From assembly GCA_021650895.1 (NCBI GenBank), contig CP091278.1:835659-899658 (forward strand): DNA of 64,000 nt. The letters are read 5' to 3'. This document shows positions 1 to 64,000 of the stretch, one piece after another. How positions within the stretch are numbered: position 1 is the first letter of the stretch; every line of letters starts with the position of its first letter. The translations under genes were made by a program, and so were the position numbers. The stretch is from Candidatus Jettenia sp. Lineage in GTDB: Bacteria > Planctomycetota > Brocadiia > Brocadiales > Brocadiaceae. Under the pieces are notes generated by a model. The model saw only the letters and a list, made by a program, of their open reading frames with translations. It did no database searches and was not told where the DNA came from.

Positions 1-171
1 GTAAAAAAGAATAATATTGCTTCCTGTTGATGCATGTCAAACAGGTATAAATTTATTTGTAAAAAACGATTAAAATCTCTTGAAATTTACACTATTAGGT
101 ATAATATATAACTTTAAATTTTGGATAACTTTACTTCCGTATTATTACTGTTTTTGTAGGAGGAAAAAACA

Positions 172-1053
172 ATGATTATGCAAAAGGAGAAAACAATAAT
201 AAAGAAATCGCTTAAAATTTTTCTCATAGCATCATTTGTAATAACTGCCAGATACAAAACGACATTGGGAGTAGAAAATCGGTATAAATACGAGAAGCAG
301 GAAGCAAGATTCCAAAAGAGTTCCTTCCATCAATTTCAAACCACTCTTGAAAAAACTTTTGATGGATTAGACCAAAAAGTAGATAACCTTGATACTATGA
401 ACCAAAATTTGGAAGGACGAATTAATATGCTTGCGTCTGAGAAGGATAAATTAAATAAAGCATATGTACAGATGAAAACGAAACAATCTGCATTGGAGAA
501 AGAACATACCAAACTGAAGAAGAAAACTACGTCCTTAGAGGTTGCATACAGCAAACTCACTCACAAGACAAAAGTAGCCAAAAATACTAAAGCATCAAAA
601 CCAGTAGTAAAAAAGACTTCAAAGGCTTCAAAGAAAAAGATGGCACAAAAAAATCAAGCCAATACAAAACTCAAGAGCACAAAGCAAAAAACTGCCAATA
701 AAAAGATATCTGTTGATAAAAAGGTATCTCTGAATGATACTCAAAGGGTAGAAGATACTTCTCCTGTACCATCCTATCCTTCAGTAACCCCAAGAGCAAA
801 TATATCTGAAGAACGAAAGGCTGAGACTGTTAGTGAATTAGACATTAAAAAGATTAACGAAAAAGGTATTGAATACGGTAAGAAAGGAATGTATGACGAG
901 GCGATAAAAGAGTTTCAAAAAGTCGCAACCGTTGAACCAGGTATGGCTAACATTCATTACAATCTGGGCCTTGCATATAAGAAAAAGGGGATGATTTCAG
1001 AATCTGAGAAAGCGTTCGCTGAATATGAACGTCTTAAAGAGCAAACCAACTAA
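172..1053 (+). CDS. Coiled-coil protein with C-terminal TPR repeats
   Basis: A 293-residue protein of unknown function. Residues about 12-34 form a hydrophobic stretch that could be a signal peptide or N-terminal anchor. Residues about 55-125 have heptad-like Leu/Lys/Glu spacing typical of a coiled coil, followed by a very Lys/Thr/Ser-rich linker (about 130-190). The last 70 residues hold about two TPR units (EYGKKGMYDEAIKEFQKV and IHYNLGLAYKKKGM), which bind other proteins. The start is supported by a strong ribosome-binding site (taggagg) 8 bases upstream. It stands alone, followed by a hairpin. A second, longer TPR protein lies at 17246. The role is not recognisable; a scaffold in the periplasm or at a membrane is inference. 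Confidence 0.8.
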   Translation: MIMQKEKTIIKKSLKIFLIASFVITARYKTTLGVENRYKYEKQEARFQKSSFHQFQTTLEKTFDGLDQKVDNLDTMNQNLEGRINMLASEKDKLNKAYVQMKTKQSALEKEHTKLKKKTTSLEVAYSKLTHKTKVAKNTKASKPVVKKTSKASKKKMAQKNQANTKLKSTKQKTANKKISVDKKVSLNDTQRVEDTSPVPSYPSVTPRANISEERKAETVSELDIKKINEKGIEYGKKGMYDEAIKEFQKVATVEPGMANIHYNLGLAYKKKGMISESEKAFAEYERLKEQTN

Positions 1054-1059
1054 ATTACG

Positions 1060-1187
1060 GCAAATTCTTAAGAGCTTATAATTTTCAAAACTATCAAAAA
1101 GTATATTTTATATATAAGGATGGTGCAAACCATCCTTATATTAATGTTATGAGCAGTTTCCTTTTTGCAAATTCTTAAGCACTTATA
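1060..1187. repeat. 21-bp direct repeat pair flanking a hairpin
   Basis: The segments 1060-1080 and 1167-1187 are near-identical 21-mers (gcaaattcttaag followed by two variable bases and cttata). They bracket the hairpin at 1113-1140 between two convergent genes. Purpose unknown; it may be a duplicated insertion footprint. Confidence 0.5.
1113..1140. terminator. Hairpin between convergent genes, possible bidirectional terminator
   Basis: A perfect 12-bp stem (tataaggatggt / accatccttata) with a gcaa tetraloop sits between the TPR gene and mobA, which converge here. It lacks a long T tract, so terminator function is inferred from its position and stem quality. Confidence 0.55.
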
Positions 1188-1232
1188 CATGCAAAATTTG
1201 ATTTAAGTCAGTCCACCAGCAACCCTCATTAA

Positions 1233-1808
1233 TTAATTGTTACCACAATATTTTTTGTATTCTTCAGGGGTATTTAAATTAATAAGGGATTGCCCAGATG
1301 CATCCAATCCCCTGAATTCCTTTTCATCCACAATCTTTACCTTCACTTCTGAAAAAAAATCAACAATTCGTAACTTACCTTCTTCAAGACAGCGATACAT
1401 TGGCTGTATGCAATTCGTGGAATAAAAGGCATGCATAGGTTCTAATCCACGGTTGGTCTGAGGCACAACCACATCATAGCCACCGATATATCTCCTGAGA
1501 TAAAGAATCACCTTTTCGTTAATAAAGGGCATATCACAAGCAACTACGAAGGCATGAGAATTTTTTGTATACATCAACCCTGCGCAAATACCGCTCAGCG
1601 GACCTTTCTCTGGTATCACATCGGGTACTATGGGTAAATTTAAATTATCATAAATACTGCGATCATTTGCTGATATAATAATTTCATGGAAGATTTTATT
1701 CAGTTTAGTTATTTGATGCTCAATAAATGTTTTATCTCCATACTTAAGAAACGATTTATTGAAGCCCATTCTCCGGCTTCTACCACCTGCCATGATAATT
1801 ACCGTCAC
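1233..1808 (-). CDS. mobA: Molybdenum cofactor guanylyltransferase MobA
   Basis: A nucleotidyltransferase that joins GMP to molybdopterin to make the bis-MGD-type cofactor of molybdoenzymes such as nitrate reductase and formate dehydrogenase. The N-terminal signature AGGRSRRMG followed by NKSF is the family's GTP-binding loop. The segment PEKGPLSGI and the Asp-bearing VACDMPF also fit. A longer open frame reaches 1874, but the GTG at 1808 has ggag 6 bases upstream and places the signature at the normal position, giving 191 residues, the usual family length. It is a single gene, convergent with the TPR gene. No molybdoenzyme is encoded in this window. Confidence 0.88.
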   Translation of the reverse strand: MTVIIMAGGRSRRMGFNKSFLKYGDKTFIEHQITKLNKIFHEIIISANDRSIYDNLNLPIVPDVIPEKGPLSGICAGLMYTKNSHAFVVACDMPFINEKVILYLRRYIGGYDVVVPQTNRGLEPMHAFYSTNCIQPMYRCLEEGKLRIVDFFSEVKVKIVDEKEFRGLDASGQSLINLNTPEEYKKYCGNN

Positions 1809-1923
1809 TCTATTCTCCTTACTTTTTAAAGTTAAAAAACGTTGACACCTTAATTTTAACTGTGATATAATCAAATTTCAATTTATACTTCTCGTGTAAG
1901 CGTAATCTTTTTAATTTTATTAA

Positions 1924-2898
1924 ATGAGTATCATGATGAAAATCCATGTAACAATGTATCTTTTTGCTTTATTCGTTTTTGTAGGAGCATTTTTCACCAA
2001 GATAACATTGGGAGAAGAATCGAATACCAAAAAAATCACAAAGAACGAACAACAAACGGTTGCTGATACTGATAAAGATGTAGTAGCTATTGTAAATGGG
2101 CAAAAAATTACAAGGCAGGACCTCTCGAATCTTTTAATAGATACCTATGGAGAGGATGCATTGGAAGTGCTTATCCGGAGATCGTTAATCTATCAGGAAG
2201 CAGAGAAAGAAGGAATCAACGTTACGGCTACAGAGGTTGAACAGAAATTAAAAAAGCTCGTCAGCACCGAAATTGAAGAGCTTATGCGAATCAATAGGAT
2301 AAAAGATAAAGCCGATCTTGAAAAGGAATTGGTAAAAGTTGGCGCCAGTTTTGAACAATTTGAGGAAAAACTATTAAAGAAGATGAGAAAACAAGCGGAA
2401 GTTGAGATTCTCGCAGAAAAGATTATGACAAAAACAATCTCTATTACAGAAGAAGATCTGCAAAAAGCCTATGATCTGGAATATGGCGAGAAGATAGAAG
2501 CAAGCCAAATTGTCTTTAAAAGCCGCAGAGACGCTGAAGAAGCGCTGAAAAAGTTACGGGCAGGTGCGGATTTCGAAACCCTTGCAAAAAACGAATCAAT
2601 TGATCGCGCCTCTGCTATTAAAGGTGGCAAAATGCAACCTTTTAGTCCAAAGGACACTGTAGGTAAAGAGGTAGCATCTTTAAAGATCGGAGAACTCAGT
2701 GATATTATAAAAACAGACTACGGCTATCATATTATGAAAGTTACGAACAGGAAGACTGCCAGCAATAAGAGTTACAAAGCTGTCAGAGGGGAATTGGAAA
2801 AAGTAGTTAAAAATCAGCGATACCGGGAGAGAATTGGACCCTGGCTTATTAGTCTTGTAGAAAATGCTTCAATCACAAAAAATTTGAACCGTAATTAA
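1924..2898 (+). CDS. Exported peptidylprolyl isomerase, SurA/PrsA-like (PpiC rotamase)
   Basis: A 324-residue periplasmic foldase candidate. The first about 30 residues are a signal peptide (hydrophobic run LFALFVFVGAFF). Residues about 55-170 resemble the SurA N-terminal chaperone region (VNGQKITRQDLSNLLI, then helical EAEKEGI). Residues about 190-285 form a parvulin domain with ASQIVF, KGGKMQPF and DYGYHIMKV, all typical PpiC motifs. There is one parvulin domain instead of the two in E. coli SurA. Several in-frame ATGs (1924, 1933, 1936) make the exact start uncertain, and none has a clear ribosome-binding site. It precedes the aminotransferase by 84 bases. Confidence 0.85.
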   Translation: MSIMMKIHVTMYLFALFVFVGAFFTKITLGEESNTKKITKNEQQTVADTDKDVVAIVNGQKITRQDLSNLLIDTYGEDALEVLIRRSLIYQEAEKEGINVTATEVEQKLKKLVSTEIEELMRINRIKDKADLEKELVKVGASFEQFEEKLLKKMRKQAEVEILAEKIMTKTISITEEDLQKAYDLEYGEKIEASQIVFKSRRDAEEALKKLRAGADFETLAKNESIDRASAIKGGKMQPFSPKDTVGKEVASLKIGELSDIIKTDYGYHIMKVTNRKTASNKSYKAVRGELEKVVKNQRYRERIGPWLISLVENASITKNLNRN

Positions 2899-2982
2899 AA
2901 TGAAAAACACTTTTATATTATTTTATATGTTTTCTATAAAGAATTTTTTACCATCACAATGTGAGTTCATTGAAGAGATCAA

Positions 2983-4169
2983 ATGCCTGAAGAATTTATA
3001 ATTAATGTTGCCAATAGAGTAAAACGGTTACCACCTTTATTTATTCGGTCGATTAAATGCACTAAAATACGAAAAAAGACGTAATAACATCGATGTGATC
3101 GATTTGGGCATGGGGAACCCTAACGATCCTACCCCCGAACCAATTATTCAGAAATTATGTGAAGCTGTACAGGATCCAAGAAATCACCGATATACAGTCT
3201 CTGCTAATGGTATTTTTAATCTTCGTCGAGAGGTTGCTAAATACTATGAGAAACAGTTTGGAGTATCCTTAGACCCGGAAGAAGTGGTTTGTACTATTGG
3301 ATCAAAAGAAGGGATATCCCATTTGTGTTTAGGGTTACTAGAAACAGGCGATATGGCTCTTGTACCCAATCCTGCCTTTCCTATCCATATTCATGCAGTG
3401 AATCTTGCTGGAGAGTGTTATCAGTGTACCACTTACAGAAGATGAAAAATTTTTACCTAACTTAATCAATACAGCCAAGAGTCTTATTCCCCGACCCAAA
3501 ATAATCATCTTAAACTTTCCTCACAACCCTACTGCGGCTACAGTTGAATTAAGTTTCTTTGAGGAAATTGTAGCCTTTGCCAGGAAACATAACATTATCA
3601 TTGTCCATGATTTCGCATATTGTGAGATGACCTTCGATGGTTACAAGGCCCCTAGCTTCTTACAGGTTAAGCATGCAAAAGAGGTAGGTGTAGAATTTAA
3701 TACCATGTCAAAATCATTTAACATGGCAGGCTGGAGACTAGGTTTTTGCGTGGGAAACAAGGAGATTGTCAATACTCTGGCAAAGGTTAAGGGCTATTAC
3801 GATTATGGCATCTTCCAGCCAGTACAAATTGCCTCAATCATCGCACTCCGGGAATGTGATAAATATGCAAAAGAGCAGGCAAAAATTTATCAATCCAGAA
3901 GGGATGTGCTCTGTGATGGACTTAACCGTATCGGATGGGATGTCAAAAAACCTAAGGCATCTATGTTTGTTTGGGCACCTATTCCTGAAAAATATCGTTC
4001 TATGGGTTCGGTAGATTTCGCCTTTAAACTTATTAATGAAGCTGAAGTAGCCGTTGCGCCTGGCGCTGCCTTTGGAGAGAATGGTGAGGGGTATCTGAGG
4101 CTTGCAATAGTAGAAAATGAATTGCGTTTAAAACAAGCCATACGTCAAATTGATCGTGCATTAAGATAA
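2983..4169 (+). pseudogene. AlaC-type aminotransferase, broken by two frameshifts
   Basis: A PLP-dependent class I/II aminotransferase close to alanine transaminase AlaC and LL-diaminopimelate aminotransferase. Reading starts at the ATG at 2983 ([11 protein letters not shown]). An extra T near 3037 shifts the frame. The next frame carries [16 protein letters not shown] to NLAG, and near 3411-3416 a loss of two bases in a gagaga run shifts it again to [10 protein letters not shown] through the end. The repaired reading is about 395 residues, the normal family length. PLP lysine context MSKSFNMAGWRLG is intact in the last frame, as is NFPHNPTAATVE. Two indels in one gene mean either a recent pseudogene or sequence errors; the rest of the protein is well conserved, which favours error. 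Confidence 0.82.
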
Positions 4170-4197
4170 ATTACATACAAAAGTAAGATCTGTAAAC

Positions 4198-5559
4198 ATG
4201 ATAACCCTTGTCAAATCAAAATTAAAAACCTTTATTGGCGGTATCCATCCTGTTGAGGATGGGAAATTTCTTACGAAGGATAGAAAAGAGGTACTTGCCC
4301 CGCTCCCAAAGACCGTATACTTACTTATGAACCAGCATATTGGTGCTCCCTGCAAACCCATTGTTAAAAAAGGGGATTATGTAACAAAAGGTCAATTGGT
4401 TGGAGAATCGCAAGGTTTTGTATCTGCGAATGTACACGCCTCTATTTCGGGTAAAGTAACCGATATTGTGCCATGGCCACATCCAGTTACTGGCATAAAA
4501 TCTCCATCGGTTATTATCGAAAGAACTGATGAAGATTCATGGATGGAAGGTACCAATGTCGAAACCGATATAGATCTCATTTCTTCTGATGAAATTAAAC
4601 AACGTGTCCAATCAGCAGGAGTTGTGGGATTAGGTGGCGCCACTTTCCCTACTCATGTAAAACTTACCCTACCGAAAGATAGACCTATCGATACCGTTGT
4701 AATGAACGGTGCTGAATGCGAACCCTACCTTACCTGTGATTATCGGCTTATGCTTGATAGATCACACGAAATTATCCAGGGCTTAAAGCTTATTATGAAG
4801 TGTATCGGATGCAAAAAAGCGCATATCGGCATTGAGGCGAACAAAGAAGATATTTATACCCTTTTCAAAGATATTCTATCAGATGAGCCGGATATTAAAG
4901 TAGATCTTATGGAAGTAAAATATCCACAGGGAGCCGAACATCAACTCATTAAGGCATTATTGAACAGGGAATTTAAACCAACGCAATTACCTTTAGAGGT
5001 AGGTGCTATTGTAATCAACGTAGGCACCGCTTTTGCCGTGTATGAGGCAGTAAAATTTAAAAGACCTCTCATTCAGCGCATAGTTACCGTTACTGGGAAC
5101 GGGGTAGAAAATCCGCAAAATTTTCTCGTTCGTTTAGGGACACCGATCAAACATTTACTGGAAGAAGCAAGGGTTGTTTCAAATATCGATAAGATTATTT
5201 TTGGTGGCCCTATGATGGGCATTGCACAAGGAAATATAGATACTGCCGTTACCATCAAAGGAACGGGAGGTATTCTCGCATTCAAAGGTACTCAGCAATG
5301 GAACTCCCATGCATGCATTCGATGTGGACGTTGCATTGATAGTTGTCCGTATGGACTTAATCCCAGCATATTAAGTATCCAAAGTGAAGCAAAAGAGTTT
5401 AACCTGGCGTTGGAAAATAATGTAATGGAATGTAAAGAATGCGGTTGCTGCACATATATTTGTCCAGCAAAAAGACCCATTGTCCACCTCATTAAATTTG
5501 CAAAGGCTGAGATTGCTAAACAAAAGGCACAGAAGGCAACGCCGGCCGAACGAAAATAA
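4198..5559 (+). CDS. rnfC: Rnf electron transport complex subunit C
   Basis: The peripheral iron-sulfur subunit of the Rnf complex, which moves electrons between ferredoxin and NAD and couples this to ion movement. The 453 residues show an N-terminal barrel-sandwich segment (HIGAPCKPIVKKGDYVTKGQ), the Rossmann-like NADH/FMN part with GVVGLGGATFPTHVK and MNGAECEPYLTCD, and two [4Fe-4S] motifs near the C-terminus (CIRCGRCIDSCP about 373-384; CKECGCCTYICP about 412-423). It lacks the long Ala/Lys-rich tail of E. coli RnfC. The start ATG follows the aminotransferase by 28 bases. It heads a C-D-G order on the plus strand. Confidence 0.93.
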   Translation: MITLVKSKLKTFIGGIHPVEDGKFLTKDRKEVLAPLPKTVYLLMNQHIGAPCKPIVKKGDYVTKGQLVGESQGFVSANVHASISGKVTDIVPWPHPVTGIKSPSVIIERTDEDSWMEGTNVETDIDLISSDEIKQRVQSAGVVGLGGATFPTHVKLTLPKDRPIDTVVMNGAECEPYLTCDYRLMLDRSHEIIQGLKLIMKCIGCKKAHIGIEANKEDIYTLFKDILSDEPDIKVDLMEVKYPQGAEHQLIKALLNREFKPTQLPLEVGAIVINVGTAFAVYEAVKFKRPLIQRIVTVTGNGVENPQNFLVRLGTPIKHLLEEARVVSNIDKIIFGGPMMGIAQGNIDTAVTIKGTGGILAFKGTQQWNSHACIRCGRCIDSCPYGLNPSILSIQSEAKEFNLALENNVMECKECGCCTYICPAKRPIVHLIKFAKAEIAKQKAQKATPAERK

Positions 5560-5561
5560 AA

Positions 5562-5645
5562 ATGTTAAACCAAGTTCAAGATAAAAGTATTTTAATTGCT
5601 AGTGCATCCCCTCATATTCGTGATACAGACAGTATTCCCGGATAA
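5562..5645 (+). other. Detached N-terminal coding segment of rnfD
   Basis: An ATG two bases after the rnfC stop opens a 27-codon frame ending ASPHIRDTDSIPG and then TAA. This matches the conserved beginning of RnfD/NqrB proteins (SPH or SPY box followed about ten residues later by the first membrane helix). The stop (5643-5645) shares its last base with the ATG of the long frame, giving TAATG. One missing base near 5640 would restore a single reading frame. Confidence 0.7.
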
Positions 5646-6592
5646 TGTGGACCGTGGTACTCTCTTTAGTTCCTGCCGGAATCGCCGGTATTTTTACCTT
5701 CGGATATTACTGTCTGTACGTCATTTTATTAAGCATTGTAAGCGCTATTTTCACTGAAGCGCTTATTCTATGGATGCGAAAGATATCGGTCATAAATACC
5801 TTGAAGGACGGTAGTGCTGTTGTTACGAGTATCTTATTGGCATATACTTTACCTCCTGGCGTGTCATGGTATATACCTGTAATCGGCTCTTTCTTTGCAA
5901 TTGCTATTGTAAAACATGCTTTTGGCGGACTTGGAAATAATATCTGGAACCCAGCGTTGGCAGCACGTGCATTCCTGCAAACTGCTTATCCTGCCGCTCT
6001 TAATTCAGATTGGCGTATCTTACAACACGGAATTGGCAATCTTTTTCATAACATAACGGAAATTGACCCTGAAGGAAATATGGTAGATGCTGTAACAAGA
6101 GCAACACCGCTAGCAAAAGAGGCAGGGGCAGAAGCATACCATTTTATGCAACTCCTCATAGGAAGCGTACCAGGCTGTATCGGTGAAACTTCCACAATTG
6201 CCTTATTGTTGGGTGGTGCCTATCTAATCTATAAACGTTACATAAACTGGTATGTACCAGCTTATTATATAGCTACGGTTTTTATTATGGTTTTAATTTT
6301 ACCCCCGCAAATAAAAACACCATGGGCCAATAATCCCTTTTATCACATTCTTGCAGGAGGGTTGATTCTTGGGGCGTTCTTTATGGCAACAGATATGGTT
6401 ACCTCTCCCTTAACAAAATCAGGGCTTATCATTTTTGCTGTTGGTACAGGTGTATTAACAGTACTGATTCGTTTTTATTCTGGCTATCCAGAAGGTGTGT
6501 GTTATTCTCTATTGCTTATGAACACAGCAACACCTCTTATTGATCGATTCACAAAACCCCGGCTATACGGTACCAGAATAAAGAAAGCTTAA
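5645..6592 (+). CDS. rnfD: Rnf electron transport complex subunit D (main part)
   Basis: Integral membrane, flavin-carrying subunit of Rnf. The 315 residues hold about nine to ten hydrophobic helices. KDGSAVVTSILLAYTLPP, the conserved FGGLGNNIWNPA and the ending PLIDRFTKPRLYG are RnfD/NqrB hallmarks. The Thr of RATPLA (residues about 149-154) sits where the family carries covalently bound FMN. ILGAFFMATDMVTSP is the other conserved loop. The family's N-terminal segment is present just upstream in another frame, so this CDS is probably an artefactually or truly split gene; translation of the long part could still restart at the overlapping TAATG. The stop is one base from the rnfG start. Confidence 0.9.
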   Translation: MWTVVLSLVPAGIAGIFTFGYYCLYVILLSIVSAIFTEALILWMRKISVINTLKDGSAVVTSILLAYTLPPGVSWYIPVIGSFFAIAIVKHAFGGLGNNIWNPALAARAFLQTAYPAALNSDWRILQHGIGNLFHNITEIDPEGNMVDAVTRATPLAKEAGAEAYHFMQLLIGSVPGCIGETSTIALLLGGAYLIYKRYINWYVPAYYIATVFIMVLILPPQIKTPWANNPFYHILAGGLILGAFFMATDMVTSPLTKSGLIIFAVGTGVLTVLIRFYSGYPEGVCYSLLLMNTATPLIDRFTKPRLYGTRIKKA

Positions 6593-6593
6593 G

Positions 6594-7322
6594 ATGCAAA
6601 AGAAGACACAATACACGGTTGTTCTGACTATCGTTTCTCTTTTGGCTTCTCTTGGAGTCTCATCAACCTTTTTGCTTACCAAGAGTACCATCAAAAAAAA
6701 GGAACTGGCTACCCGGATGGAGGCATTGTATACCGTGTTACCTGGCCTGGAAAGTCCAATAGAAATTACTTCTCCAAATACAACTGATCAGGACAATGTT
6801 TATAAAGGTATCAACAAGAAAGGCCAAGTTATTGGCTATGCAGCGTATGGGGAAGCGCAAGGATATTCAAGTAAGATTAAAATCATGGTCGGAATCAATC
6901 CCAGCTTTGAAAAAATCCTTGGTATCAACATTCTTGCACAAAATGAAACTCCTGGTTTGGGAACAAAAATGACTGATATCGAGAGTACCTCTACACTTTG
7001 GAGTATAATTTTTGGCAAAGAACCGAAACCACTAGACCGAGATAGCAATGAATCATGGAAATTACCGTTCTTTAAACAACCGGAAAGAGTTAAGAAATTT
7101 GGATTATCAAAAAAGGTAAAAAATAAAACTCAACCATGGTTCCAGGAGCAATTCAAGCAAAAAACGTATAATCAGCTTGTTGTCTCAAAAGTAAAAGATG
7201 CTGATAAAATTACCGCTATCACAGGAGCTACCATATCTACAAAAGCAGCAATCAATGCTGTACGGGATGCCATAGATAAAATCAAGAACGTTGCTCAACC
7301 TGTGGATTGGGAAATCAAATGA
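6594..7322 (+). CDS. rnfG: Rnf electron transport complex subunit G
   Basis: FMN-binding subunit G. Residues about 8-28 form the single membrane anchor; the rest lies outside the cytoplasm. The FMN attachment motif is AITGATIST (about 209-217), in which the second Thr of GAT is the acceptor in the family. GYSSKIKIMVGINPS and NETPGLGTKM are the other conserved RnfG/NqrC motifs. At 242 residues it is slightly longer than E. coli RnfG because of an insert around residues 145-180. It starts one base after rnfD ends. The usual rnfE and rnfA do not follow; the next gene is scpB. Confidence 0.9.
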   Translation: MQKKTQYTVVLTIVSLLASLGVSSTFLLTKSTIKKKELATRMEALYTVLPGLESPIEITSPNTTDQDNVYKGINKKGQVIGYAAYGEAQGYSSKIKIMVGINPSFEKILGINILAQNETPGLGTKMTDIESTSTLWSIIFGKEPKPLDRDSNESWKLPFFKQPERVKKFGLSKKVKNKTQPWFQEQFKQKTYNQLVVSKVKDADKITAITGATISTKAAINAVRDAIDKIKNVAQPVDWEIK

Positions 7323-7346
7323 TCTTTCGTAAACGGCATTTTGTAT

Positions 7347-7874
7347 ATGAGAGAAATGGAAGAAATTAAACCCATTGTTGAATCATTGATATTTGCAGCC
7401 GAAGAACCTATTACGCTACGAAAACTGAAAGATATCATTGAAGATATTGATAGCACTCAAATTCAAGAGGCTATTACACAATTAAAGAACGACTATGAGA
7501 TACAAGGAAGATCATTTCAAATTGAGGAAATTGCTGGCGGTTATCAGTTATATACAAAACCTGAATATTATGAATGGATAACCAAATTAAGAAAGAAATC
7601 GGGAGAAACAAGACTTTCACAGGCAGCTCTCGAAACACTCGCTATAATTGCCTATAAGCAACCTATCTTAAGGGCAAATTTAGAATCCATCCGTGGAGTC
7701 CAATCAGGCCAAATTATTCGATTGCTTATGGAAAAAGACCTTGTTAAGGTTGTAGGAAGGGATGAGTCATTAGGACATCCTTTACTCTATGGCACCACAA
7801 AAAAATTTCTTGAATATTTTGGGTTAAAAGATATTAAAGATTTACCTAAAATTGAAGAATTAGAAGCCCCTTAG
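7347..7874 (+). CDS. scpB: Segregation and condensation protein B
   Basis: ScpB partners ScpA and SMC in chromosome condensation. The 175 residues carry two winged-helix domains: residues about 7-85 (VESLIFAAEEPITLRKL) and 90-170 (LSQAALETLAIIAYKQPI, IRGVQSGQIIRLLMEKDLVKVVGRDE), both matching the family closely. The frame stays open to a TTG at 7341, but ATG 7347 or 7356 is more likely. It begins 24 bases after rnfG and may be cotranscribed with the Rnf genes. ScpA and SMC are not in the window. Confidence 0.9.
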   Translation: MREMEEIKPIVESLIFAAEEPITLRKLKDIIEDIDSTQIQEAITQLKNDYEIQGRSFQIEEIAGGYQLYTKPEYYEWITKLRKKSGETRLSQAALETLAIIAYKQPILRANLESIRGVQSGQIIRLLMEKDLVKVVGRDESLGHPLLYGTTKKFLEYFGLKDIKDLPKIEELEAP

Positions 7875-7961
7875 TAAGGATAAATACTTCCCATCGCATA
7901 TACATATTTTTGCATGAAGCGTGTTTTCTCTGCTCAATAATGAACACCACAAAAAATAGCT

Positions 7962-8651
7962 ATGAAATTCAACAAATTACACGCATGGAATGTAGATTAT
8001 AAAAAAGCCATTCAAATTCAACAAACGCTAAGGGATTTATTAATTATAAAAAAATCATCTGGGAAAATAGATACGATAGCAGGCGCCGATGTTTCTTATG
8101 ACAAACAGAGCGATCATTTCTTTGCTGGTGTGATTGTATTTACCTTAAACAAATATTTAGAGCAGATTGAAGAAGCAACAGCAATAGACAAGGCAAGATT
8201 TCCTTATATTCCCGGGCTGCTTTCCTTCCGTGAGGCGCCTATCCTGCTTAAGGCATTTCGTAAACTCAAAAATGAGCCCGATATTATTCTGTTTGATGGG
8301 CAAGGAATTGCTCATCCCCGGCATCTTGGCCTGGCATCTCACATGGGGTTGTTTCTCGATAAACCAACCATTGGGTGCGCAAAGAGTAGATTGGTAGGAG
8401 AATATAGTCCCGTTGAAAATGCGGTAGGCTCATACACAAAGCTTCTATACAAAAATGAGGTTGTAGGGGCTGCACTTCGAACCAAGATAAATACAAAACC
8501 TGTATTTGTATCTCCCGGACATAAAACAAATCTGGCATTTGCAATCCGTATTGTTATGGCAAGCTGCCACAGATACCGTATTCCAGAACCTATAAGACAA
8601 GCCCATTTATTAGTAAATAAATTAAGGAAAGAATCACGTTTACTGAAGTAA
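7962..8651 (+). CDS. nfi: Endonuclease V (deoxyinosine 3' endonuclease)
   Basis: Repairs deaminated DNA by cutting the second bond 3' to deoxyinosine. Family motifs are all present: AGADVSYDK (metal-binding Asp, about 43-51), the wedge motif YIPGLLSFREAP (about 83-94), DGQGIAHPRHLGLASHMG (about 112-130) and GCAKSRLVGEY. The 229 residues equal the family length. It sits between scpB and the HAD-YvcK fusion, 11 bases upstream of the latter, so the two are probably cotranscribed. Confidence 0.94.
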   Translation: MKFNKLHAWNVDYKKAIQIQQTLRDLLIIKKSSGKIDTIAGADVSYDKQSDHFFAGVIVFTLNKYLEQIEEATAIDKARFPYIPGLLSFREAPILLKAFRKLKNEPDIILFDGQGIAHPRHLGLASHMGLFLDKPTIGCAKSRLVGEYSPVENAVGSYTKLLYKNEVVGAALRTKINTKPVFVSPGHKTNLAFAIRIVMASCHRYRIPEPIRQAHLLVNKLRKESRLLK

Positions 8652-8662
8652 GGAGTTTTGTT

Positions 8663-10360
8663 ATGAAAATAAAGGCTGTAATCTTTGATTTGGATGATAC
8701 CCTATATGATTGTACAGGTCTGCTTATCGATGCATCAAGGAGACGCGCAGCTAAAGCGATGGTCGAAGCAGGGCTATCATGCACAGAAGAAGAAGTCTAT
8801 CAGTTACAAAAAGAACTTTCCGATAAATACGGCCCCTATCATCTGGTATTCAACGAAATCGTAAACAAATATCGTGCAAATACGAAGTTAATCAATATTG
8901 CCTACAAGGCATACAACAGCAGCGAGGTTTCTGAGATAAAACCATTCCCTGATGTTATTCCTACGCTTAAAGAATTAAAAGACAGAGGTTATTATCTTTT
9001 CCTTTTATCTGTAGGCGTTCACGAACGTCAGGAGAATAAGATAAACATTCTTGGATTAAGACCATATTTTGATGAGATTGTAATTAACGATCAGGAGATT
9101 GGTCCCCTTATGGAAGATTGCATTCGTAACCTTATTGGAAGATATACTATCAGCCCTTGCGAAACGGTTATGGTAGGTGACAAGATACGGGATGAATTGC
9201 GAATTGCAAAATCCTTAGGCATGATCACTATTCAAATGCTACATGGAAGGTATAAGAATGAGCCTTCTATGAATGAATATGATAGACCTCATTATAAAAT
9301 TAAACGCATCTTCCAGGTCCCTACCATCTTACAACTCAACAATGTGGGAAGGACACCCGACAGGCTAAAAATTGTTGCTATTGGAGGAGGTACAGGACTT
9401 CCCATTATGCTGGAAGGTTCAAAAACATACAGTAAACACCTTACCGCTGTCGTAACCGTTACCGATTCAGGCAGAAGTTCCGGTGTTCTGCGGGAGGAAT
9501 TCGGAATACTTCCGCCAGGAGATGCGAGAAATTGTCTTGTGGCGCTCTCTGAAACGGAAGAACAGGAGCGGGAGTTGTATCAACTGTTCCAATACAGGTT
9601 CAACAGAGGATCATTGGAAGGCATGAGTCTTGGAAATCTGCTCATGGCTGCATTGACTGATATTACCGGTAGTTTCGAACAAGCGATTAAAAAAGCAAGT
9701 AAGATATTAAGTATTCGGGGTAAGGTACTTCCTTCAACCCTTACAAACACTCATATTTGTGCAGAATTAGAAGATGGAACCAAGGTAGAGGAAGAATTTA
9801 ATGTACGTGCCCTGGGAAAAGCACCCATTAAAAATGTCTTTTTGAAAACCAAAGATGTGACACCTCTCCCGGAAGCTATAGAAGAAATTCTAAAAGCAGA
9901 TATTATCGTGATAGGACCAGGTAGCCTCTATACAAGCCTTATAACAAATCTCCTGGTCTCAGGCATCAGAAATGCCATCCGAAATAGCAAAGCTACTAAG
10001 ATTTATGTCTGCAATATTGTCACTCAACCTGGACAAACTGATCACTACAAGGTTTCTGATCATATCAATGCTGTTGTAAAATATCTTGGGGATGGTGTGC
10101 TCGATTATGTTATTGTGAATAATAATATCCCCCGTAAAGACATTCTTGATAAATATCAAAAAGAAGGGGCTGAATTAGCTTTAATGGATGAGGGTGTTTA
10201 TAATTTGAATGTGAATATTAAGAAGGCTGATTTGATTGAGGACATTAACCAAAAACGCATTCTTTGGGAAAAACAAGACCTGATACGGCATGATCCTGAC
10301 AAACTTGCTGATTCAATTTGCAGAGTATATGCCAATTTACCATTATTAACAATAAGATAA
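8663..10360 (+). CDS. Fusion of HAD-family hydrolase and YvcK/CofD-like protein
   Basis: Two normally separate proteins in one 565-residue chain. Residues about 1-222 are a HAD phosphatase resembling pyrimidine 5'-nucleotidases: DLDDT at 9-13 with nucleophile Asp9, motif II Ser near 116 (LLSVG), and the Asp of VGDK near 173. Residues about 235-565 are a YvcK-type domain (GGGTG at 241-245, TVTDSGRSSG, LPPGDARNCL, GPGSLYTS), a UDP-sugar-binding regulator of cell-wall precursor supply and central carbon use in Firmicutes. The start has aaggag 9 bases upstream. No stop or restart lies between the domains. Link to the wall genes later in the window is inference. Confidence 0.9.
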   Translation: MKIKAVIFDLDDTLYDCTGLLIDASRRRAAKAMVEAGLSCTEEEVYQLQKELSDKYGPYHLVFNEIVNKYRANTKLINIAYKAYNSSEVSEIKPFPDVIPTLKELKDRGYYLFLLSVGVHERQENKINILGLRPYFDEIVINDQEIGPLMEDCIRNLIGRYTISPCETVMVGDKIRDELRIAKSLGMITIQMLHGRYKNEPSMNEYDRPHYKIKRIFQVPTILQLNNVGRTPDRLKIVAIGGGTGLPIMLEGSKTYSKHLTAVVTVTDSGRSSGVLREEFGILPPGDARNCLVALSETEEQERELYQLFQYRFNRGSLEGMSLGNLLMAALTDITGSFEQAIKKASKILSIRGKVLPSTLTNTHICAELEDGTKVEEEFNVRALGKAPIKNVFLKTKDVTPLPEAIEEILKADIIVIGPGSLYTSLITNLLVSGIRNAIRNSKATKIYVCNIVTQPGQTDHYKVSDHINAVVKYLGDGVLDYVIVNNNIPRKDILDKYQKEGAELALMDEGVYNLNVNIKKADLIEDINQKRILWEKQDLIRHDPDKLADSICRVYANLPLLTIR

Positions 10361-10773
10361 AGCTTTGCAAAGCATCCATTAACAACTACAAGACTTAAAA
10401 CACAACAAATCTGAGTTTTTTGTAAAGAAAAGATTCCTTCTGCATCGTTAGTCTCACATGCTCAAAGCATCCCAAATGTATTTACACCGCATTGAACATT
10501 CGTTTCATATCTTATCTCTTTCTTTCCTAAGAAAAAGTTTTATAGGTCAAATAAAGCAAAGTTGATAGAATAAATAGTAATATCCCCGATAGGTGAAAAG
10601 AAATACTCTGATAGGTAATTGCAACGAAAAAATATCATTGATTTTGATTATAATTATCTGTATACATATATTCATAATTTAGACAAATCATATTTATCCA
10701 AGCATACTTCAATGCCTTTTCAAGCATTTTGAAGTATAAGAATATCTGTTTATAGAGAAAAGAAAAAATAAAT
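10361..10773. other. Gene-free stretch
   Basis: About 410 AT-rich bases without a supported gene. A 12-bp perfect palindrome (gctttgcaaagc) starts just past the stop of the preceding gene. No RNA gene recognised. A long open frame on the minus strand overlapping the next gene has no family features and is a shadow. Confidence 0.5.
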
Positions 10774-11256
10774 ATGAAAAAATCAAATACGAAGCAGATG
10801 TCTAACCCTACAGAAGTCATAGTATCAATAGAAAAAGAACTAAAAAATTTTGATAAACAAATTAAGGTCTTACTAGCAGATTTCTCGTCTTTGGTTAAGA
10901 ATTTTGATACTGTTGTAAAAAAGATTGATACCCTTGAGAAACGAATAGACATCATGGAAAAGACCTCACATTCTTCAATCAAAACCCTTGAGATAAATAA
11001 AAAACAAACAGAGTCTGCGTTAAAAAATTTTCTGGAATTAGAAAAAAAGATAGGGTCCGGGATTAAGGAGCTTATCACCAGGAATAAAGAGATGGAGGAT
11101 GTGGCAAAAAGGTCGAAAATCATGGAAAAGAACATTGAACTGTTAAAATCAAGCCTTGAAATAATAGAAGATGATGTTTGTGAAATCGAAGATATGAATG
11201 AAGAGGTATTAGATATCATGCAACAGATACAGGATTCTTTAGAGGAGAATGATTAG
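10774..11256 (+). CDS. Coiled-coil protein of unknown function
   Basis: A 160-residue acidic/basic protein, almost entirely heptad-patterned (for example VVKKIDTLEKRIDIMEK and LLKSSLEIIEDDV), so predicted to be one long coiled coil. It has no signal peptide or membrane segment. A purine-rich stretch precedes the ATG. It is followed 53 bases later by another small protein with its own ribosome-binding site. Function not recognised; a filament-forming or scaffolding protein is possible. Confidence 0.65.
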   Translation: MKKSNTKQMSNPTEVIVSIEKELKNFDKQIKVLLADFSSLVKNFDTVVKKIDTLEKRIDIMEKTSHSSIKTLEINKKQTESALKNFLELEKKIGSGIKELITRNKEMEDVAKRSKIMEKNIELLKSSLEIIEDDVCEIEDMNEEVLDIMQQIQDSLEEND

Positions 11257-11309
11257 AGGTATTTATTTCGTGTCAAGGCTTACCTTACTACTATTATAGG
11301 AGTGAAAAT

Positions 11310-11606
11310 ATGAGTGAAGAAAAAAATACTGCTCTTGAAGGACAATCTCCAAAGAAATCTGCATCACGCCAAAAACCTCTTGTCAAAAAGCCCAAAAAGG
11401 AACAAACAATACCAGACACTCAGACAAAATCCCTCCCCGATGCAGAATCTGCTGCATCACTGGTAAAAAAGATTCATGAAATTGCTGATAAAATAGAAGA
11501 GAAACCTATAAAATCGTTTGAGAAAAAGGAACAGGCAGAGATCATTAAATCTTACGAGAAATTAATCTGTAAGATGGTGCGAGAAATTAATAATTCCAGA
11601 CGATAG
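11310..11606 (+). CDS. Small lysine-rich hypothetical protein
   Basis: A 98-residue protein with a strongly charged, low-complexity N-terminal half rich in Lys, Pro, Gln and Ser, and a helical C-terminal half (about 50-98). The start has aggagtg upstream at good spacing, supporting a real gene. It is probably cotranscribed with the preceding coiled-coil gene. No family recognised. Confidence 0.6.
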   Translation: MSEEKNTALEGQSPKKSASRQKPLVKKPKKEQTIPDTQTKSLPDAESAASLVKKIHEIADKIEEKPIKSFEKKEQAEIIKSYEKLICKMVREINNSRR

Positions 11607-11633
11607 AAAGAGAAAAGGTAAGATGCTGAAATC

Positions 11634-12182
11634 TCATACATCACTACAATTTTTTAAAGCTACTGTATAATTTTGAGTAAAAGCAATTATTTTATTTACT
11701 GTGTCGTTTATGGGTAGAACGGTTGTATCAAATACAAAATCTGCTGCTTTATCATAAAGTGATCTTCTGTATGCTAAAAGATATTCAATTTCCTGATAGC
11801 CGTTCAAATTCGTAAGGTTCGGTCTTTTCTGTTGTGTCTGAATATTCTCATAAATTCGCTTGTATATAGTATTCACATCAGCTTCCAGGAGGATTACAAT
11901 CCCATTTCTTTTCAGCCTCCTGACATTCTCTTCCCTAAGAATTACACCTCCACCTGTAGCAATAATCGTATCATTTAAACGGCATAACTCTTCAATAATC
12001 CGCACCTCAATATCTCTAAATAGATCTTCTCCGCCCTCAGTAAAGATATTTCGAATTGTCCTCTTCTCACGCTGCTCCAAATACTCATCCGCATCAATAA
12101 ACACCTTGCCAAGCCGCTGAGCAAGTATTCTTCCTATGGTTGTTTTACCAGTACCACGAAATCCAATTAAGATGATATTCAT
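11634..12182 (-). CDS. aroK: Shikimate kinase
   Basis: Phosphorylates shikimate with ATP in the pathway to chorismate. The P-loop GFRGTGKTTIGR (residues 7-18), the shikimate-binding Asp in DADEYLE (about 31-37), the IFTEGGEDLFRDIE segment with its binding Arg, and ATGGGVI (about 76-82) are all canonical. The length of 182 residues is near the family norm. It lies 19 bases downstream of the aroD-aroE fusion on the same strand, forming a shikimate-pathway pair. Confidence 0.94.
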   Translation of the reverse strand: MNIILIGFRGTGKTTIGRILAQRLGKVFIDADEYLEQREKRTIRNIFTEGGEDLFRDIEVRIIEELCRLNDTIIATGGGVILREENVRRLKRNGIVILLEADVNTIYKRIYENIQTQQKRPNLTNLNGYQEIEYLLAYRRSLYDKAADFVFDTTVLPINDTVNKIIAFTQNYTVALKNCSDV

Positions 12183-12201
12183 GTACTAAAAGTGACCTTT
12201 G

Positions 12202-13680
12202 TCACTCCCCATGATATAGTTTTTTATAGGCAATTTTCTCAATTAATTCAAGCGATGGCATCTGCCCTGTCCATAATTTATATTGTGCTGCTGCCTGATG
12301 TACAAACATTGGCAAACCACCTACTGTCCTACAACCCAGACTTTTGGCATCGCGTAATAATCTCGTTTCCAGAGGATTATAAATAGTATCAAAGACAATC
12401 ATGTTGGGCTTTAGATAGTTTTTATCAATTGGAGTCTCATGAACTGAAGGATACATACCCACAGAAGTTGCATTAACTACTATGTCCGCTTCTAGTACCG
12501 AGAGATCACTGAATTTCCTGTAAAAGCAGTCAACTTCACAGGCAAGTGATTGTGCTCGTTCATAATTTCTGTTAAAAATCGTTATCTGTGCCTCACGTTC
12601 CTTTAATCCGAAAGCAATTGCACGGGCTACCCCCCCTGCCCCAACCAACGTAACCTTTTTTCCCTGTAAACTTCCTGCCTTTGCTGCCATTCCGGATACG
12701 TTATTTATACCTTCTAATACTCTGACAGCAGCTTCGCAATCTGTATTAAAACCGATCAGTCGTCCGTCTCTGTTTACAATCGTATTAACCGCTCCAATCT
12801 TCTTTGCTATTTGATCTATTCCATCCAGATGACCCATTACAGATTCTTTATGAGGAATTGTTACACTATAACCCTTTATATCTAACCCTCGAAACTCTCT
12901 TATAAAATTCCCGATAGTATCCACTTTAAAAGGAACATATATATTATGAAAACCCATCTCCTTAAAAAGGGCGTTATGAATAGCGGGACTGATGCTATGA
13001 GAAACCGGATTTCCTATTAATCCATAAATTGATGTATGTTTATCCTGCCTTCTCACGTGATACGTATTAAGAAGTTCGTGAATATCAACCTGTCCGGGAG
13101 CTGATTCCTTTCCTGATTGGAGAGAAGCAAAGGTCAAATAGCTGCCAAATTTCTTATATAATATTCGGCTAATAATGCCATACTCACCCATACAGAACGA
13201 AATTGTCGGTATATCAACCTGCTGAAGCAATTGATATATCTTAATATTATCGGTAATATCGTTTGCATAAGGAACTATTTTTACGATATCAGCGCCACTT
13301 TGCTTAAGTCTTTGAAAAATACCTATAAGATCATCGGGTGTTTTATCAAAGTTATGATAAGATACGATTCGCTTTGTCTTGCCAGTATCGTTTACTTTTT
13401 GAATACTATCATGCTCGACATCTATGTAATCAACTTGTAATTCGACAGCAAGCTTTAGGAGTGAAATCCTATCTTCTTCACTTCCGGTAAATTTACCACC
13501 CTCTCTGACAGGCCTGTTTGTAACAATTATTGGCTTTATACATCCTTTTAACAGCCGTTTTAAATCCAGGTCTTTTATATAATCAATGCGTAATTCAATA
13601 ATATCGGCAATCTTTGACGCCTCTGCAATATCCTTAAGGGCATCTTCAAGATTATCTGCAATAATAGGTACACAAATCAT
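12202..13680 (-). CDS. Bifunctional 3-dehydroquinate dehydratase / shikimate dehydrogenase
   Basis: Catalyses two successive shikimate-pathway steps. Residues 1-about 215 are a type I dehydroquinase (ELRIDYIKD, catalytic His in SYHNFDKTP, Schiff-base Lys in DIVKIVPYAND). Residues about 218-490 are shikimate dehydrogenase (GNPVSHSISPAIHNALF substrate site, GYSVTIPHK with catalytic Lys, GAGGVARAIAFGL NADP-binding loop, GGLPMFVHQAAAQ). The two are joined with only a short linker. Similar AroD-AroE fusions are known in plants and chlamydiae, so this fits the PVC bacterial superphylum. It lies directly upstream of aroK. Confidence 0.94.
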   Translation of the reverse strand: MICVPIIADNLEDALKDIAEASKIADIIELRIDYIKDLDLKRLLKGCIKPIIVTNRPVREGGKFTGSEEDRISLLKLAVELQVDYIDVEHDSIQKVNDTGKTKRIVSYHNFDKTPDDLIGIFQRLKQSGADIVKIVPYANDITDNIKIYQLLQQVDIPTISFCMGEYGIISRILYKKFGSYLTFASLQSGKESAPGQVDIHELLNTYHVRRQDKHTSIYGLIGNPVSHSISPAIHNALFKEMGFHNIYVPFKVDTIGNFIREFRGLDIKGYSVTIPHKESVMGHLDGIDQIAKKIGAVNTIVNRDGRLIGFNTDCEAAVRVLEGINNVSGMAAKAGSLQGKKVTLVGAGGVARAIAFGLKEREAQITIFNRNYERAQSLACEVDCFYRKFSDLSVLEADIVVNATSVGMYPSVHETPIDKNYLKPNMIVFDTIYNPLETRLLRDAKSLGCRTVGGLPMFVHQAAAQYKLWTGQMPSLELIEKIAYKKLYHGE

Positions 13681-13791
13681 AGAGTTATAAGGAAATGTTA
13701 TTTGATATAGGTGTAAGAAATTTATTTCATATGCAGAAGTGTCTCTTCACTTTCCGGTACGTTAAGGAATGCCTTCTCTTTTCCAGTATTT

Positions 13792-15324
13792 CTAAGGACG
13801 AATCGTGTATTTTGGATTATTTGCTGCTGCTTTATTAATCGCATGTAAATAAGCCTTTGCACTAGCTTCAATGATATCGGTACTTACCGCACGTCCTGCT
13901 ACGGATTTACCATTCACATCAATATTTACATAGACCTCACCCATAGCATCTTTTCCGCTGGTAACAGCTTGAATATTATAATCCTGTAATTTACCAGGAA
14001 TTCCTGTCGATAGATCAATAGCCTTGAAAAGTGCATCAATGGGACCATCACCGATTGTAGCATTATCCACGGTACTACCATCTTGCAATTTAAGCCGCAC
14101 CCCTGCAGTTGGCACGGTATTTGGCCCGCAACTGATGCTAAGACCTTCTAATTGGAAAATGGCAGGAACTTCCATTTTTTCGATACCAATAATAGCCTCA
14201 ATATCCTCATCAAATACCTCTTTTTTTTTGTCCGCAATATGTTTGAACTCCTTAAAAGCTCTCTCAAATTCTTCTTCCGACAACTCGTATCCCAATTCTT
14301 TTATTCGCTCTTTAAGGGCATGCCGTCCTGATAGCTTTCCCAGTACAAGCCTGGTTTTCAGATGTCCAACATCTTCCGGTTTTATAATCTCATAAGTCGT
14401 ACGCTCCTTGAGTACTCCATCCTGATGTACTCCCGACTGATGTGCAAACGCATTTTCACCGACAATAGCTTTATTCCTCTGCACTCTCAGCCCTGTCAGA
14501 GTACTTACTAATTTACTGGTAGCAATTAACTCCTTAGTGACAATGCGCGTGGAACAATGGTAAAAGTCTTGCCTCGTCTTAAGGGCCATAACAATCTCTT
14601 CCAGGGCTGCATTCCCTGCCCTTTCACCGATACCGTTGATAGTGCACTCCACTTGTTGTGCACCAGCCTTCACAGCAGCCAGAGAATTAGCCACAGCAAG
14701 TCCAAGATCGTTATGACAGTGTACGCTGATTATTGCCTTATGAATGTTTTTAACATGTTCTTTGAGTCCACGAATAAGAGAGGCATAATGATCTGGCACA
14801 GCATAGCCCACGGTATCAGGAATATTGACTGTTTTTGCGCCAGCATCAATGACTGCCTCTACAACTTGAGTGAGAAAATCCAGTTCCGTCCGCGATGCGT
14901 CTTCAGGTGAAAACTCTATGTCATCCATATACTTTCGGGCATATTTGACCGCCTTAACTGCCAAATGAATAATTTCTTCCTTTGCCTTGAGTAATTTATA
15001 TTTTCTATGTATTTCAGAAGTCGCCAGAAAGATATGGATTCGTGGCTTCTCCGCTTTCTCAAGCGCCCTCGCCGCACTATCAATATCCTTCTCAACTGCA
15101 CGGGCAAGACCTGCTACAGAAACCCCCCGGACCTCCTGGGCAATCCTCTTAACTGATTCAAAATCACCCGGGGACGATACGGGAAACCCTGCCTCAATAA
15201 CATTTACCTGTAACAAAGCCAATTGTCTGGCAATCTGGACCTTTTCATTGATATCTAAACTAGCACCCGGTGACTGTTCTCCATCACGAAGGGTCGTATC
15301 GAAAATAATGATATTATTAGCCAT
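13792..15324 (-). CDS. leuA: 2-isopropylmalate synthase
   Basis: Condenses acetyl-CoA and 2-oxoisovalerate in the first committed step of leucine synthesis. The TIM-barrel domain starts with [16 protein letters not shown] and includes the metal-binding [12 protein letters not shown]. Residues about 280-380 hold the conserved linker ([15 protein letters not shown]). Residues about 390-500 are the regulatory LeuA dimer domain ([35 protein letters not shown]), so leucine feedback inhibition is likely. Its 510 residues match bacterial LeuA rather than homocitrate synthase or citramalate synthase. No leader peptide with leucine codons or T-box is evident upstream. Confidence 0.95.
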
Positions 15325-15514
15325 AAGTATTTTTCATATCTAAAAGTTTAGTTCCCGGTACAATTCGATAAATTTTACTACATGCCCTTATTACATTCAA
15401 TAACTATTTATTATTTGCCTGTATTCTCTAAGTCTTTATAGGACAATACTCTATAAAATAAATTTATCATGTCTCATCTGTCTATAACAGTATTGCTGCA
15501 TGTTATGAAAAAAG

Positions 15515-15769
15515 ATGAAACCATACCTATGCAATTTTTGTTATAAGTATATGAGAGGAAATTGGTTGAATCATTCCAATCCTCAAAATACCAAATCCTG
15601 TATAACAATTGGAGGTAAAGTAATTGTGACAATAACAAATAATGATTATCCACAAAATCCAAATTTGGAAGTTAACGCTAGGACTATAGTTCTGAAAACG
15701 CCAAATAGGAAATCTAAGATTGAGATCTACATCAATGAGTTTTATTACAAGAAATACTCAATGGAGTAA
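15515..15769 (+). CDS. Small Cys-rich protein upstream of the annealing protein
   Basis: An 84-residue frame ending 24 bases before the Mgm101-like gene. The N-terminus has C-x2-C, then H and another C (CNFC at 6-9, His about 20, Cys about 29), a spacing that could bind zinc; the rest looks like a small beta domain (VIVTITN, RTIVLKTP, KIEIYI). No strong ribosome-binding site. Likely a gene because of its closeness and composition, but no family is recognised. Confidence 0.5.
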   Translation: MKPYLCNFCYKYMRGNWLNHSNPQNTKSCITIGGKVIVTITNNDYPQNPNLEVNARTIVLKTPNRKSKIEIYINEFYYKKYSME

Positions 15770-15793
15770 AAAATAAGTAAGGAGATACACATC

Positions 15794-16621
15794 ATGACTC
15801 AAAAAATTGAAGAAAATATTTCACCTGAAACAGGTGACACACAATTAATACAACTTAATGATTTTGACAAAGAGATCGAGAAACTCATTCCTACCTGTGG
15901 AACAGTTGAGCTTACGGAACAGCAGAAGCAAGCATTATTCAGACCGGTAAACGAACAAGATATCGAAATTCGCCCCGATGGCCTGATTTATTTGCCATGG
16001 GTCGAATATGTATCAAGGCTCAAAGAAGCTTTCGGCCTTAATTGGGCAATTGTACCTCAGGGAATGCCCAAACATAATGGAGATTATCTTGTGTGGGGCT
16101 TTCATCTTATTATCCAGGGGAAATTGGCCGGATTTGCAATTGGAGAGCAGGAATATAACCCAGATAACGCATATATGAGTTGGAGTGATGCATGTGAAGG
16201 TGCAAAGAGTAACGCCCTGATGAGGTTGTGTAAAGGCATAGGAATAAGCCTGGAGTTATGGAAACCATCATTTGTGAATGCCTGGAAAGAGAAACATGCA
16301 GAATCGTATTGGGATACCGATAAACATGGTAAGAGAAGAAAGTTCTGGAGAAAAAAACCTCTGACTCAATTAGAGGGAAAAAAAGAAGTTACCTCTTACA
16401 AAACGGTAAATTCTACGGGTTATACCAATACAGAGAAGATTAAACCCCTCACGCCATCTGAGCTTGTGAGGAAAATCCAAGGCGCCGAATCACTGCCACA
16501 TTTGAAAAATATCTGGAGTAAGCATCATAAATGTCTGGATACCTATGCGCCCAGAGACAAAGAACTCGTTACGAGAGCCAAAGATGGAAAGAAAAAAGAA
16601 CTGCTGACAACTGTTAAATAA
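15794..16621 (+). CDS. Mgm101/Rad52-like single-strand annealing protein
   Basis: A 275-residue protein whose core (about 55-175) matches the Mgm101 family of the Rad52 superfamily: YLPWVEYVSRLKEAFG, WAIVPQG, YLVWGFHLII and the signature SDACEGAKSNALMRLCKGIGISLELWKP. Such proteins anneal complementary single strands in phage and mitochondrial recombination. The C-terminal region (about 180-275) is basic and ends in a Lys-rich tail. The start follows an excellent ribosome-binding site (aaggagat). No exonuclease, SSB or phage structural gene is adjacent, so this is a lone, possibly domesticated phage gene. Confidence 0.75.
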   Translation: MTQKIEENISPETGDTQLIQLNDFDKEIEKLIPTCGTVELTEQQKQALFRPVNEQDIEIRPDGLIYLPWVEYVSRLKEAFGLNWAIVPQGMPKHNGDYLVWGFHLIIQGKLAGFAIGEQEYNPDNAYMSWSDACEGAKSNALMRLCKGIGISLELWKPSFVNAWKEKHAESYWDTDKHGKRRKFWRKKPLTQLEGKKEVTSYKTVNSTGYTNTEKIKPLTPSELVRKIQGAESLPHLKNIWSKHHKCLDTYAPRDKELVTRAKDGKKKELLTTVK

Positions 16622-17245
16622 GGAACTATTGAATGATGGTTAACAGGAAGGGTTTTAAAGGAACACAGGGAAGAATTATAAAGATTGTTCGGCTTCTCTA
16701 TAACAGAAGACCTGAGTAAACCTTCCACTTATCTGGAACAATTTTTAGTTTTTACTCGCTACATTCTTAACTTCGCATCTATACTCACCTATTACTCCTT
16801 AAAGCAATCTCTTAAAAGTTGGTGTTCACATTGTGATATGTACGAAGTTGGTCTCCATTCTCCGTTTATTTAAAACCCTTTAACCTGTTATTCCAGGAAA
16901 GTGCCGTTCTCTTGATTATGAAATCATAGGTATTATTGGCACTTTATCCTCAACTCATATTTTCCTCTTAATCGTAACGAATCTATACATTCTACTCCTC
17001 TTCCCTGTCACTTTAATTTAATTCCAATCAGTATTCATAATATCTAAACCTCCGCTCCCTATATAATATTTTTTGGAAAATACTAAAATCAATACATTTG
17101 AAAAACGTAAAACACCCTGAAAATTAACTATTTGACATTCAGATACTACTTTGATAGATTCTACTACTTTATAATACTATTTGTCCCGATACATAAGACT
17201 ATAAATCGTTAGTATTCATCTATTATTTTCGTGTAAGGTTTAAAA
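16622..17245. other. Long gene-free stretch
   Basis: About 620 AT-rich bases. Short open frames here have no recognisable features. A loose inverted repeat (aaagtgcc at about 16899 with ggcacttt at about 16939) encloses gattatgaaatcat. It might serve as a terminator for the annealing-protein gene or be incidental. No RNA gene recognised. Confidence 0.4.
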
Positions 17246-18994
17246 TTGCTCAATATACCTATAAAAAGACAATTCCTGATACTTTCATTACTAGCTACTA
17301 TTCCGTTAGCATGCAGAACCCCTCATTATACAAAGATTGAGAATAAAACAAAAAGGGGATATCTGACTTCAGCTACCGATAAGATTTCAGGTGCAAATAC
17401 GCCAGAACAACATAAGGTAATGGGTATTTCTTATTTTAAGAAAGGAATGGTAGATGAATCTTTAGAGGAATTGAAACTTGCTTCTGAGAAAATACAAGAA
17501 GATGCTGAATTGCATCATTATCTGGGAAAGATCTATTATGAGAATAACAAACCAGATGAAGCAATTGCAGAGCTCCTTGCTGCCATTTCTTACTATAAGA
17601 TAACGCAGACGGTAGAAAAGGCAGATGCTTACAATGACCTCGGTTTAGCATACAAAGATAAAGATGCGTTCTCAGAATCTCTCACAGCTTTTAAAGAAAG
17701 CCTCGAATTGAACCCTTCAGCTACTGATACAAACTACCATGTGGGATTGCTCTACTATAAGAAAAATATGCTTGATGATTCCATTACCTATCTTAAAAAG
17801 TCGATCAAACTTGATCCGAAAAATGCAGATGCCCATTTCACACTCGGATTGGTATACTACACAAAAACTCTCTATGATAAATCAACAAGTGAGTTTAAAC
17901 AAACTATCGAATTGAATCCCAAGGATGCAGAGGCACACAATTATCTTGGCTTGCTTTATTACCAACAAGGAGCTCTTGAAGAATCGATCGCTGAGCACAA
18001 GGCTGCAATCCTTTCGGATCAAAATTACCCCGACGCTTATAATAATTTAGGCATTGCCCTTTATACAAAAAATAATACCAAAGATGCGATAGACGCCTTT
18101 AAAAAAACACTGGAACTACAACCAGACTTTGCTGAAGCCCACTTCAATCTCGGTCTCATCTACAGTGAAGAAAATAAAACTAAAGAGGCTGTATCCTCTC
18201 TGGAACAGGCAATTAAACTTAATCCCAAAATTGCCGAAGCCCATTTTACCTTAGGAGAGATTTACACAAAAAATGATATGCAGGAAGAGGCATTATCCGA
18301 ATATAAAAAGGCTATTGATAGCAAACCTGACTATGCGGAGGCATATTATAATTATGCTGAACTTAATGCTACAAAGGGGATGCATGATAAATCCATCGCT
18401 GCCTGGAGTAAAACCATTGAATTAAATCCTAACAATACTGATGCTTACTTTAATTTAGGAATAGCGTACTATAATCAGGGAAATCTTGACAAGGCTATCT
18501 CTTTATGGATCAAGGTTATTGAAATCAATCCAAATGATTATGATGCCCTGATAAATCTTGCAGATGCATATAATGCAAAAGGTTTAATAGACAAAACTAT
18601 ACAAACATGGGAGAAGATTACCGAGGTTTATCCAAACCATGCGGAGTTATACTATAAATTAGGCAATGCCTATACAAAGAAAAATATGTATAACACTGCC
18701 ATTGTCCAGTGGGAAAAGGCAATAGAGATCGACCCTAACCTTGTGAACGCTTATTATAACCTCGGACTCACTTACCAAAAGATTGGTAAATGGGATGATG
18801 CTATTGAGGCATATAAAAAAGTTTTAGATATTAACGCAGATGATATTGATGCACACAGGAATCTAGGACTCCTTTACAAGGAAAAGGATATGCACGTCGA
18901 GGCCGAATCAGAATTTGCCATTTATAAGATGTTGAAATCTACCCAGTCATCCATAAGCATACCTGAATACGAAAAAGAAACATCTTTTCGGTAA
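17246..18994 (+). CDS. TPR-repeat lipoprotein
   Basis: A 582-residue protein made almost wholly of about 15 TPR units from residue about 50 to 570, with repeated signatures such as AEAHFNLGLIYSEENKTKEA and DAYNNLGIALYTKNN. The N-terminus is a lipoprotein signal with lipobox LACR (Cys near residue 23), so it is expected to be membrane-anchored outside the cytoplasm. The start is a TTG with aagg 7 bases upstream; no in-frame ATG precedes the lipobox. It stands alone. TPR arrays mediate protein-protein contact; its partner is not evident. Confidence 0.85.
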   Translation: MLNIPIKRQFLILSLLATIPLACRTPHYTKIENKTKRGYLTSATDKISGANTPEQHKVMGISYFKKGMVDESLEELKLASEKIQEDAELHHYLGKIYYENNKPDEAIAELLAAISYYKITQTVEKADAYNDLGLAYKDKDAFSESLTAFKESLELNPSATDTNYHVGLLYYKKNMLDDSITYLKKSIKLDPKNADAHFTLGLVYYTKTLYDKSTSEFKQTIELNPKDAEAHNYLGLLYYQQGALEESIAEHKAAILSDQNYPDAYNNLGIALYTKNNTKDAIDAFKKTLELQPDFAEAHFNLGLIYSEENKTKEAVSSLEQAIKLNPKIAEAHFTLGEIYTKNDMQEEALSEYKKAIDSKPDYAEAYYNYAELNATKGMHDKSIAAWSKTIELNPNNTDAYFNLGIAYYNQGNLDKAISLWIKVIEINPNDYDALINLADAYNAKGLIDKTIQTWEKITEVYPNHAELYYKLGNAYTKKNMYNTAIVQWEKAIEIDPNLVNAYYNLGLTYQKIGKWDDAIEAYKKVLDINADDIDAHRNLGLLYKEKDMHVEAESEFAIYKMLKSTQSSISIPEYEKETSFR

Positions 18995-19068
18995 ATAATT
19001 CGCTGGTTCAATCGAAAGTAATTGAGCAACAATGGGGTAGGTAAAACTCACTACAATTTATCTAAAAT

Positions 19069-20712
19069 TTACAAGCTATCTGCAACAGGCTTTACCGGCA
19101 AAACTATTGAAAATTTCGCAAATTCTCCTTCTACACTATCAATAATAAATTTGCCACCGTGAGCAGTAACGATACCATGGCTTACGCTTAAACCTAATCC
19201 CGTTCCTTTATCTCTCGGTTTTGTGGTAAAAAATGGATCCATTACTTTATGTACTATATGAGCAGGTATACCGATACCATGATCATAAAACGTGATTTTT
19301 ACATAGGGATAATTATTTAACATTATCTCTTCACCTAAGATTTCAAGAATCTTATTATCATGCATTTTCGGATATTTTTGGTTCAGGGCATCAGGTATAC
19401 CGATACCATGATCATAAAACGTGATTTTTACATAGGGATAATTATTTAACATTATCTCTTCACCTAAGATTTCAAGAATCTTATTATCATGCATTTTCGG
19501 ATATTTTTGGTTCAGGGCATATCGTGCATTACTTATGGTGTTTAAGAAAACCTGTTGTATTTGATGTGGGTTTGCAACTATTTTTGGCAGGTTCTTTGGA
19601 ATATTCACCTTTATCTGAATACCCTCTTTTTGCAATTGAGCCTTTGTCAGTATAAGCGTATCAGACAGGATTGTATGCATGCAAACATCGCTCTTTTTTT
19701 CTTTTGTATCACTTGGCCTGGAAAAAGAAAGAAGGCTGTGCACTATGCCGGCAACACGATCGCCTTCCTTGATAATTCGTCTGGCAAGATCTTGTTCGCT
19801 ACTCCCTTCGTTGCTTTCATTAAACAATATTTGGGCACAATTGATAATACCATTTATAGGATTATTAATCTCATGAGCTACTCCTGCCGCCAGTTCACCT
19901 AATGATGCTAAATGCCTGGAGCGTTCAGCCTCCCTTGATAATAATACCTTTTCAGTAATATCCCAGAAAATACCTGATATTCCAATAATATCACCCTTTT
20001 CATCTTTCATAGGGGTTTTCACCATACGGATAATCAATTCTTGTCCATCTTTGATATACTTCTCTTCCCTATCCTCAGCCTGTCCTGATTCTATAACCCT
20101 TTTATCTCCTGCCCGATATTTTTCAGCAAGCTCCTTAGGGAAAAACTCATAATCTGTCTTTCCATAGATTTCATCTGGTCTGATGTGCAAATCCTTAGCT
20201 AAACTTTCATTACAGGATACATACATTAAATTTTTATCTTTATAAAATATCCTTTGGGGAAGATTTTCAAGTAACAATCTATATCTGCTCTCATTCATAC
20301 GGAGTAATTCCTCTGCTTGCCTTTGATTCATCCGTTCCTCTGCCTCGCTTAATGATCGCTCAATGGAAGCAACCAGCGATGTCAGATTATTCTTTCTCAC
20401 ATAATCTAGAGCGCCAGCTTTCATGTATTCTACCACTACGTCTCCACTTATAACACCTGATATGATAATAAATGGTAGATCCATTTTACTTAATTGCAAT
20501 TGCATCAGTGCACCAATTCCACTGAAAAATGGCATGGAATGTTCAGAAAGGACAACATCCCATGCTTGCCTTTCAAGTTCCATCTTCATTGCTGAAGCTG
20601 TTTCAACCCTTTCAAATATCGGATCATAGCCACCTCGTCTCAATTCACAAAGCACTAAATCAACATCATGTAATGAATCATCGACAATTAAAACACGAAG
20701 CGGCTTACCCAT
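19069..20712 (-). CDS. Receiver-PAS-histidine kinase with internal duplication
   Basis: A cytoplasmic signalling kinase of 547 residues with no membrane segment. Order: receiver domain (1-125), PAS with PAC (about 141-257), HisKA with phospho-acceptor His281 in AAGVAHEINNP, and HATPase (about 385-540) with PFFTTKPRDKGTGLGLSVS. Two oddities. The receiver's phospho-acceptor Asp is Glu57 (VVLSEHSMP), although Asp11/Asp12 and Lys107 remain. And 43 residues of the HATPase, from ALNQKYP through the DHGIGIP ATP-lid motif, are exactly duplicated in tandem, which should disturb the fold. No partner regulator gene adjoins it. Confidence 0.88.
   Translation of the reverse strand: MGKPLRVLIVDDSLHDVDLVLCELRRGGYDPIFERVETASAMKMELERQAWDVVLSEHSMPFFSGIGALMQLQLSKMDLPFIIISGVISGDVVVEYMKAGALDYVRKNNLTSLVASIERSLSEAEERMNQRQAEELLRMNESRYRLLLENLPQRIFYKDKNLMYVSCNESLAKDLHIRPDEIYGKTDYEFFPKELAEKYRAGDKRVIESGQAEDREEKYIKDGQELIIRMVKTPMKDEKGDIIGISGIFWDITEKVLLSREAERSRHLASLGELAAGVAHEINNPINGIINCAQILFNESNEGSSEQDLARRIIKEGDRVAGIVHSLLSFSRPSDTKEKKSDVCMHTILSDTLILTKAQLQKEGIQIKVNIPKNLPKIVANPHQIQQVFLNTISNARYALNQKYPKMHDNKILEILGEEIMLNNYPYVKITFYDHGIGIPDALNQKYPKMHDNKILEILGEEIMLNNYPYVKITFYDHGIGIPAHIVHKVMDPFFTTKPRDKGTGLGLSVSHGIVTAHGGKFIIDSVEGEFAKFSIVLPVKPVADSL
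19263..19520. repeat. 129-bp perfect tandem duplication inside the kinase gene
   Basis: Bases 19263-19391 are repeated exactly at 19392-19520. The unit is 43 codons, so the frame is kept. Its flanks differ, so the duplicated segment is exactly this length. Perfect identity means a very recent event or an assembly artefact. Confidence 0.95.
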
Positions 20713-21152
20713 TTTAAGTACCCTTCTGTAATAATAAGTTTCTGGTAAAATTATAGTATTCCAAGGATGAAATCGAACATATCATCAACAGAAAAAGACT
20801 ACCCGCCGGTCATTGTGAGGGTATTGTCCGAAGCAATCCCAAAGACAGAGATTACTTCGGAAAAATCCCTCGCAATGGCATTTTTAAGGATTCCGTATAA
20901 ACATAAGTAATTATTATAGTATCGAGACTAAAATTTACAAATTATTTTAAATACAACTGTTTGTAAAATTAAGTATTTGGTAAACTTGAATATTTATAAT
21001 TAACAATAAAGTTTTAGTCAAATTATTAATAAAAATGTGAACACGGTTAAATACATTTAGAGAAAGGAGGGTTTGCTATTTAAGATTGTATTGAGATATT
21101 AATTCGCATGTAATTAAATTAACAGGTATTTTTACAAGATGAGGTCAAATGT
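20713..21152. other. Gene-free stretch with one palindromic repeat
   Basis: About 440 bases between the divergent kinase and secreted-protein genes. Apart from the REP-like palindrome at 20811-20877 the rest is very AT-rich. The sequence aaaggagg at about 21063 lies 85 bases before the next start and does not serve a visible frame. Confidence 0.45.
20811..20877. repeat. REP-like imperfect palindrome
   Basis: The arms 20811-20837 and 20851-20877 (starting cattgtgaggg and ending ccctcgcaatg) pair over 27 bases with about five mismatches around a 13-base loop. Its higher GC than the surroundings and the cattgcgagg-like ends resemble dispersed intergenic repeats of many environmental bacteria. 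Confidence 0.6.
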
Positions 21153-21842
21153 ATGAAAAAACTGCTTATTACAATTTCTATTTGCTTATTATATCCGTCA
21201 ATTTCTCATTATACCCTGGCACAACAAGGTCAAAAAATTACACCCTCAGAAATCCTTGGGGAAAGAAGGGAATATTATTTCGATGATGATAAAGTTGATG
21301 AAATGCCCGCAGGATTCCAAAGTACGCTAACAGGCAAGGGTAAAGCAGGACGTTGGATGGTTATGAAAACAGAAAAAGCAACTTCGCCTGATAATGTAGT
21401 TGTACAAACCGGAACAGATGATACAGATTATCGTTTTCCACTTTTGATACTGGATAACCTATCCTATAAAGATCTCACGGTATTTGTAAGATTCAGAGCC
21501 GAAACAGGCAATGTTGCTCAGGCAGGCGGATTAGTCTTCAGATATAAAGATAACAACAACTATTATATACTCGGGGCAAACGCTTTGGAAAATAATGTCA
21601 GACTATATAAAGTTGTTAATGGAAGCCGGAAGCAAATCGGGGGCAAAAATACAAAAGTAACACCGAATGAATGGCATTTACTAAAAGCTGTTTGTAAGGA
21701 AGATAAGATTCAATGTTTTCTTGATAATACAAAGGTAATAGAGATAACAGATGATACCTTTGATAGTGGAAATGTAGGTATGTGGACAAAGTCCGACTCC
21801 TATACACTTTTTGATGATTTGGTAATCCAGGAAACCAAATAA
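21153..21842 (+). CDS. Secreted DUF1080/LamG-like beta-sandwich protein
   Basis: A 229-residue exported protein. Residues 1-24 are a signal peptide (KKLLITISICLLYP, cleavage after a LAQ-like site). Residues about 45-228 look like a concanavalin-like jelly-roll of the DUF1080 (3-keto-disaccharide hydrolase-like) or LamG type: YKDLTVFVRFRAETGNVAQAGG, LVFRYKDNNNYYILG, EWHLLKAVCKEDKIQCFLDN, GNVGMWTKSDSYTLFDDLVI. Such domains bind or process carbohydrate, but no catalytic residues can be assigned. It is a single gene followed by a strong hairpin terminator. Confidence 0.75.
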   Translation: MKKLLITISICLLYPSISHYTLAQQGQKITPSEILGERREYYFDDDKVDEMPAGFQSTLTGKGKAGRWMVMKTEKATSPDNVVVQTGTDDTDYRFPLLILDNLSYKDLTVFVRFRAETGNVAQAGGLVFRYKDNNNYYILGANALENNVRLYKVVNGSRKQIGGKNTKVTPNEWHLLKAVCKEDKIQCFLDNTKVIEITDDTFDSGNVGMWTKSDSYTLFDDLVIQETK

Positions 21843-21864
21843 ACACATTTAATCCGAAAAAATA

Positions 21865-21905
21865 GTAAAATCCCCCCTTTATAAAATCAACAAGGGGGAT
21901 TTTAC
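21865..21905 (+). terminator. Rho-independent terminator
   Basis: A G/C-rich stem (gtaaaatccccctt / aagggggattttac) with a short AT loop begins 23 bases after the secreted-protein stop. The arm's flanking A/T runs would provide a U-rich tail in either direction. Confidence 0.7.
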
Positions 21906-21971
21906 TACAGGATACAGAGAACCAGCCCATAAGGTAAATTTTATTATTGGTTTTCTTTATCGTAAAATTTT

Positions 21972-22607
21972 CTATGAGAAAAATGGATTATGCTGTTTTT
22001 CTTCGCCTATGGTAGTAGGTAATCCATGCCCCGGATAGACAATTACGCTATCTTCCAAAGTAAATAGACAAGTTTTTATTGAGTTAATTATCTTAACATA
22101 AGAACCACCGTAGAGGTCTGTCCTGCCAATTGAGCCTGCAAAGAGCGTATCACCAACAAATACAGCATTATCTATGAGGAAACATACACTGCCAGGAGAA
22201 TGCCCTGGAGTATGAATAACCCGTAAGACCTCGTCTCCAAGAGGAATTTCTTCATTATCTACCAGTGGCCTATCTACTGCTGGTAGGGGAATAGAGGGCA
22301 TTCCAAATGTATTTGTCTGATCGTCCAGATAATTTAACAGGGGTATATCCCCTGAATGAAGCAGGAATTTTGCACCGGTCGAATCTTGTAAAGATCTTAC
22401 TCCCCCCACATGATCAAAATGTGCATGGGTATTCAAAATATATTGCAAGGTAAGATTGTGCTTTTTTAAGAAATCGAGAATTTCCACTGGATTACCACCA
22501 GCGTCTATTACTATTGCATTATGGTCCTTCTTGGAACCAAGAATATAACAATTCACTTCAAGGGGACCGACTGTCAGCGTCTCAAAAATGATATTCTGTA
22601 ATTTCAT
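21972..22607 (-). CDS. Metallo-beta-lactamase-fold hydrolase (glyoxalase II-like)
   Basis: A 211-residue metallohydrolase. The metal ligands are all present: THAHFDHVGG (residues about 60-69), HTPGHSPGSV with its His (about 134-143), the bridging Asp in FVGDTLF (about 151-157), and the C-terminal His in VYPGHGLPT (about 195-203). Its size and motifs fit the YcbL/glyoxalase II-like group that cleaves thioesters such as S-lactoylglutathione. The substrate is not determinable from sequence. It is a single gene convergent with the secreted-protein gene. Confidence 0.85.
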   Translation of the reverse strand: MKLQNIIFETLTVGPLEVNCYILGSKKDHNAIVIDAGGNPVEILDFLKKHNLTLQYILNTHAHFDHVGGVRSLQDSTGAKFLLHSGDIPLLNYLDDQTNTFGMPSIPLPAVDRPLVDNEEIPLGDEVLRVIHTPGHSPGSVCFLIDNAVFVGDTLFAGSIGRTDLYGGSYVKIINSIKTCLFTLEDSVIVYPGHGLPTTIGEEKQHNPFFS

Positions 22608-23080
22608 TGATCAAAAAACTGTTTGTTCCTCAACATCGATATTAATAAGGCAATTTGTATTCTTATCTTATAGAAAAACCCATACTAAATTACATTGTTC
22701 TTGTGAAGATTTTTTTTATGAACTTAGGGGTATCTGATTTCGCTTGTAATATTCATTTGAATGAGTATGCTCTAGAAATAACTTATAATTCATATTTTTT
22801 ATCCATATCTCAAACTCTTGAAATTCTCTACTTAAAGTATGAGTGTACGTATGAATGTTAGAACTTGTAGTTTTTAAATTTTTCATAATAATCATAAAAT
22901 GTTTACCTACTTGTTAAGAAGAATAATAGTATTTATAATCTCCTAGCTGGCTATATAATAAGGTACAACAAAAATTATTCTGAAAAAAACATAAAAGATC
23001 CAATTAACGTTTTGTTTATTCAAATAAGCGGTTATTATACCAATTGCGAAGCAAGAAGGCAAAAAATTAAGATAATTTTT
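22608..23080. other. Gene-free stretch between divergent genes
   Basis: About 470 very AT-rich bases. It must contain the promoters of the metallohydrolase (-) and the Lon-like protein (+). No repeat, RNA gene or supported frame was found; a 68-codon plus-strand frame at 22655 lacks any family feature. Confidence 0.4.
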
Positions 23081-24001
23081 ATGAACTTTATTCCAAAACA
23101 ACATCTGGAAATTGGTAATTATATAAAATACATAGACGAGATTCTTCATAAATGTGATAAGGGAATTGAGTATTGTAAGATATGTCCTAACGAATTTGTA
23201 TGCGCAGAGTTAGAAAAAGATGACTTTGGATTAACAGGCTCAACTGTATCAGATATCCTGACTGCCATTCAATATGCTCTTAATAAAATCCCTGGCTTTT
23301 TAAACCCTGACAAGAGGGAGAATCTTAGGACACATATCAAGAACTATATAGATGAATCACCTATTCATGAACGAAACATTTGGGAAAATAGTATTCTCAA
23401 TATATTACTTGATAAAAAACTTGCCAATCAGTTCTATAAACCTGAAGCAAAAATAGGGAAAATTCGGACATTACTTACCTATAACGCCAAAATTAGTTTT
23501 TCTATCTACCTAACATGCCTCTATACAAATAATAATGACATTGTGCCAGAGACATTAAAGACTTTGCACTGCAGGTTTATCCCAAATAATACCATGATGG
23601 TAAATCAATTTGTACAAAGGAGATATACCGACATTATAATTCCCCCTGCGATGAATCACATAAAGTACTATCTTGAGAAAGAAATGAATGAAATATTAGA
23701 AAAGTGTGATAGAAACGATATAGGGCTTGCAACCGCTCTGTGCTACTATGCCGTACTTACAAAATCATTAATCCCGGAGAATATAGCGGTAACAGGTGGA
23801 TTGGATAGTCAAGGAAGGGTATTACCAGGAGCATCTCTGGATAGCAAAATAGAAACAGTCTTAAGGGAATTACATTTTATAGACAAGATCATCATCCCCA
23901 GGGGTTCATTATTGAGCATTCCTATTCCCGGTAATATACGTATAATTGAGGTAGGCGATCTCGAACAAGCAATAGACAGTGTCTTTAAAAATACTAGTTA
24001 A
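23081..24001 (+). CDS. Unknown protein with Ser-less Lon-like C-terminal domain
   Basis: A 306-residue protein from ATG 23081 (the frame is open to a TTG at 23012). The N-terminus has four Cys with spacing C-x6-C-x2-C-x5-C (residues 25-41), a possible metal site. Residues about 205-300 follow the Lon peptidase S16 domain: LATALCYYAVLTK, IAVTGGLDSQGRVLPG, LDSKIETVL, IIIPRG, IIEVGDLEQAI. The Lys of the Ser-Lys dyad is kept (LDSK), but the GPSAG segment with the catalytic Ser is replaced by CDRNDIG, with no Ser. It is thus likely a non-proteolytic relative. No neighbour gives a function. Confidence 0.65.
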   Translation: MNFIPKQHLEIGNYIKYIDEILHKCDKGIEYCKICPNEFVCAELEKDDFGLTGSTVSDILTAIQYALNKIPGFLNPDKRENLRTHIKNYIDESPIHERNIWENSILNILLDKKLANQFYKPEAKIGKIRTLLTYNAKISFSIYLTCLYTNNNDIVPETLKTLHCRFIPNNTMMVNQFVQRRYTDIIIPPAMNHIKYYLEKEMNEILEKCDRNDIGLATALCYYAVLTKSLIPENIAVTGGLDSQGRVLPGASLDSKIETVLRELHFIDKIIIPRGSLLSIPIPGNIRIIEVGDLEQAIDSVFKNTS

Positions 24002-24133
24002 TTCAATGTACATGTATAGGAAATTCAAGTCTGGAGTTTCTATAAACATTTCATCCCTATGGGGTTATTTTTCAAAAACTATAGTAATTCAAAAATGGAA
24101 CTGAACACAATGAGCCAGGATTTGATTCCATGA

Positions 24134-24188
24134 GCACGGACAAACCCTGTCCCTGTTCAAGACATACAGGAACAGGGTTTGTCCGTGC
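24134..24188. repeat. Long hairpin repeat
   Basis: Perfect 17-bp arms (gcacggacaaaccctgt / acagggtttgtccgtgc) enclose a 21-base loop. GC content is well above the surroundings. It is one of three hairpins packed in 24134-24456. Confidence 0.7.
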
Positions 24189-24241
24189 CACTCTATCATG
24201 ATAATATCCAGTTTCACCCTTTACATACAATAAAAGAGTAC

Positions 24242-24316
24242 GTAGGGCAACCCTTTAGGGTTGCTTACCCCCGTGGATGTTCAGACGGGGAAAGCAAGGC
24301 TAAAGCCTTGCCCTAC
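24242..24316. repeat. Palindromic intergenic repeat
   Basis: The ends are gtagggcaa and ttgccctac. Inside lie sub-palindromes ggcaaccctttagggttgc and gcaaggctaaagccttgc, and a ccccgt/acgggg pair, so the 75-mer folds as a cruciform. Such elements are typically present in many copies per genome and can be miniature mobile elements. Only one copy is in this window. Confidence 0.65.
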
Positions 24317-24426
24317 ATCGACTCCGTTTTTTCATAGGGAGAAAGGTAACCTCATATATTCACGTAAATATATAGTAAGAGAACAATGACTAGGAGTGTT
24401 TCTCTTTAAGATATCTATAGGTGAAA

Positions 24427-24456
24427 GCCGGTTCAATCAGGAACGATTGAACCGGC
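24427..24456 (-). terminator. Hairpin downstream of aldehyde dehydrogenase
   Basis: A perfect 12-bp stem (gccggttcaatc / gattgaaccggc) with a 6-base loop lies 21 bases beyond the stop of the minus-strand dehydrogenase. Only a short T run follows, so termination is likely but not certain. Confidence 0.6.
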
Positions 24457-24477
24457 GAGGTTGCATTTACTATTGAT

Positions 24478-25958
24478 TTATAATTTCACGGTTAATCCCT
24501 GAGCCATCTTAATTTCCATAGCATGGTTAACTGTCCAGGCCGTGCGATGCGTCACCACATCAATGAGTGTGCTGCCCGATGGCAATCCCGTTCCACTCTT
24601 TTTAACACCGCCAAAGGGTAAATGCACCTCTGCCCCGATGGTAGGCAAATTCACATAGCCAAGTCCGTATTCACAATCTTCCCGGATCCTTCTCGCCTTT
24701 CGATAATCTTCGGTAATTACGGCACAGGTAAGACCATAACCGGTATCATTATGAACCTCTATAGCCTCGTCAACATCTTTTACCGGAATAATGGCAACAT
24801 GTGGTCCGAAAACCTCCTCACGGAGTACACGGCTTTTCGGATTATTCTGCATGCGATATACAAAGGGAGACATAAAATAACCCTTTTTATACGGATTGTC
24901 CATAAGCCTTCCACCATCCAACAACACCTTTGCACCCTCTTTTTTAGCAAGTTCGTTGTATTGCGCAATCTTTTCCGTTGCTGCCTGATTGATTACAGGG
25001 CCCATAAATACAGATTCATCCAGAGGATCACCGATCTTTATCCTCTTTGTTATTTCAATAAACCTCTTTTCAAATTCCGTAAACACCTTCTCATGTACAA
25101 TTAACCGGCTTGCAGAGGTGCATCGCTGCCCTGAGGTCTTAAAGGCACTGATAACAGCCGCATTCACAGCAATATCCAGGCTGGCATCATCGAGCACAAT
25201 AAGTGCATTTTTCCTCCCATCTCGCAGGCAGCCATTTTATTATCAAACCCGGCGACAGTCCTCTTTATTTCTGCTCCCACAGCATTAGAACCAACGAACA
25301 GCACGACATGGGTATCCGGATGTTTCACTAACAGGTCTCCACAACTCCCATGTATGATATTAATCACACCTGGTGGGAAACCAGCCTTATGGGCATATTC
25401 GGCAATCACATTACCTACGCATGCCGTTTCCCGGGAAGGCTTAAGAATAACCGTATTCCCTTCCACTACCGATGGACAAACCAGCCACAGGGGAACAGCA
25501 AAAGGAAAATTCCATGCGGTAATCGCCGCAACAACCCCCTTTGGCTTTCTGCGCATGAAGGAATCTTTTTCCGGAATTTCCGAGTCAACCACATCACCAT
25601 GAGGCATCCTTACCGTGCCAAATACATATTGGGCCATGTGGATACCTTCTGTTACATCAGCACGGCTTTCTATGATTCCTTTTCCACACTCTTTTGCCAT
25701 TAAGCGGGCAATCTCTTCCCAATCTCTCTTAATCAACTGGGTAAACTCATCAAGATACTCACCCCGTTTAATCCGTGATAAATGCCTCCAGCTATCGTAA
25801 GCTGTTTGTGCAGCATTGACGGCATCATTTACATCCTTTTCAGATGAAAGCGGAAATGTCCCCAGCACTTCGTCAAAGTTAGCGGGACTCCTGCTCTCAA
25901 ACCGTTCACCAGAGGCCCCATCAACAAATGTCCCATTAATATAATTTTTCCCTTCCAT
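24478..25958 (-). pseudogene. Aldehyde dehydrogenase, split by one frameshift
   Basis: An NAD(P)-dependent aldehyde dehydrogenase. The upstream frame starts at ATG 25958 (aaaggagg upstream) with MEGKNYINGTFVDG and continues through WNFPFAVP and FVGSNAVGAEI to the Glu of EMGGK. There the frame ends wrongly in MHLLCSMM. One extra A in the A5 run (T5 at 25208-25212) would restore KNALIVLDDASLD and lead into the second frame with catalytic Cys in SGQRCTSASRL, EEVFGPHVAI and LPFGGVKKSGTG. The repaired protein is about 494 residues, normal for the family. Sequence suggests the semialdehyde or KGSADH-type branch; substrate unknown. A homopolymer indel makes sequence error likely. Confidence 0.85.
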
Positions 25959-26019
25959 GATCCTTTGAACCTCCTTTTGCGGTATTTGTAGAGGATTTAT
26001 TTTACATCTGAAATAATAA

Positions 26020-26087
26020 GCCACGAAAGCACGAAGACTCGAAGAAATATTTTTCTTTGTGCCTTAGTACCTTAGTGTCTTTGTGGC
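26020..26087. repeat. gccac-ended inverted repeat
   Basis: Left arm gccacgaaagcacgaagac and right arm gtaccttagtgtctttgtggc form an imperfect hairpin just upstream of the dehydrogenase. Related sequences occur at 28082-28128 and 63013-63238, so this is a dispersed family. Confidence 0.6.
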
Positions 26088-26232
26088 AAGCTTTGGGTTT
26101 CTGTAGCATTGAATACGAATAATCTCTTGAGTTTCAGAGAAGCGGCCTGTTTCTTCTCTTCATTCAACAGGAAGACATACATCAGATTCTATACTAATTT
26201 TATTTTAATTATCACAATTAGGCTAATAAAAG

Positions 26233-26502
26233 TCAATCACTCCTACCTTTTGCCTTGACGACCTTAATCTCTTCTTCGGTTAGTTCATACAGATTGCAAA
26301 CTGTTTCATCTATTAACTCGTCCGTTGCTTTCATTCTTGCTTTTAATGGTTCAAGGGTGAACTTGCTTTTCGTATAGTAGCGTTCAAGGAATTTCTATAT
26401 CTTTCGGTCTGATGGGTCTAAGGATGTTTTGTTTTTATTTTTCCAGAGAAGTTCAGGGAATTGATTAAAAGTTGGATGAAGCACACTCAACAAAAAAGAC
26501 AT
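26233..26502 (-). pseudogene. Decayed C-terminal tail of a restriction-modification methylase
   Basis: Read on the minus strand from ATG 26502, one frame gives HPTFNQFPELLW, then an in-frame TAG (near 26395), then KFLERYYTKSKFTLEPLKARM, TDELIDETV and NLYELTEEEIKVV to a TGA at 26235. The ending with LTEEEIKVV resembles the C-termini of large adenine-specific type II restriction-methylases, whose last helices typically read Y-LYGLTEEEI. Only about 90 codons remain, with a stop inside, so this is a remnant. It abuts the integron-like region. Confidence 0.6.
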
Positions 26503-26531
26503 TAACGGATTTGCTCCGCTTAACCCATCCT

Positions 26532-26592
26532 GATTAACGCCTGAGTTAAGCCGCGCCGCGAAGCGGCGTCGGCTTGAATGAATTGTTAGGGC
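26532..26592 (-). other. attC: Integron attC recombination site
   Basis: Read on the minus strand, the site starts with core gccctaac, has paired inner boxes aagccg / cggctt, a GC-rich loop stem cgccgc / gcggcg, and ends ggcgttaatc. Overall it closely resembles attC sites of mobile integron cassettes. The terminal core gttaatc deviates from the gttrrry consensus. It follows the ridA stop by 20 bases, exactly where a cassette's attC belongs. Confidence 0.85.
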
Positions 26593-26611
26593 TCATGGTG
26601 AGTCAGACCCA

Positions 26612-27034
26612 TTAAGCCTCGTCCGCAATGATTACCGTAACGCGTATCTCAACACGCATATTTGGTTCACCGAGCGAGGTAACCCCAATGCATGTCCAAA
26701 TGGGTGCCCGTGCTCCCATATATTTCCTGAATTGATCTGTCATTGTGGAGATATGCTCCTCCCCAATGGAATCTGGCGCGGTAGGTACATGATAGGAATT
26801 TACGTGAACAACGTCCTTCCATGAGGCTCCAGCCAAAGCAAGTGTGCGCTCTACATTCTCAAACGCCTGGACAATCTGTTCTTTGATTGAGTTTGGAAAC
26901 TCATAATCATTGTTCCATCCTCCTTGCCCAGAAATCTCGACTCGATTTCCAATTTTTACGGCTTGTGAGTAATGGAATTTCTCCAGGTTCCTGTCGCCAT
27001 AACCTGGCGTAACAAAAAACTCGACTTTGCTCAT
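26612..27034 (-). CDS. RidA/YjgF-family protein in an integron cassette
   Basis: A 140-residue member of the RidA (YjgF/YER057c/UK114) family, whose best-known members hydrolyse reactive enamine/imine intermediates. Family features: SQAVKIGNRVEISGQGGW near residues 24-43, QIVQAFENVERTLALAGASWKDVV (54-77), and EPNMRVEIRVTVI near the end. The Arg that RidA proper uses just before the VEI strand is not seen at the equivalent place (CIGVTSLGEPNMRVEI), so it probably belongs to a Rid subgroup with another activity. The start has aaggagg 8 bases upstream. The gene lies between two attC sites, forming a complete cassette of about 535 bp (26538-27072). Confidence 0.88.
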   Translation of the reverse strand: MSKVEFFVTPGYGDRNLEKFHYSQAVKIGNRVEISGQGGWNNDYEFPNSIKEQIVQAFENVERTLALAGASWKDVVHVNSYHVPTAPDSIGEEHISTMTDQFRKYMGARAPIWTCIGVTSLGEPNMRVEIRVTVIIADEA

Positions 27035-27065
27035 GCCAAATCCTCCTTCGTGATATGCGGGGTGA

Positions 27066-27127
27066 GCCCTAACGCCAAAAATCAGCCGCCACGATTTTTG
27101 TGGTCGGCTGCATTTTTCTTGTTAGGC
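27066..27127 (-). other. attC: Integron attC recombination site
   Basis: On the minus strand it begins gcctaac and ends gttagggc, with paired boxes aaaaat / attttt, cagccg / cggctg and ccac / gtgg. These are the R and L boxes of an attC. The recombination point (g^ttaggg) falls 38 bases before the ridA start. It belongs to the preceding cassette that holds the 27397-27176 gene. Confidence 0.88.
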
Positions 27128-27175
27128 ATTCTTTATTATTGTCAAATAAAATGACCATATAGCTGCTTAAGCAAG

Positions 27176-27397
27176 TTAATGGGTTGCAATGTATTCCCTA
27201 AGAACCTTATTGACTGATTCCGAATCCGGGAAATGTTTTTTTACATCAGGATCGAGCATTATTGATCCGTCTTTTTCGGTAAAAAAATGAGTTTCGACCG
27301 ATCCATCTTTTTTGTTAATCTTCACAGTATGTCCCTTTCGATAAGCTTTATAATGTTTTCCTTGGATTCCCAATGAAAAATCATACACTTTTTTCAT
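27176..27397 (-). CDS. Small hypothetical protein, likely a cassette gene
   Basis: The frame ends 49 bases before the attC at 27127, so it is probably the gene of the upstream cassette. From ATG 27397 it encodes 73 residues with a beta-rich core (KHYKAYRKGHTVKINKKDGS, VETHFFTEKDGSIML) and a helical end (SESVNKVLREYI). The frame is open up to a TTG at 27529, which would add 44 Lys-rich residues; the ATG has gaag at suitable spacing and is preferred. No family recognised. Confidence 0.55.
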   Translation of the reverse strand: MKKVYDFSLGIQGKHYKAYRKGHTVKINKKDGSVETHFFTEKDGSIMLDPDVKKHFPDSESVNKVLREYIATH

Positions 27398-28165
27398 TTT
27401 ATTCACTTCTTTATTGTTTTCGCTTTTTTTCATAAGGCAGACTGTTTTCTTCTGTATAAGAAGTTGTCGTTTCTTCTCATGTTTTGCTCTAAGTACTATA
27501 GTATCAAACCTTTCCTTAGTTTTGCTCAAGTTACCGATCCCGGCTTATACAGACTGTATAAGCCAGATCAAAGCCTATCAACGGGGCTTCGGACACTGTG
27601 ACCTCTTTTGTTCAAGACATGGGTATAGATCATCGTCGTACTTAAGAGATGATAGAAGGTTGCTTTTTTCTTAAGATTGAGTATTAATAAAACAAAAACG
27701 AAGAAAATTACAAGCTTTTTTTAGTAAAATTGAAAAATCAAAGGGAAGAAAAATGGAACTTGGAAGATTCATATTTGTAAAATGATGTCGTACTTTACAA
27801 ACATGGTTTACTCCTGCCAAGAAACAAAAATATGGTATTTTACTTTATTTTATGTATTTCTTTTTTCGATTATTTCTGATATTTTGTATAAAACTCTTTA
27901 CAAAGAATTTCGTTTGTTATAAATATCATAGCGCAGCAAAGCTGTAACCAAAAATAGCTTAACTACAAAGCACACAAAGTTTTACACAAAGAATACAAAG
28001 AAAAACTTGCAAAAAAAAGAAGTTTTTACAGGATAATACTATAAAGCCCCATAATTAAATTAGGCTTTTGATAACTTTTATGCCACAAAGTCACAAAGAG
28101 AAACTTCGTGCCTTAGTGACTTTGTGGCTATTTCAAACTTCTTAAATGTTAAAATAGCTAAAATT
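27398..28165. other. Region between the cassette gene and tsaB
   Basis: Holds a perfect 11-bp inverted repeat (ggcttatacag a ctgtataagcc, 27542-27564) at the upstream end of the cassette frame, then about 500 AT-rich bases without a supported gene, and the gccac-family hairpin at 28082-28128. No integrase or attI site is seen. Confidence 0.45.
28082..28128. repeat. gccacaaag hairpin upstream of tsaB
   Basis: Perfect 13-bp arms gccacaaagtcac / gtgactttgtggc with a 21-base loop containing cttcgtgccttag. It shares its ends and loop wording with the repeat at 26020-26087. It lies 38 bases before tsaB and could affect its leader RNA. Confidence 0.65.
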
Positions 28166-28876
28166 ATGAAAGTACTTGGACTAGAAACATCGGGAAGCAT
28201 TGGAGGTGTTGCTGTTTGTGAGAATAAGCACGTTATTGCTGCCAGGGATTTAGAGGCTGGTATGCAGCATGGTAGAGAATTGGTACCAACCATTAAGGAT
28301 ATCTTTCAACAGATTGGTTGGAAATTTAGTGATATCGATCTTATTGCAGTCGACGTAGGACCGGGATCATATACGGGATTGCGCATAGGAGTAACATGTG
28401 CAAAGACTATGGCTTATGCATTACAAAAACCGGTTATTGATGTACCCATATTCGATAGTATCATTGAGAACTATATCATGGATTCCATACCTGTATGCCC
28501 TATTCTCGATGCGAGACGGAATCATGTCTATGCCTGCATCTATCAACCAGTCCCTATTCGTCTTGATCATGGGGTGGAAGTTGTTCAGAAGAAAAGGGTA
28601 TCCGAATTTCTGGTAATGCAGCCTGAGGAACTTTTATCTATTCTCCCACGGCCTGTAGTTGTTTTTGGAGATGGTGTCTCAGCCTATAGAGGTATATTTC
28701 AACAGAAGGATATTTTTATAGATGAAGAAGAGAATGCAATACCAAAGGCAAAGTATGTGGCTTTTCTGGGTGAGATGGCATACGAATCGGGACGGCGATG
28801 TGAAGTAGATCAATTACTGCCAATGTACCTACGACGAGCAGAGGCTGCTGAGAAATTGGAAAATAAGAAATTTTAA
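28166..28876 (+). CDS. tsaB: tRNA threonylcarbamoyladenosine biosynthesis protein TsaB
   Basis: TsaB is the non-catalytic ASKHA-fold partner of TsaD in making t6A37 of ANN-decoding tRNAs. The start MKVLGLETSGSIGGVAV, the motif DVGPGSYTGLRIGV (about 69-82) and ILDARRNHVYACIY (about 115-128) are canonical. The 236 residues match the family. The frame is open to 28124 but the preceding codons derive from the upstream repeat, so ATG 28166 is used. It is the only plus-strand gene between the integron region and the T2SS operon, convergent with gspF. Confidence 0.92.
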   Translation: MKVLGLETSGSIGGVAVCENKHVIAARDLEAGMQHGRELVPTIKDIFQQIGWKFSDIDLIAVDVGPGSYTGLRIGVTCAKTMAYALQKPVIDVPIFDSIIENYIMDSIPVCPILDARRNHVYACIYQPVPIRLDHGVEVVQKKRVSEFLVMQPEELLSILPRPVVVFGDGVSAYRGIFQQKDIFIDEEENAIPKAKYVAFLGEMAYESGRRCEVDQLLPMYLRRAEAAEKLENKKF

Positions 28877-28896
28877 CTTTCAGATTACTAACGGTA

Positions 28897-30099
28897 TCAA
28901 AACCGCAGGTCATTCACGCTGAGTATTGCCGTTAACATAGAGATTACAATTACGCCAACAATAGTACCCATGAGTAATATAAGCACAGGCTCTACTGCCG
29001 TTACAAGTCTCTTCATACGTTGTTCTACGTCAGCGTCAAAATTATCAGCAACTTTCAGAAGCATCTTATCTAAATTTCCCGTCTCTTCACCAACTTTCAA
29101 TAAATGCACGGCAATCTCTGGTAGAAAACCCCTTTTGGCAAGTGATACGGTAAGACCAGACCCCTCTTTTACATTACCTTTTACACTTCCAAGAATATCG
29201 GCAAGATAGTGATTCGATAACACGTCTTTAACGATATCCATAGATTTAAGTAATGATACACCGTTTTCCAGTAATGTACCTAATGTCCTGGCAAATCGAG
29301 ATATTTGCACTTTCCAGAGAAGATTACCAATAATAGGCAACTTTAACTTTTTTTGATCTATTTTTATTGATGTCTTCTTATCCCTCATAGCTCTCTTGTA
29401 CAAGAAGAATACGGCAATCGCTACAATAATTAAGGCCCAACCGTATCGAATGGAATAATGACTCAGACCGATAAGCACTTGGGTCGAAAAGGGAAGAGAA
29501 ATTCCCATACCCTCGAATATCTGAGAGAATTTAGGTATAACATAAATAACAAGAGCGCTTATTGATACGAGACCAGTAACACTCAGTAATAAAGGGTATA
29601 CCATTGCTGAAATGATTTCACCTCTCACTTTTTGTATTTTTTCCTGATATGATCCTAATCTCTTGAGTACCTGCGGCAATACCCCGCCTTCCTCCCCTGC
29701 ACGTATCATATTTACATAAACACTCGAGAACATCTTAATATGATTTGTGAGGGATTCAGCAAAAGACTTTCCGGACTTAATTCCGTTGAGCACATCTTCA
29801 ATAACACCTTTCATGCTATTATTATTTTGAGATGATATTAAGATAGATAAGCTTTTATCGATAGGAATGCCTCCCTCAAGAAGTGTTGCAAGTTCCTGAG
29901 TAAAGGGTAAAACGGCTTTCTTGTTTGCACGATTTAAGAGTAAGCCAAATTTTTTATTCTTATCTACCTGATAAACATGTAAAATGATATGTCCTGACTT
30001 GCGGAAATCATTAATTAAGTCTACCTTACTGGCAGCCTCTTTCTCCCCTTCAATAATACTACTGGAGGAAGTCAATAATCTGTATTTAAATGTACTCAT
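28897..30099 (-). CDS. gspF: Type II secretion inner-membrane platform protein F
   Basis: The polytopic platform protein that docks the secretion ATPase. Two tandem GspF domains: about 68-190 (FTQELATLLEGGIPIDKSLSIL, GEEGGVLPQVLKRLGSYQEK) and about 270-395 (FARTLGTLLENGVSLLKSMDIV, GEETGNLDKMLLKVADNFD), each followed by membrane helices. Its 400 residues equal the family length. Last gene of the minus-strand operon. Type IV pilus PilC is a close alternative, but the neighbours K, L, M, C and D make it GspF. Confidence 0.92.
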   Translation of the reverse strand: MSTFKYRLLTSSSSIIEGEKEAASKVDLINDFRKSGHIILHVYQVDKNKKFGLLLNRANKKAVLPFTQELATLLEGGIPIDKSLSILISSQNNNSMKGVIEDVLNGIKSGKSFAESLTNHIKMFSSVYVNMIRAGEEGGVLPQVLKRLGSYQEKIQKVRGEIISAMVYPLLLSVTGLVSISALVIYVIPKFSQIFEGMGISLPFSTQVLIGLSHYSIRYGWALIIVAIAVFFLYKRAMRDKKTSIKIDQKKLKLPIIGNLLWKVQISRFARTLGTLLENGVSLLKSMDIVKDVLSNHYLADILGSVKGNVKEGSGLTVSLAKRGFLPEIAVHLLKVGEETGNLDKMLLKVADNFDADVEQRMKRLVTAVEPVLILLMGTIVGVIVISMLTAILSVNDLRF

Positions 30100-30122
30100 A
30101 AATAATTGTTAATGTTATGGAA

Positions 30123-30776
30123 TTATTCTTTCGTGCCTGGTCTCATTACGACAGTTTGTTCTTCACCATACCAATCAAGTTTAATGAGATTTGATTCTAT
30201 ATTTTTTACTTTATATTCCGCTATTTCATCACCTTCTTCAACAAAAATAAAAGGTTTTTTATTAGCCACCTTATTTGGATTTTCGATCAATGCTTTTTTT
30301 GTATTTCCCAGAATCAATATCCCTTGCAGTACTATTTTCACCGGAGTCCCTCTTGGCTTTTGCTGGCTCACCACAGTTTGTTCAACTCCTTCTTCTTCAT
30401 CGTCGTCTTCTTCTTTTTCTTCATAAACCTCTTGCTTAGAATCTTTTTGTATCTCAGAAGAAACCCAGGCGGCACGGTTCGGCGAGAACGGGTTACTTAA
30501 TAGTATATGCTCATAATAATTTATCTCTTTCGCATTTGTAACCAGAGAAGGCAACAGATTTTTATTAACCGGCGCTTCCTCTTTGTATTTTTCTGATCTC
30601 ACAATATCCTCGGTTGGACGATACACTAACCATACGCAAAGAATGGCAAGGATGGCAACGCTTACAAAAAGACCGAGATTTATTATGGGTAAATAATATT
30701 TCCACTGTTTTATCTTTTTTTTAAAGATTTCTATAACAACCCACACTGATTTCGTATTCATATGAATAAATTTCAT
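30123..30776 (-). CDS. gspC: Type II secretion protein C-like
   Basis: GspC links the inner-membrane platform to the secretin. The 217 residues have a short cytoplasmic N-terminus, one membrane helix (about 32-52), an acidic low-complexity linker (EEKEEDDDEEEG, about 117-128) and a C-terminal homology region (about 140-215: VKIVLQGILILGNTKKALIEN, GDEIAEYKVKNIESNLIKL). It has no PDZ domain, so it is a short form. It lies 5 bases after gspM and 23 before gspF. Confidence 0.75.
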   Translation of the reverse strand: MKFIHMNTKSVWVVIEIFKKKIKQWKYYLPIINLGLFVSVAILAILCVWLVYRPTEDIVRSEKYKEEAPVNKNLLPSLVTNAKEINYYEHILLSNPFSPNRAAWVSSEIQKDSKQEVYEEKEEDDDEEEGVEQTVVSQQKPRGTPVKIVLQGILILGNTKKALIENPNKVANKKPFIFVEEGDEIAEYKVKNIESNLIKLDWYGEEQTVVMRPGTKE

Positions 30777-30780
30777 GGAA

Positions 30781-31383
30781 TCACAGCTTCTTTTCTATAG
30801 AGGCAACTGCCGTTAAAGTAGATGAAATATTTGCACCTTTTATAACATCAAAACCTAAGGTTTTGATCCTTAAATTATCTATAAAAAGGAATTTATCATC
30901 ATTATATTCTATATCATATAAAAAATTTTGTAACTTTTGAGAGCTATCCAGTTCGGTTATTTCAAAATTAATTGATACCGTAACGAGATACGGTTTTTTA
31001 TTAATTACCTCTTTCTTTAAGGCTGTACTTCTCGAAACGCTTAACCCATTCTTGACAGCAAGGTTATTTACTATTTCCTGTAATTTTGCAAAAGCAAGCT
31101 CTTCGGTTTCCTCAGACAAAAATTTTTCCTGGAGTTTTGTATAATATTCTTCCAGATCATTTAACCTGCCCTCATAGTAGTTTTTATTGGAAACAAATGA
31201 ATAGTATTTCTTCAGCAGGTTCTTTTGCGTCTCCAATCGTTCTTTTGTTTCGTGAATTGACTCAAAAAAGGGGGTAATAAGAATTTTATCAATAGCTATA
31301 TAAAAAAGAACGCTGAGAGCTACAATCAGCAGTATCCTTTCTCTTAACTTGAATTTTCTAAAGATCTCTAAAAGTTTTTCCAT
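30781..31383 (-). CDS. gspM: Type II secretion protein M-like
   Basis: A 200-residue bitopic membrane protein with a cytoplasmic N-terminus, one helix (about 17-36), a coiled-coil stretch (about 40-85) and a small ferredoxin-like periplasmic domain, the layout of GspM/PilO. Sequence identity in this family is low, so the call rests on layout and its place between GspL and GspC. It overlaps nothing, with 7 and 4 bases to the neighbours. Confidence 0.75.
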   Translation of the reverse strand: MEKLLEIFRKFKLRERILLIVALSVLFYIAIDKILITPFFESIHETKERLETQKNLLKKYYSFVSNKNYYEGRLNDLEEYYTKLQEKFLSEETEELAFAKLQEIVNNLAVKNGLSVSRSTALKKEVINKKPYLVTVSINFEITELDSSQKLQNFLYDIEYNDDKFLFIDNLRIKTLGFDVIKGANISSTLTAVASIEKKL

Positions 31384-31390
31384 AATTTAT

Positions 31391-32677
31391 CTACATCTTA
31401 ATATTTACTTTTATGCGGAACTTTTCCCGTCCGCTTTGTGTCTTCGTAACGGGTGATATTAAACCTACTCCAAAAAAAAGTGGTGAATTTTCCAGAATCG
31501 GTATCAGGTTTGTGGAAGATACCGCATCGCCTTCTATTTCAAAAGTATTTTTCTCAATGTTCATGGCTTTCACCCATGCATCATTTGGCAATACCTTTGC
31601 TAATTCTAAGATTACATCGATTCTTGATACATATTCTCCCTTTATTTCATTTATCTTAGTAACGGATTCCTCTAGCATTGTTATACGCTCTTGTAATTTC
31701 TCAACAGCAAGCACATCTTTTTTAATTGATTTAGCCTGAGCGTTTATGGTTTTTAGTGTTGCCATATTGTTCATCTTTTGAATATAAGGAACAAGAAATG
31801 CAAAAAATAGTAAAAAACCCATAATGAAACACATCAATACAATCTGAGGATTTAATCGTTTCTTGCGTGTCTTAATAAGACTCATATTACATGAGTAGTC
31901 AGATAGGCCATAAAGTGCACATCCATAGGATTCAGAATAATCGTCCAGCAATCGATAAGGAATTTTGTATTCATCGAGTGAGAAAACCCCATTATTAGCG
32001 CTCGTTAACAATATCTCTTCGGGAGGATTCGCTTTCAGCCAATTGGCTAATTCAGCCTCTGTTTTTATCATAGCTGATAAAATCAAACGGTCTTTTTCAT
32101 AGAGATTATAACTGTAACTTTCCGTATTCTTACCAATCAATACGGTAAGACCTTCCTTTTCCTCTTCCTCAAGTATAGGCAGAAAAGCAAAAGGTGAAAT
32201 AATAACCCGTGAAGGGTTAATCTTTAAGATGTGCAACTTAGAGAGAATAGTATCCAATTCCATTTTTTTTACTGCAATAACAAGAACTTTGGTATCTTGC
32301 CTGGTTTGAGAGACTGAATAAGAATCGAAATGAATATCAAAATAAACATTCTCATTGCTAAAAGGTATAAAACTGTCTAATTGATATTCAAGCGCTTCTC
32401 TTAACTCTTTGAGATTCGCATGAGGATAATTCATCTCTCTCACAATCGTATATTCTCTCGGCCAGGAGAAGATAATTTCTCCTTCAAATTTTTCCAATGG
32501 CAGCGATAGAGATTCCAATTGCTGGGTATCCTTGAGCATAAAATCTTTGATAGTATAAGTCTCATGCGAATAATGAATGAGTTTTTTATGGACAACCGTT
32601 ATGATAAGATCGTCCCCTCTAAGCGATAATCCCATCGCCCTTTGAAAAAACATATTTACAAATGGTATTCTATTCAT
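31391..32677 (-). CDS. gspL: Type II secretion protein L-like (PilM/PilN-type)
   Basis: A 428-residue assembly-platform protein. The N-terminal about 270 residues look like the actin-like cytoplasmic part of GspL/PilM (SWPREYTIVREMNYP, LREALEYQLDSFIPF, VLVIAVKKMELD). One membrane helix lies at about 279-300 (VLMCFIMGFLLFFAFLVPYI). The rest is a PilN-like periplasmic domain with a coiled coil and VLPNDAWVKAMNIEKNTFEIEG. In T2SS it recruits the GspE ATPase. It lies between gspK and gspM. Confidence 0.8.
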   Translation of the reverse strand: MNRIPFVNMFFQRAMGLSLRGDDLIITVVHKKLIHYSHETYTIKDFMLKDTQQLESLSLPLEKFEGEIIFSWPREYTIVREMNYPHANLKELREALEYQLDSFIPFSNENVYFDIHFDSYSVSQTRQDTKVLVIAVKKMELDTILSKLHILKINPSRVIISPFAFLPILEEEEKEGLTVLIGKNTESYSYNLYEKDRLILSAMIKTEAELANWLKANPPEEILLTSANNGVFSLDEYKIPYRLLDDYSESYGCALYGLSDYSCNMSLIKTRKKRLNPQIVLMCFIMGFLLFFAFLVPYIQKMNNMATLKTINAQAKSIKKDVLAVEKLQERITMLEESVTKINEIKGEYVSRIDVILELAKVLPNDAWVKAMNIEKNTFEIEGDAVSSTNLIPILENSPLFFGVGLISPVTKTQSGREKFRIKVNIKM

Positions 32678-32697
32678 ACGTGAAATCTCTACTACTA

Positions 32698-33765
32698 TTA
32701 AGGATACGCTGCAATAACCTTACAATTATCTAAACTTTTTTGAATAACGATTTTATAAGAATTCTTTATCTTATCTGAAGAAGCAATTGCATGAATTGTC
32801 ATATAATTTGAATCAGAGATTGTTAAATAATTTAAAATCTTCTGATAATCCTTACCTACAATACCGAACTGTGATAAGAGATCTTTCAGAGAATCTATTC
32901 TTTTAACCCCCCCCCATTTTTTCCTAAATTGAATTATCGCTTCAGCAATTTCGGAAGTAAACATAGGAATAGAGGAAAAAACTTCTTTCGATGCAAAGTT
33001 CACATTTATTTTCCCTGCACCGTAAATAGTTACGTGTTCTCTTATCATCTCAAAGATGTGTGGAGTAACACCTTTCACCAATGCCATTTCCTCGATAGAT
33101 TCAAATGATCCATTTTTTGGCTCATAGGGATCTGGCAAAGAACTATAATAATCTTTTTCGGCACCGTTAATATGATGTAAATCATCTTTATCAAGCCAAT
33201 CCAGGAGAGAATCTGTTATCGTTTCTGCAGTAAGTATATCTAATTTGCAAGAAGTTAGAAATTTAACAAAAGTATCTTTCGTATCATCTGTTATTTTGTT
33301 TATATTTATCTTTCCACTCTCATCACTAATAAATACATCACAATTCCTCTCTCCTATTTTTACAGAATAAGGTCTACTCCTTGGTTTCCATGGGCGTCTT
33401 CCAGCTATATTCTTATTTTTTTTATTATCATATAACAACCGATTCCCTTTTATCTTTTTGACATCTTTATCCCCTGTATCTTTTTCTTCGATTCCTGTTC
33501 CCACCAGCATCCGGGTAGCATAAATACATGCTCCTCGTGCTGCGTAAATATTTTTTATACGTTCTGTAGAAGCAATTTCTGTTTTTATGGCAACACTCGT
33601 ATTTCGTGTAAAACTTAATGCAACAAAACCCAAAATTACTATTGTCCAAAGGCTAAAAATTAGTACGTAACCATGATCGGCGATATAATCTCCTGCTCCT
33701 CCCCATATCTTGATACCTTGAGTTTTATTGCCTTGGGAATTTTTCCACTTATTTTCTCTTTCCAT
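32698..33765 (-). CDS. gspK: Type II secretion minor pseudopilin K
   Basis: GspK caps the pseudopilus tip with GspI and GspJ. After an unusually long leader of about 34 residues come DHGYVLIFSLWTIVILGFVAL (prepilin-type helix), DESGKININKITD, LLDWLDKDD, the characteristic GKINVNFASKEVF and a helix-hairpin-helix-like part. Its 355 residues are typical. Start ATG 33765 lies 106 bases inside gspJ; no other ATG, GTG or TTG occurs before the helix, so this overlap seems real. The helix-start Glu5 of other pseudopilins is absent, as usual for GspK. Confidence 0.82.
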   Translation of the reverse strand: MERENKWKNSQGNKTQGIKIWGGAGDYIADHGYVLIFSLWTIVILGFVALSFTRNTSVAIKTEIASTERIKNIYAARGACIYATRMLVGTGIEEKDTGDKDVKKIKGNRLLYDNKKNKNIAGRRPWKPRSRPYSVKIGERNCDVFISDESGKININKITDDTKDTFVKFLTSCKLDILTAETITDSLLDWLDKDDLHHINGAEKDYYSSLPDPYEPKNGSFESIEEMALVKGVTPHIFEMIREHVTIYGAGKINVNFASKEVFSSIPMFTSEIAEAIIQFRKKWGGVKRIDSLKDLLSQFGIVGKDYQKILNYLTISDSNYMTIHAIASSDKIKNSYKIVIQKSLDNCKVIAAYP

Positions 33766-34381
33766 TTTAAATCTGTGCCTTTTATACTAACAGAGTCCCG
33801 ATCCATCGCTTTAAAGTCTTTTTCGTTATCGCTATCCTCTTTATCAAGATATTCAAACGATATCGTATCACAATCCTTAAAAAAAGTTGTAGTGTCTCTA
33901 TCCATAATTAACTTGTTTTCAATTTCCTCAAATAGTTTGATAAGCGCCGGATTTCCTTTCGACTCAGTATACATAAGATCGTATTTACCATTCTCGCGAA
34001 GTACAATTTTATACGTAGCGATTATCATTCCTTGTCCATAATGTTTCTTTAAAGAAAGTGGTGATACAAAAATCAGTACATCTTTCTCTCCTGAAAAATA
34101 AAAACTTTCTTTTTTTTGCTTTCCATGAGAGATGGCGCAGGGGTATTCTTCTTATCATTGGTGTTATCACTTGTGGCTTTTAAAATATACAACGAAGATA
34201 CTTGTTGCCAGAAGAAATCGAAGGAAGCTTTTTCTTTTGTTGAATTATTAAACCAAACCTCCTCTCTTTCCATCGAAAATAGGCCTAATCTTATAGCGTA
34301 AGCACTGGACATAATTAAAATTGTACCAATAAAAACCGCTATAAGTAATTCGAATAATGTGAATCCTCCGTTACGTTCCAT
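33660..34381 (-). pseudogene. gspJ: Type II secretion minor pseudopilin J, split by one frameshift
   Basis: The first frame (from 34381) starts with the prepilin signature MERNGGFTLFELLIAVFIG, with cleavage after Gly and Glu at +5, and ends wrongly in VFIFQERKMY. One extra A in the run 34094-34098 would lead to SGEKDVLIFVSP and then the second frame (MIIATYKIVL to ISPIMVTY, ending at 33660). The joined protein is about 240 residues, usual for GspJ. A one-base homopolymer loss suggests sequence error. It overlaps gspK by 106 bases. Confidence 0.78.
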
Positions 34382-34425
34382 GTATAATTCTATTCCAGAA
34401 CAAATACTTCTTGTGAATGACTGGT

Positions 34426-35013
34426 TTATTCAGATAGAGATTTTTCTTTTTTATCTTTCGTTATCTTTTTATTATCCTCAGATTCAATATCCTTAGATTC
34501 AGGAGAAGAAAAAACGGTATCGATAGTTATCCCTCCAACTTCTGTATTCAATAATATAATCCCTTTCGGAAGAAATACTTTGTTATCTTCTTCTCTACTC
34601 AATATATTTGAACGTAATCTTTCCTTCTCCTCTTTGTAGGTATCAACTTCAACTACTTTCCATTGGATCCCATTTTTTGTTTTACCCTCAAAAATTTTCT
34701 TTTCATCGAGATTAATAGGGGCCTTCTCCAGAATACCCAGGAATGCTTCTTCTGTTTTGGTTCTGGCAAGCAGTACCAGCTTTATGTGATCATCAATTCT
34801 TCCCCGTAATTTTGAGGAATTTCCTACCAAACTAAAAAAAATACTTAGAGAAACAGCCATGATTGCCAGGGCTACCATAACTTCAAGAACAGTAAACCCT
34901 GTTAAAAGCTCTTGGCGAGATTTTATATCCTGCCCAAACTTTCTATCACCTTCATTCTGCCGTGCAGAATATAGTTCTTTTTCTCCTATGGTATAGCCGT
35001 GTTGATTATTCAT
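34426..35013 (-). CDS. gspI: Type II secretion minor pseudopilin I-like
   Basis: A 195-residue pseudopilin. The processing signature GFTVLEVMVALAIMAVSLSIFFSLV (Gly39, then Phe at +1 and Glu at +5) is followed by a long helix and a small C-terminal domain. The 38-residue leader before the Gly is longer than usual (5-10), so the true start could be further in, but no ATG, GTG or TTG is well placed. The position between gspD and gspJ supports GspI rather than GspG or GspH. The C-terminus is Lys/Ser rich. Confidence 0.75.
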   Translation of the reverse strand: MNNQHGYTIGEKELYSARQNEGDRKFGQDIKSRQELLTGFTVLEVMVALAIMAVSLSIFFSLVGNSSKLRGRIDDHIKLVLLARTKTEEAFLGILEKAPINLDEKKIFEGKTKNGIQWKVVEVDTYKEEKERLRSNILSREEDNKVFLPKGIILLNTEVGGITIDTVFSSPESKDIESEDNKKITKDKKEKSLSE

Positions 35014-35045
35014 CTGTGCGTAGGATAAATACAGATTTGATACTC

Positions 35046-37063
35046 CTATCTTTCAACATCGTTTGCTTTTCCCCTTAGTAATGGCTCTATCTCCCTGAGT
35101 TTCTTTTCAAAGGCGTCCGTTAACGAATCCGCTTCTTCTGCAGTAGCTGCAATATAAGGGGTTAATAACATTAATAACTCTGTCCTTCTATTTCGAATAG
35201 ATGTAGTCTTAAACAAGTTCCCTAAAAAAGGGATATCTCCCAAGATTGGGATCTTCTCCACTGTTTTTTCATTTCTTTGCTCAATTATACCACCTAAACT
35301 AATAGTATGCCCACTTTTTATAACAAGCGATGTCTCTGCCTGTCGGGTAGAGAATGTTGGTGAATTAGTAACCCCTGTCGTGGTTGTTTGTGCATCACTT
35401 ACTTCTTGTTTTATATCCAGGGTAATAAAATCGTTTTCTGCAATATGAGGAGTTACCGTAAGAATAATACCGGTTGGACGATACTGAACTTGCTCAAATG
35501 TTACCGTGGTTCCTGTTTGCTGACCTGAACTTGTAAGAATGGGCACTTCACTACCAACTTGTATATTTGCGGGTTGCTCATCCCGTACAAGATATGGGGA
35601 GCGGATAATATCCTTGCCCTTGAATTTATTGCAAGGATTTGCAATAAAAGATCAAAATCCCCTCTATCAATCTTTACAAACGGCCGGCCTGCTGTAGGGA
35701 GGAGATCGCCCAATCCCCGTAACTCTACACTACTCCCTACATCAACTGCCCATTCTGCCCCGTAATCCAAATCGTCCCTCAAATTGACTTCCAGGATTAA
35801 GGCTTCAATAAAAACTTGTTCCGGGGTAGCATCTACAGCTTCTATGATTGCTTTGATACCCCGGTAATCGCTCGGTAACGCCTTAACCACAATTGAATTT
35901 GTTTTCGGATCGGCTACAATTTTCATAGCCTCAAGCTGTTCTTTCCCCACTACTTTCGGTTGTGCCGCCATTTTTTCAGCGTAAATCTGTGTCAGGACCG
36001 GTACAATTGTCTCTGCTTTTTGATGCTGCATTTTATAAACATATATCCTCGTTTCCTCTTCTAATGACGTGGGTGCAACATCAACATTTTTTATCCAGAG
36101 ATCAATTTTTGGCAAGAGCTCTGGTAGCCTGGTAATAACTAACATCTTATTTGTATCCGAAAATGGTATGAAATTAAACCCACCTTCAGCGCCTACCTTT
36201 CCGCCTAGTGATTGCGCAAAGGTCGTAAGATCCTTCGCCATATTTCTTGCATCTACATATTTAAAATCGTAGAACTTTACCGCCTTGCCAGCAAAAAAGG
36301 GAACATCAAAGGTTTTTATCAGAGTAAGGAGTTTCTCCATATTTGACGCAGATTCGATAAGGATGATAAATTGAGAATCACTATGAGTAACGATATTCCC
36401 TATATTGGAAATGAATGGTCGTAATGTCGCCTGCAAATTTTTTGGACTTTCATACTCCAAAGGGACTATTTGAATTATTATATCCTTACTCCAGGGAGGA
36501 ATTTTATCCCCTAAAATAACAACGTTTGATTCTTGCCGGGCATCTGCTTTGGGAAGTATCCTGTAAATTTCTCCTTCTTTTATCATGGCAAAATTATATA
36601 CATTGAGGAATGTCTTAAGCATCGAAAGAAGCTCTTCTTTGTAAACCTGTCCGGTGATATGGAGATTAATTCTACCGCCTACCCTGTTATCTAAAATATA
36701 GTTTAGATTAAGAATCTCACCTAAAATAACATTCAAAATATCTTTTATTTCCGCATTCTCAAAATTAAATGCAACGTCAATTTTATCACCTTCATACTGT
36801 GGTCTATGAAAAACAGGTTCAGGTTTTTTATGTTCTGCCGGATATACGAATTCGTTGGGTATATCTTTTTTTTCCTCTTCCGCTTTCGCCTCTTTTTTGG
36901 TCGAGATCTCATATTCCCAAGCCTTCTTTTCTATTTCTTCTTTTGTAGTAGAAAGGGTTATAGGCTTTTTAAACGGTGCAAATTCCAGCTTTTTAACTTG
37001 CTTTCCATGACAACCAAAAAGGATCAAGATAGATACTGCTACACATAACAAGCGTTTAATCAT
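35046..37063 (-). pseudogene. gspD: Type II secretion secretin D, split by one frameshift
   Basis: Forms the outer-membrane channel. The upstream frame (37063 to about 35588) has a lipoprotein signal with lipobox FGC, N0-N3 domains (VAFNFENAEIKDILNVILGEILNLNYILD; VDATPEQVFIEALILEVNLRDDLDYG) and reaches ILSAPHIL. There a missing base at 35588 breaks it. The restored frame reads VRDEQPANIQV and SEVPILTSSG into the secretin core (PTGIILTVTPHI, GHTISLGGIIEQRNEKTVEKIPILGDIPFLGNLFK) ending at 35046. Repaired, it is about 672 residues. Being a lipoprotein may let the secretin reach the outer membrane without a pilotin; this is inference. Confidence 0.88.
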
Positions 37064-37222
37064 CTGTAACTCTCCCGGAGGGGTAACTTATTCATACAAT
37101 ACGACTTTATACTGATTTTGTGTTTCTGCGAAGAAAATACGATCTAAATCACTTTTTCAATTATACGTTATATGTTTAATCTTAATTACTTATGATATTA
37201 CTTCCGGTGGGTAAATTCAGAG

Positions 37223-37312
37223 TGGTGCGGAAGGGGGGATTTGAACCCCCACCCCGGTATCAGCGGGACTAGCCCCTCAAACTAGCGCGTCTGCCGATTC
37301 CGCCACTTCCGC
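37223..37312 (-). tRNA. tRNA-Leu (anticodon GAG)
   Basis: On the minus strand the 90-mer starts gcggaag and ends cttccgcacca, so the 3' CCA is encoded. Anticodon stem-loop is ctagt-ttGAGgg-gctag. It has the long variable arm of a class II tRNA (gtcccgctgataccgg region) and the T loop gttcaaa. It reads CUY leucine codons. It lies alone between the T2SS operon and the pseudopilin gene. Confidence 0.97.
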
Positions 37313-37647
37313 ATTTCATAGAATTGTATATATCTGATTAAACCAAAAATATCGAGTAATTCTAACATTCCGTTATAAAAAGTCAATTATTTTTAGGCAT
37401 CTTATAGATTATTTTATCAACTTTCTTTCTATGATTCATTACAATTATGTATTCTAAGAATACATTTCTGTCGCCTTAAATTTATTTTTTCATGGAATAT
37501 GATACTGAATTTTACCTATAAAAATGCCACAAATGTCTCGTATATTTTGTGTTAAAATTTTTATTATTATACCATAAATATTGGCACATAATATGTTGCT
37601 AACTGTAAACACCTACCTTTTGGAATCTTTATATTGTAATTATAAAA
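37313..37647. other. Gene-free stretch
   Basis: About 335 AT-rich bases between the divergent tRNA-Leu and pseudopilin genes, so it should contain the promoters of both. No repeat or other element recognised. Confidence 0.4.
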
Positions 37648-38352
37648 ATGATTACAAAAAATTATGGATTTACTATTATTGAGTTATTGATAGCTGTTAC
37701 TGTTATTACTATCTTAATGAGTATCGTCCTCCCCATGATCTCCATTATCAGACACAAAGCACAGCAAGTTGTGTGTAGCAACAACCTACGTGAATTATTT
37801 CTTGCCTTTGAACAATACGCTAATGATAATAACGGTTTGCTTCCCCGTTCAAACAATGATAATCAAAGCCGGGATAATTCAAAAACCTGTAGCGCAGAAG
37901 TTTGGTTTAAAGCGGTTGATCATTATTTAACTTCGTCAATCATTCCAAATGAGAGGGACAAAATCTCATATGAGGAACGGCTTTTACTCATAAAACAAGA
38001 TCCCATTTTTAAAACCGTACCTCTTTCTAAACAAGATACAACTCGCACGATTAAAATGAACCGATATCTGGTACCCAAATCCGAATGTCAACGATCTATT
38101 GAATCTATTCAAAACCCTACAAGAACGGTATTGCTGTTTGATGGTCGAATTGATAGTAGTGGGGTTGCAGATGATTTTGAAGGATCGCACAATATCGTTG
38201 CACAAAGGCATTCAAAGGCTGCAAACATTCTCTTTGTTGACGGCCATGTAGAATGCATACAAAATGGCGATTCAGATGGAACAACAAATGAAGGCTGGCC
38301 AAATTCCCATGCAGGGAGAGAGTTAGTCTGGGACCCGGACGTCGATCCTTAA
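37648..38352 (+). CDS. Pseudopilin with H-X9-DG ending
   Basis: A 234-residue prepilin-like protein. GFTIIELLIAVTVITILMSIVLP (residues 7-29) is the class III signal and N-terminal helix with Glu at +5. The C-terminal part has HSKAANILFVDGHVEC, a His followed by nine residues and Asp-Gly, the planctomycetal H-X9-DG motif seen in very large families of pseudopilin-like proteins of these bacteria. SNNLRELFLAFEQYANDNNGLLP is the matching central motif. It could be exported by the neighbouring T2SS. It is a single gene on the opposite strand. Confidence 0.85.
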   Translation: MITKNYGFTIIELLIAVTVITILMSIVLPMISIIRHKAQQVVCSNNLRELFLAFEQYANDNNGLLPRSNNDNQSRDNSKTCSAEVWFKAVDHYLTSSIIPNERDKISYEERLLLIKQDPIFKTVPLSKQDTTRTIKMNRYLVPKSECQRSIESIQNPTRTVLLFDGRIDSSGVADDFEGSHNIVAQRHSKAANILFVDGHVECIQNGDSDGTTNEGWPNSHAGRELVWDPDVDP

Positions 38353-38369
38353 TTTACCCTAAACAACTT

Positions 38370-39314
38370 TTAGTGCTCTTCTCTTAAGTCATCAACCTTT
38401 GCCCATCGCTTACCTACAGGTTTTTTCCAGCGAACATCAATATATTCCATTTGTCTTAGATTTGTTCCTTCTGATTTTGCAACACTGAGAAGATTCTGAA
38501 GCTTCTCTTCATCAGAAAGTTCGTTCTGTTCATTACAGAAAGAAGAACATCCCCATCGTATTTGTGTATTATTTTCTGTCCATAATATAATATCGCTTTT
38601 ACCTGTAGACCGTCTTTTACATACATTTGATACATCTACGACTAAAATTTTAAAAATGTTATGTATATTGTTTGCCTTGAGAAACTTTATGAGATTTACT
38701 CCCGCTTTAATCCCTTTATCATCCCATGTATTTCCGTATAAAGGTAACTTTGAAAACCGATTACCCCGAATATACGGGCTATCATATTCCGCATTTGGCA
38801 ACAGATAATATTCTTTTGGTAATAAAATGCATTCATCATCAACAAGATAGGTATTCTTCCCACTTTTAATCACAGCCGCAGGCTTGCGCAGTACCAGGGT
38901 AATACTTAATGTATTGGGGAATATTTTTTTGATCGAATCCACTTTTTTAATCAAAGCAATTTCCCCATAAACTTCTGCAATTTTTTGCGTTAGATCGTTT
39001 TCGTACATGTTATAACGTTCATTCAAGGTCTTTATATTTTTTATATATTCAGAAAAACGATCAGTTACCCAAGGTGGGGTTTGAAATGAGAACGTGGAAG
39101 GACTAACTTTGAAAACAGTTAAATCTGTTAAAGAATACCATACCTTCTTTAATCCCCATATTATCAAAATTGTTACACATACAAACACAAGATATCGTAA
39201 ACAAAAAAAGTACAACACCCTTTTTATTTCAGCCTTCTTTGTGGAAAAGAAGTGAACAAAATACTTGAGATGTAATGTATTATGAATAATATCTTTAACT
39301 TTGTATTGATTCAT
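38370..39314 (-). CDS. ftsQ: Cell-division protein FtsQ/DivIB
   Basis: A bitopic division protein with a cytoplasmic N-terminus, one membrane helix (about 39-60) and a periplasmic POTRA-type domain (VFKVSPSTFSF start of strand; KIFPNTLSITLVLRKPAAVIKSGKNTYLVDDECILLP is the FtsQ-like part). It recruits FtsL/FtsB and FtsW/FtsI in other bacteria. At 314 residues it is normal. It overlaps ddl by 20 bases (stop 39295, start 39314), which implies coupled translation. The ftsA-ftsZ pair that usually follows is absent; the next gene downstream is the convergent pseudopilin. Confidence 0.82.
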   Translation of the reverse strand: MNQYKVKDIIHNTLHLKYFVHFFSTKKAEIKRVLYFFCLRYLVFVCVTILIIWGLKKVWYSLTDLTVFKVSPSTFSFQTPPWVTDRFSEYIKNIKTLNERYNMYENDLTQKIAEVYGEIALIKKVDSIKKIFPNTLSITLVLRKPAAVIKSGKNTYLVDDECILLPKEYYLLPNAEYDSPYIRGNRFSKLPLYGNTWDDKGIKAGVNLIKFLKANNIHNIFKILVVDVSNVCKRRSTGKSDIILWTENNTQIRWGCSSFCNEQNELSDEEKLQNLLSVAKSEGTNLRQMEYIDVRWKKPVGKRWAKVDDLREEH

Positions 39315-40296
39315 CTACATTTACAAGGGTATTCTGAAAAGCCAGATTAACAATTTCCTTGCAGAGTGATGGAAAGGATATACCCGCTGCCCTTGCCGCC
39401 TTTGGCAGTAAACTTTTTTCAGTAAAACCGGGGATTGTATTTACTTCTAACAAATAAAAGTTTGCCTCGGTATCCATTAACATATCTACTCGTGAGAATC
39501 CTTTACAATCAAGTACCCTATGTGCATTTAAAGCTAGTTCTTGCGCCCTGTTATAGAGGAAAGACGGGAGATACCCAAGGTTGTACGGAACATCTCCTGC
39601 TATATTCTTGCCTTCCGAGGTTATTTCTACAATCAAATATTGCGTTCTACCATCTTTATATTTAGCATCGTAATTAAAAAATTCCATTGCTGGCTTGATT
39701 TCAATAATAGGTAATGCCTTATCATCTAATATTCCAACCGTAAATTCCCTGCCTTCTATATACCTTTCTATAAGTAATTCACATCCAAACTCAAATGCTT
39801 TTTCTAAATTTATGCGAAGATTATTACCATCCCGCACAATTGATATTCCGATACTAGAACCATTTTTCGTCGGCTTTAAAATCACAGGTAAACCGAATTT
39901 TTTTATTTTATGTTCTATTTCAGTCATTTCCTGAAATTCTGTTATTGCAATATAATCTGGCGTTTTCAGACCCATTTCGATAAAACATTTTTTTGTTGCC
40001 AGCTTATCCATTGCAAGTTTACTGGCATTTATGCCAGAACCTGTGTAGGGAATACCCTTTGATTCTAAAAGTTGTTGCACACCCCCATCCTCGCCAAAAC
40101 ATCCATGTAAGGCAATAAAAGCAACATCTATTTCCATAGTATCAAGTTCTTGAATCTTTTCGTCTTTCACATCAATACAAAAAACGTTACATCCTGCATC
40201 CATTAATGCCTTTGCCACTGCATTGCCTGAACGTAAAGATATTTCACGCTCATGAGATGTTCCTCCCATTAATACCGCAATATTTTTCGGCTTCAT
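39295..40296 (-). CDS. ddl: D-alanine--D-alanine ligase
   Basis: ATP-grasp enzyme that makes D-Ala-D-Ala for the peptidoglycan stem. Motifs: VLMGGTSHEREISLRSG (residues 8-24), PYTGSGINASKLAMDK, PVILKPTKNGSSIGISIV, ERYIEGREFTVGIL and the C-terminal LEVNTIPGFTEKSLLPKAARAAGISF. The Tyr of PYTGSG agrees with the D-Ala-specific form. It lies 13 bases after murC and overlaps ftsQ. Confidence 0.95.
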   Translation of the reverse strand: MKPKNIAVLMGGTSHEREISLRSGNAVAKALMDAGCNVFCIDVKDEKIQELDTMEIDVAFIALHGCFGEDGGVQQLLESKGIPYTGSGINASKLAMDKLATKKCFIEMGLKTPDYIAITEFQEMTEIEHKIKKFGLPVILKPTKNGSSIGISIVRDGNNLRINLEKAFEFGCELLIERYIEGREFTVGILDDKALPIIEIKPAMEFFNYDAKYKDGRTQYLIVEITSEGKNIAGDVPYNLGYLPSFLYNRAQELALNAHRVLDCKGFSRVDMLMDTEANFYLLEVNTIPGFTEKSLLPKAARAAGISFPSLCKEIVNLAFQNTLVNVDESIQS

Positions 40297-40309
40297 GCAA
40301 TATATTCCT

Positions 40310-41728
40310 CTATCCTAAATTTGATACTAAATCATAAGCGACTTTCCCTACATCACCTGCACCCATTGTTATTACCACATCGCCGGGTTTTACCTGGGAA
40401 GAAAGCTCTTTTGTGATATCACATAAGTGTGGAATATAACATACGTCGACACCCATAGTACGGGTCTCCTCACATAATTTCATCGAGTTCATCGCCGTCC
40501 TCTCATATTCACTATCACGGGCTGCATAAATATCCGCAAAAATTACCTTGTCTGCATTCTGAAAGGATCTTGAGAATCCCTTCAGTAAATGACGGGTTCG
40601 GCTATATTGATGCGGTTGGAATACACACCATATCCTTCTCCCAGGATACAGCCCTCTTGCCGCTCGTAAGGTAACACTTATCTCCGTCGGATGATGGGCA
40701 TAATCATCAATTATCGTAACATCATTCTTCACCCCAACTATTTGAAACCTCCTATTCGCCCCGTTAAACGATGCCAATGCAGCTCTCATAGCATCTTTCT
40801 CCACTCCAATATAGGTACATACAGCAGTTGCCGCCAATGCATTCAATACGTTATGCGCACCGGGTATTTTCAGCAAAAATTCATCAAAAAAGGTTTCTTT
40901 CCGAAAGACTTTAAACCTCGTTACGCCGTCATTTACCGAATGGATCTCGCCACGCCAGTCAGAGGCATTATCCAATGAATAGGTCTCCACCTTACAATGG
41001 GCTCTTTGTATCGCAAGCGCTACGTTGGCATCGTTATTGTTTACTACCAAGAGGCCTTCTTTTGAAATTAACGATGCAAAATCACCAAACGCATGGATTA
41101 TCTTTTCTATGTTCTCATAATAGTCCAGGTGGTCCTCTTCTATATTCGTAATCACCCCTATCTGCGGGGCAAGGTTTAAAAATGACCGGTCATATTCACA
41201 GGCCTCTGCCACAAATAAGTTCCCCTTTCCCAAATGTGAATTTCCACCAATATCGGGTACTTCTCCTCCTATGACAAATGTCGGGTCTAACCCTGATGTC
41301 TTTAATATGGTAGAAATCATTGCGCTTGTGGTTGTCTTTCCATGCGTACCACTAATTGCGATACCCCGTTTCTCTTTCATCAGGCAACCGAGTATTTGTG
41401 AATACTTCACTACCTTTATCCCTAATTTTCTGGCAGTCTTCAGATCCGGATTATCTTCAGAAATTGCTGAAGAGACTACCACCACATCGGTCTTGGATGT
41501 CATGAAACTCCCATCCTGCTTGATATTAATCCTGGCACCCATCTTCTCTAAGGTTGAAGTTAATGAAGAGCTCCTTACATCCGAACCGGTTACGACACAA
41601 CCTTCATTGATAAGAATACGTGCAATAGCACTCATCCCTATACCACCAATTCCAATAAAGTATACACAATGCCCACTTGAAGGACGATAATTAAACTGAT
41701 TCTCTAACGGCGACATATACGCTTGCAT
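40310..41728 (-). CDS. murC: UDP-N-acetylmuramate--L-alanine ligase
   Basis: Adds L-Ala to UDP-MurNAc. The Rossmann loop FIGIGGIGMSAIARIL (about 24-39), ATP loop AISGTHGKTTTSAMI (about 110-124), EACEYDRSFL, EEDHLDYYENI and DDYAHHPTEI are canonical Mur-ligase motifs, and the His in GTHGKT is specific for MurC. The length of 472 matches. It is read with ddl and ftsQ. The usual murB does not accompany it. Confidence 0.96.
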   Translation of the reverse strand: MQAYMSPLENQFNYRPSSGHCVYFIGIGGIGMSAIARILINEGCVVTGSDVRSSSLTSTLEKMGARINIKQDGSFMTSKTDVVVVSSAISEDNPDLKTARKLGIKVVKYSQILGCLMKEKRGIAISGTHGKTTTSAMISTILKTSGLDPTFVIGGEVPDIGGNSHLGKGNLFVAEACEYDRSFLNLAPQIGVITNIEEDHLDYYENIEKIIHAFGDFASLISKEGLLVVNNNDANVALAIQRAHCKVETYSLDNASDWRGEIHSVNDGVTRFKVFRKETFFDEFLLKIPGAHNVLNALAATAVCTYIGVEKDAMRAALASFNGANRRFQIVGVKNDVTIIDDYAHHPTEISVTLRAARGLYPGRRIWCVFQPHQYSRTRHLLKGFSRSFQNADKVIFADIYAARDSEYERTAMNSMKLCEETRTMGVDVCYIPHLCDITKELSSQVKPGDVVITMGAGDVGKVAYDLVSNLG

Positions 41729-41855
41729 GCTCGCTTCCCCTTTGATAAATTTGCTGGATTATCCCCTTATCTACCGTAATTACCAACCAGTACTCTATTT
41801 CGATACTTTTTTAGACGATTAAGGAACCATATAAGCCTAATCAAGAGGTATTAAG

Positions 41856-42980
41856 TTACCCTATAGTAAGTACAAATTCGGCGCTTTTTAAACTAATCAC
41901 CCTGCATATATTATCAACGACACAGACTGTTGCATTAGGAATTCCCATCCCTTTATTAAACATCTTCATCCTATCATATTTCTCCTTATTATGAAGGAGA
42001 TCGGTAATAAGTTCTATGAGTTTTTCAGGCGTCAGATCAAATTGCTGTAACAAATACCCTCCACCATTGCTTACTAATTCCATTGCATTCCAGTATTGAT
42101 GATTGTCGGCAGCATATGGATATGGTATTAATATAGCAGGAATACCTATTGCAGTAATTTCGGCAATTGTAGTTGCACCCGCCCTACAAACAATTAAATC
42201 TGCCATAGTAAGAGCACTACCCATATCGTCGAGAAAACTGCACACAAATGCATCTATTTTCGTTTGTTCATATGCTGCTTTTACAGTTTTATAACTATAT
42301 TCACCAGTACAATGGATTATTTGTAATTCGTTTGATAATAATCCTAATCTGGGTAAACATCTCAATATAACTTCATTAATAGCCTGTGCTCCCTGACTTC
42401 CACCGGTAATAAGCAGCGTCTTCTTAGAATGACTTAATCCGAATTTCTCTGAGGAGCACATTTTTTTGCTGTATAAAATATCCTTTCGAATCGGTGTCCC
42501 TGTTACACGAACAATCTTTGCCTTGCTGAACCATTTAACGGATCCTCGCCAATGGCAATATATCTCGTCAACCCACCTGGATAAAAATCTATTCGCCTTG
42601 CCGGGAATTACATTTTGTTCAAGCAATACTGAAGGAATACTAAGCAATTTTGCAGCAATAATTGGCGCAGCAGATGCATACCCACCTAAACCAATCACAA
42701 TATCAGGCTTCAATTTTCTCATTTCAATTAAGGATTCTACAACACCTATAAACAGAGCACCTACAAACGTAAATATATGTTTCCATGATTTCTTCCATTC
42801 TTTTGCACTCATTTGCCGAAATTGGAATCCTCGTTGCTCTACACATCGCTTCTCAAATTCTTTTCCCGTTCCAAAAAATACAATTTTTGCATCATGAAAC
42901 CGGAACCGAATTTCTTCTGCGGTACTCAATCCAACCATGAGATGCCCGCCAGTACCGCCCCCTGCAAAAATTACTTTCAT
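41856..42980 (-). CDS. murG: MurG glycosyltransferase (lipid II formation)
   Basis: Transfers GlcNAc from UDP-GlcNAc to lipid I at the inner face of the membrane. G loop GGGTGGHL (residues 7-14), LEQNVIPGKANR, TGGSQGAQAINE and the acceptor/UDP-binding AGATTIAEITAIGIPAILIPYPYAADNHQ are classic. The 374-residue length is normal. It lies between ftsW and murC on the same strand, with about 120-base gaps. Confidence 0.95.
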   Translation of the reverse strand: MKVIFAGGGTGGHLMVGLSTAEEIRFRFHDAKIVFFGTGKEFEKRCVEQRGFQFRQMSAKEWKKSWKHIFTFVGALFIGVVESLIEMRKLKPDIVIGLGGYASAAPIIAAKLLSIPSVLLEQNVIPGKANRFLSRWVDEIYCHWRGSVKWFSKAKIVRVTGTPIRKDILYSKKMCSSEKFGLSHSKKTLLITGGSQGAQAINEVILRCLPRLGLLSNELQIIHCTGEYSYKTVKAAYEQTKIDAFVCSFLDDMGSALTMADLIVCRAGATTIAEITAIGIPAILIPYPYAADNHQYWNAMELVSNGGGYLLQQFDLTPEKLIELITDLLHNKEKYDRMKMFNKGMGIPNATVCVVDNICRVISLKSAEFVLTIG

Positions 42981-43101
42981 TTTCTCTACCCCTTTTTCTT
43001 CTCATGAATAAACTCTATAACAAATGAACATACAGAATGTATCATGAGACAACTATGTGTGTATAATTTACCTGCATAATTCGCAATATAATTTCACTCT
43101 A

Positions 43102-44307
43102 TTACCAGGAGAAATTTGCTATTTTAGCAGCGATCTTATGATAAATCCTCATGAAAACTAGCTTATTCTTTGTATCTTGAAGAGAGTCCATATTGCCAAC
43201 AGATACCGGTAAATTCTCTCCTGGCGCAGAATATCTTGCCACATTGATCAATATACCAATCCCTACCATTGAAAATAAAAGAGATGATCCTCCTGAACTA
43301 ACAAAAGGTAAAGGAATACCTTTTGTTGGCATCATGCCAGAAACAACTGCAATATTAATAATTGCTTGCAATCCAAACATTATGGTAATCCCAAGCCCTA
43401 AAAAGAAGCCAAATATATCCTTGGCTGAATGTACAATTTTTAACCCCTGCCATAGCAATAATATAAATAAACTTATAACAACTATCACCCCAAGGAAACC
43501 AAACTCCTCACCAATGATGGTAAAGATAAAATCGCTACTGCTTTCTGGCAAGAAGAAGAGTTTTTGTTTGCTGTTTCCAATCCCTAAGCCTGTCAAACCA
43601 CCGGAACCAAGGGCAATCCACGATTGAATTACATGATACCCTGTTCCGGAAGGATCTTCCCATGGGTTCCAAAAGGCCATGAGTCTGTCTTTTCGATATG
43701 AGACCTCAAACAACATTTTATGAAGAAATGGTATCGCAGCTATGATCATAAAAAAAATAAAAATAATCCTCGTTCCACCAACAATAAGCATAATAAAAGA
43801 TAATAGTGCAATAAATGCAGCGGTTCCGAAATCAGGTTCAATAACTATGAGACCGCTTATTAATGCTACAACGCTGATAGGTATTATGAACCCATGCATA
43901 AATTTGGACATACGGTCGTAATTTTTTGCAATATGATTCGAAATATATAATATCATTGCTAGTTTCGCAAACTCCGATGGCTGGATGCCAAACATCGAAC
44001 TTAATCGTATCCATCTCCGTGCACCGTTGGTAACGGTGCCTATTCCTGGCACCAATACCAGCAGGAGAAGAATACCAGACACAATAAGAATGGGCACACT
44101 GAATTTCTGTAAATAATGGTAATCCACCTTTGCTATTATTATCAACAACCCTGAGCCTACACCTATCCATAAAAGATGTTTCATAAATTGATAACTACTT
44201 CCTTTTACTCCAAAAGTCACCATATCAGTACTGTATACGGTAACAATGCTAAACCCTAAGAGTGCAACCATGATATATACAATAAAATGCCAGGGTTTCA
44301 CCAACAA
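43102..44307 (-). CDS. ftsW: FtsW-type SEDS peptidoglycan polymerase
   Basis: A SEDS protein that polymerises lipid II at the septum with its PBP partner. The 401 residues have about ten membrane helices. Family motifs are ARRWIRL (about 92-98), the EPDFGTA segment holding the essential acidic residue (about 157-163), RKDRLMAF, IIGEEFGFLG and GLPLPFVSSGGSSLL-like PLPFVSSGGSSLLFSM. FtsW rather than RodA is inferred from the dcw neighbours. It follows mraY by 12 bases. Confidence 0.92.
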   Translation of the reverse strand: MLVKPWHFIVYIMVALLGFSIVTVYSTDMVTFGVKGSSYQFMKHLLWIGVGSGLLIIIAKVDYHYLQKFSVPILIVSGILLLLVLVPGIGTVTNGARRWIRLSSMFGIQPSEFAKLAMILYISNHIAKNYDRMSKFMHGFIIPISVVALISGLIVIEPDFGTAAFIALLSFIMLIVGGTRIIFIFFMIIAAIPFLHKMLFEVSYRKDRLMAFWNPWEDPSGTGYHVIQSWIALGSGGLTGLGIGNSKQKLFFLPESSSDFIFTIIGEEFGFLGVIVVISLFILLLWQGLKIVHSAKDIFGFFLGLGITIMFGLQAIINIAVVSGMMPTKGIPLPFVSSGGSSLLFSMVGIGILINVARYSAPGENLPVSVGNMDSLQDTKNKLVFMRIYHKIAAKIANFSW

Positions 44308-44319
44308 ACTCCTTTAATC

Positions 44320-45384
44320 TTACAATAAAATAAAACTGAATCCGGCCAAAAGAACTGCAATAATCCAGAACCGGAAAGTAACTTTTGTTTCAGACAACCC
44401 TTTGAATTGGAAATGATGATGCAGGGGCGCGCAACGAAAAATTCTCTTCTTTGTCATTTTATAGAAGGAAACTTGCATGATGACAGAAATTGTCTCAGCA
44501 ATAAAGATACCTCCAATAACAATCATTACCACTTCTTGTTTTACAATAATAGCAACGAGCCCCAGTACACCTCCCAATGCTAATGAGCCTGTATCACCCA
44601 TGAAAACCTGAGCAGGAAAACAGTTATACCATAAAAATCCTAAACCTCCTCCTGCAAGTGCAGCACAAAAGACGCTCAATTCCTGACTTCCTGCAATATA
44701 AGGAATATTCAGATAATTACTGAAATCTACACTCCCCGAAATATAAGCAATAACAGTAAAAACAGCGCCTGCTATAATGCTGCACCCTATCGCTAATCCA
44801 TCCAGCCCATCAGTAAGATTCACAGCATTTGACATTGCCACAATAAAGAAGGTAACGACTAGTATGTAAAAAGGTCCTAAATTAGGTTTAAATTCTTTTA
44901 TAAAAGGAATTACTACCTGTGTACCCCACGTGAATTTATTAAAATGAAAATATAAAATTAACCCTAATACGAGTCCCAATGCCGATTGAAATAAAAATTT
45001 TGACATATCACTTAAACCCGGTGCATCTTTTTGTGTTAGTTTAATATAGTCATCAATGAACCCAAGCGCACCAAACCATATCAGCGTAAACATTAATAAA
45101 AGGACATACCCATTATAAACGTTACACCAGAGTAAAGTAGAGATAAGGATAGCAACAATTACAATCGTTCCTCCCATAGTAGGGGTATTTTTTTTACTAG
45201 AATGCATACGTTTTAGTTCTTCGGAATCCGTTTTTGTCGTATCCTCACCAATCTTTAATGATCTGAGTTTCTTGATGAACCAATGACCAAAAAAAATACT
45301 AACGAAAAATGCTGTAAAAGCAGCGAAACATAAACGAAAAGCTACGGATTCAAATATTTCTAATGAAAACCAATGGTATAGCAA
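44320..45384 (-). CDS. mraY: Phospho-MurNAc-pentapeptide translocase MraY
   Basis: Integral membrane enzyme making lipid I. About ten helices. The conserved loops are KKNTPTMGG (about 64-72), DDYIKL (about 109-114), NAVNLTDGLDGLAIG (about 186-200), FMGDTGSLALGG (about 265-276) and the HHHFQFKG near the C-terminus (FRCAPLHHHFQ). Its 354 residues fit. It stands between murF and ftsW; murD, which often lies here, is missing. Confidence 0.96.
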   Translation of the reverse strand: MLYHWFSLEIFESVAFRLCFAAFTAFFVSIFFGHWFIKKLRSLKIGEDTTKTDSEELKRMHSSKKNTPTMGGTIVIVAILISTLLWCNVYNGYVLLLMFTLIWFGALGFIDDYIKLTQKDAPGLSDMSKFLFQSALGLVLGLILYFHFNKFTWGTQVVIPFIKEFKPNLGPFYILVVTFFIVAMSNAVNLTDGLDGLAIGCSIIAGAVFTVIAYISGSVDFSNYLNIPYIAGSQELSVFCAALAGGGLGFLWYNCFPAQVFMGDTGSLALGGVLGLVAIIVKQEVVMIVIGGIFIAETISVIMQVSFYKMTKKRIFRCAPLHHHFQFKGLSETKVTFRFWIIAVLLAGFSFILL

Positions 45385-45475
45385 GTCTCTTAACCTCGTT
45401 AATTACTCATTATCTCTTAAGTCAATTGTCTTTGAAAATTGATACATTCTCTTTTTATCAACAATCCTTTTTCTG

Positions 45476-46882
45476 TTAAAAACAGTTATGACTCAGTTCC
45501 TGTTTAAGAAAAAATTCCCTAAATTTCTCAATAATTTTTTCCATATGCATACCCCTGGAACCTTTAATTAATACGGTATCATTCTCTTTCAGAGTATTTA
45601 TTTCGGATGCTGAAATATCCGCAACTTCTTTAAAACTCATGATCCGGCTTTCCGGCATACCAGATAGCTTTGCCGCCCTTGCGATATCATATGCATGCTC
45701 TCCCACCGTCCATAACACATCAATATTAAGACGAGCCACCTTCTCTCCGACTTCTCTGTGTAGCTGATACGATTCTTTCCCTAACTCTAGCATATCTCCA
45801 CAGATGAAAACCCTTCTATTCCTCGTATTGATTTCACCAAGATACTGCAAAGCAGCATTTACCGATTCAGGATTTGCATTATATGCGTCATTGATAACGA
45901 TAATATTTCCTATACACTGCTGTTCCATTCTCATCGAGGGTAGTTTAAAAGAAAAAAGGGCATCCTTTAGATCACGGAGATCATGACCTAATGCATAGCA
46001 GATTGCAAAAGATGCCAGACAGTTGTTTATATTATGATCTCCAGGAATCGGAATATAAACATCTAAATGGTCATTAATTGTTATCATATATCCTGTATTT
46101 TTCTTCTTTACATCTGTACATCTTATCTGTGCATGATGATTAAAACCAAAGCTTACAGACTTTCCCTTATACCGGTCAGCAATCGTAATACACCATGGAT
46201 TATCAATGTTGTATACAAATACACCACCAGTCCGTATATTTTCTAATATCTCGCCTTTTGCCTGGGCAACACCTTCAATACTTCCGAGTCCTTCCAAATG
46301 GGTTTTTGAGATGTTAACAATTACAGCAATCTCTGGATTACCAATTTCAGAAAGACGTAAAATTTCACCAGGGGCATTCGTACCCATCTCAAGAACACCA
46401 TACCGATGCTTATTTTCTATTTCAAATATCGTTATCGGCACACCAATAAAATTATTGAAACTTTTCTGTGATTTTACCGTCGGGCTAAAACACGACAATA
46501 AGTGGTATGTCATCTCTTTTGTAGTAGTTTTTCCATTACTTCCCGTAATACCGATAATCCGTGTATCCAATTTTTGACGATAATATTTTGCCAAATCACC
46601 TAAAGCTGTTATAGTATTTGCTACTTGAATTATAGAAGAACTCCTACCCTTCAAGTCCAAGGTATGCTCACGGGAAACAACCACACCTATAGCTCCGTTA
46701 TCTATCGCCTGAACAATAAATTGATGACCATCAAAATGTTCTCCCGGAATTGCGAAAAACAGATCACCGCTTTGAATATTCCGGCTATCAGTTGATACAC
46801 CTCTTATTCTGGCATTTTTATCTGCAAATATCAGTTGCCCATTAACGGCTTTGGCAGCTTCTTCAAAAGATATGGTTTCCAT
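45476..46882 (-). CDS. murF: UDP-MurNAc-tripeptide--D-Ala-D-Ala ligase
   Basis: Adds D-Ala-D-Ala to complete the stem pentapeptide. GITGSNGKTTTKEM (residues 111-124) is the ATP loop; GVLEMGTNAPGEI, ISKTHLEGLGS and VINDAYNANPESV are MurF-specific. The 468 residues match. It lies 14 bases downstream of murE and 90 upstream of mraY. Confidence 0.96.
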   Translation of the reverse strand: METISFEEAAKAVNGQLIFADKNARIRGVSTDSRNIQSGDLFFAIPGEHFDGHQFIVQAIDNGAIGVVVSREHTLDLKGRSSSIIQVANTITALGDLAKYYRQKLDTRIIGITGSNGKTTTKEMTYHLLSCFSPTVKSQKSFNNFIGVPITIFEIENKHRYGVLEMGTNAPGEILRLSEIGNPEIAVIVNISKTHLEGLGSIEGVAQAKGEILENIRTGGVFVYNIDNPWCITIADRYKGKSVSFGFNHHAQIRCTDVKKKNTGYMITINDHLDVYIPIPGDHNINNCLASFAICYALGHDLRDLKDALFSFKLPSMRMEQQCIGNIIVINDAYNANPESVNAALQYLGEINTRNRRVFICGDMLELGKESYQLHREVGEKVARLNIDVLWTVGEHAYDIARAAKLSGMPESRIMSFKEVADISASEINTLKENDTVLIKGSRGMHMEKIIEKFREFFLKQELSHNCF

Positions 46883-46896
46883 ACTTACCTATTACC

Positions 46897-48372
46897 CTAG
46901 CTATTAAAATTTGCTATTAAATTATTTTGTAATCTATGTCTTACAACCTCATGATCATGAAAAGGAGTCATAGTATCTTTTGATATCTGATATTGCTCAT
47001 GGCCTTTGCCTGCAATAATTACAACATCTCCACTTTTTGCTTCTAAAAGGGCTTCTTCAATAGCACTTTTTCTATCAGGTTGTATGCGAAAAGCAGCTTT
47101 ACTGCTTAACCCTTTTTGAATTTCATGAATAATACTACAAGGGTCCTCAGAACGGGGATTATCGCTTGTTATCCAGAAAAGATCGGAATATTTCTCTGCG
47201 ATATGCCCCATCTTAGGTCTTTTTTTTCTATCTCGGTCTCCGCCGCATCCAAAAACGAGTAAAATACGTCCGGTTGTTATCTCTCTGAGAGTACTCAAAA
47301 TTACTTGCAACGCCTGATGTGTATGGGCATAATCAATATAAACAAGAAAATCCTGTCCACAATCAATTTTCTCCAATCGACCAGGAACCATAGGTAAAGA
47401 TTCGATGCCTGTTTTTATTGTATCGATTGTAAACCCTTGTGCCAAAGTACTTGCAGCCGCTGCTAACGCATTATAAATGTTGTGTTTTCCCACCAATTTT
47501 AGATGGATCGTCTTTTTCCCCCAGGGAGAATTGAGTAAAAACCTTGTTGTATCATTACCCAAATGGATTTCCTCTGCTATCACATCGGCATTCTTTCTCT
47601 TTATACCATACCAAATTACCCGTGACTTCGTACACTGTGCAAAATACTTACTCATATTATGATCAGCATTCAGTACCGTAACTGCCCCTGAATTTAATTT
47701 TTTTACCAATTTTAGTTTTTCTTCTCTATAATTTTTTATATTTTCGTGGTAATCAAGATGTTCAGCAGATAAATTTGTAAAAATTGCAGAACTGAAATGA
47801 ATACCATCTAACCGATGTTGGGATAAGGCATGAGAAGATGCTTCGATTACAGCATACCGTATATCAGATTTAAGCATTTGTGAAAGATAACTCTGTATTT
47901 CAACAGATTCAGGAGTCGTTTCCTGAGCAGGAATAACTCTCCTTCCAATTTGATATTGAATGGTCCCAATAAGACCGACTTCACTGCCAGAAGCCTCAAT
48001 AATTGACTTTGTGAGATATGATGTCGTTGTTTTACCATTTGTTCCTGTAATGCCAGTTACTATCATTTTGGAAGAGGGTTCATCATAAAAATGATTACTC
48101 ATACATGCCAGAGCCTGGCGTGTATTGGACACAATAATTTGAGGTATTTGCAAAGCAACTTCGCTTCTTTTCTCAACAACGAGAGCTATAGCTCCTTTTT
48201 CTATTGCCTTGACAAGAAAATCATGTCCATCCAGCTTATGACCTTTGATTGCAACAAACACACAACCCTTTTTGACTTTACGAGAGTCTTGTGTTATCCC
48301 ACACACATCCTTCTCTACAAAATCATAAGATTTGTATCTTTTTAGACAGGAACAAAGCTCACTTAATTTCAT
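46897..48372 (-). CDS. murE: UDP-MurNAc-L-Ala-D-Glu--meso-diaminopimelate ligase
   Basis: Adds the third stem residue. The ATP loop GITGTNGKTTTSYL (about 110-123), EASSHALSQHRLDG, NLSAEHLDYHENI and DYAHTHQAL are canonical. The motif DNPRSEDP is the meso-diaminopimelate-specific DNPR sequence, indicating a DAP-type wall. The frame is open to 48429, but ATG 48372 gives the usual start MKLSELC and overlaps the stop of the preceding small gene by 14 bases, which supports coupled translation. Confidence 0.95.
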   Translation of the reverse strand: MKLSELCSCLKRYKSYDFVEKDVCGITQDSRKVKKGCVFVAIKGHKLDGHDFLVKAIEKGAIALVVEKRSEVALQIPQIIVSNTRQALACMSNHFYDEPSSKMIVTGITGTNGKTTTSYLTKSIIEASGSEVGLIGTIQYQIGRRVIPAQETTPESVEIQSYLSQMLKSDIRYAVIEASSHALSQHRLDGIHFSSAIFTNLSAEHLDYHENIKNYREEKLKLVKKLNSGAVTVLNADHNMSKYFAQCTKSRVIWYGIKRKNADVIAEEIHLGNDTTRFLLNSPWGKKTIHLKLVGKHNIYNALAAAASTLAQGFTIDTIKTGIESLPMVPGRLEKIDCGQDFLVYIDYAHTHQALQVILSTLREITTGRILLVFGCGGDRDRKKRPKMGHIAEKYSDLFWITSDNPRSEDPCSIIHEIQKGLSSKAAFRIQPDRKSAIEEALLEAKSGDVVIIAGKGHEQYQISKDTMTPFHDHEVVRHRLQNNLIANFNS

Positions 48373-48655
48373 GTTCTGCTGCCGAATCCTCTTCAAATAG
48401 GTTATTTTTCTCTGATGAAGAATAATCAATTTTTAGTGTTGCATCAAAACCCTGTGTCCGTTTACTTCCTGATTGAGTAATTCGTTCGTAGAAACACTTT
48501 GTTTTATCGATTTTATCAACTTCTTCAGCATATTCCTTTAGGAGCCTGTCCAGCGTTTCCCGGTTGGTAGTACGAGCTACTTCCAGTTCTTTTTCTGTTG
48601 CATAAAGACTATACCATAGAATAAAATTTTGCTTTTCAATTTCTTTGTCTTTCAT
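48359..48655 (-). CDS. Small hypothetical protein in the dcw cluster
   Basis: A 98-residue charged protein between ftsI and murE. The first about 60 residues look helical with a heptad pattern (LEVARTTNRETLDRLLKEYAEEVDKI). The last 40 are acidic and disordered. There is no signal peptide. Its stop overlaps the murE start by 14 bases. No family recognised; its place in the wall operon suggests a role in division or wall synthesis, which is inference. Confidence 0.6.
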   Translation of the reverse strand: MKDKEIEKQNFILWYSLYATEKELEVARTTNRETLDRLLKEYAEEVDKIDKTKCFYERITQSGSKRTQGFDATLKIDYSSSEKNNLFEEDSAAEHEIK

Positions 48656-48774
48656 CTTCGTCTTCCTGTTTACTAAGATGATTATCGTAACAAAAACAAA
48701 AAATGTTTCATGTTCTTCTCTTAGCCGTTACCATTGCCCTTAAATTGCTTTTACAAAGCATACGTAATCCGCAA

Positions 48775-50496
48775 TTATTGCATTGCCATCTGAAATTTTA
48801 AAGGCTCAACACCAAGATAGAGCAATGATCTTCGAATAATTTCCCGCACCGCAGGAGCCGCAACGGTACCGCCGTAATATGCACCGTTCTGAGGCTCATT
48901 AATCATTACCAATACACAAATACGGGGCTGGTCTGCAGGAGCATAGGCAATAAAAGAACCTACATATTTTTCGTGAGAATATCGTCTTCCCTCATCGGAA
49001 GTTTTTTGTGACGTACCTGTCTTCCCGGCAATATCATACTCAAATAGATTTGCACCTTTTCCAGTGCCTTCCGTAACAACCTTCATCAATATAGGATTCA
49101 TCATATTACGCGCAATATTTACATTCATTACCCGCCGAACAAGTTGCGGATGTTGAAATTCTTCTTTTATTTTATTATCGTTACTTACCATTGATCTTAT
49201 AATACTCGGCTTCAGTAATACCCCTCCATTCGGGATAGTACAAAAAGCTGTAATAAACTGCAATGGTGTAACAGCAACCTCATGTCCTATCGAAATAGAT
49301 ACCAGAGAGTAGGTGTCTGACCACTGCTTTGCTGGACGGAAGATACCTCCAATTTCTCCTGGTAGTTCAATTCCTGTTTTTTCTCCAAACTTAAACTGTT
49401 TAAGATATTGATACATCTTTTGTATCCCCATAAGCATTCCTAATTTGGCCATTCCAATATTACTTGAATAAGAAATAATTTCAGCAACAGTAAGATTGCC
49501 ATGACCTCCGTGAGTATCATGAAGAGTTCTGCCTTTTATTTCATAAACACCATTATTGCAAAATAAAACATCATCAGGCCTTACTATACCTTCTTCCAGT
49601 AAGCCTGAGAGTACAATAGGTTTCATTAACGAACCGGGCTCATAACAATCGGTGATGGCAAGATTTCTTCGGTTATTTGAATGATATTTCTTGAAATGAT
49701 TCGGATTATAGGTAGGATAATTGGCCATACCAAGTACTTCACCTGTCATCGGATCCATTGCAATCGCTGTTGCGGAGGAAGGCATCCACTTCTCACAAGC
49801 GATCCCTAATTCTTCTTCAACGATATGCTGAATATTAGCATCAATTGTCAGAACAACAGTATTTCCATGCTTAGGCAGTTGCACCTTTGAGTCCGGTGTG
49901 ATAATCTGGCGTTGCAGTGCATCTCGGAAAATGAGTTTATATCCCGGTTTCCCTGACAACATATCATCAAATGATAATTCAACACCTTCTATTCCCTTCT
50001 CATCAATATTGGTAAATCCAAGGATATGACTTCCTAACTGCTGATTGGGATAAAACCGGTGGTATTCGTGACTCATATAAACACCTTTTAATGACAACTT
50101 TGCTATTGCACGAAGTTCTTCATCACCTATCTTTCGCTTAATCCAAACAAATCGCTTATCTTTATTCAGCAGTTTGATTAACTTTGAGGAGTTAAGCTTT
50201 AAAATCTTACTGAGATGATATGCTACATGAGGGATGTCTTCAATTTCAGTAGGGTCAGCATAAATGGAACCTACTTGTAAAGATTCTGCAAGTGTATTTC
50301 CATTCCGATCTAAGATTGAACCTCTTCTTGCGGGTAGCTCAATCTTCTTACACTGCTGCGCTTTGGCTAGTTTTGTATATTTATCATGATCAATTATTTG
50401 AATACCCGCTAAACGAATAGCAAGGAAGATAAAAACTGCGATGAAAAAAACACCTATACTATTTACCCAAAACCTATGTTTTTTTAAAGGCAACAC
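48775..50496 (-). CDS. ftsI: Division penicillin-binding protein FtsI (class B PBP)
   Basis: Septal transpeptidase. The N-terminal membrane helix (about 11-31) is followed by the dimerisation segment (RRGSILDRNGNTLAES, 58-73) and the transpeptidase with catalytic Ser289 in SLMK, SSN (344-346) and KTG (492-494). It is normal in size (573 residues) for FtsI or SpoVD. No C-terminal PASTA repeats. It lies downstream of ftsL and pairs with FtsW in the same cluster. Confidence 0.94.
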   Translation of the reverse strand: MLPLKKHRFWVNSIGVFFIAVFIFLAIRLAGIQIIDHDKYTKLAKAQQCKKIELPARRGSILDRNGNTLAESLQVGSIYADPTEIEDIPHVAYHLSKILKLNSSKLIKLLNKDKRFVWIKRKIGDEELRAIAKLSLKGVYMSHEYHRFYPNQQLGSHILGFTNIDEKGIEGVELSFDDMLSGKPGYKLIFRDALQRQIITPDSKVQLPKHGNTVVLTIDANIQHIVEEELGIACEKWMPSSATAIAMDPMTGEVLGMANYPTYNPNHFKKYHSNNRRNLAITDCYEPGSLMKPIVLSGLLEEGIVRPDDVLFCNNGVYEIKGRTLHDTHGGHGNLTVAEIISYSSNIGMAKLGMLMGIQKMYQYLKQFKFGEKTGIELPGEIGGIFRPAKQWSDTYSLVSISIGHEVAVTPLQFITAFCTIPNGGVLLKPSIIRSMVSNDNKIKEEFQHPQLVRRVMNVNIARNMMNPILMKVVTEGTGKGANLFEYDIAGKTGTSQKTSDEGRRYSHEKYVGSFIAYAPADQPRICVLVMINEPQNGAYYGGTVAAPAVREIIRRSLLYLGVEPLKFQMAMQ

Positions 50497-50551
50497 GTTG
50501 GTAATTTTATAAAATTATATAAATTAAGCGGATAATGTAAGATAAAACCTT

Positions 50552-50923
50552 CTAATTATGTAATGAACAGCAATTTAATAGGGGCACTTTTTGTGTATAT
50601 AAATCTTCTGTCAAGCTTGTTTTTATTAATCCCGTTGCATTTCTTTCTCTATTTGCTTGCCTTGCGACCAATATCGCTGGTAAATCTCCCTGGGGAATGA
50701 GAGGCAACTTGAGTATCTGCATCTTATAGGCAATAATGTCAGGCGATAATAAACGACTGACATGATAATTCATCTTTCTACTCTTTTCCGATAATTCGGC
50801 ACAATCCTTTTGTAACTTAGCTACTTGATATCCTATTTCTACAATTTTATTTCTCTCCCATACCACGAATGTTGCCATCATAATAGTGATAAAAAACATC
50901 AGCAATATCCTTGCTATACCCAT
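50552..50923 (-). CDS. ftsL: FtsL-like division protein
   Basis: A small bitopic protein with one N-terminal helix (IARILLMFFITIMMATFVV) and a following coiled coil (VGYQVAKLQKDCAELSEKSRK), the FtsL layout. The ATG at 50923 (atatggg) comes just after the rsmH stop (50925), separated by a single base, supporting translational coupling. Family sequence similarity is too weak to prove FtsL; position between rsmH and ftsI is the main support. Confidence 0.72.
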   Translation of the reverse strand: MGIARILLMFFITIMMATFVVWERNKIVEIGYQVAKLQKDCAELSEKSRKMNYHVSRLLSPDIIAYKMQILKLPLIPQGDLPAILVARQANRERNATGLIKTSLTEDLYTQKVPLLNCCSLHN

Positions 50924-50924
50924 A

Positions 50925-51827
50925 TTAAATCCTTTCTGCCGCTCTAAGTTTTGCACTTCTGCTTCTTATGTTTTTTTCTATTTCAGCTTCACCTGGACTT
51001 ATAGGCTTTTTTGTAAGTATCTTAAATATCCCCTGATTCGCCTTTTCTATGAATTTGTTCTTCACAATTCGGTCTTCAAGGGAATGGAAACTAATAATCA
51101 CAATACGAGCCCCGGCAAACATATAATGATGAATTTTATCTAAAAAATTTCCTAAACTATCCAATTCTCTGTTTACAGCAATTCTCAATGCCTGAAATGT
51201 CCTGGTAGCAGGATGAATTTTACTTTTGCCGATAGGAACGACTCGTTCGATTATAGCAGCCAATTGTCTTGTTGAAGTAATCCCTGTCTCTTTTTCTGCT
51301 CTTAGTATAGCACGAGCAATTCTTCTCGACCATCGTTCTTCTCCGTATTTCTTCAATAATTCTTCCAGTTCCTTTTCAGAAAGCCTCTGAATCAGATCAT
51401 GTACTGTAACACCTCTTGATCGATCCATCCTCATATCTAGCGGGCCTTCTTTTGAGAAACTGAAACCACGTTCTGCCCAATCAAATTGTAGCGAAGAGGC
51501 TCCCAAATCAAGTAAAACACCATGTACTTTGTCAACCCCTGCTTGCCGCAATACTTCATCAACATCGGAATAATCGGCATGATAAAACTTACATAGAGTA
51601 TTACTTATTTTTGATAAATATTCTTTAGCTATGTACAATATTTGCAAGTCCTTATCGATACCAATCAAAAGGCCATTTGGTTGGACTTTTTCTATTATTT
51701 TACTTGCATGCCCGCCACTTCCTACTGTACCATCTAAAATGATTTGTCCTGGCTTCAAACATAAATAATTTAGCACTTCTTCGATCATTACCGGTATGTG
51801 AGGAGGGTTATTTACCAGATCATCCAT
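50925..51827 (-). CDS. rsmH: 16S rRNA m4C1402 methyltransferase RsmH (MraW)
   Basis: Methylates N4 of C1402 in the ribosomal decoding centre with SAM. HIPVMIEEVLNYL (start), DGTVGSGGHASKI (SAM loop, about 32-44), GVLLDLGASSLQFD, GFSFSKEGPLDMRMD and SFHSLEDRIVK are all characteristic. The 300 residues match. It follows mraZ by 38 bases, as is typical of dcw operons. Confidence 0.96.
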   Translation of the reverse strand: MDDLVNNPPHIPVMIEEVLNYLCLKPGQIILDGTVGSGGHASKIIEKVQPNGLLIGIDKDLQILYIAKEYLSKISNTLCKFYHADYSDVDEVLRQAGVDKVHGVLLDLGASSLQFDWAERGFSFSKEGPLDMRMDRSRGVTVHDLIQRLSEKELEELLKKYGEERWSRRIARAILRAEKETGITSTRQLAAIIERVVPIGKSKIHPATRTFQALRIAVNRELDSLGNFLDKIHHYMFAGARIVIISFHSLEDRIVKNKFIEKANQGIFKILTKKPISPGEAEIEKNIRSRSAKLRAAERI

Positions 51828-51865
51828 TTTATTACATGAAACTTTTATAAAACATGGGAAAGTAC

Positions 51866-52333
51866 TTATTCCGCTTCGTCTGAAGAACGGTTAAATTGAA
51901 ATAAATCCTCTGCAATCTCTTCAAATGCTTTCTCATATTCCAACTCAAAATCCTTCCATCTTTTTTCATCCCAAATCTCAATACGGCTATTTACCCCTAC
52001 AATCACAATATTCTTTTGAATCTTAGCAAAATCTTTCAAATATTGAGGAATCAGTATACGACCTTGCGGGTCACATTCCGGAATTTTCTGCGCTTTAGAA
52101 AAAAAAAGGCGCTGAAATTGACGCGCCTTTTTATTAGTAAAAGAGAGTTGTTCGATCCTTGAAACGACGTTCTGCCATACTTTGGGTGTATACATGAACA
52201 GACATGTATCTAGTCCTCGAGTTATAAAAAATCCCTTCCCTTCTGCCTCTATGTTGATACCCTCACGTAGAGGAGCCGGTATGGCTAGTCTATTCTTGTC
52301 ATCAATTGTGTGATGGTATTCCCCGGTGAACAT
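51866..52333 (-). CDS. mraZ: Transcriptional regulator MraZ
   Basis: First gene of the dcw operon and its repressor in E. coli. Two SpoVT/AbrB-like halves are visible: FTGEYHHTIDDKNRLAIPAPLR (residues 2-23) and about 80-110 (IPECDPQGRILIPQYL). The C-terminus ends in an acidic extension (about 130-155). Direct repeats typical of MraZ binding lie 12 bases upstream. Confidence 0.94.
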   Translation of the reverse strand: MFTGEYHHTIDDKNRLAIPAPLREGINIEAEGKGFFITRGLDTCLFMYTPKVWQNVVSRIEQLSFTNKKARQFQRLFFSKAQKIPECDPQGRILIPQYLKDFAKIQKNIVIVGVNSRIEIWDEKRWKDFELEYEKAFEEIAEDLFQFNRSSDEAE

Positions 52334-52344
52334 TTATAAATTTT

Positions 52345-52374
52345 CCCCCACTTTTCACCACTTAATACCACTTA
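52345..52374 (-). promoter_or_regulatory. MraZ boxes upstream of mraZ
   Basis: On the minus strand, agtgg occurs three times with exactly 10-base period (agtggtatta, agtggtgaaa, agtgggggaa). Spaced TGGG/GTGG repeats of this sort in front of mraZ are its own operator. The last copy blends into the ribosome-binding region. Confidence 0.8.
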
Positions 52375-52382
52375 CCGTAATG

Positions 52383-52410
52383 ACAATAAACTTTTTTAGA
52401 TATTTGTCAA
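52383..52410 (-). promoter_or_regulatory. Probable sigma70 promoter of the dcw operon
   Basis: On the minus strand ttgaca (52405-52410) and tattgt (52383-52388) are 16 bases apart, with the MraZ boxes just downstream at the expected start of transcription. Confidence 0.5.
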
Positions 52411-52595
52411 GAAGTATTTTTCCTGTTACTTTGCAGAGAATAAAATCAAGGTGTCCTTGTATACAATTAAATGTATTTTTACAATTTATATATACTATAT
52501 ATTGTATTATACTTTAAATATTTTTAAAGAAGTACTTCAACTTATTTTTTTAACTCATGAGGCTTATAACATTGATTAGCTGTTTAAAATAATGT

Positions 52596-53684
52596 ATGAT
52601 AATTTTAATGAATGTTATTGTACCTAAGTCAGTTGAAATCTGTACTAAATTAGCCGATTTCGATTATGATCTTCCAAAAGACTTAATTGCACAGCAACCG
52701 TTGGAAAATCGGGATGATGCGCGACTTTTGATACTCTATCGGAATACAGGTAAAATAGAACACCGTAAATTTTATGAAATTACTGATTATCTTTCCGATG
52801 GGGATTTATTGGTTCTCAATAATACTAAGGTAATTCCAGCACGCATACGAGGAAACAAGACCAGTGGCACTTCAATTGAACTGCTATTTATAGAAGAGTT
52901 AGAAGAGAATCGATGGAAGGTATTAATAAAATCAAGGGCAAAATTAAGAGAAAAAGAGGAAATACGTATTGATAGCAAGATAATCTCTGTAAATTTACTC
53001 GGAAGATCAGAAGATGGTGCATGGTATGTAGAGTTTAATAAAGATGTTGATATAAAAAGACTTATGAATCAAATGGGAGAAATGCCCCTGCCTCCCTATA
53101 TAAAACGCAATAAAGATAGCAACGCATTATATTCGCTGGATCAAGAGAGATATCAAACGGTATTTGCCAAAAAAGCAGGTGCTATTGCAGCTCCAACAGC
53201 GGGTTTGCATTTTAGTCAAAATATCCTTAAGAATATAAAAACACTTGGAACAGAAATAGAATTTATTACCCTCCATGTAGGTTTAGGCACTTTTCTGCCC
53301 ATTAAAACAGAAGATATCCGAAACCATCAGATGCATAAAGAATATTATGAATGTTCTGAAGAAGTTGTTCAAAAAATAAAGAAGACGAAAGAAAAAAATA
53401 ACCGTGTAATCGCTACGGGAAGTACCTCCTGTCGCGTTCTCGAAACGGTTGCCATGAATGGTAAAGCACCACAACTTTCTGGTTGGACAAGTTTATTTAT
53501 ACATCCTCCTTATCATTTTCAGTATGTTGATATTTTACTTACTAATTTCCATCTCCCGAAAACTACACTATTATTATTAGTCTCTGCCTTTGCGGGAAGG
53601 GAAAATATCATGAATGCTTACGAAATAGCCAAAAGTAAAGGATACCGTTTTTTTAGCTATGGAGATTGCATGATGATTATTTAG
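52596..53684 (+). CDS. queA: S-adenosylmethionine:tRNA ribosyltransferase-isomerase
   Basis: Penultimate step of queuosine synthesis on tRNA. Motifs: DFDYDLPKDLIAQQPLENRDDARLL (about 23-47), LSDGDLLVLNNTKVIPAR, PLPPYIKR, ERYQTVFAKKAGAIAAPTAGLHF, LHVGLGTFLPIK, GSTSCRVLE and TNFHLPKTTLLLLVSAF. The 362 residues are slightly longer at the N-terminus than usual; ATG 52608 is an alternative. It is divergent from mraZ across 260 AT-rich bases. Confidence 0.95.
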   Translation: MIILMNVIVPKSVEICTKLADFDYDLPKDLIAQQPLENRDDARLLILYRNTGKIEHRKFYEITDYLSDGDLLVLNNTKVIPARIRGNKTSGTSIELLFIEELEENRWKVLIKSRAKLREKEEIRIDSKIISVNLLGRSEDGAWYVEFNKDVDIKRLMNQMGEMPLPPYIKRNKDSNALYSLDQERYQTVFAKKAGAIAAPTAGLHFSQNILKNIKTLGTEIEFITLHVGLGTFLPIKTEDIRNHQMHKEYYECSEEVVQKIKKTKEKNNRVIATGSTSCRVLETVAMNGKAPQLSGWTSLFIHPPYHFQYVDILLTNFHLPKTTLLLLVSAFAGRENIMNAYEIAKSKGYRFFSYGDCMMII

Positions 53685-53701
53685 GGAAAAGCAAGAATTT
53701 A

Positions 53702-54142
53702 TCAACTTCCTAATTTTTCCCTTAAATACATTTGTACCTTTTTTCCATCTAAGGCACTGCCATATTTGCTCATAATTAACTTCATTGCTACTCCCATCTC
53801 TTTTGCAGTAAACTTATTACTTTCAATAACTTCGCTAACGATTTTTTTAATTTCATCATCTGAGAGTTGTTCCGGCAGATATTCCTCGACAATTGCAATC
53901 TCCCTGTCTAATTCCTTTACCTTCTCAGGCAGATGCAATCTCTCATATTCTTCGCGAGTTTTTCTGAGTTTCTTATAATATCCACGAACGACCTCAGTAT
54001 AATCAATTTGATCTTTTGGTTTACCAGATGTATCGGCAATCTTAACATCAGCAAGCATCATGCGCAATACCGATGTTCTTAATTTATCTTGTGCCTTCAT
54101 AGCTGTTTTTAAGTCTTCTGTTATCCGATCTTTCAAATTCAT
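53702..54142 (-). CDS. GatB/YqeY-domain protein
   Basis: A 146-residue protein of the YqeY family, homologous to the tail of the GatB subunit of tRNA-dependent amidotransferases, thought to help tRNA handling. It starts with LKDRITEDLKTAMKAQDKLRTSVLRMML, and IAIVEEYLPEQLSDDEIKKIVSE followed by MGVAMKLIMSKYGSALDGKKV is conserved. It is convergent with queA and 3 bases downstream of a small membrane-protein gene. Confidence 0.9.
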   Translation of the reverse strand: MNLKDRITEDLKTAMKAQDKLRTSVLRMMLADVKIADTSGKPKDQIDYTEVVRGYYKKLRKTREEYERLHLPEKVKELDREIAIVEEYLPEQLSDDEIKKIVSEVIESNKFTAKEMGVAMKLIMSKYGSALDGKKVQMYLREKLGS

Positions 54143-54145
54143 GAT

Positions 54146-54430
54146 CTATTCCTCTTTAAATGAATATCCCCCAACTTTATGTCCACAATTGGGACAATAC
54201 AAGGGTGCGCCCTCGTAATATTTACCACAATACTTACAAGGTGTTAAGATTTCTACTCTTTTAACCTGCTTTGCTCTTACCACTAGATAGAGCGGCAAAA
54301 ACACAATCATCAGAAAAAATACCCCTAACATCCAGCCTACAGCGGTAAGAGTTTTGTACCCTCTGTTTTTAGCATCCATATACACCCAAACAGCCACTCC
54401 TGCTGCAATAATCAATCCAAGAAATCTCAT
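54146..54430 (-). CDS. Small membrane protein with C-terminal zinc ribbon
   Basis: A 94-residue protein with two hydrophobic helices (residues 3-18 and about 29-52) and a C-terminal zinc ribbon CKYCGKYY...YCPNCG (C-x2-C-x10-C-x2-C, about 67-84). Such proteins are common and uncharacterised. It ends 3 bases before the YqeY start, suggesting cotranscription. No family name assigned. Confidence 0.7.
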   Translation of the reverse strand: MRFLGLIIAAGVAVWVYMDAKNRGYKTLTAVGWMLGVFFLMIVFLPLYLVVRAKQVKRVEILTPCKYCGKYYEGAPLYCPNCGHKVGGYSFKEE

Positions 54431-54636
54431 AACTCACCCTTTCCAAATCCTTAGAAATATTAGCACATAAAATTTTTCGAATCAAACAATTATCAGGATC
54501 CCCCGTCTGATTCAAAAACATTAGCATAGTAAGAAAATTGCTCTTGAAAGAATTAAACCTTTTAGTACAATAGCATTTTACATTTTAACATGAATTATTA
54601 CAATAGATACAATAAATCTATTACAGGAGATTGGTA

Positions 54637-54828
54637 ATGAAATACATATATACGGCCGAAAATTGTCCGAAATGTGAGTCTTTAAAAAAGAAATACAAGA
54701 CTGAAGGTGTACAATTTATCGAAAGGGATGCAGACCGGATTAAGCGGCCTGATGATGAAATCGACCGTGAAGCTTTGGTACAAGCTTCGATGCAAAATAT
54801 GGAACTACCGGTAGAGGTAGATATGTAA
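54637..54828 (+). CDS. Glutaredoxin-like small protein
   Basis: A 63-residue protein starting MKYIYTAENCPKCESLKKKY, with redox motif CPKC (residues 10-13) after a first beta-strand, as in glutaredoxin and NrdH-type proteins. It is shorter than usual and has an unusual acidic/basic ending. The start has ggag 7 bases upstream; the frame is open to 54631. Single gene, ending 2 bases before the convergent transporter gene. Confidence 0.72.
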   Translation: MKYIYTAENCPKCESLKKKYKTEGVQFIERDADRIKRPDDEIDREALVQASMQNMELPVEVDM

Positions 54829-54830
54829 TT

Positions 54831-55589
54831 TTAACCTTTAGCTAAACCCCAGCGTTCTCTTATATGCTTTTCCATTTTAACAAAAAACAAACGGTCAACT
54901 AAAATACCAATAATAATAATTACAATCATTACGGCGATAACCTGGCTCATATCATTTAATTCTCTTCCGATCATTAAAAGATGTCCCAGCCCAAGGCATA
55001 CAATTAACAACTCACCAGCCATCAATGAACGCCAGGCAAAAGACCATCCTTGCTTCATCCCTGTAATGATATAGGGAAGAGCAGCAGGAAGAATAACTTC
55101 AAAGTACAAATTCAATCCTCTTGCTCCCATAGTCTTTGCTGCGCGAATATAGAGAGGAGGAACACTTTTAATTCCCGCATCTGTTGCAATGGTAATAGAA
55201 AGCACAGCACCCATAGCAACTAAAAATATAATGGCCTTGTCATTTAAGCCAAACCAAAGTAGTGCCAAGGGCAGCCAGCAAATTGTAGGTAATGTTTGTA
55301 AGCCCGATATTAAGGAACCAAGTGTTTCTTCGAAAATCCGAATTCTTCCAATAAGCAAACCCAAAAGAACACCGATAACGATGGAAATCCCATATCCAAT
55401 AGCAATTCTTTTCATACTAATCGCTATCCCTATAAGAAACGTTTGATCTTGAAACCCATGAATCAGGGTTTTGTATACTGAAACGGGAGAAGGAAGAACA
55501 TATTCTGGCCATATTGCCAACCGAAATAATAACTCCCAAATTCCAAGTAACAGGGTAAAGAATATCACTTTTTTAAAGATACTGTACAT
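54831..55589 (-). CDS. ABC transporter permease (nitrate/sulfonate/taurine type)
   Basis: Permease of an SsuC/TauC/NrtB-type importer. About six helices in 252 residues; the EAA loop is AAKTMGARGLNLYFEVILPAALPYIITGMKQGWSFAWRSLMAGE (about 152-195). The order permease, ATPase, binding protein on one strand and 3-base spacing to the ATPase show one operon. The substrate cannot be settled from sequence. Confidence 0.9.
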   Translation of the reverse strand: MYSIFKKVIFFTLLLGIWELLFRLAIWPEYVLPSPVSVYKTLIHGFQDQTFLIGIAISMKRIAIGYGISIVIGVLLGLLIGRIRIFEETLGSLISGLQTLPTICWLPLALLWFGLNDKAIIFLVAMGAVLSITIATDAGIKSVPPLYIRAAKTMGARGLNLYFEVILPAALPYIITGMKQGWSFAWRSLMAGELLIVCLGLGHLLMIGRELNDMSQVIAVMIVIIIIGILVDRLFFVKMEKHIRERWGLAKG

Positions 55590-55592
55590 GTA

Positions 55593-56534
55593 TCAAATCC
55601 CTCCACCAATATCCATTTTTGCTGGTTCGTCTGTTGTACATTTTATGTCACACTCGACACAAGAATCGATATCCATCTCGCACTGCACAACTTTATTGAT
55701 CTCTGCTTTCAGCTCTTTCATAACCCATGTAGAATACTCCGCTACATTTACATCATTATCATCACGAGGCCTTGGTAAATCAACCAAAAATTCTTTCTTG
55801 ATTTTTCCTGGTGTGGTGGAAAGGACTATTATCCGGTCTGCTAAACACACAGCTTCCCGGATATTATGGGTAATAAATAAGATTGTTTTTTTTGTTTTTA
55901 ACCATATATTCTGTAATTCAAAATGAAGTATCCATCTTGTCTGTGCATCGAGTGCCGAAAAGGGCTCGTCCATCAAAAGCATCTCCGGATTCATTGCAAG
56001 GGCTCTTGCTATAGCGACACGCTGCTTCATTCCGCCGGAAAGCTCATGCACATGTGAATTCTGGAATTTTGACAAATGAACCATTTTGAGATATTCAATC
56101 GCTGTATTTCTCCTTTCACTACCGTTAACGCCCTTTAATTTTAGTCCAAATTCAACATTTTTTATCACATTCATCCATGGAAAAAGGGCGGCCTCTTGAA
56201 ATATAACAACCCGGTCTGTTCCTGCGCCATTTACTCTACGGCCGTTAGCCCATATCTCTCCGGAATCTGCCTTCTCAAGTCCTGCAACAATATTTAAGAG
56301 AGTTGTCTTTCCACATCCGGAAGGCCCGACAATACATACGAATTCTCCTTGCCGTATTTCAAGGTTTATATCTTCTAATACATAAACCTTCCCATTCTTT
56401 GACTGGAACGATTTAGATAAATGTTGAATACATAATTTCGTAGATGTTTGTACTTCGGTTTTGACATTTGTGTAATCCAACTCTACGAGACTATCAATTC
56501 CTATGCTTTCTGACACGACGTTACTACCTCCCAA
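55593..56534 (-). CDS. ABC transporter ATP-binding protein with Cys-rich tail
   Basis: ATPase of the same importer. Walker A GPSGCGKTT (about 73-81), the signature LSGGMKQRVAIARAL (about 170), Walker B LLMDEPFSALD (about 193-203) and the ITHNIREAV switch His. It carries two additions: about 30 extra N-terminal residues and an acidic C-terminal tail with CEMDIDSCVECDIKC (four Cys) that SsuB/NrtD relatives of normal length lack. The extra Cys may bind metal. Its substrate is unknown. Confidence 0.9.
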   Translation of the reverse strand: MGGSNVVSESIGIDSLVELDYTNVKTEVQTSTKLCIQHLSKSFQSKNGKVYVLEDINLEIRQGEFVCIVGPSGCGKTTLLNIVAGLEKADSGEIWANGRRVNGAGTDRVVIFQEAALFPWMNVIKNVEFGLKLKGVNGSERRNTAIEYLKMVHLSKFQNSHVHELSGGMKQRVAIARALAMNPEMLLMDEPFSALDAQTRWILHFELQNIWLKTKKTILFITHNIREAVCLADRIIVLSTTPGKIKKEFLVDLPRPRDDNDVNVAEYSTWVMKELKAEINKVVQCEMDIDSCVECDIKCTTDEPAKMDIGGGI

Positions 56535-56551
56535 TAACCATAAATTATTTT

Positions 56552-57589
56552 TTATCGTTCATCCACGAGCGGCAACGATTTCTCCTTAAGCACTTCATTG
56601 AGTAAACGTAAATCGATCATACCCGATAAATCAGGCATCTTCTTCCCTAAAAAGCCAGCATTATACGCCATCTCCGCATAAGAAACCAGAGAGAGAACAA
56701 TAGGATCATACGTAATTTCTAATTTTGAAAAAGCGCTGTCAATTACTTCTTTCGGTAATTGTATTCCAGAAATAGCCTTAATCTGCTTACAAATAATCTT
56801 CTTTGCTTTTTTAGGATGTTGATTAATCCATCGGCTTATTTTAACATGGGCCCCTAACCACCGTTTTACTAAATCAGGATGTTTCTGTAAAAATTCTGTC
56901 CCGACAATTATCAGCGTTGAACAAAAACGACCATCTTTCCATAAGCTTTTCTCATCAAGAAAAATCTTACCTTTTCCCTCGATAACGAGCCTGGTTCCCC
57001 ACGGTTCTGGCACCCAAGCTCCATCAATTTGTTTTCTCATAAAAAGATTCAATATATCAGGATTACGTAAAGGCAGGATATTAACCGTCCCTCCCCTCTC
57101 TCGAGGTTTCAAACCACTTTTTCTCAGGTATTCCCGAAGGGCAATATCCTGCGTGTTTCCAAGCTGTGGCGATGCAATGCGCTTTTCAGAAAGATCGGCA
57201 GCCTTTTCCATTCCAGAGTCTGGCCTTACAATAAACAACGCCCCACCGCTTACTACACCAGAAACTACCTTGAATGCCTTGCCGCCTGACCGTACATACC
57301 CATTTATAGCAGGACTGGGACCAACATATGCAATATCGATATCCCCGGAAAATACCGCCTCAATGATAGATGGGCCTGCATTAAAAAGGGTAGTCTTTAT
57401 CTTGATTTCAGGCCCTAAGTAAGATGCAAAAGTACCGTTGGCTAATCCAAGAACCGCCTGTGCATGAGTAATATTCGGAAAATACCCAACCCGGACTACG
57501 GAATTATTGGCCTTCCTCGAACAGGCAATACCATGTATAATTAAAAAGAACAAAAGTAACAAAACACCAAAAAATCTTGAAATCTTCAC
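56552..57589 (-). CDS. ABC transporter substrate-binding lipoprotein
   Basis: The 345-residue solute-binding protein of the importer. A lipoprotein signal (hydrophobic run, lipobox GIAC near residue 23) is followed by the SsuA/TauA/NMT1-like fold: VGYFPNITHAQAVLGLANG, FNAGPSIIEAVFSGDIDIAYVGPSPAINGYV and GAWVPEPWGTRL (a pattern common to nitrate, sulfonate and pyrimidine binders). It is first in the operon, downstream of the Rrf2 operator at 57678-57694. Confidence 0.9.
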   Translation of the reverse strand: MKISRFFGVLLLLFFLIIHGIACSRKANNSVVRVGYFPNITHAQAVLGLANGTFASYLGPEIKIKTTLFNAGPSIIEAVFSGDIDIAYVGPSPAINGYVRSGGKAFKVVSGVVSGGALFIVRPDSGMEKAADLSEKRIASPQLGNTQDIALREYLRKSGLKPRERGGTVNILPLRNPDILNLFMRKQIDGAWVPEPWGTRLVIEGKGKIFLDEKSLWKDGRFCSTLIIVGTEFLQKHPDLVKRWLGAHVKISRWINQHPKKAKKIICKQIKAISGIQLPKEVIDSAFSKLEITYDPIVLSLVSYAEMAYNAGFLGKKMPDLSGMIDLRLLNEVLKEKSLPLVDER

Positions 57590-57677
57590 TCTCTTCTTTT
57601 ATCCCAATTTATTCATAAATTATAAAATCATTAAAACACGAACCTGGAAAGCCCTGGACTAGTAAAAACTCACAAAA

Positions 57678-57694
57678 TCTACCATATTGGTAGA
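57678..57694. promoter_or_regulatory. Palindromic operator upstream of the ABC operon
   Basis: A perfect inverted repeat tctacca-tat-tggtaga (7-bp arms, 3-base spacer), embedded in attggtagacatt. It lies in the gap between the Rrf2-type regulator gene and the transporter operon. A 9-base match to its right flank (gtagacatt) overlaps the -10 of the regulator's own promoter at 58207-58215. Confidence 0.6.
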
Positions 57695-57711
57695 CATTTA
57701 GCTAAAAATTT

Positions 57712-58170
57712 TTATATTGCATAAGTAAAGACATCACTTTCTTTCTTATCTAAAGATTCTTTAGCACGTTTACACATATCCGCAAAGGTCATGGTATCTA
57801 ATACATCAGTTATAGCATTTCGAATATCCATCATCACACTCCGTATTACACAGTTGACTTCCTCTGAACATGGCTTGTAGGCCATCTTACTTACGCAGTT
57901 TACCGGTGCAATCGCCCCATCAAGTGCTCGAATCACTTCACCTAAAGTAATTAGGTCAGGCGATCTTGCTAATTCATAGCCACCCTTAAGGCCCATCTTG
58001 CTATTGAGTATGCCTACTTTTCTTAATGTAAGAAGTATATTTTCTAAAAATTTTTGTGGTATCCTTTCCTTTGCAGAAATCTCTTTAATCTGCAGGGTTC
58101 CCTTCTGATAATTCATCGCAAGATAAATCATTGCACGAAGGGCATAATCACTTTTTTTAGAGAGTTTCAT
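57712..58170 (-). CDS. Rrf2-family transcriptional regulator
   Basis: A 152-residue winged-helix regulator: MKLSKKSDYALRAMIYLA (start), IPQKFLENILLTLRKVGILNSKMGLKGGYEL (DNA-binding helices and wing, about 42-72) and three conserved Cys (CVSKMAYKPCSEEVNC, about 92-107) that bind an Fe-S cluster in IscR/NsrR/RsrR-type members. It probably senses redox, iron or nitric oxide. Position next to the ABC genes and a shared operator motif suggest it controls them. The name within the family (IscR, CymR, NsrR) cannot be settled. Confidence 0.9.
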   Translation of the reverse strand: MKLSKKSDYALRAMIYLAMNYQKGTLQIKEISAKERIPQKFLENILLTLRKVGILNSKMGLKGGYELARSPDLITLGEVIRALDGAIAPVNCVSKMAYKPCSEEVNCVIRSVMMDIRNAITDVLDTMTFADMCKRAKESLDKKESDVFTYAI

Positions 58171-58206
58171 AAATATTCTCTATGAGGAACAAGTTATATA
58201 AAACTA

Positions 58207-58240
58207 GTAGACATTATAATAAAAGAATACGAAATGTCAA
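58207..58240 (-). promoter_or_regulatory. Promoter of the Rrf2-type gene with overlapping operator half-site
   Basis: On the minus strand ttgaca (58235-58240) and tataat (58213-58218) stand 16 bases apart, a near-perfect sigma70 promoter. The plus-strand word gtagacatt at 58207-58215 repeats that of the operator at 57690-57698 and covers the -10, so self-repression is plausible. Confidence 0.65.
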
Positions 58241-58246
58241 CTAATT

Positions 58247-59899
58247 TTACATTATTTTTGCAGCAGTAATAATTGCTTTATCCAAAGTATTGAATTTTTC
58301 TATATATTCGACACGCTCACATCGTAAATCTGACACCTGTTTTATAATATCATCAACACTATAAAATTTTTCAACATCGTATTTAGATAGATCTACACCC
58401 TCAATAAATGAAGGAACTTCAAGGTTCCAGTATTTATCTTTACCCCATATGTTAGTACCACGTACAATGCCCCGAATAATGGATGACATCTCCGGAATTT
58501 CCACTCGCTGCACCTTGCGCTTCATTATCTTTCCACCATCTGGCTGTTTTTCGATAATCTCTCCAAGACCACCGGTATTTAACTGATAGCAATGTACCTT
58601 GCGCTCATGCCTTTTAACAAAATCATAGAACCAATTTCCCTCATATGATTTATCCCCTATGATAAAAGGATTCGTACCTACTTCCCGAATCGATTCCCCT
58701 GCACGTCTTGGATCACCAGCCGATGTTTCAATAGATTCACCTAGCATAAACACCGCAGCCGCCTGTTCAGAGGTAAGTCTAACGGCAAGCGGTACAACGG
58801 TATGACGACGCGTAATAAAGGCAATTATAAGCCCATCAACTTCATCAAGGGGTGGTAAGTTAATAGTATCTGAAATATACGGACGGAGATCTTCACGCAT
58901 CATAATCCCACGTCCATTACTCGTTAAGGTGTCATCACCAAAATAAAGATTACCCTCGTAATCGATCATAACATTTTCAAAGACGGCATCACGCGATGTT
59001 GTTGCTTTATAGATTATCGGTTGAGTAACCGGGTCCAGCCCTTCCGTTTTTAAATAGAACCCGCGCTCTGATCCATAAGCAGAGCCGTCTTTCTTCAGGA
59101 ACACCACGTCATCTTGTAGTATCTCAATACCTTCATCTTTACCATGTAAGTCATGAGTATGGCAAGTGTGTGTCGTTTTCCCTGTGCCGCTCATTCCAAA
59201 GATAAGCATCCCATATCTTCGGAGACGCCCATCACTTCCCCTTACATTTAAGATCTTCGAGCCTGCGTGAAGACCCAGCATCCCTTTCTGTTTGGCATTC
59301 CACATGGCCATTCTCAAGAACCCTTTCTTGGATTCGCCATAATAATCACTTCCTAACACAATAGTGGTACTAATCTCCGGGAAAACGAGGATTTGTCGTT
59401 CCGCCTCTTGCCACTCAGGGATATAAACAATATACTGTTTTAGTTTTCCATCAGGTCTCGGTGAAAAAAGAGTCGCCCATGTCATATAGGCAAGCCGGAT
59501 CATCTCAGGTCTTTGGATAGAAACATAGATAGTACAACTCGGGGAAAATTCGCTATTGTTCCCCATCGTTCTACTAATTCTTACGAAAGGCGCTCGTTTA
59601 ACATAGTCTTCAACCAGAGCTAATGTTTTCGGTAAATTATTCATAATCTCATTTTGCTGAGCATTGAGTGTTTTTAAACGAACAGCATCGCTCCCCACAT
59701 ATACAGTCACCTTCGCGCTGCGATTTTTTACGGTGGAATGAACGGCTACATTACCAAATTTCGTGAATGAGGCAAACCTCTCTGCGTTGCGCCGTAAAGT
59801 CCAATCGGTGGAATTAATAACATTCGGAGATTCCTTAAAAGATTCTACAATCCGTTTTACTGTCTCAAATTCCCCAGTGAGAGAAGATATTATCGGCAT
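58247..59899 (-). CDS. pckA: Phosphoenolpyruvate carboxykinase (ATP)
   Basis: Interconverts oxaloacetate and phosphoenolpyruvate with ATP. The kinase loop GMSGTGKTTH (residues 235-244), the metal-binding EILQDDVVF and the FAFITRR-like IIAFITRRHTVVPLAVRLTSEQAAAVFMLGES fit the ATP-type family; 550 residues agree. GTP-type enzymes have other loops. It is expected to be important in gluconeogenesis or anaplerosis of a CO2-fixing cell. It is a single gene, divergent from none, just upstream of the rrf2-type gene. Confidence 0.93.
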   Translation of the reverse strand: MPIISSLTGEFETVKRIVESFKESPNVINSTDWTLRRNAERFASFTKFGNVAVHSTVKNRSAKVTVYVGSDAVRLKTLNAQQNEIMNNLPKTLALVEDYVKRAPFVRISRTMGNNSEFSPSCTIYVSIQRPEMIRLAYMTWATLFSPRPDGKLKQYIVYIPEWQEAERQILVFPEISTTIVLGSDYYGESKKGFLRMAMWNAKQKGMLGLHAGSKILNVRGSDGRLRRYGMLIFGMSGTGKTTHTCHTHDLHGKDEGIEILQDDVVFLKKDGSAYGSERGFYLKTEGLDPVTQPIIYKATTSRDAVFENVMIDYEGNLYFGDDTLTSNGRGIMMREDLRPYISDTINLPPLDEVDGLIIAFITRRHTVVPLAVRLTSEQAAAVFMLGESIETSAGDPRRAGESIREVGTNPFIIGDKSYEGNWFYDFVKRHERKVHCYQLNTGGLGEIIEKQPDGGKIMKRKVQRVEIPEMSSIIRGIVRGTNIWGKDKYWNLEVPSFIEGVDLSKYDVEKFYSVDDIIKQVSDLRCERVEYIEKFNTLDKAIITAAKIM

Positions 59900-60061
59900 T
59901 TCGAATTCCCTAAATAAATTTACCTGAATATAACTCTATTAAACACCAATCTAAAATTGGCTTATTATTAAGGATGTAATTTCCTCTATTCCTATATGAC
60001 TTTTTGTTTTCACTGAAATAGCAATAGTATCCAGCTTTACAGAGAGAGGAAATACGAGCCG

Positions 60062-60805
60062 CTATATTGATTGTGAAAAAGAAAAATGCTTTCTCTTCAA
60101 CAGGCCTGCCATAGTAAAGAAGTTGACGTAAAACTGTTCAGCTTGTTTCATGTAAAGTTTTTCTACGGTGTTATAATCTGCTATCATTTTCTGTTTATCA
60201 GAGACAATGCCTTTAAGAGATTCTAGTTCCTTAGCATAGGCATCGGCCCATTGAATGATCATGTCCTTTGTTATCTCTACATGGAATTGGATACCATAAA
60301 TATTCCTGCCATATTTTAATACCTGATTCTGGCAGAGTTCTGAAAAGGCTAATCTTCTTCCTCCTTCAGGTATACCAAAGGTATCGCCATGCCACTGAAA
60401 TACCTTAAATACTTCTGAAAAATCTCTAAATAAATCATCATGTAATCCATAATCATTCAATACGATCTTGTACCATCCAATTTCTTTTTCAGGATTTTTC
60501 GTTACTCTAGCCCCTGTTGCTTTTGCAATAAGTTGTGCACCTAAACAAATTCCCAAAAATGGAACTTCCTCTTCAATTACCCTTTTGAGTAAGAGATCCT
60601 CATCTCTCAGGAACGGATATTTCTCTTCCTCATACACGTTCATGGGTCCGCCAAGAGAAATAACTGATTGAAAGGCTTTCTCTAATTTAGGCAATCTATC
60701 TCCATGTGAGAGATCAATAACCGTTGATGGTATCCTGTTGTCTGCCAAAAAATCCGCTATAGTACCAGGACCCTCAATCGTTATGTGTTTTATGAATACT
60801 ATCAT
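60062..60805 (-). CDS. Type 1 glutamine amidotransferase (GMP synthase-like)
   Basis: A class I glutamine amidotransferase of about 247 residues. Nucleophile Cys in LGICLGAQLIAK (about 88), catalytic His in IQFHVEI and Glu after it, and the oxyanion turn SLGGPMNVYEE (about 49-59). The length and these parts match GMP-synthase glutaminase-like proteins without the synthetase domain. ATG 60805 is chosen because gaggag lies 8 bases upstream; the frame opens with GTG at 60814. The amide acceptor is unknown. Confidence 0.85.
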   Translation of the reverse strand: MIVFIKHITIEGPGTIADFLADNRIPSTVIDLSHGDRLPKLEKAFQSVISLGGPMNVYEEEKYPFLRDEDLLLKRVIEEEVPFLGICLGAQLIAKATGARVTKNPEKEIGWYKIVLNDYGLHDDLFRDFSEVFKVFQWHGDTFGIPEGGRRLAFSELCQNQVLKYGRNIYGIQFHVEITKDMIIQWADAYAKELESLKGIVSDKQKMIADYNTVEKLYMKQAEQFYVNFFTMAGLLKRKHFSFSQSI

Positions 60806-60960
60806 TGCTAACACTCCTCGTTAAATTATAGGACCCATAGTTTGAATAGTGAAAGTGAAACACATTATAATAGAATTTTAAGGTTAGCATATCTTTTATT
60901 GAAATGGAGTGTTCCTTTATTTCATAAAGAGACAGCCCATGGGACGTCTCTACAATTTTT

Positions 60961-62235
60961 CTATGCCTTGTCACTTAGCTTGAATACGCAATACTCTGCA
61001 CACATGGAACAGACCTCGTCATTTTGAGGCCGTCCTCTTTCACGGATATTTTTAGCCACTATGGGATCTATACAGGTGTTGAATTGGCCCTGCCAATCCC
61101 TTTTTCTCCTATAATGCGACATCTTTTTATCCCATTCCCACGCTGATTTAACACCCTTCACAATATCGGCAGCGTGAGCAGCAATTCTTGCTGCCATTAC
61201 ACCATTTCTTACATCAGTTGGATTGGGCAGGCTCAAATGTTCCGTTGGTGTTACATAACATAAAAAGTCAGCTCCTGCTGCTGCTGCTATAGCTCCCCCA
61301 ATGGCAGAGGTAATATGGTCATATCCGGGAGCAATATCTGTTACAATCGGCCCGAGCACATAAAAAGGCACTCCCTTACAGAGTTCCTTTTGTAATTGCA
61401 CGTGCGCGGTCACTTGATTTAAAGGCACATGTCCAGGCCCTTCTACCATAACTTGTACATTGGCATCAAGTGCCCTTTGGGCAAGTTCTGCAAGGACATT
61501 TAGTTCGTAAATTTGCGCACGGTCGAACGCATCTGCCAGAGCTCCTGGCCGCATGGCATCTCCAAGGCTAAGCGTTACATCATACTCTTTCGCTATAGCC
61601 AATATCTCATCATATTCTTCATAGAAAGGATTCTCTCTGCCGTTGTGGATCATCCATTCTACTAAAAATGTTCCGCCACGGCTTACAACACCACAAATAC
61701 GTTTATTTTCTTTTAGATGTTTGAGTACACCCCTCGTGGCACCACAGTGAACGGTAATAAAATCCACACCATCCTCACAGTGTAATCTTACCGCATCAAG
61801 CATATCTTCCGCAGTCATATCTACCATTGTATGTTTATGCCGAACAGCCTTGACGGCTGCCTCATAAATTGGTACGCTACCTACCGTAAGGACGGTCGAT
61901 TCTATAATCCTTCTTCGTATCGATCGCAAATCGCCACCGGTGCTGAGGTCCATTACTGCATCAGCACCTGCTTCTTCCGCTATCCGTAATTTTTCCAGCT
62001 CGTTCACAATATCAGCATAATCGGCCGAAGTCCCTATATTGGCATTAACTTTTGTTTTAAGTCCTGCACCGATACCACAAACCTTTGTAGCCCTGCGTTT
62101 GTGATTCACAGGAATAACAATCTTGCCTTCGGCAATACGCAGCTTTATATATTCAGGGTCAAGATCTTCCTCTTTTGCAACCTGTCTCATTTCCTGTGTT
62201 ATTATATTTTGTCTAGCTTTTTGTAGCTGTGTCAT
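60961..62235 (-). CDS. thiC: Phosphomethylpyrimidine synthase ThiC
   Basis: Radical SAM enzyme turning aminoimidazole ribotide into the hydroxymethylpyrimidine phosphate of thiamin. Motifs: NANIGTSADYADI, DLSTGGDLRSIRR, GVVSRGGTFL, GDAMRPGALADA, EGPGHVPLNQV, GPIVTDIAPGYDHI and the Fe-S motif CSMCAEYC near the C-terminus (C-x2-C-x4-C). 425 residues is the short bacterial form. The start at 62235 (gaggaaaat upstream) overlaps the rluB-type stop (62213) by 23 bases. No TPP riboswitch is visible upstream. Confidence 0.96.
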   Translation of the reverse strand: MTQLQKARQNIITQEMRQVAKEEDLDPEYIKLRIAEGKIVIPVNHKRRATKVCGIGAGLKTKVNANIGTSADYADIVNELEKLRIAEEAGADAVMDLSTGGDLRSIRRRIIESTVLTVGSVPIYEAAVKAVRHKHTMVDMTAEDMLDAVRLHCEDGVDFITVHCGATRGVLKHLKENKRICGVVSRGGTFLVEWMIHNGRENPFYEEYDEILAIAKEYDVTLSLGDAMRPGALADAFDRAQIYELNVLAELAQRALDANVQVMVEGPGHVPLNQVTAHVQLQKELCKGVPFYVLGPIVTDIAPGYDHITSAIGGAIAAAAGADFLCYVTPTEHLSLPNPTDVRNGVMAARIAAHAADIVKGVKSAWEWDKKMSHYRRKRDWQGQFNTCIDPIVAKNIRERGRPQNDEVCSMCAEYCVFKLSDKA

Positions 62236-62995
62236 ATTTTCCTCGATCTTTATCCTTTGGTTGACCCTTCGTGTGTTCTCTTTCAGCAAATGCATAAAGC
62301 TGAGCCACTTCGCGTCCGGTCAGTTTTCGATATTTACCGATTTTTAAATTATGATCGGACAGATTACCAATTTTTATCCTCCGTAAAATACGCACCTTAT
62401 ATCCATGATCGGCGAGCATACGACGAATCTCTCTGTTTTTGCCTTCCTTTAACATCATCTCAAACCTACTTCTCAATTTTCCTTTATGTACGTTTTTAAT
62501 TATTACTGGCCGCGTCTTGCCAAAGGAAAGCCAAACACCGGATTCCAATGACTTGATTGCCTGGTCCGTCAAATAGCCATCTACCTCTACAAAATACGTT
62601 TTATTAACCTCATACCTCGGATGAGATAGTTTGTTAGCAAAATCGCCATCATTTGTTAAGACAATAAGACCTTCGCTTTCCTTATCCAGCCTTCCGACTG
62701 TGTATATCCTTTGAGTTATATTATTCAGTATATCAATTGCCTTCAGACGATCAAGCTCGTCCCGATTTGTACATACATAACCTTTGGGCTTATTGAGTAA
62801 ATAGTAAATCTTGGGTTGTTTCCGTACCAATATTCCATCACAATAAATCTTATCTTTTTCTGCATTAACAGACGTGCCCAGGGTCGTGATGGGCTGTCCA
62901 TTCACAGTTACTCTTCCAGAAGTAATGATTTTTTCACATTCACGGCGTGAGCCAACCCCTGCCTCTGCTAATACCTTTTGCAATCGTTCTAGCAT
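62213..62995 (-). CDS. RluB/RsuA-family pseudouridine synthase
   Basis: Isomerises uridine in rRNA. An S4 RNA-binding domain (RLQKVLAEAGVGSRRECEKII, 3-23; DGILVRKQPK) is followed by the catalytic domain with YYLLNKPKGYVCT and the catalytic Asp in GRLDKESEGLIVLTNDG (about 101-117), then GKNREIRRM. The C-terminal tail (about 235-260) is Lys-rich. RluB (large subunit) and RsuA (small subunit) cannot be separated without alignment. It leads a two-gene unit with thiC. Confidence 0.88.
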   Translation of the reverse strand: MLERLQKVLAEAGVGSRRECEKIITSGRVTVNGQPITTLGTSVNAEKDKIYCDGILVRKQPKIYYLLNKPKGYVCTNRDELDRLKAIDILNNITQRIYTVGRLDKESEGLIVLTNDGDFANKLSHPRYEVNKTYFVEVDGYLTDQAIKSLESGVWLSFGKTRPVIIKNVHKGKLRSRFEMMLKEGKNREIRRMLADHGYKVRILRRIKIGNLSDHNLKIGKYRKLTGREVAQLYAFAEREHTKGQPKDKDRGKYDTATKS

Positions 62996-63012
62996 GAATA
63001 TTCCTTAAAAAT

Positions 63013-63238
63013 TAGCCACGAATAAACACGAATTATAGAATAAAAAAGGAGAATTCTTTCAGAATAAGTAATAAATATAAAACTTTTGTACCATTATACC
63101 TGTCAAGTTGTATTCTGTAAAATTCTATAACAACCCCTTGGCGTACTATTGATTAAGCGCCTTGTCTCCTTTTCTTACCTTAAGTGATCTTATGTCTTTT
63201 TTGTTTTATTCGCGTCTATTCGTGTTCATTCGTGGCTA
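63013..63238. repeat. Inverted repeat pair tagccacgaat, gccac family
   Basis: The 21-mer at 63013-63033 (tagccacgaataaacacgaat) matches the reverse complement of 63218-63238 with one mismatch. The 184-base interior is AT-rich and without a gene. The right arm provides the last codons of recN. Confidence 0.7.
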
Positions 63239-64000
63239 GATTATTCTTCATTACATTTTTACTTTTTATCTTCTTTTTCGCATCACGCAACATTTCCTGC
63301 GCTTGTTTTCTGGTAATATCTGTTTTTTCACTGCCTCTGATCATATCTGCGATTTCTTCAAGACGGGCATCGCTTGATAGGTTTTCAATAACAGAGTATG
63401 TTTTGTTATCCTTTACGAACTTATTTACCTTCCATTGTTCATCAGCATAGCAAGCAATTTGGGGAAGGTGGGTAATACAGATTACCTGATGAGACTTTGC
63501 TATACTACTCAATTTCTCACCAATTACTTCCCCCATCCTACCGCCGATATTAGCATCAATCTCATCAAAAACCAGCACCGATGTCTTATCTACTTTGGCT
63601 AACTGATGCTTCAAGGCAAGCATGACTCGTGATATTTCACCGCCGGAGGCAATTTTTCTGAGTGGTTTTAAATCTCCCCCAGGGTTGGGTGAAATGAGAA
63701 ATTCAATTTGATCAAAACCGTAGCTATGAGCATCTGAGGCTTGCGGATTTCCCCCATCAGGCAAGAAGGGAGATGTTATTTGAACAAGAAATTTGCCATG
63801 AGGCATACCCAATTCATGGAGTTCTTTATTTATTAAAGGGGCTAATTTATCAGCCGTTGCGACTCGCTTTCGAGTTAATTCACATCCCTTCTGTCTTAAG
63901 GAATCTGATAATACTCTTAACTCTTCATCAACCTGCTCAGCCGTTGTTTTTTCTTCAGAAAGTTGCTTCAGTTTTAATTGGATCTCATCATAATATGATA
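63216..64000 (-). CDS. recN: DNA repair protein RecN (C-terminal part, runs off the window)
   Basis: SMC-like ATPase of double-strand-break repair. Visible are the end of the coiled coil (EEKTTAEQVDEELRVLSDSLRQKG), then the C-terminal ATPase half: KIASGGEISRVMLALK (signature), VLVFDEIDANIGGRMG (Walker B) and CITHLPQIACYADEQWKVNK (His switch). The upstream half lies beyond position 64000. The last seven residues (LATNEHE) are encoded by the right arm of the repeat at 63013-63238, so the original C-terminus may have been replaced. Confidence 0.93.
   Translation of the reverse strand, partial: SYYDEIQLKLKQLSEEKTTAEQVDEELRVLSDSLRQKGCELTRKRVATADKLAPLINKELHELGMPHGKFLVQITSPFLPDGGNPQASDAHSYGFDQIEFLISPNPGGDLKPLRKIASGGEISRVMLALKHQLAKVDKTSVLVFDEIDANIGGRMGEVIGEKLSSIAKSHQVICITHLPQIACYADEQWKVNKFVKDNKTYSVIENLSSDARLEEIADMIRGSEKTDITRKQAQEMLRDAKKKIKSKNVMKNNLATNEHE

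What the first reader, a model, noticed from the sequence alone, without database searches (positions are those of the whole stretch)
26532..27529. Integron gene cassette with two attC sites and no integrase in view
Two 61-62 bp sites with inverse cores (gccctaac / gcctaac) and paired inner boxes sit at 26532-26592 and 27066-27127, in the same orientation. Between them lies a ridA-type gene whose start is 38 bases from the core and whose stop is 20 bases from the next attC: a textbook cassette. A second gene ends 49 bases before the upstream attC. Integrons and their attC clusters are unusual in planctomycetes. It may be a cluster of attC sites lacking an integrase. The GC-rich attC at 26532 contrasts with the AT-rich host.
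Basis: partly seen in the sequence, partly recalled or inferred. Interest (0 to 1): 0.8.

Follow-up and report, generated by a model that had tools for sequence, protein, structure and literature searches.

The report
Two-cassette integron with integrase deleted
An ammonium-oxidising (anammox) bacterium carries two genuine integron gene cassettes, next to the last 25 codons of the deleted integrase that once managed them; similar integrase-less docking sites are scattered through its relatives, which makes this small remnant more interesting than it looks.

Summary
The two attC sites are real: a covariance model built without them scores 49.1 and 47.4 bits (E 1e-9 and 3e-9 in 64 kb). Four corrections follow. 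(1) There are two cassettes, not one. The Rid cassette ends in an attC 87-90% identical to three aadA/aadB-type attCs of mobile integrons. The other carries an orphan antitoxin whose relatives are all paired with a BrnT toxin; here the toxin is missing. (2) The integrase is in view: 27571-27642 (minus) encodes the last 24-25 residues of an IntI (STTMIYTHVLNKRGHSVRSPVDRL*). It is followed by the first half of attI and preceded by the region that lies 5' of intI in relatives, so intI was deleted in place. (3) Integrons are common in this family (Brocadiaceae): 14 of 33 genomes hold an IntI above the curated cut-off. This genome holds only fragments. (4) attI-like copies outnumber intact integrases (about 97 places, up to 8 per genome). 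One intI deletion joint is shared by 13-14 attI platforms, in two genera, that hold different cassettes. The window itself is a decayed chromosomal integron of the inverted (Treponema/Kuenenia) kind. The family-wide scatter of integrase-less attI platforms is the new and testable part.

The parts
27646..27759 (-). region that lies 5' of intI in relatives (left end of the integron segment, ~27759-27763)
   Evidence: 77% to L097 (G017:C21) from 27759 to 27649 and to L105/L109 at 27721-27647, where intI follows; host flank shared with G016/G017 ends at 27763-27773
27568..27645 (-). intI 3' stub: last 24-25 codons with catalytic Tyr and stop; rest of intI deleted at about 27645-27647
   Evidence: STTMIYTHVLNKRGHSVRSPVDRL; TIGR02249 positions 292-315, E 9.9e-5; 84% to residues 290-314 of the intact IntI of L098
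27434..27567 (-). attI, upstream part: palindrome GGCTTATACAGTCTGTATAAGCC (27542-27564) and conserved tract; downstream palindrome and GTT recombination point lost
   Evidence: alignment with loci where it follows intI and ends in ATTGTT; TATACAGWCTGTATA occurs once in the 3.82-Mb genome, here
27176..27433 (-). cassette 1 gene: orphan antitoxin of a BrnT-type toxin-antitoxin pair (85 aa); toxin gene missing
   Evidence: homologues in 19 of 33 family genomes at E<=0.01; all 8 full-length homologue loci read have a BrnT end upstream; BrnT PF04365 E 1e-29 on two of them
27067..27127 (-). attC of cassette 1 (Brocadiaceae-like type)
   Evidence: 47.4 bits; up to 82% to attCs of other family members; fold
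26612..27034 (-). cassette 2 gene: Rid (YjgF/UK114) family protein, nearest solved relative YjgH
   Evidence: PF01042 E 7e-24; 1pf5 YjgH E 1.7e-11; homologues in cassettes of L014, L015, L097
26532..26592 (-). attC of cassette 2 ('Xanthomonadales-like', aadA/aadB type); end of array
   Evidence: 49.1 bits; 87-90% to three aadB/aac/aadA-type attCs; thousands of plasmid matches

Best explanation
The segment 27759-26532 (minus strand) is a decayed chromosomal integron of the inverted type, in which intI is transcribed toward attI and the cassettes. In-place deletions removed intI except its last 24-25 codons, and removed the attI crossover point together with the brnT toxin of the first cassette. 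What is left is half an attI, an orphan BrnT-family antitoxin, its attC, a Rid cassette and a terminal attC. The cassettes were captured by IntI when the platform was whole (inferred). They are now fixed, because no intact IntI was found in this genome (shown at the sequence level). Any movement would need an integrase supplied in trans and would be handicapped by the weak R'/R'' pairing of the last attC (inferred).
For: attC model scores and folds. IntI stub with the IntI-type VRSPxD end. Sequence 5' of intI, stub and attI are collinear with the homologous parts of intact or longer loci. The same order and orientation (intI-attI-cassettes) holds in relatives. Rid homologues are cassettes elsewhere: first cassette at this attI in G017 (L097), second after an intI remnant in B. 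pituitae (L014), and at another attI in B. carolinensis (L015). Antitoxin relatives have BrnT upstream and several have attC downstream. No hit to TIGR02249 above cut-off in the genome. ALDH and TsaB are directly adjacent in G021 and separated by other islands in G016/G017, so the locus is an insertion hotspot.
Against: The stub alone is short (24 codons), and its identity rests on collinearity with relatives as much as on its own score. The attI crossover point is missing, so the exact first junction cannot be seen. Recombination was not tested. The only second copy of the locus (L013, 100% identical) is probably from the same species, so the order of deletions cannot be dated.
Confidence: 0.9

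Rival explanations
1. The window's element belongs to a family of integrase-less (non-autonomous) attI platforms that spread or were served in trans after losing intI, rather than being private decay of one integron.
For: One deletion joint (..GATTGTCTTCGCC|AAAGACGTCAGC..) is shared by 13-14 loci in two genera, mostly without shared neighbouring genes in the stretches compared, and with different first cassettes where these can be read. About 97 attI-like places against 17 IntI matches over cut-off listed as full or nearly so. The window's own joint lies within a few bases of those of G019 and G020 at other loci, with alignments that cross it.
Against: In a tree of stub plus attI the window groups with G017 of its own genus (91/93), not with G019/G020, so its deletion may be separate. 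Some type-1 pairs do share neighbours (G006/G010b, G010a/G012). No mobility mechanism or target duplication was found.
Confidence: 0.4
2. A CALIN that never had a local integrase: cassettes inserted singly at secondary (non-attI) sites.
For: Solitary attC hits are scattered over this and other genomes.
Against: intI stub and attI tract lie directly upstream, in register.
Confidence: 0.04
3. Not attC sites: chance or ordinary (terminator, REP-like) hairpins.
For: Hairpins are frequent in intergenic DNA; a common repeat (26478-26531) abuts the last attC.
Against: Model E-values of 1e-9, sequence identity to known cassette attCs, gene-attC-gene-attC layout.
Confidence: 0.01
4. Recent arrival of a clinical class 1 integron cassette.
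For: The last attC is 87-90% identical to three aadB/aac/aadA-type attCs.
Against: The plasmid matches listed for the cassette region cover only the attC or the rid gene, with no record covering 80% of the query. The first attC and the stub are of Brocadiaceae type. The rid gene is 84-85% identical (protein) to Brocadia cassettes that carry another attC.
Confidence: 0.03

Closest known systems
Inverted-integrase chromosomal integrons (Treponema denticola; IntI clade with Kuenenia and Blastopirellula)
   Same: intI transcribed toward attI, same direction as cassettes (PMC3607928)
   Different: intI reduced to its 3' end here; attI of two TATACAGWCTGTATA palindromes about 134 bp apart in relatives, a layout I did not find described
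CALIN (cluster of attC sites lacking an integron integrase)
   Same: two attC sites about 0.5 kb apart, no functional intI
   Different: intI stub and half an attI are still attached, so its origin as a complete integron is visible
Mobile class 1 integron cassettes (aadA, aadB)
   Same: last attC is of the same 'Xanthomonadales-like' type, 87-90% identical to three of them
   Different: different gene, different integrase lineage, chromosomal, anammox host
Toxin-antitoxin cassettes of sedentary chromosomal integrons
   Same: cassette 1 appears to descend from a BrnT/antitoxin pair
   Different: toxin gene lost, so no longer able to stabilise the array (inferred)

Membership tests
Integron (complete) | intact intI with the IntI-specific domain | tested here: not met
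   only residues 290-314 remain here; no match above cut-off in the genome
Integron (complete) | attI with recombination point | tested here: not met
   upstream part present, GTT crossover and second palindrome absent
Integron (complete) | cassettes bounded by attC sites in one orientation | tested here: met
CALIN | two or more attC within about 4 kb and no functional intI | tested here: met
   IntegronFinder itself not run
Inverted-type integron | intI co-oriented with cassettes, attI 3' of intI | tested here: met
   stub, attI and both genes on the minus strand in that order; same in relatives
Mobile class 1 integron | class 1 platform or known class 1 cassette | tested here: not met
   listed plasmid matches cover only the attC or the rid gene, and none covers 80% of the cassette region; stub and attI match Brocadiaceae
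RidA (2-iminobutanoate/2-iminopropanoate deaminase) | family model score and the catalytic Arg near position 105 | tested here: not met
   42.6 bits against a cut-off of 106 for TIGR00004; YjgH is the nearest solved relative and W-T stands at the Arg position by eye. Rid superfamily membership is met
BrnT-type toxin-antitoxin pair | antitoxin directly downstream of brnT | tested here: not met
   homologues are paired with BrnT, the window's copy is not; Pfam has no significant hit for the antitoxin
attC recombination site | IntI recombines the folded bottom strand | not testable with these tools
   needs an assay

The most novel reading that the evidence does not exclude
Brocadiaceae use a dispersed integron: many chromosomal attI docking platforms whose intI was deleted once (or a few times) and which kept capturing and exchanging cassettes with an integrase acting in trans. 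They behave like non-autonomous elements, and the window is one such platform in a lineage that has since lost the integrase.
Probability: 0.35. Interest if true: 0.72.

Novelty: new member of a known kind. Interest (0 to 1): 0.45.

Why it matters
As a locus it documents how an integron dies: integrase, crossover point and toxin go; antitoxin and payload stay. The wider result matters more. In anammox bacteria attI copies outnumber intact integrases, and one intI deletion joint is shared by over a dozen platforms holding unrelated cassettes; if that deletion happened once, an integrase must have worked in trans afterwards. That would extend the rule of one integrase, one attI, one array, and it is directly testable. 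An aadA-type attC in an anammox planctomycete also adds to the taxa that share the attC type behind many resistance cassettes.

Tried and rejected
Rfam scan: only a tRNA; it gave no attC match. RYYYAAC count in the window is below chance and useless alone. First scans by box rules gave false hits and missed the 26532 site because its R' box deviates; the covariance model replaced them. Secondary-site insertion for the lone rid cassette of B. carolinensis: the left flank matched many loci up to ..AACATAGTTA, some beside intI genes, so that flank looks like a second attI type, not a random site. attC around alphaproteobacterial rid homologues: none. Promoter scan of the window: no more sites than shuffles. 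Type-2 joint as one event with G019/G020: not supported by the tree. Literature: no paper found on anammox integrons beyond intI surveys; no description of integrase-less attI platforms found; the library is open-access only.

Full report
Setting. The window lies in a 3.82-Mb single-contig genome (G000, 835659-899658) of the family that includes Candidatus Brocadia; 33 family genomes are held, and G016 and G017 are of the same genus. A 3,163-base contig labelled Brocadia sp. MAG_8 (L013, = G009:C124) is 100% identical to this locus. G009 has its own, 78% identical aldehyde dehydrogenase elsewhere, so that contig is probably mis-binned DNA of the window's own species.

The observation. On the minus strand the order is: stub of intI (27645-27568), half an attI (27567-27434), antitoxin gene (27433-27176), attC (27127-27067), rid gene (27034-26612), attC (26592-26532). 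Both attCs pass a covariance model made from 15 attCs of class 1 integrons and of other Brocadiaceae loci, with the window's own left out: 49.1 and 47.4 bits, E 1e-9 and 2.7e-9. They are the best two hits in the genome. Bottom-strand folds give hairpins better than shuffles (z -2.9 and -5.9).

The integrase. A profile for integron integrases finds no match above its cut-off in G000. The matches include XerC/D-like genes, an N-terminal IntI fragment (3626172-3626597), a C-terminal one (1581219-1581353) and a 24-residue match at 863229-863300, which is window 27571-27642. Translated, this is STTMIYTHVLNKRGHSVRSPVDRL followed by a stop; it aligns with residues 290-314 of the intact IntI of L098 at 84%. 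Sequence just upstream (27759-27647) matches what lies 5' of the intI remnant in L097 and, over a shorter stretch, 5' of intI in L105 and L109; sequence just downstream matches what follows intI in many loci. So intI was deleted in place.

The attI. Downstream of intI in relatives there is a conserved tract of about 170 bp with two copies of TATACAGWCTGTATA, usually 133-136 bp apart where both are present, the second followed by ATCATTGTT, after which sequences diverge (GTTAGGC, GTTCGGC, GTTATGT and so on). That is the behaviour expected of an attI crossover point. The palindrome occurs once in G000, at window 27546-27560. The window keeps the first palindrome and loses homology just before the second, where the antitoxin's start codon begins. 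G017 has a rid gene as first cassette at this same attI, behind a broken intI.

The cassettes. The 85-aa gene has no significant Pfam hit, but all 8 full-length homologue loci read have the end of a BrnT toxin gene directly upstream, confirmed by PF04365 at E 1e-29 for two of them, and several have an attC directly downstream. The window lacks the toxin. This is read as a TA cassette that lost its toxin in the deletion that also removed the attI crossover (inferred). The rid gene belongs to the Rid superfamily but scores below the cut-off of the RidA-type model and is nearest to YjgH among solved proteins, so it should not be called ridA. Its homologues in B. pituitae and B. carolinensis (84-85% identical) are also cassettes, and DNA similarity runs from the cassette boundary to about 14 bases short of the stop and then ends: their attC is a different one. 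Gene and attC have therefore probably been re-paired at least once.

The attC types. The last attC is 87-90% identical to three attCs of mobile integrons (aadB, aac(6')-II and aadA neighbours) and at most 79% to the other family attCs compared; the first attC is up to 82% identical to other family attCs. Ghaly et al. (PMC8352920) place aadA/aadB attCs in a 'Xanthomonadales-like' group found almost only in Xanthomonadales. Finding one in an anammox bacterium is a small new data point; direction of transfer is not shown.

Surroundings. The segment sits between TsaB and an aldehyde dehydrogenase. In G021 these genes are directly adjacent (about 80 bp between the matches); in G016 about 11 kb with a type I restriction-modification system lie between them, and G017 has similar genes at its contig end. 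The locus is an insertion hotspot. The end of the array abuts a common hairpin repeat (26478-26531).

The family picture. Fourteen of 33 genomes hold an IntI above cut-off, often beside several fragments; attC-like hits occur in all 33; attI-like matches number about 97 in 27 genomes, up to 8 each. Among loci with an intI stub, 13-14 share one joint (..CTCTGATTGTCTTCGCC|AAAGACGTCAGC..), in genera g3 and g11, two copies each in G010, G011 and G031. Most have no shared genes in the upstream stretches compared, a few do. Where a first cassette can be read it differs from locus to locus with no DNA similarity, and six of these units have an attC about 0.5-1.1 kb further on. If the deletion happened once, cassettes were exchanged afterwards, which needs an integrase in trans. 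The window's joint lies at nearly the same place as those of G019 and G020 and alignments cross it, but the tree of stub plus attI puts the window with G017, so separate deletions are not excluded. The type-1 joint also leaves TTGACA-16 bp-GATAAT upstream of the stub (read by eye), a possible cassette promoter; untested.

What is known. Planctomycete integrons, and a Kuenenia intI clustering with the inverted Treponema type, are published (PMC2426708, PMC8352920, PMC3607928). Inverted orientation in Treponema is described in PMC3607928. I found no description of integrons in Brocadia-like anammox bacteria or of dispersed integrase-less attI platforms, but the library holds open-access papers only.

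Verdict. Shown: two attC-bounded cassettes, an intI stub, a partial attI, no intact IntI found in the genome, widespread integrons in the family. Inferred: order of deletions, past capture by IntI, present immobility. Open: whether the integrase-less platforms of the family are decayed copies or working docking sites.

Noticed in passing
window 24478-26024 (-): The aldehyde dehydrogenase gene is split into two overlapping frames (286 and 239 aa) although G016 has it whole (493 aa): a frameshift near 25200-25230, either decay or a sequencing error.
   Followed up: partly
L098, L099, L101, L105, L109, L177 and others; window 27542-27564: Palindrome TATACAGWCTGTATA in pairs about 134 bp apart marks attI of inverted integrons across Brocadiaceae; binding partner unknown.
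   Followed up: yes
L175, L193-L200, L202, L203, L208, L215: Thirteen to fourteen integrase-less attI platforms share one intI deletion joint and carry a TTGACA-16-GATAAT promoter-like pair just upstream.
   Followed up: partly
L209 (G020:C1:3072000-3090000): Four attI-like copies in the same orientation within about 8 kb, with only one attC-model hit nearby.
   Followed up: partly
L015/G003:C95, G006:C1:652641, G012:C335, G022:C1:1563553: A second attI-like type (..CTTGTTAATAACATAG|TT) near intI, divergent from it in G006 and G012, occurs in many copies; so the family has at least two integron lineages. The B. carolinensis rid cassette sits at one of them.
   Followed up: partly
window 27921-28045: About 120-bp repeat found in many copies in Brocadiaceae genomes.
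   Followed up: no
window 26478-26531: Common hairpin repeat (AGGATGGGTTAAGCGGAGC..) directly abutting the last attC.
   Followed up: partly
L013 / G009:C124: Contig in a Brocadia MAG that is 100% identical to the window's locus and probably mis-binned.
   Followed up: partly
L094 (G016:C4:764500-779000): Type I restriction-modification island of about 11 kb at the same ALDH-TsaB site in a sister species: an insertion hotspot.
   Followed up: partly
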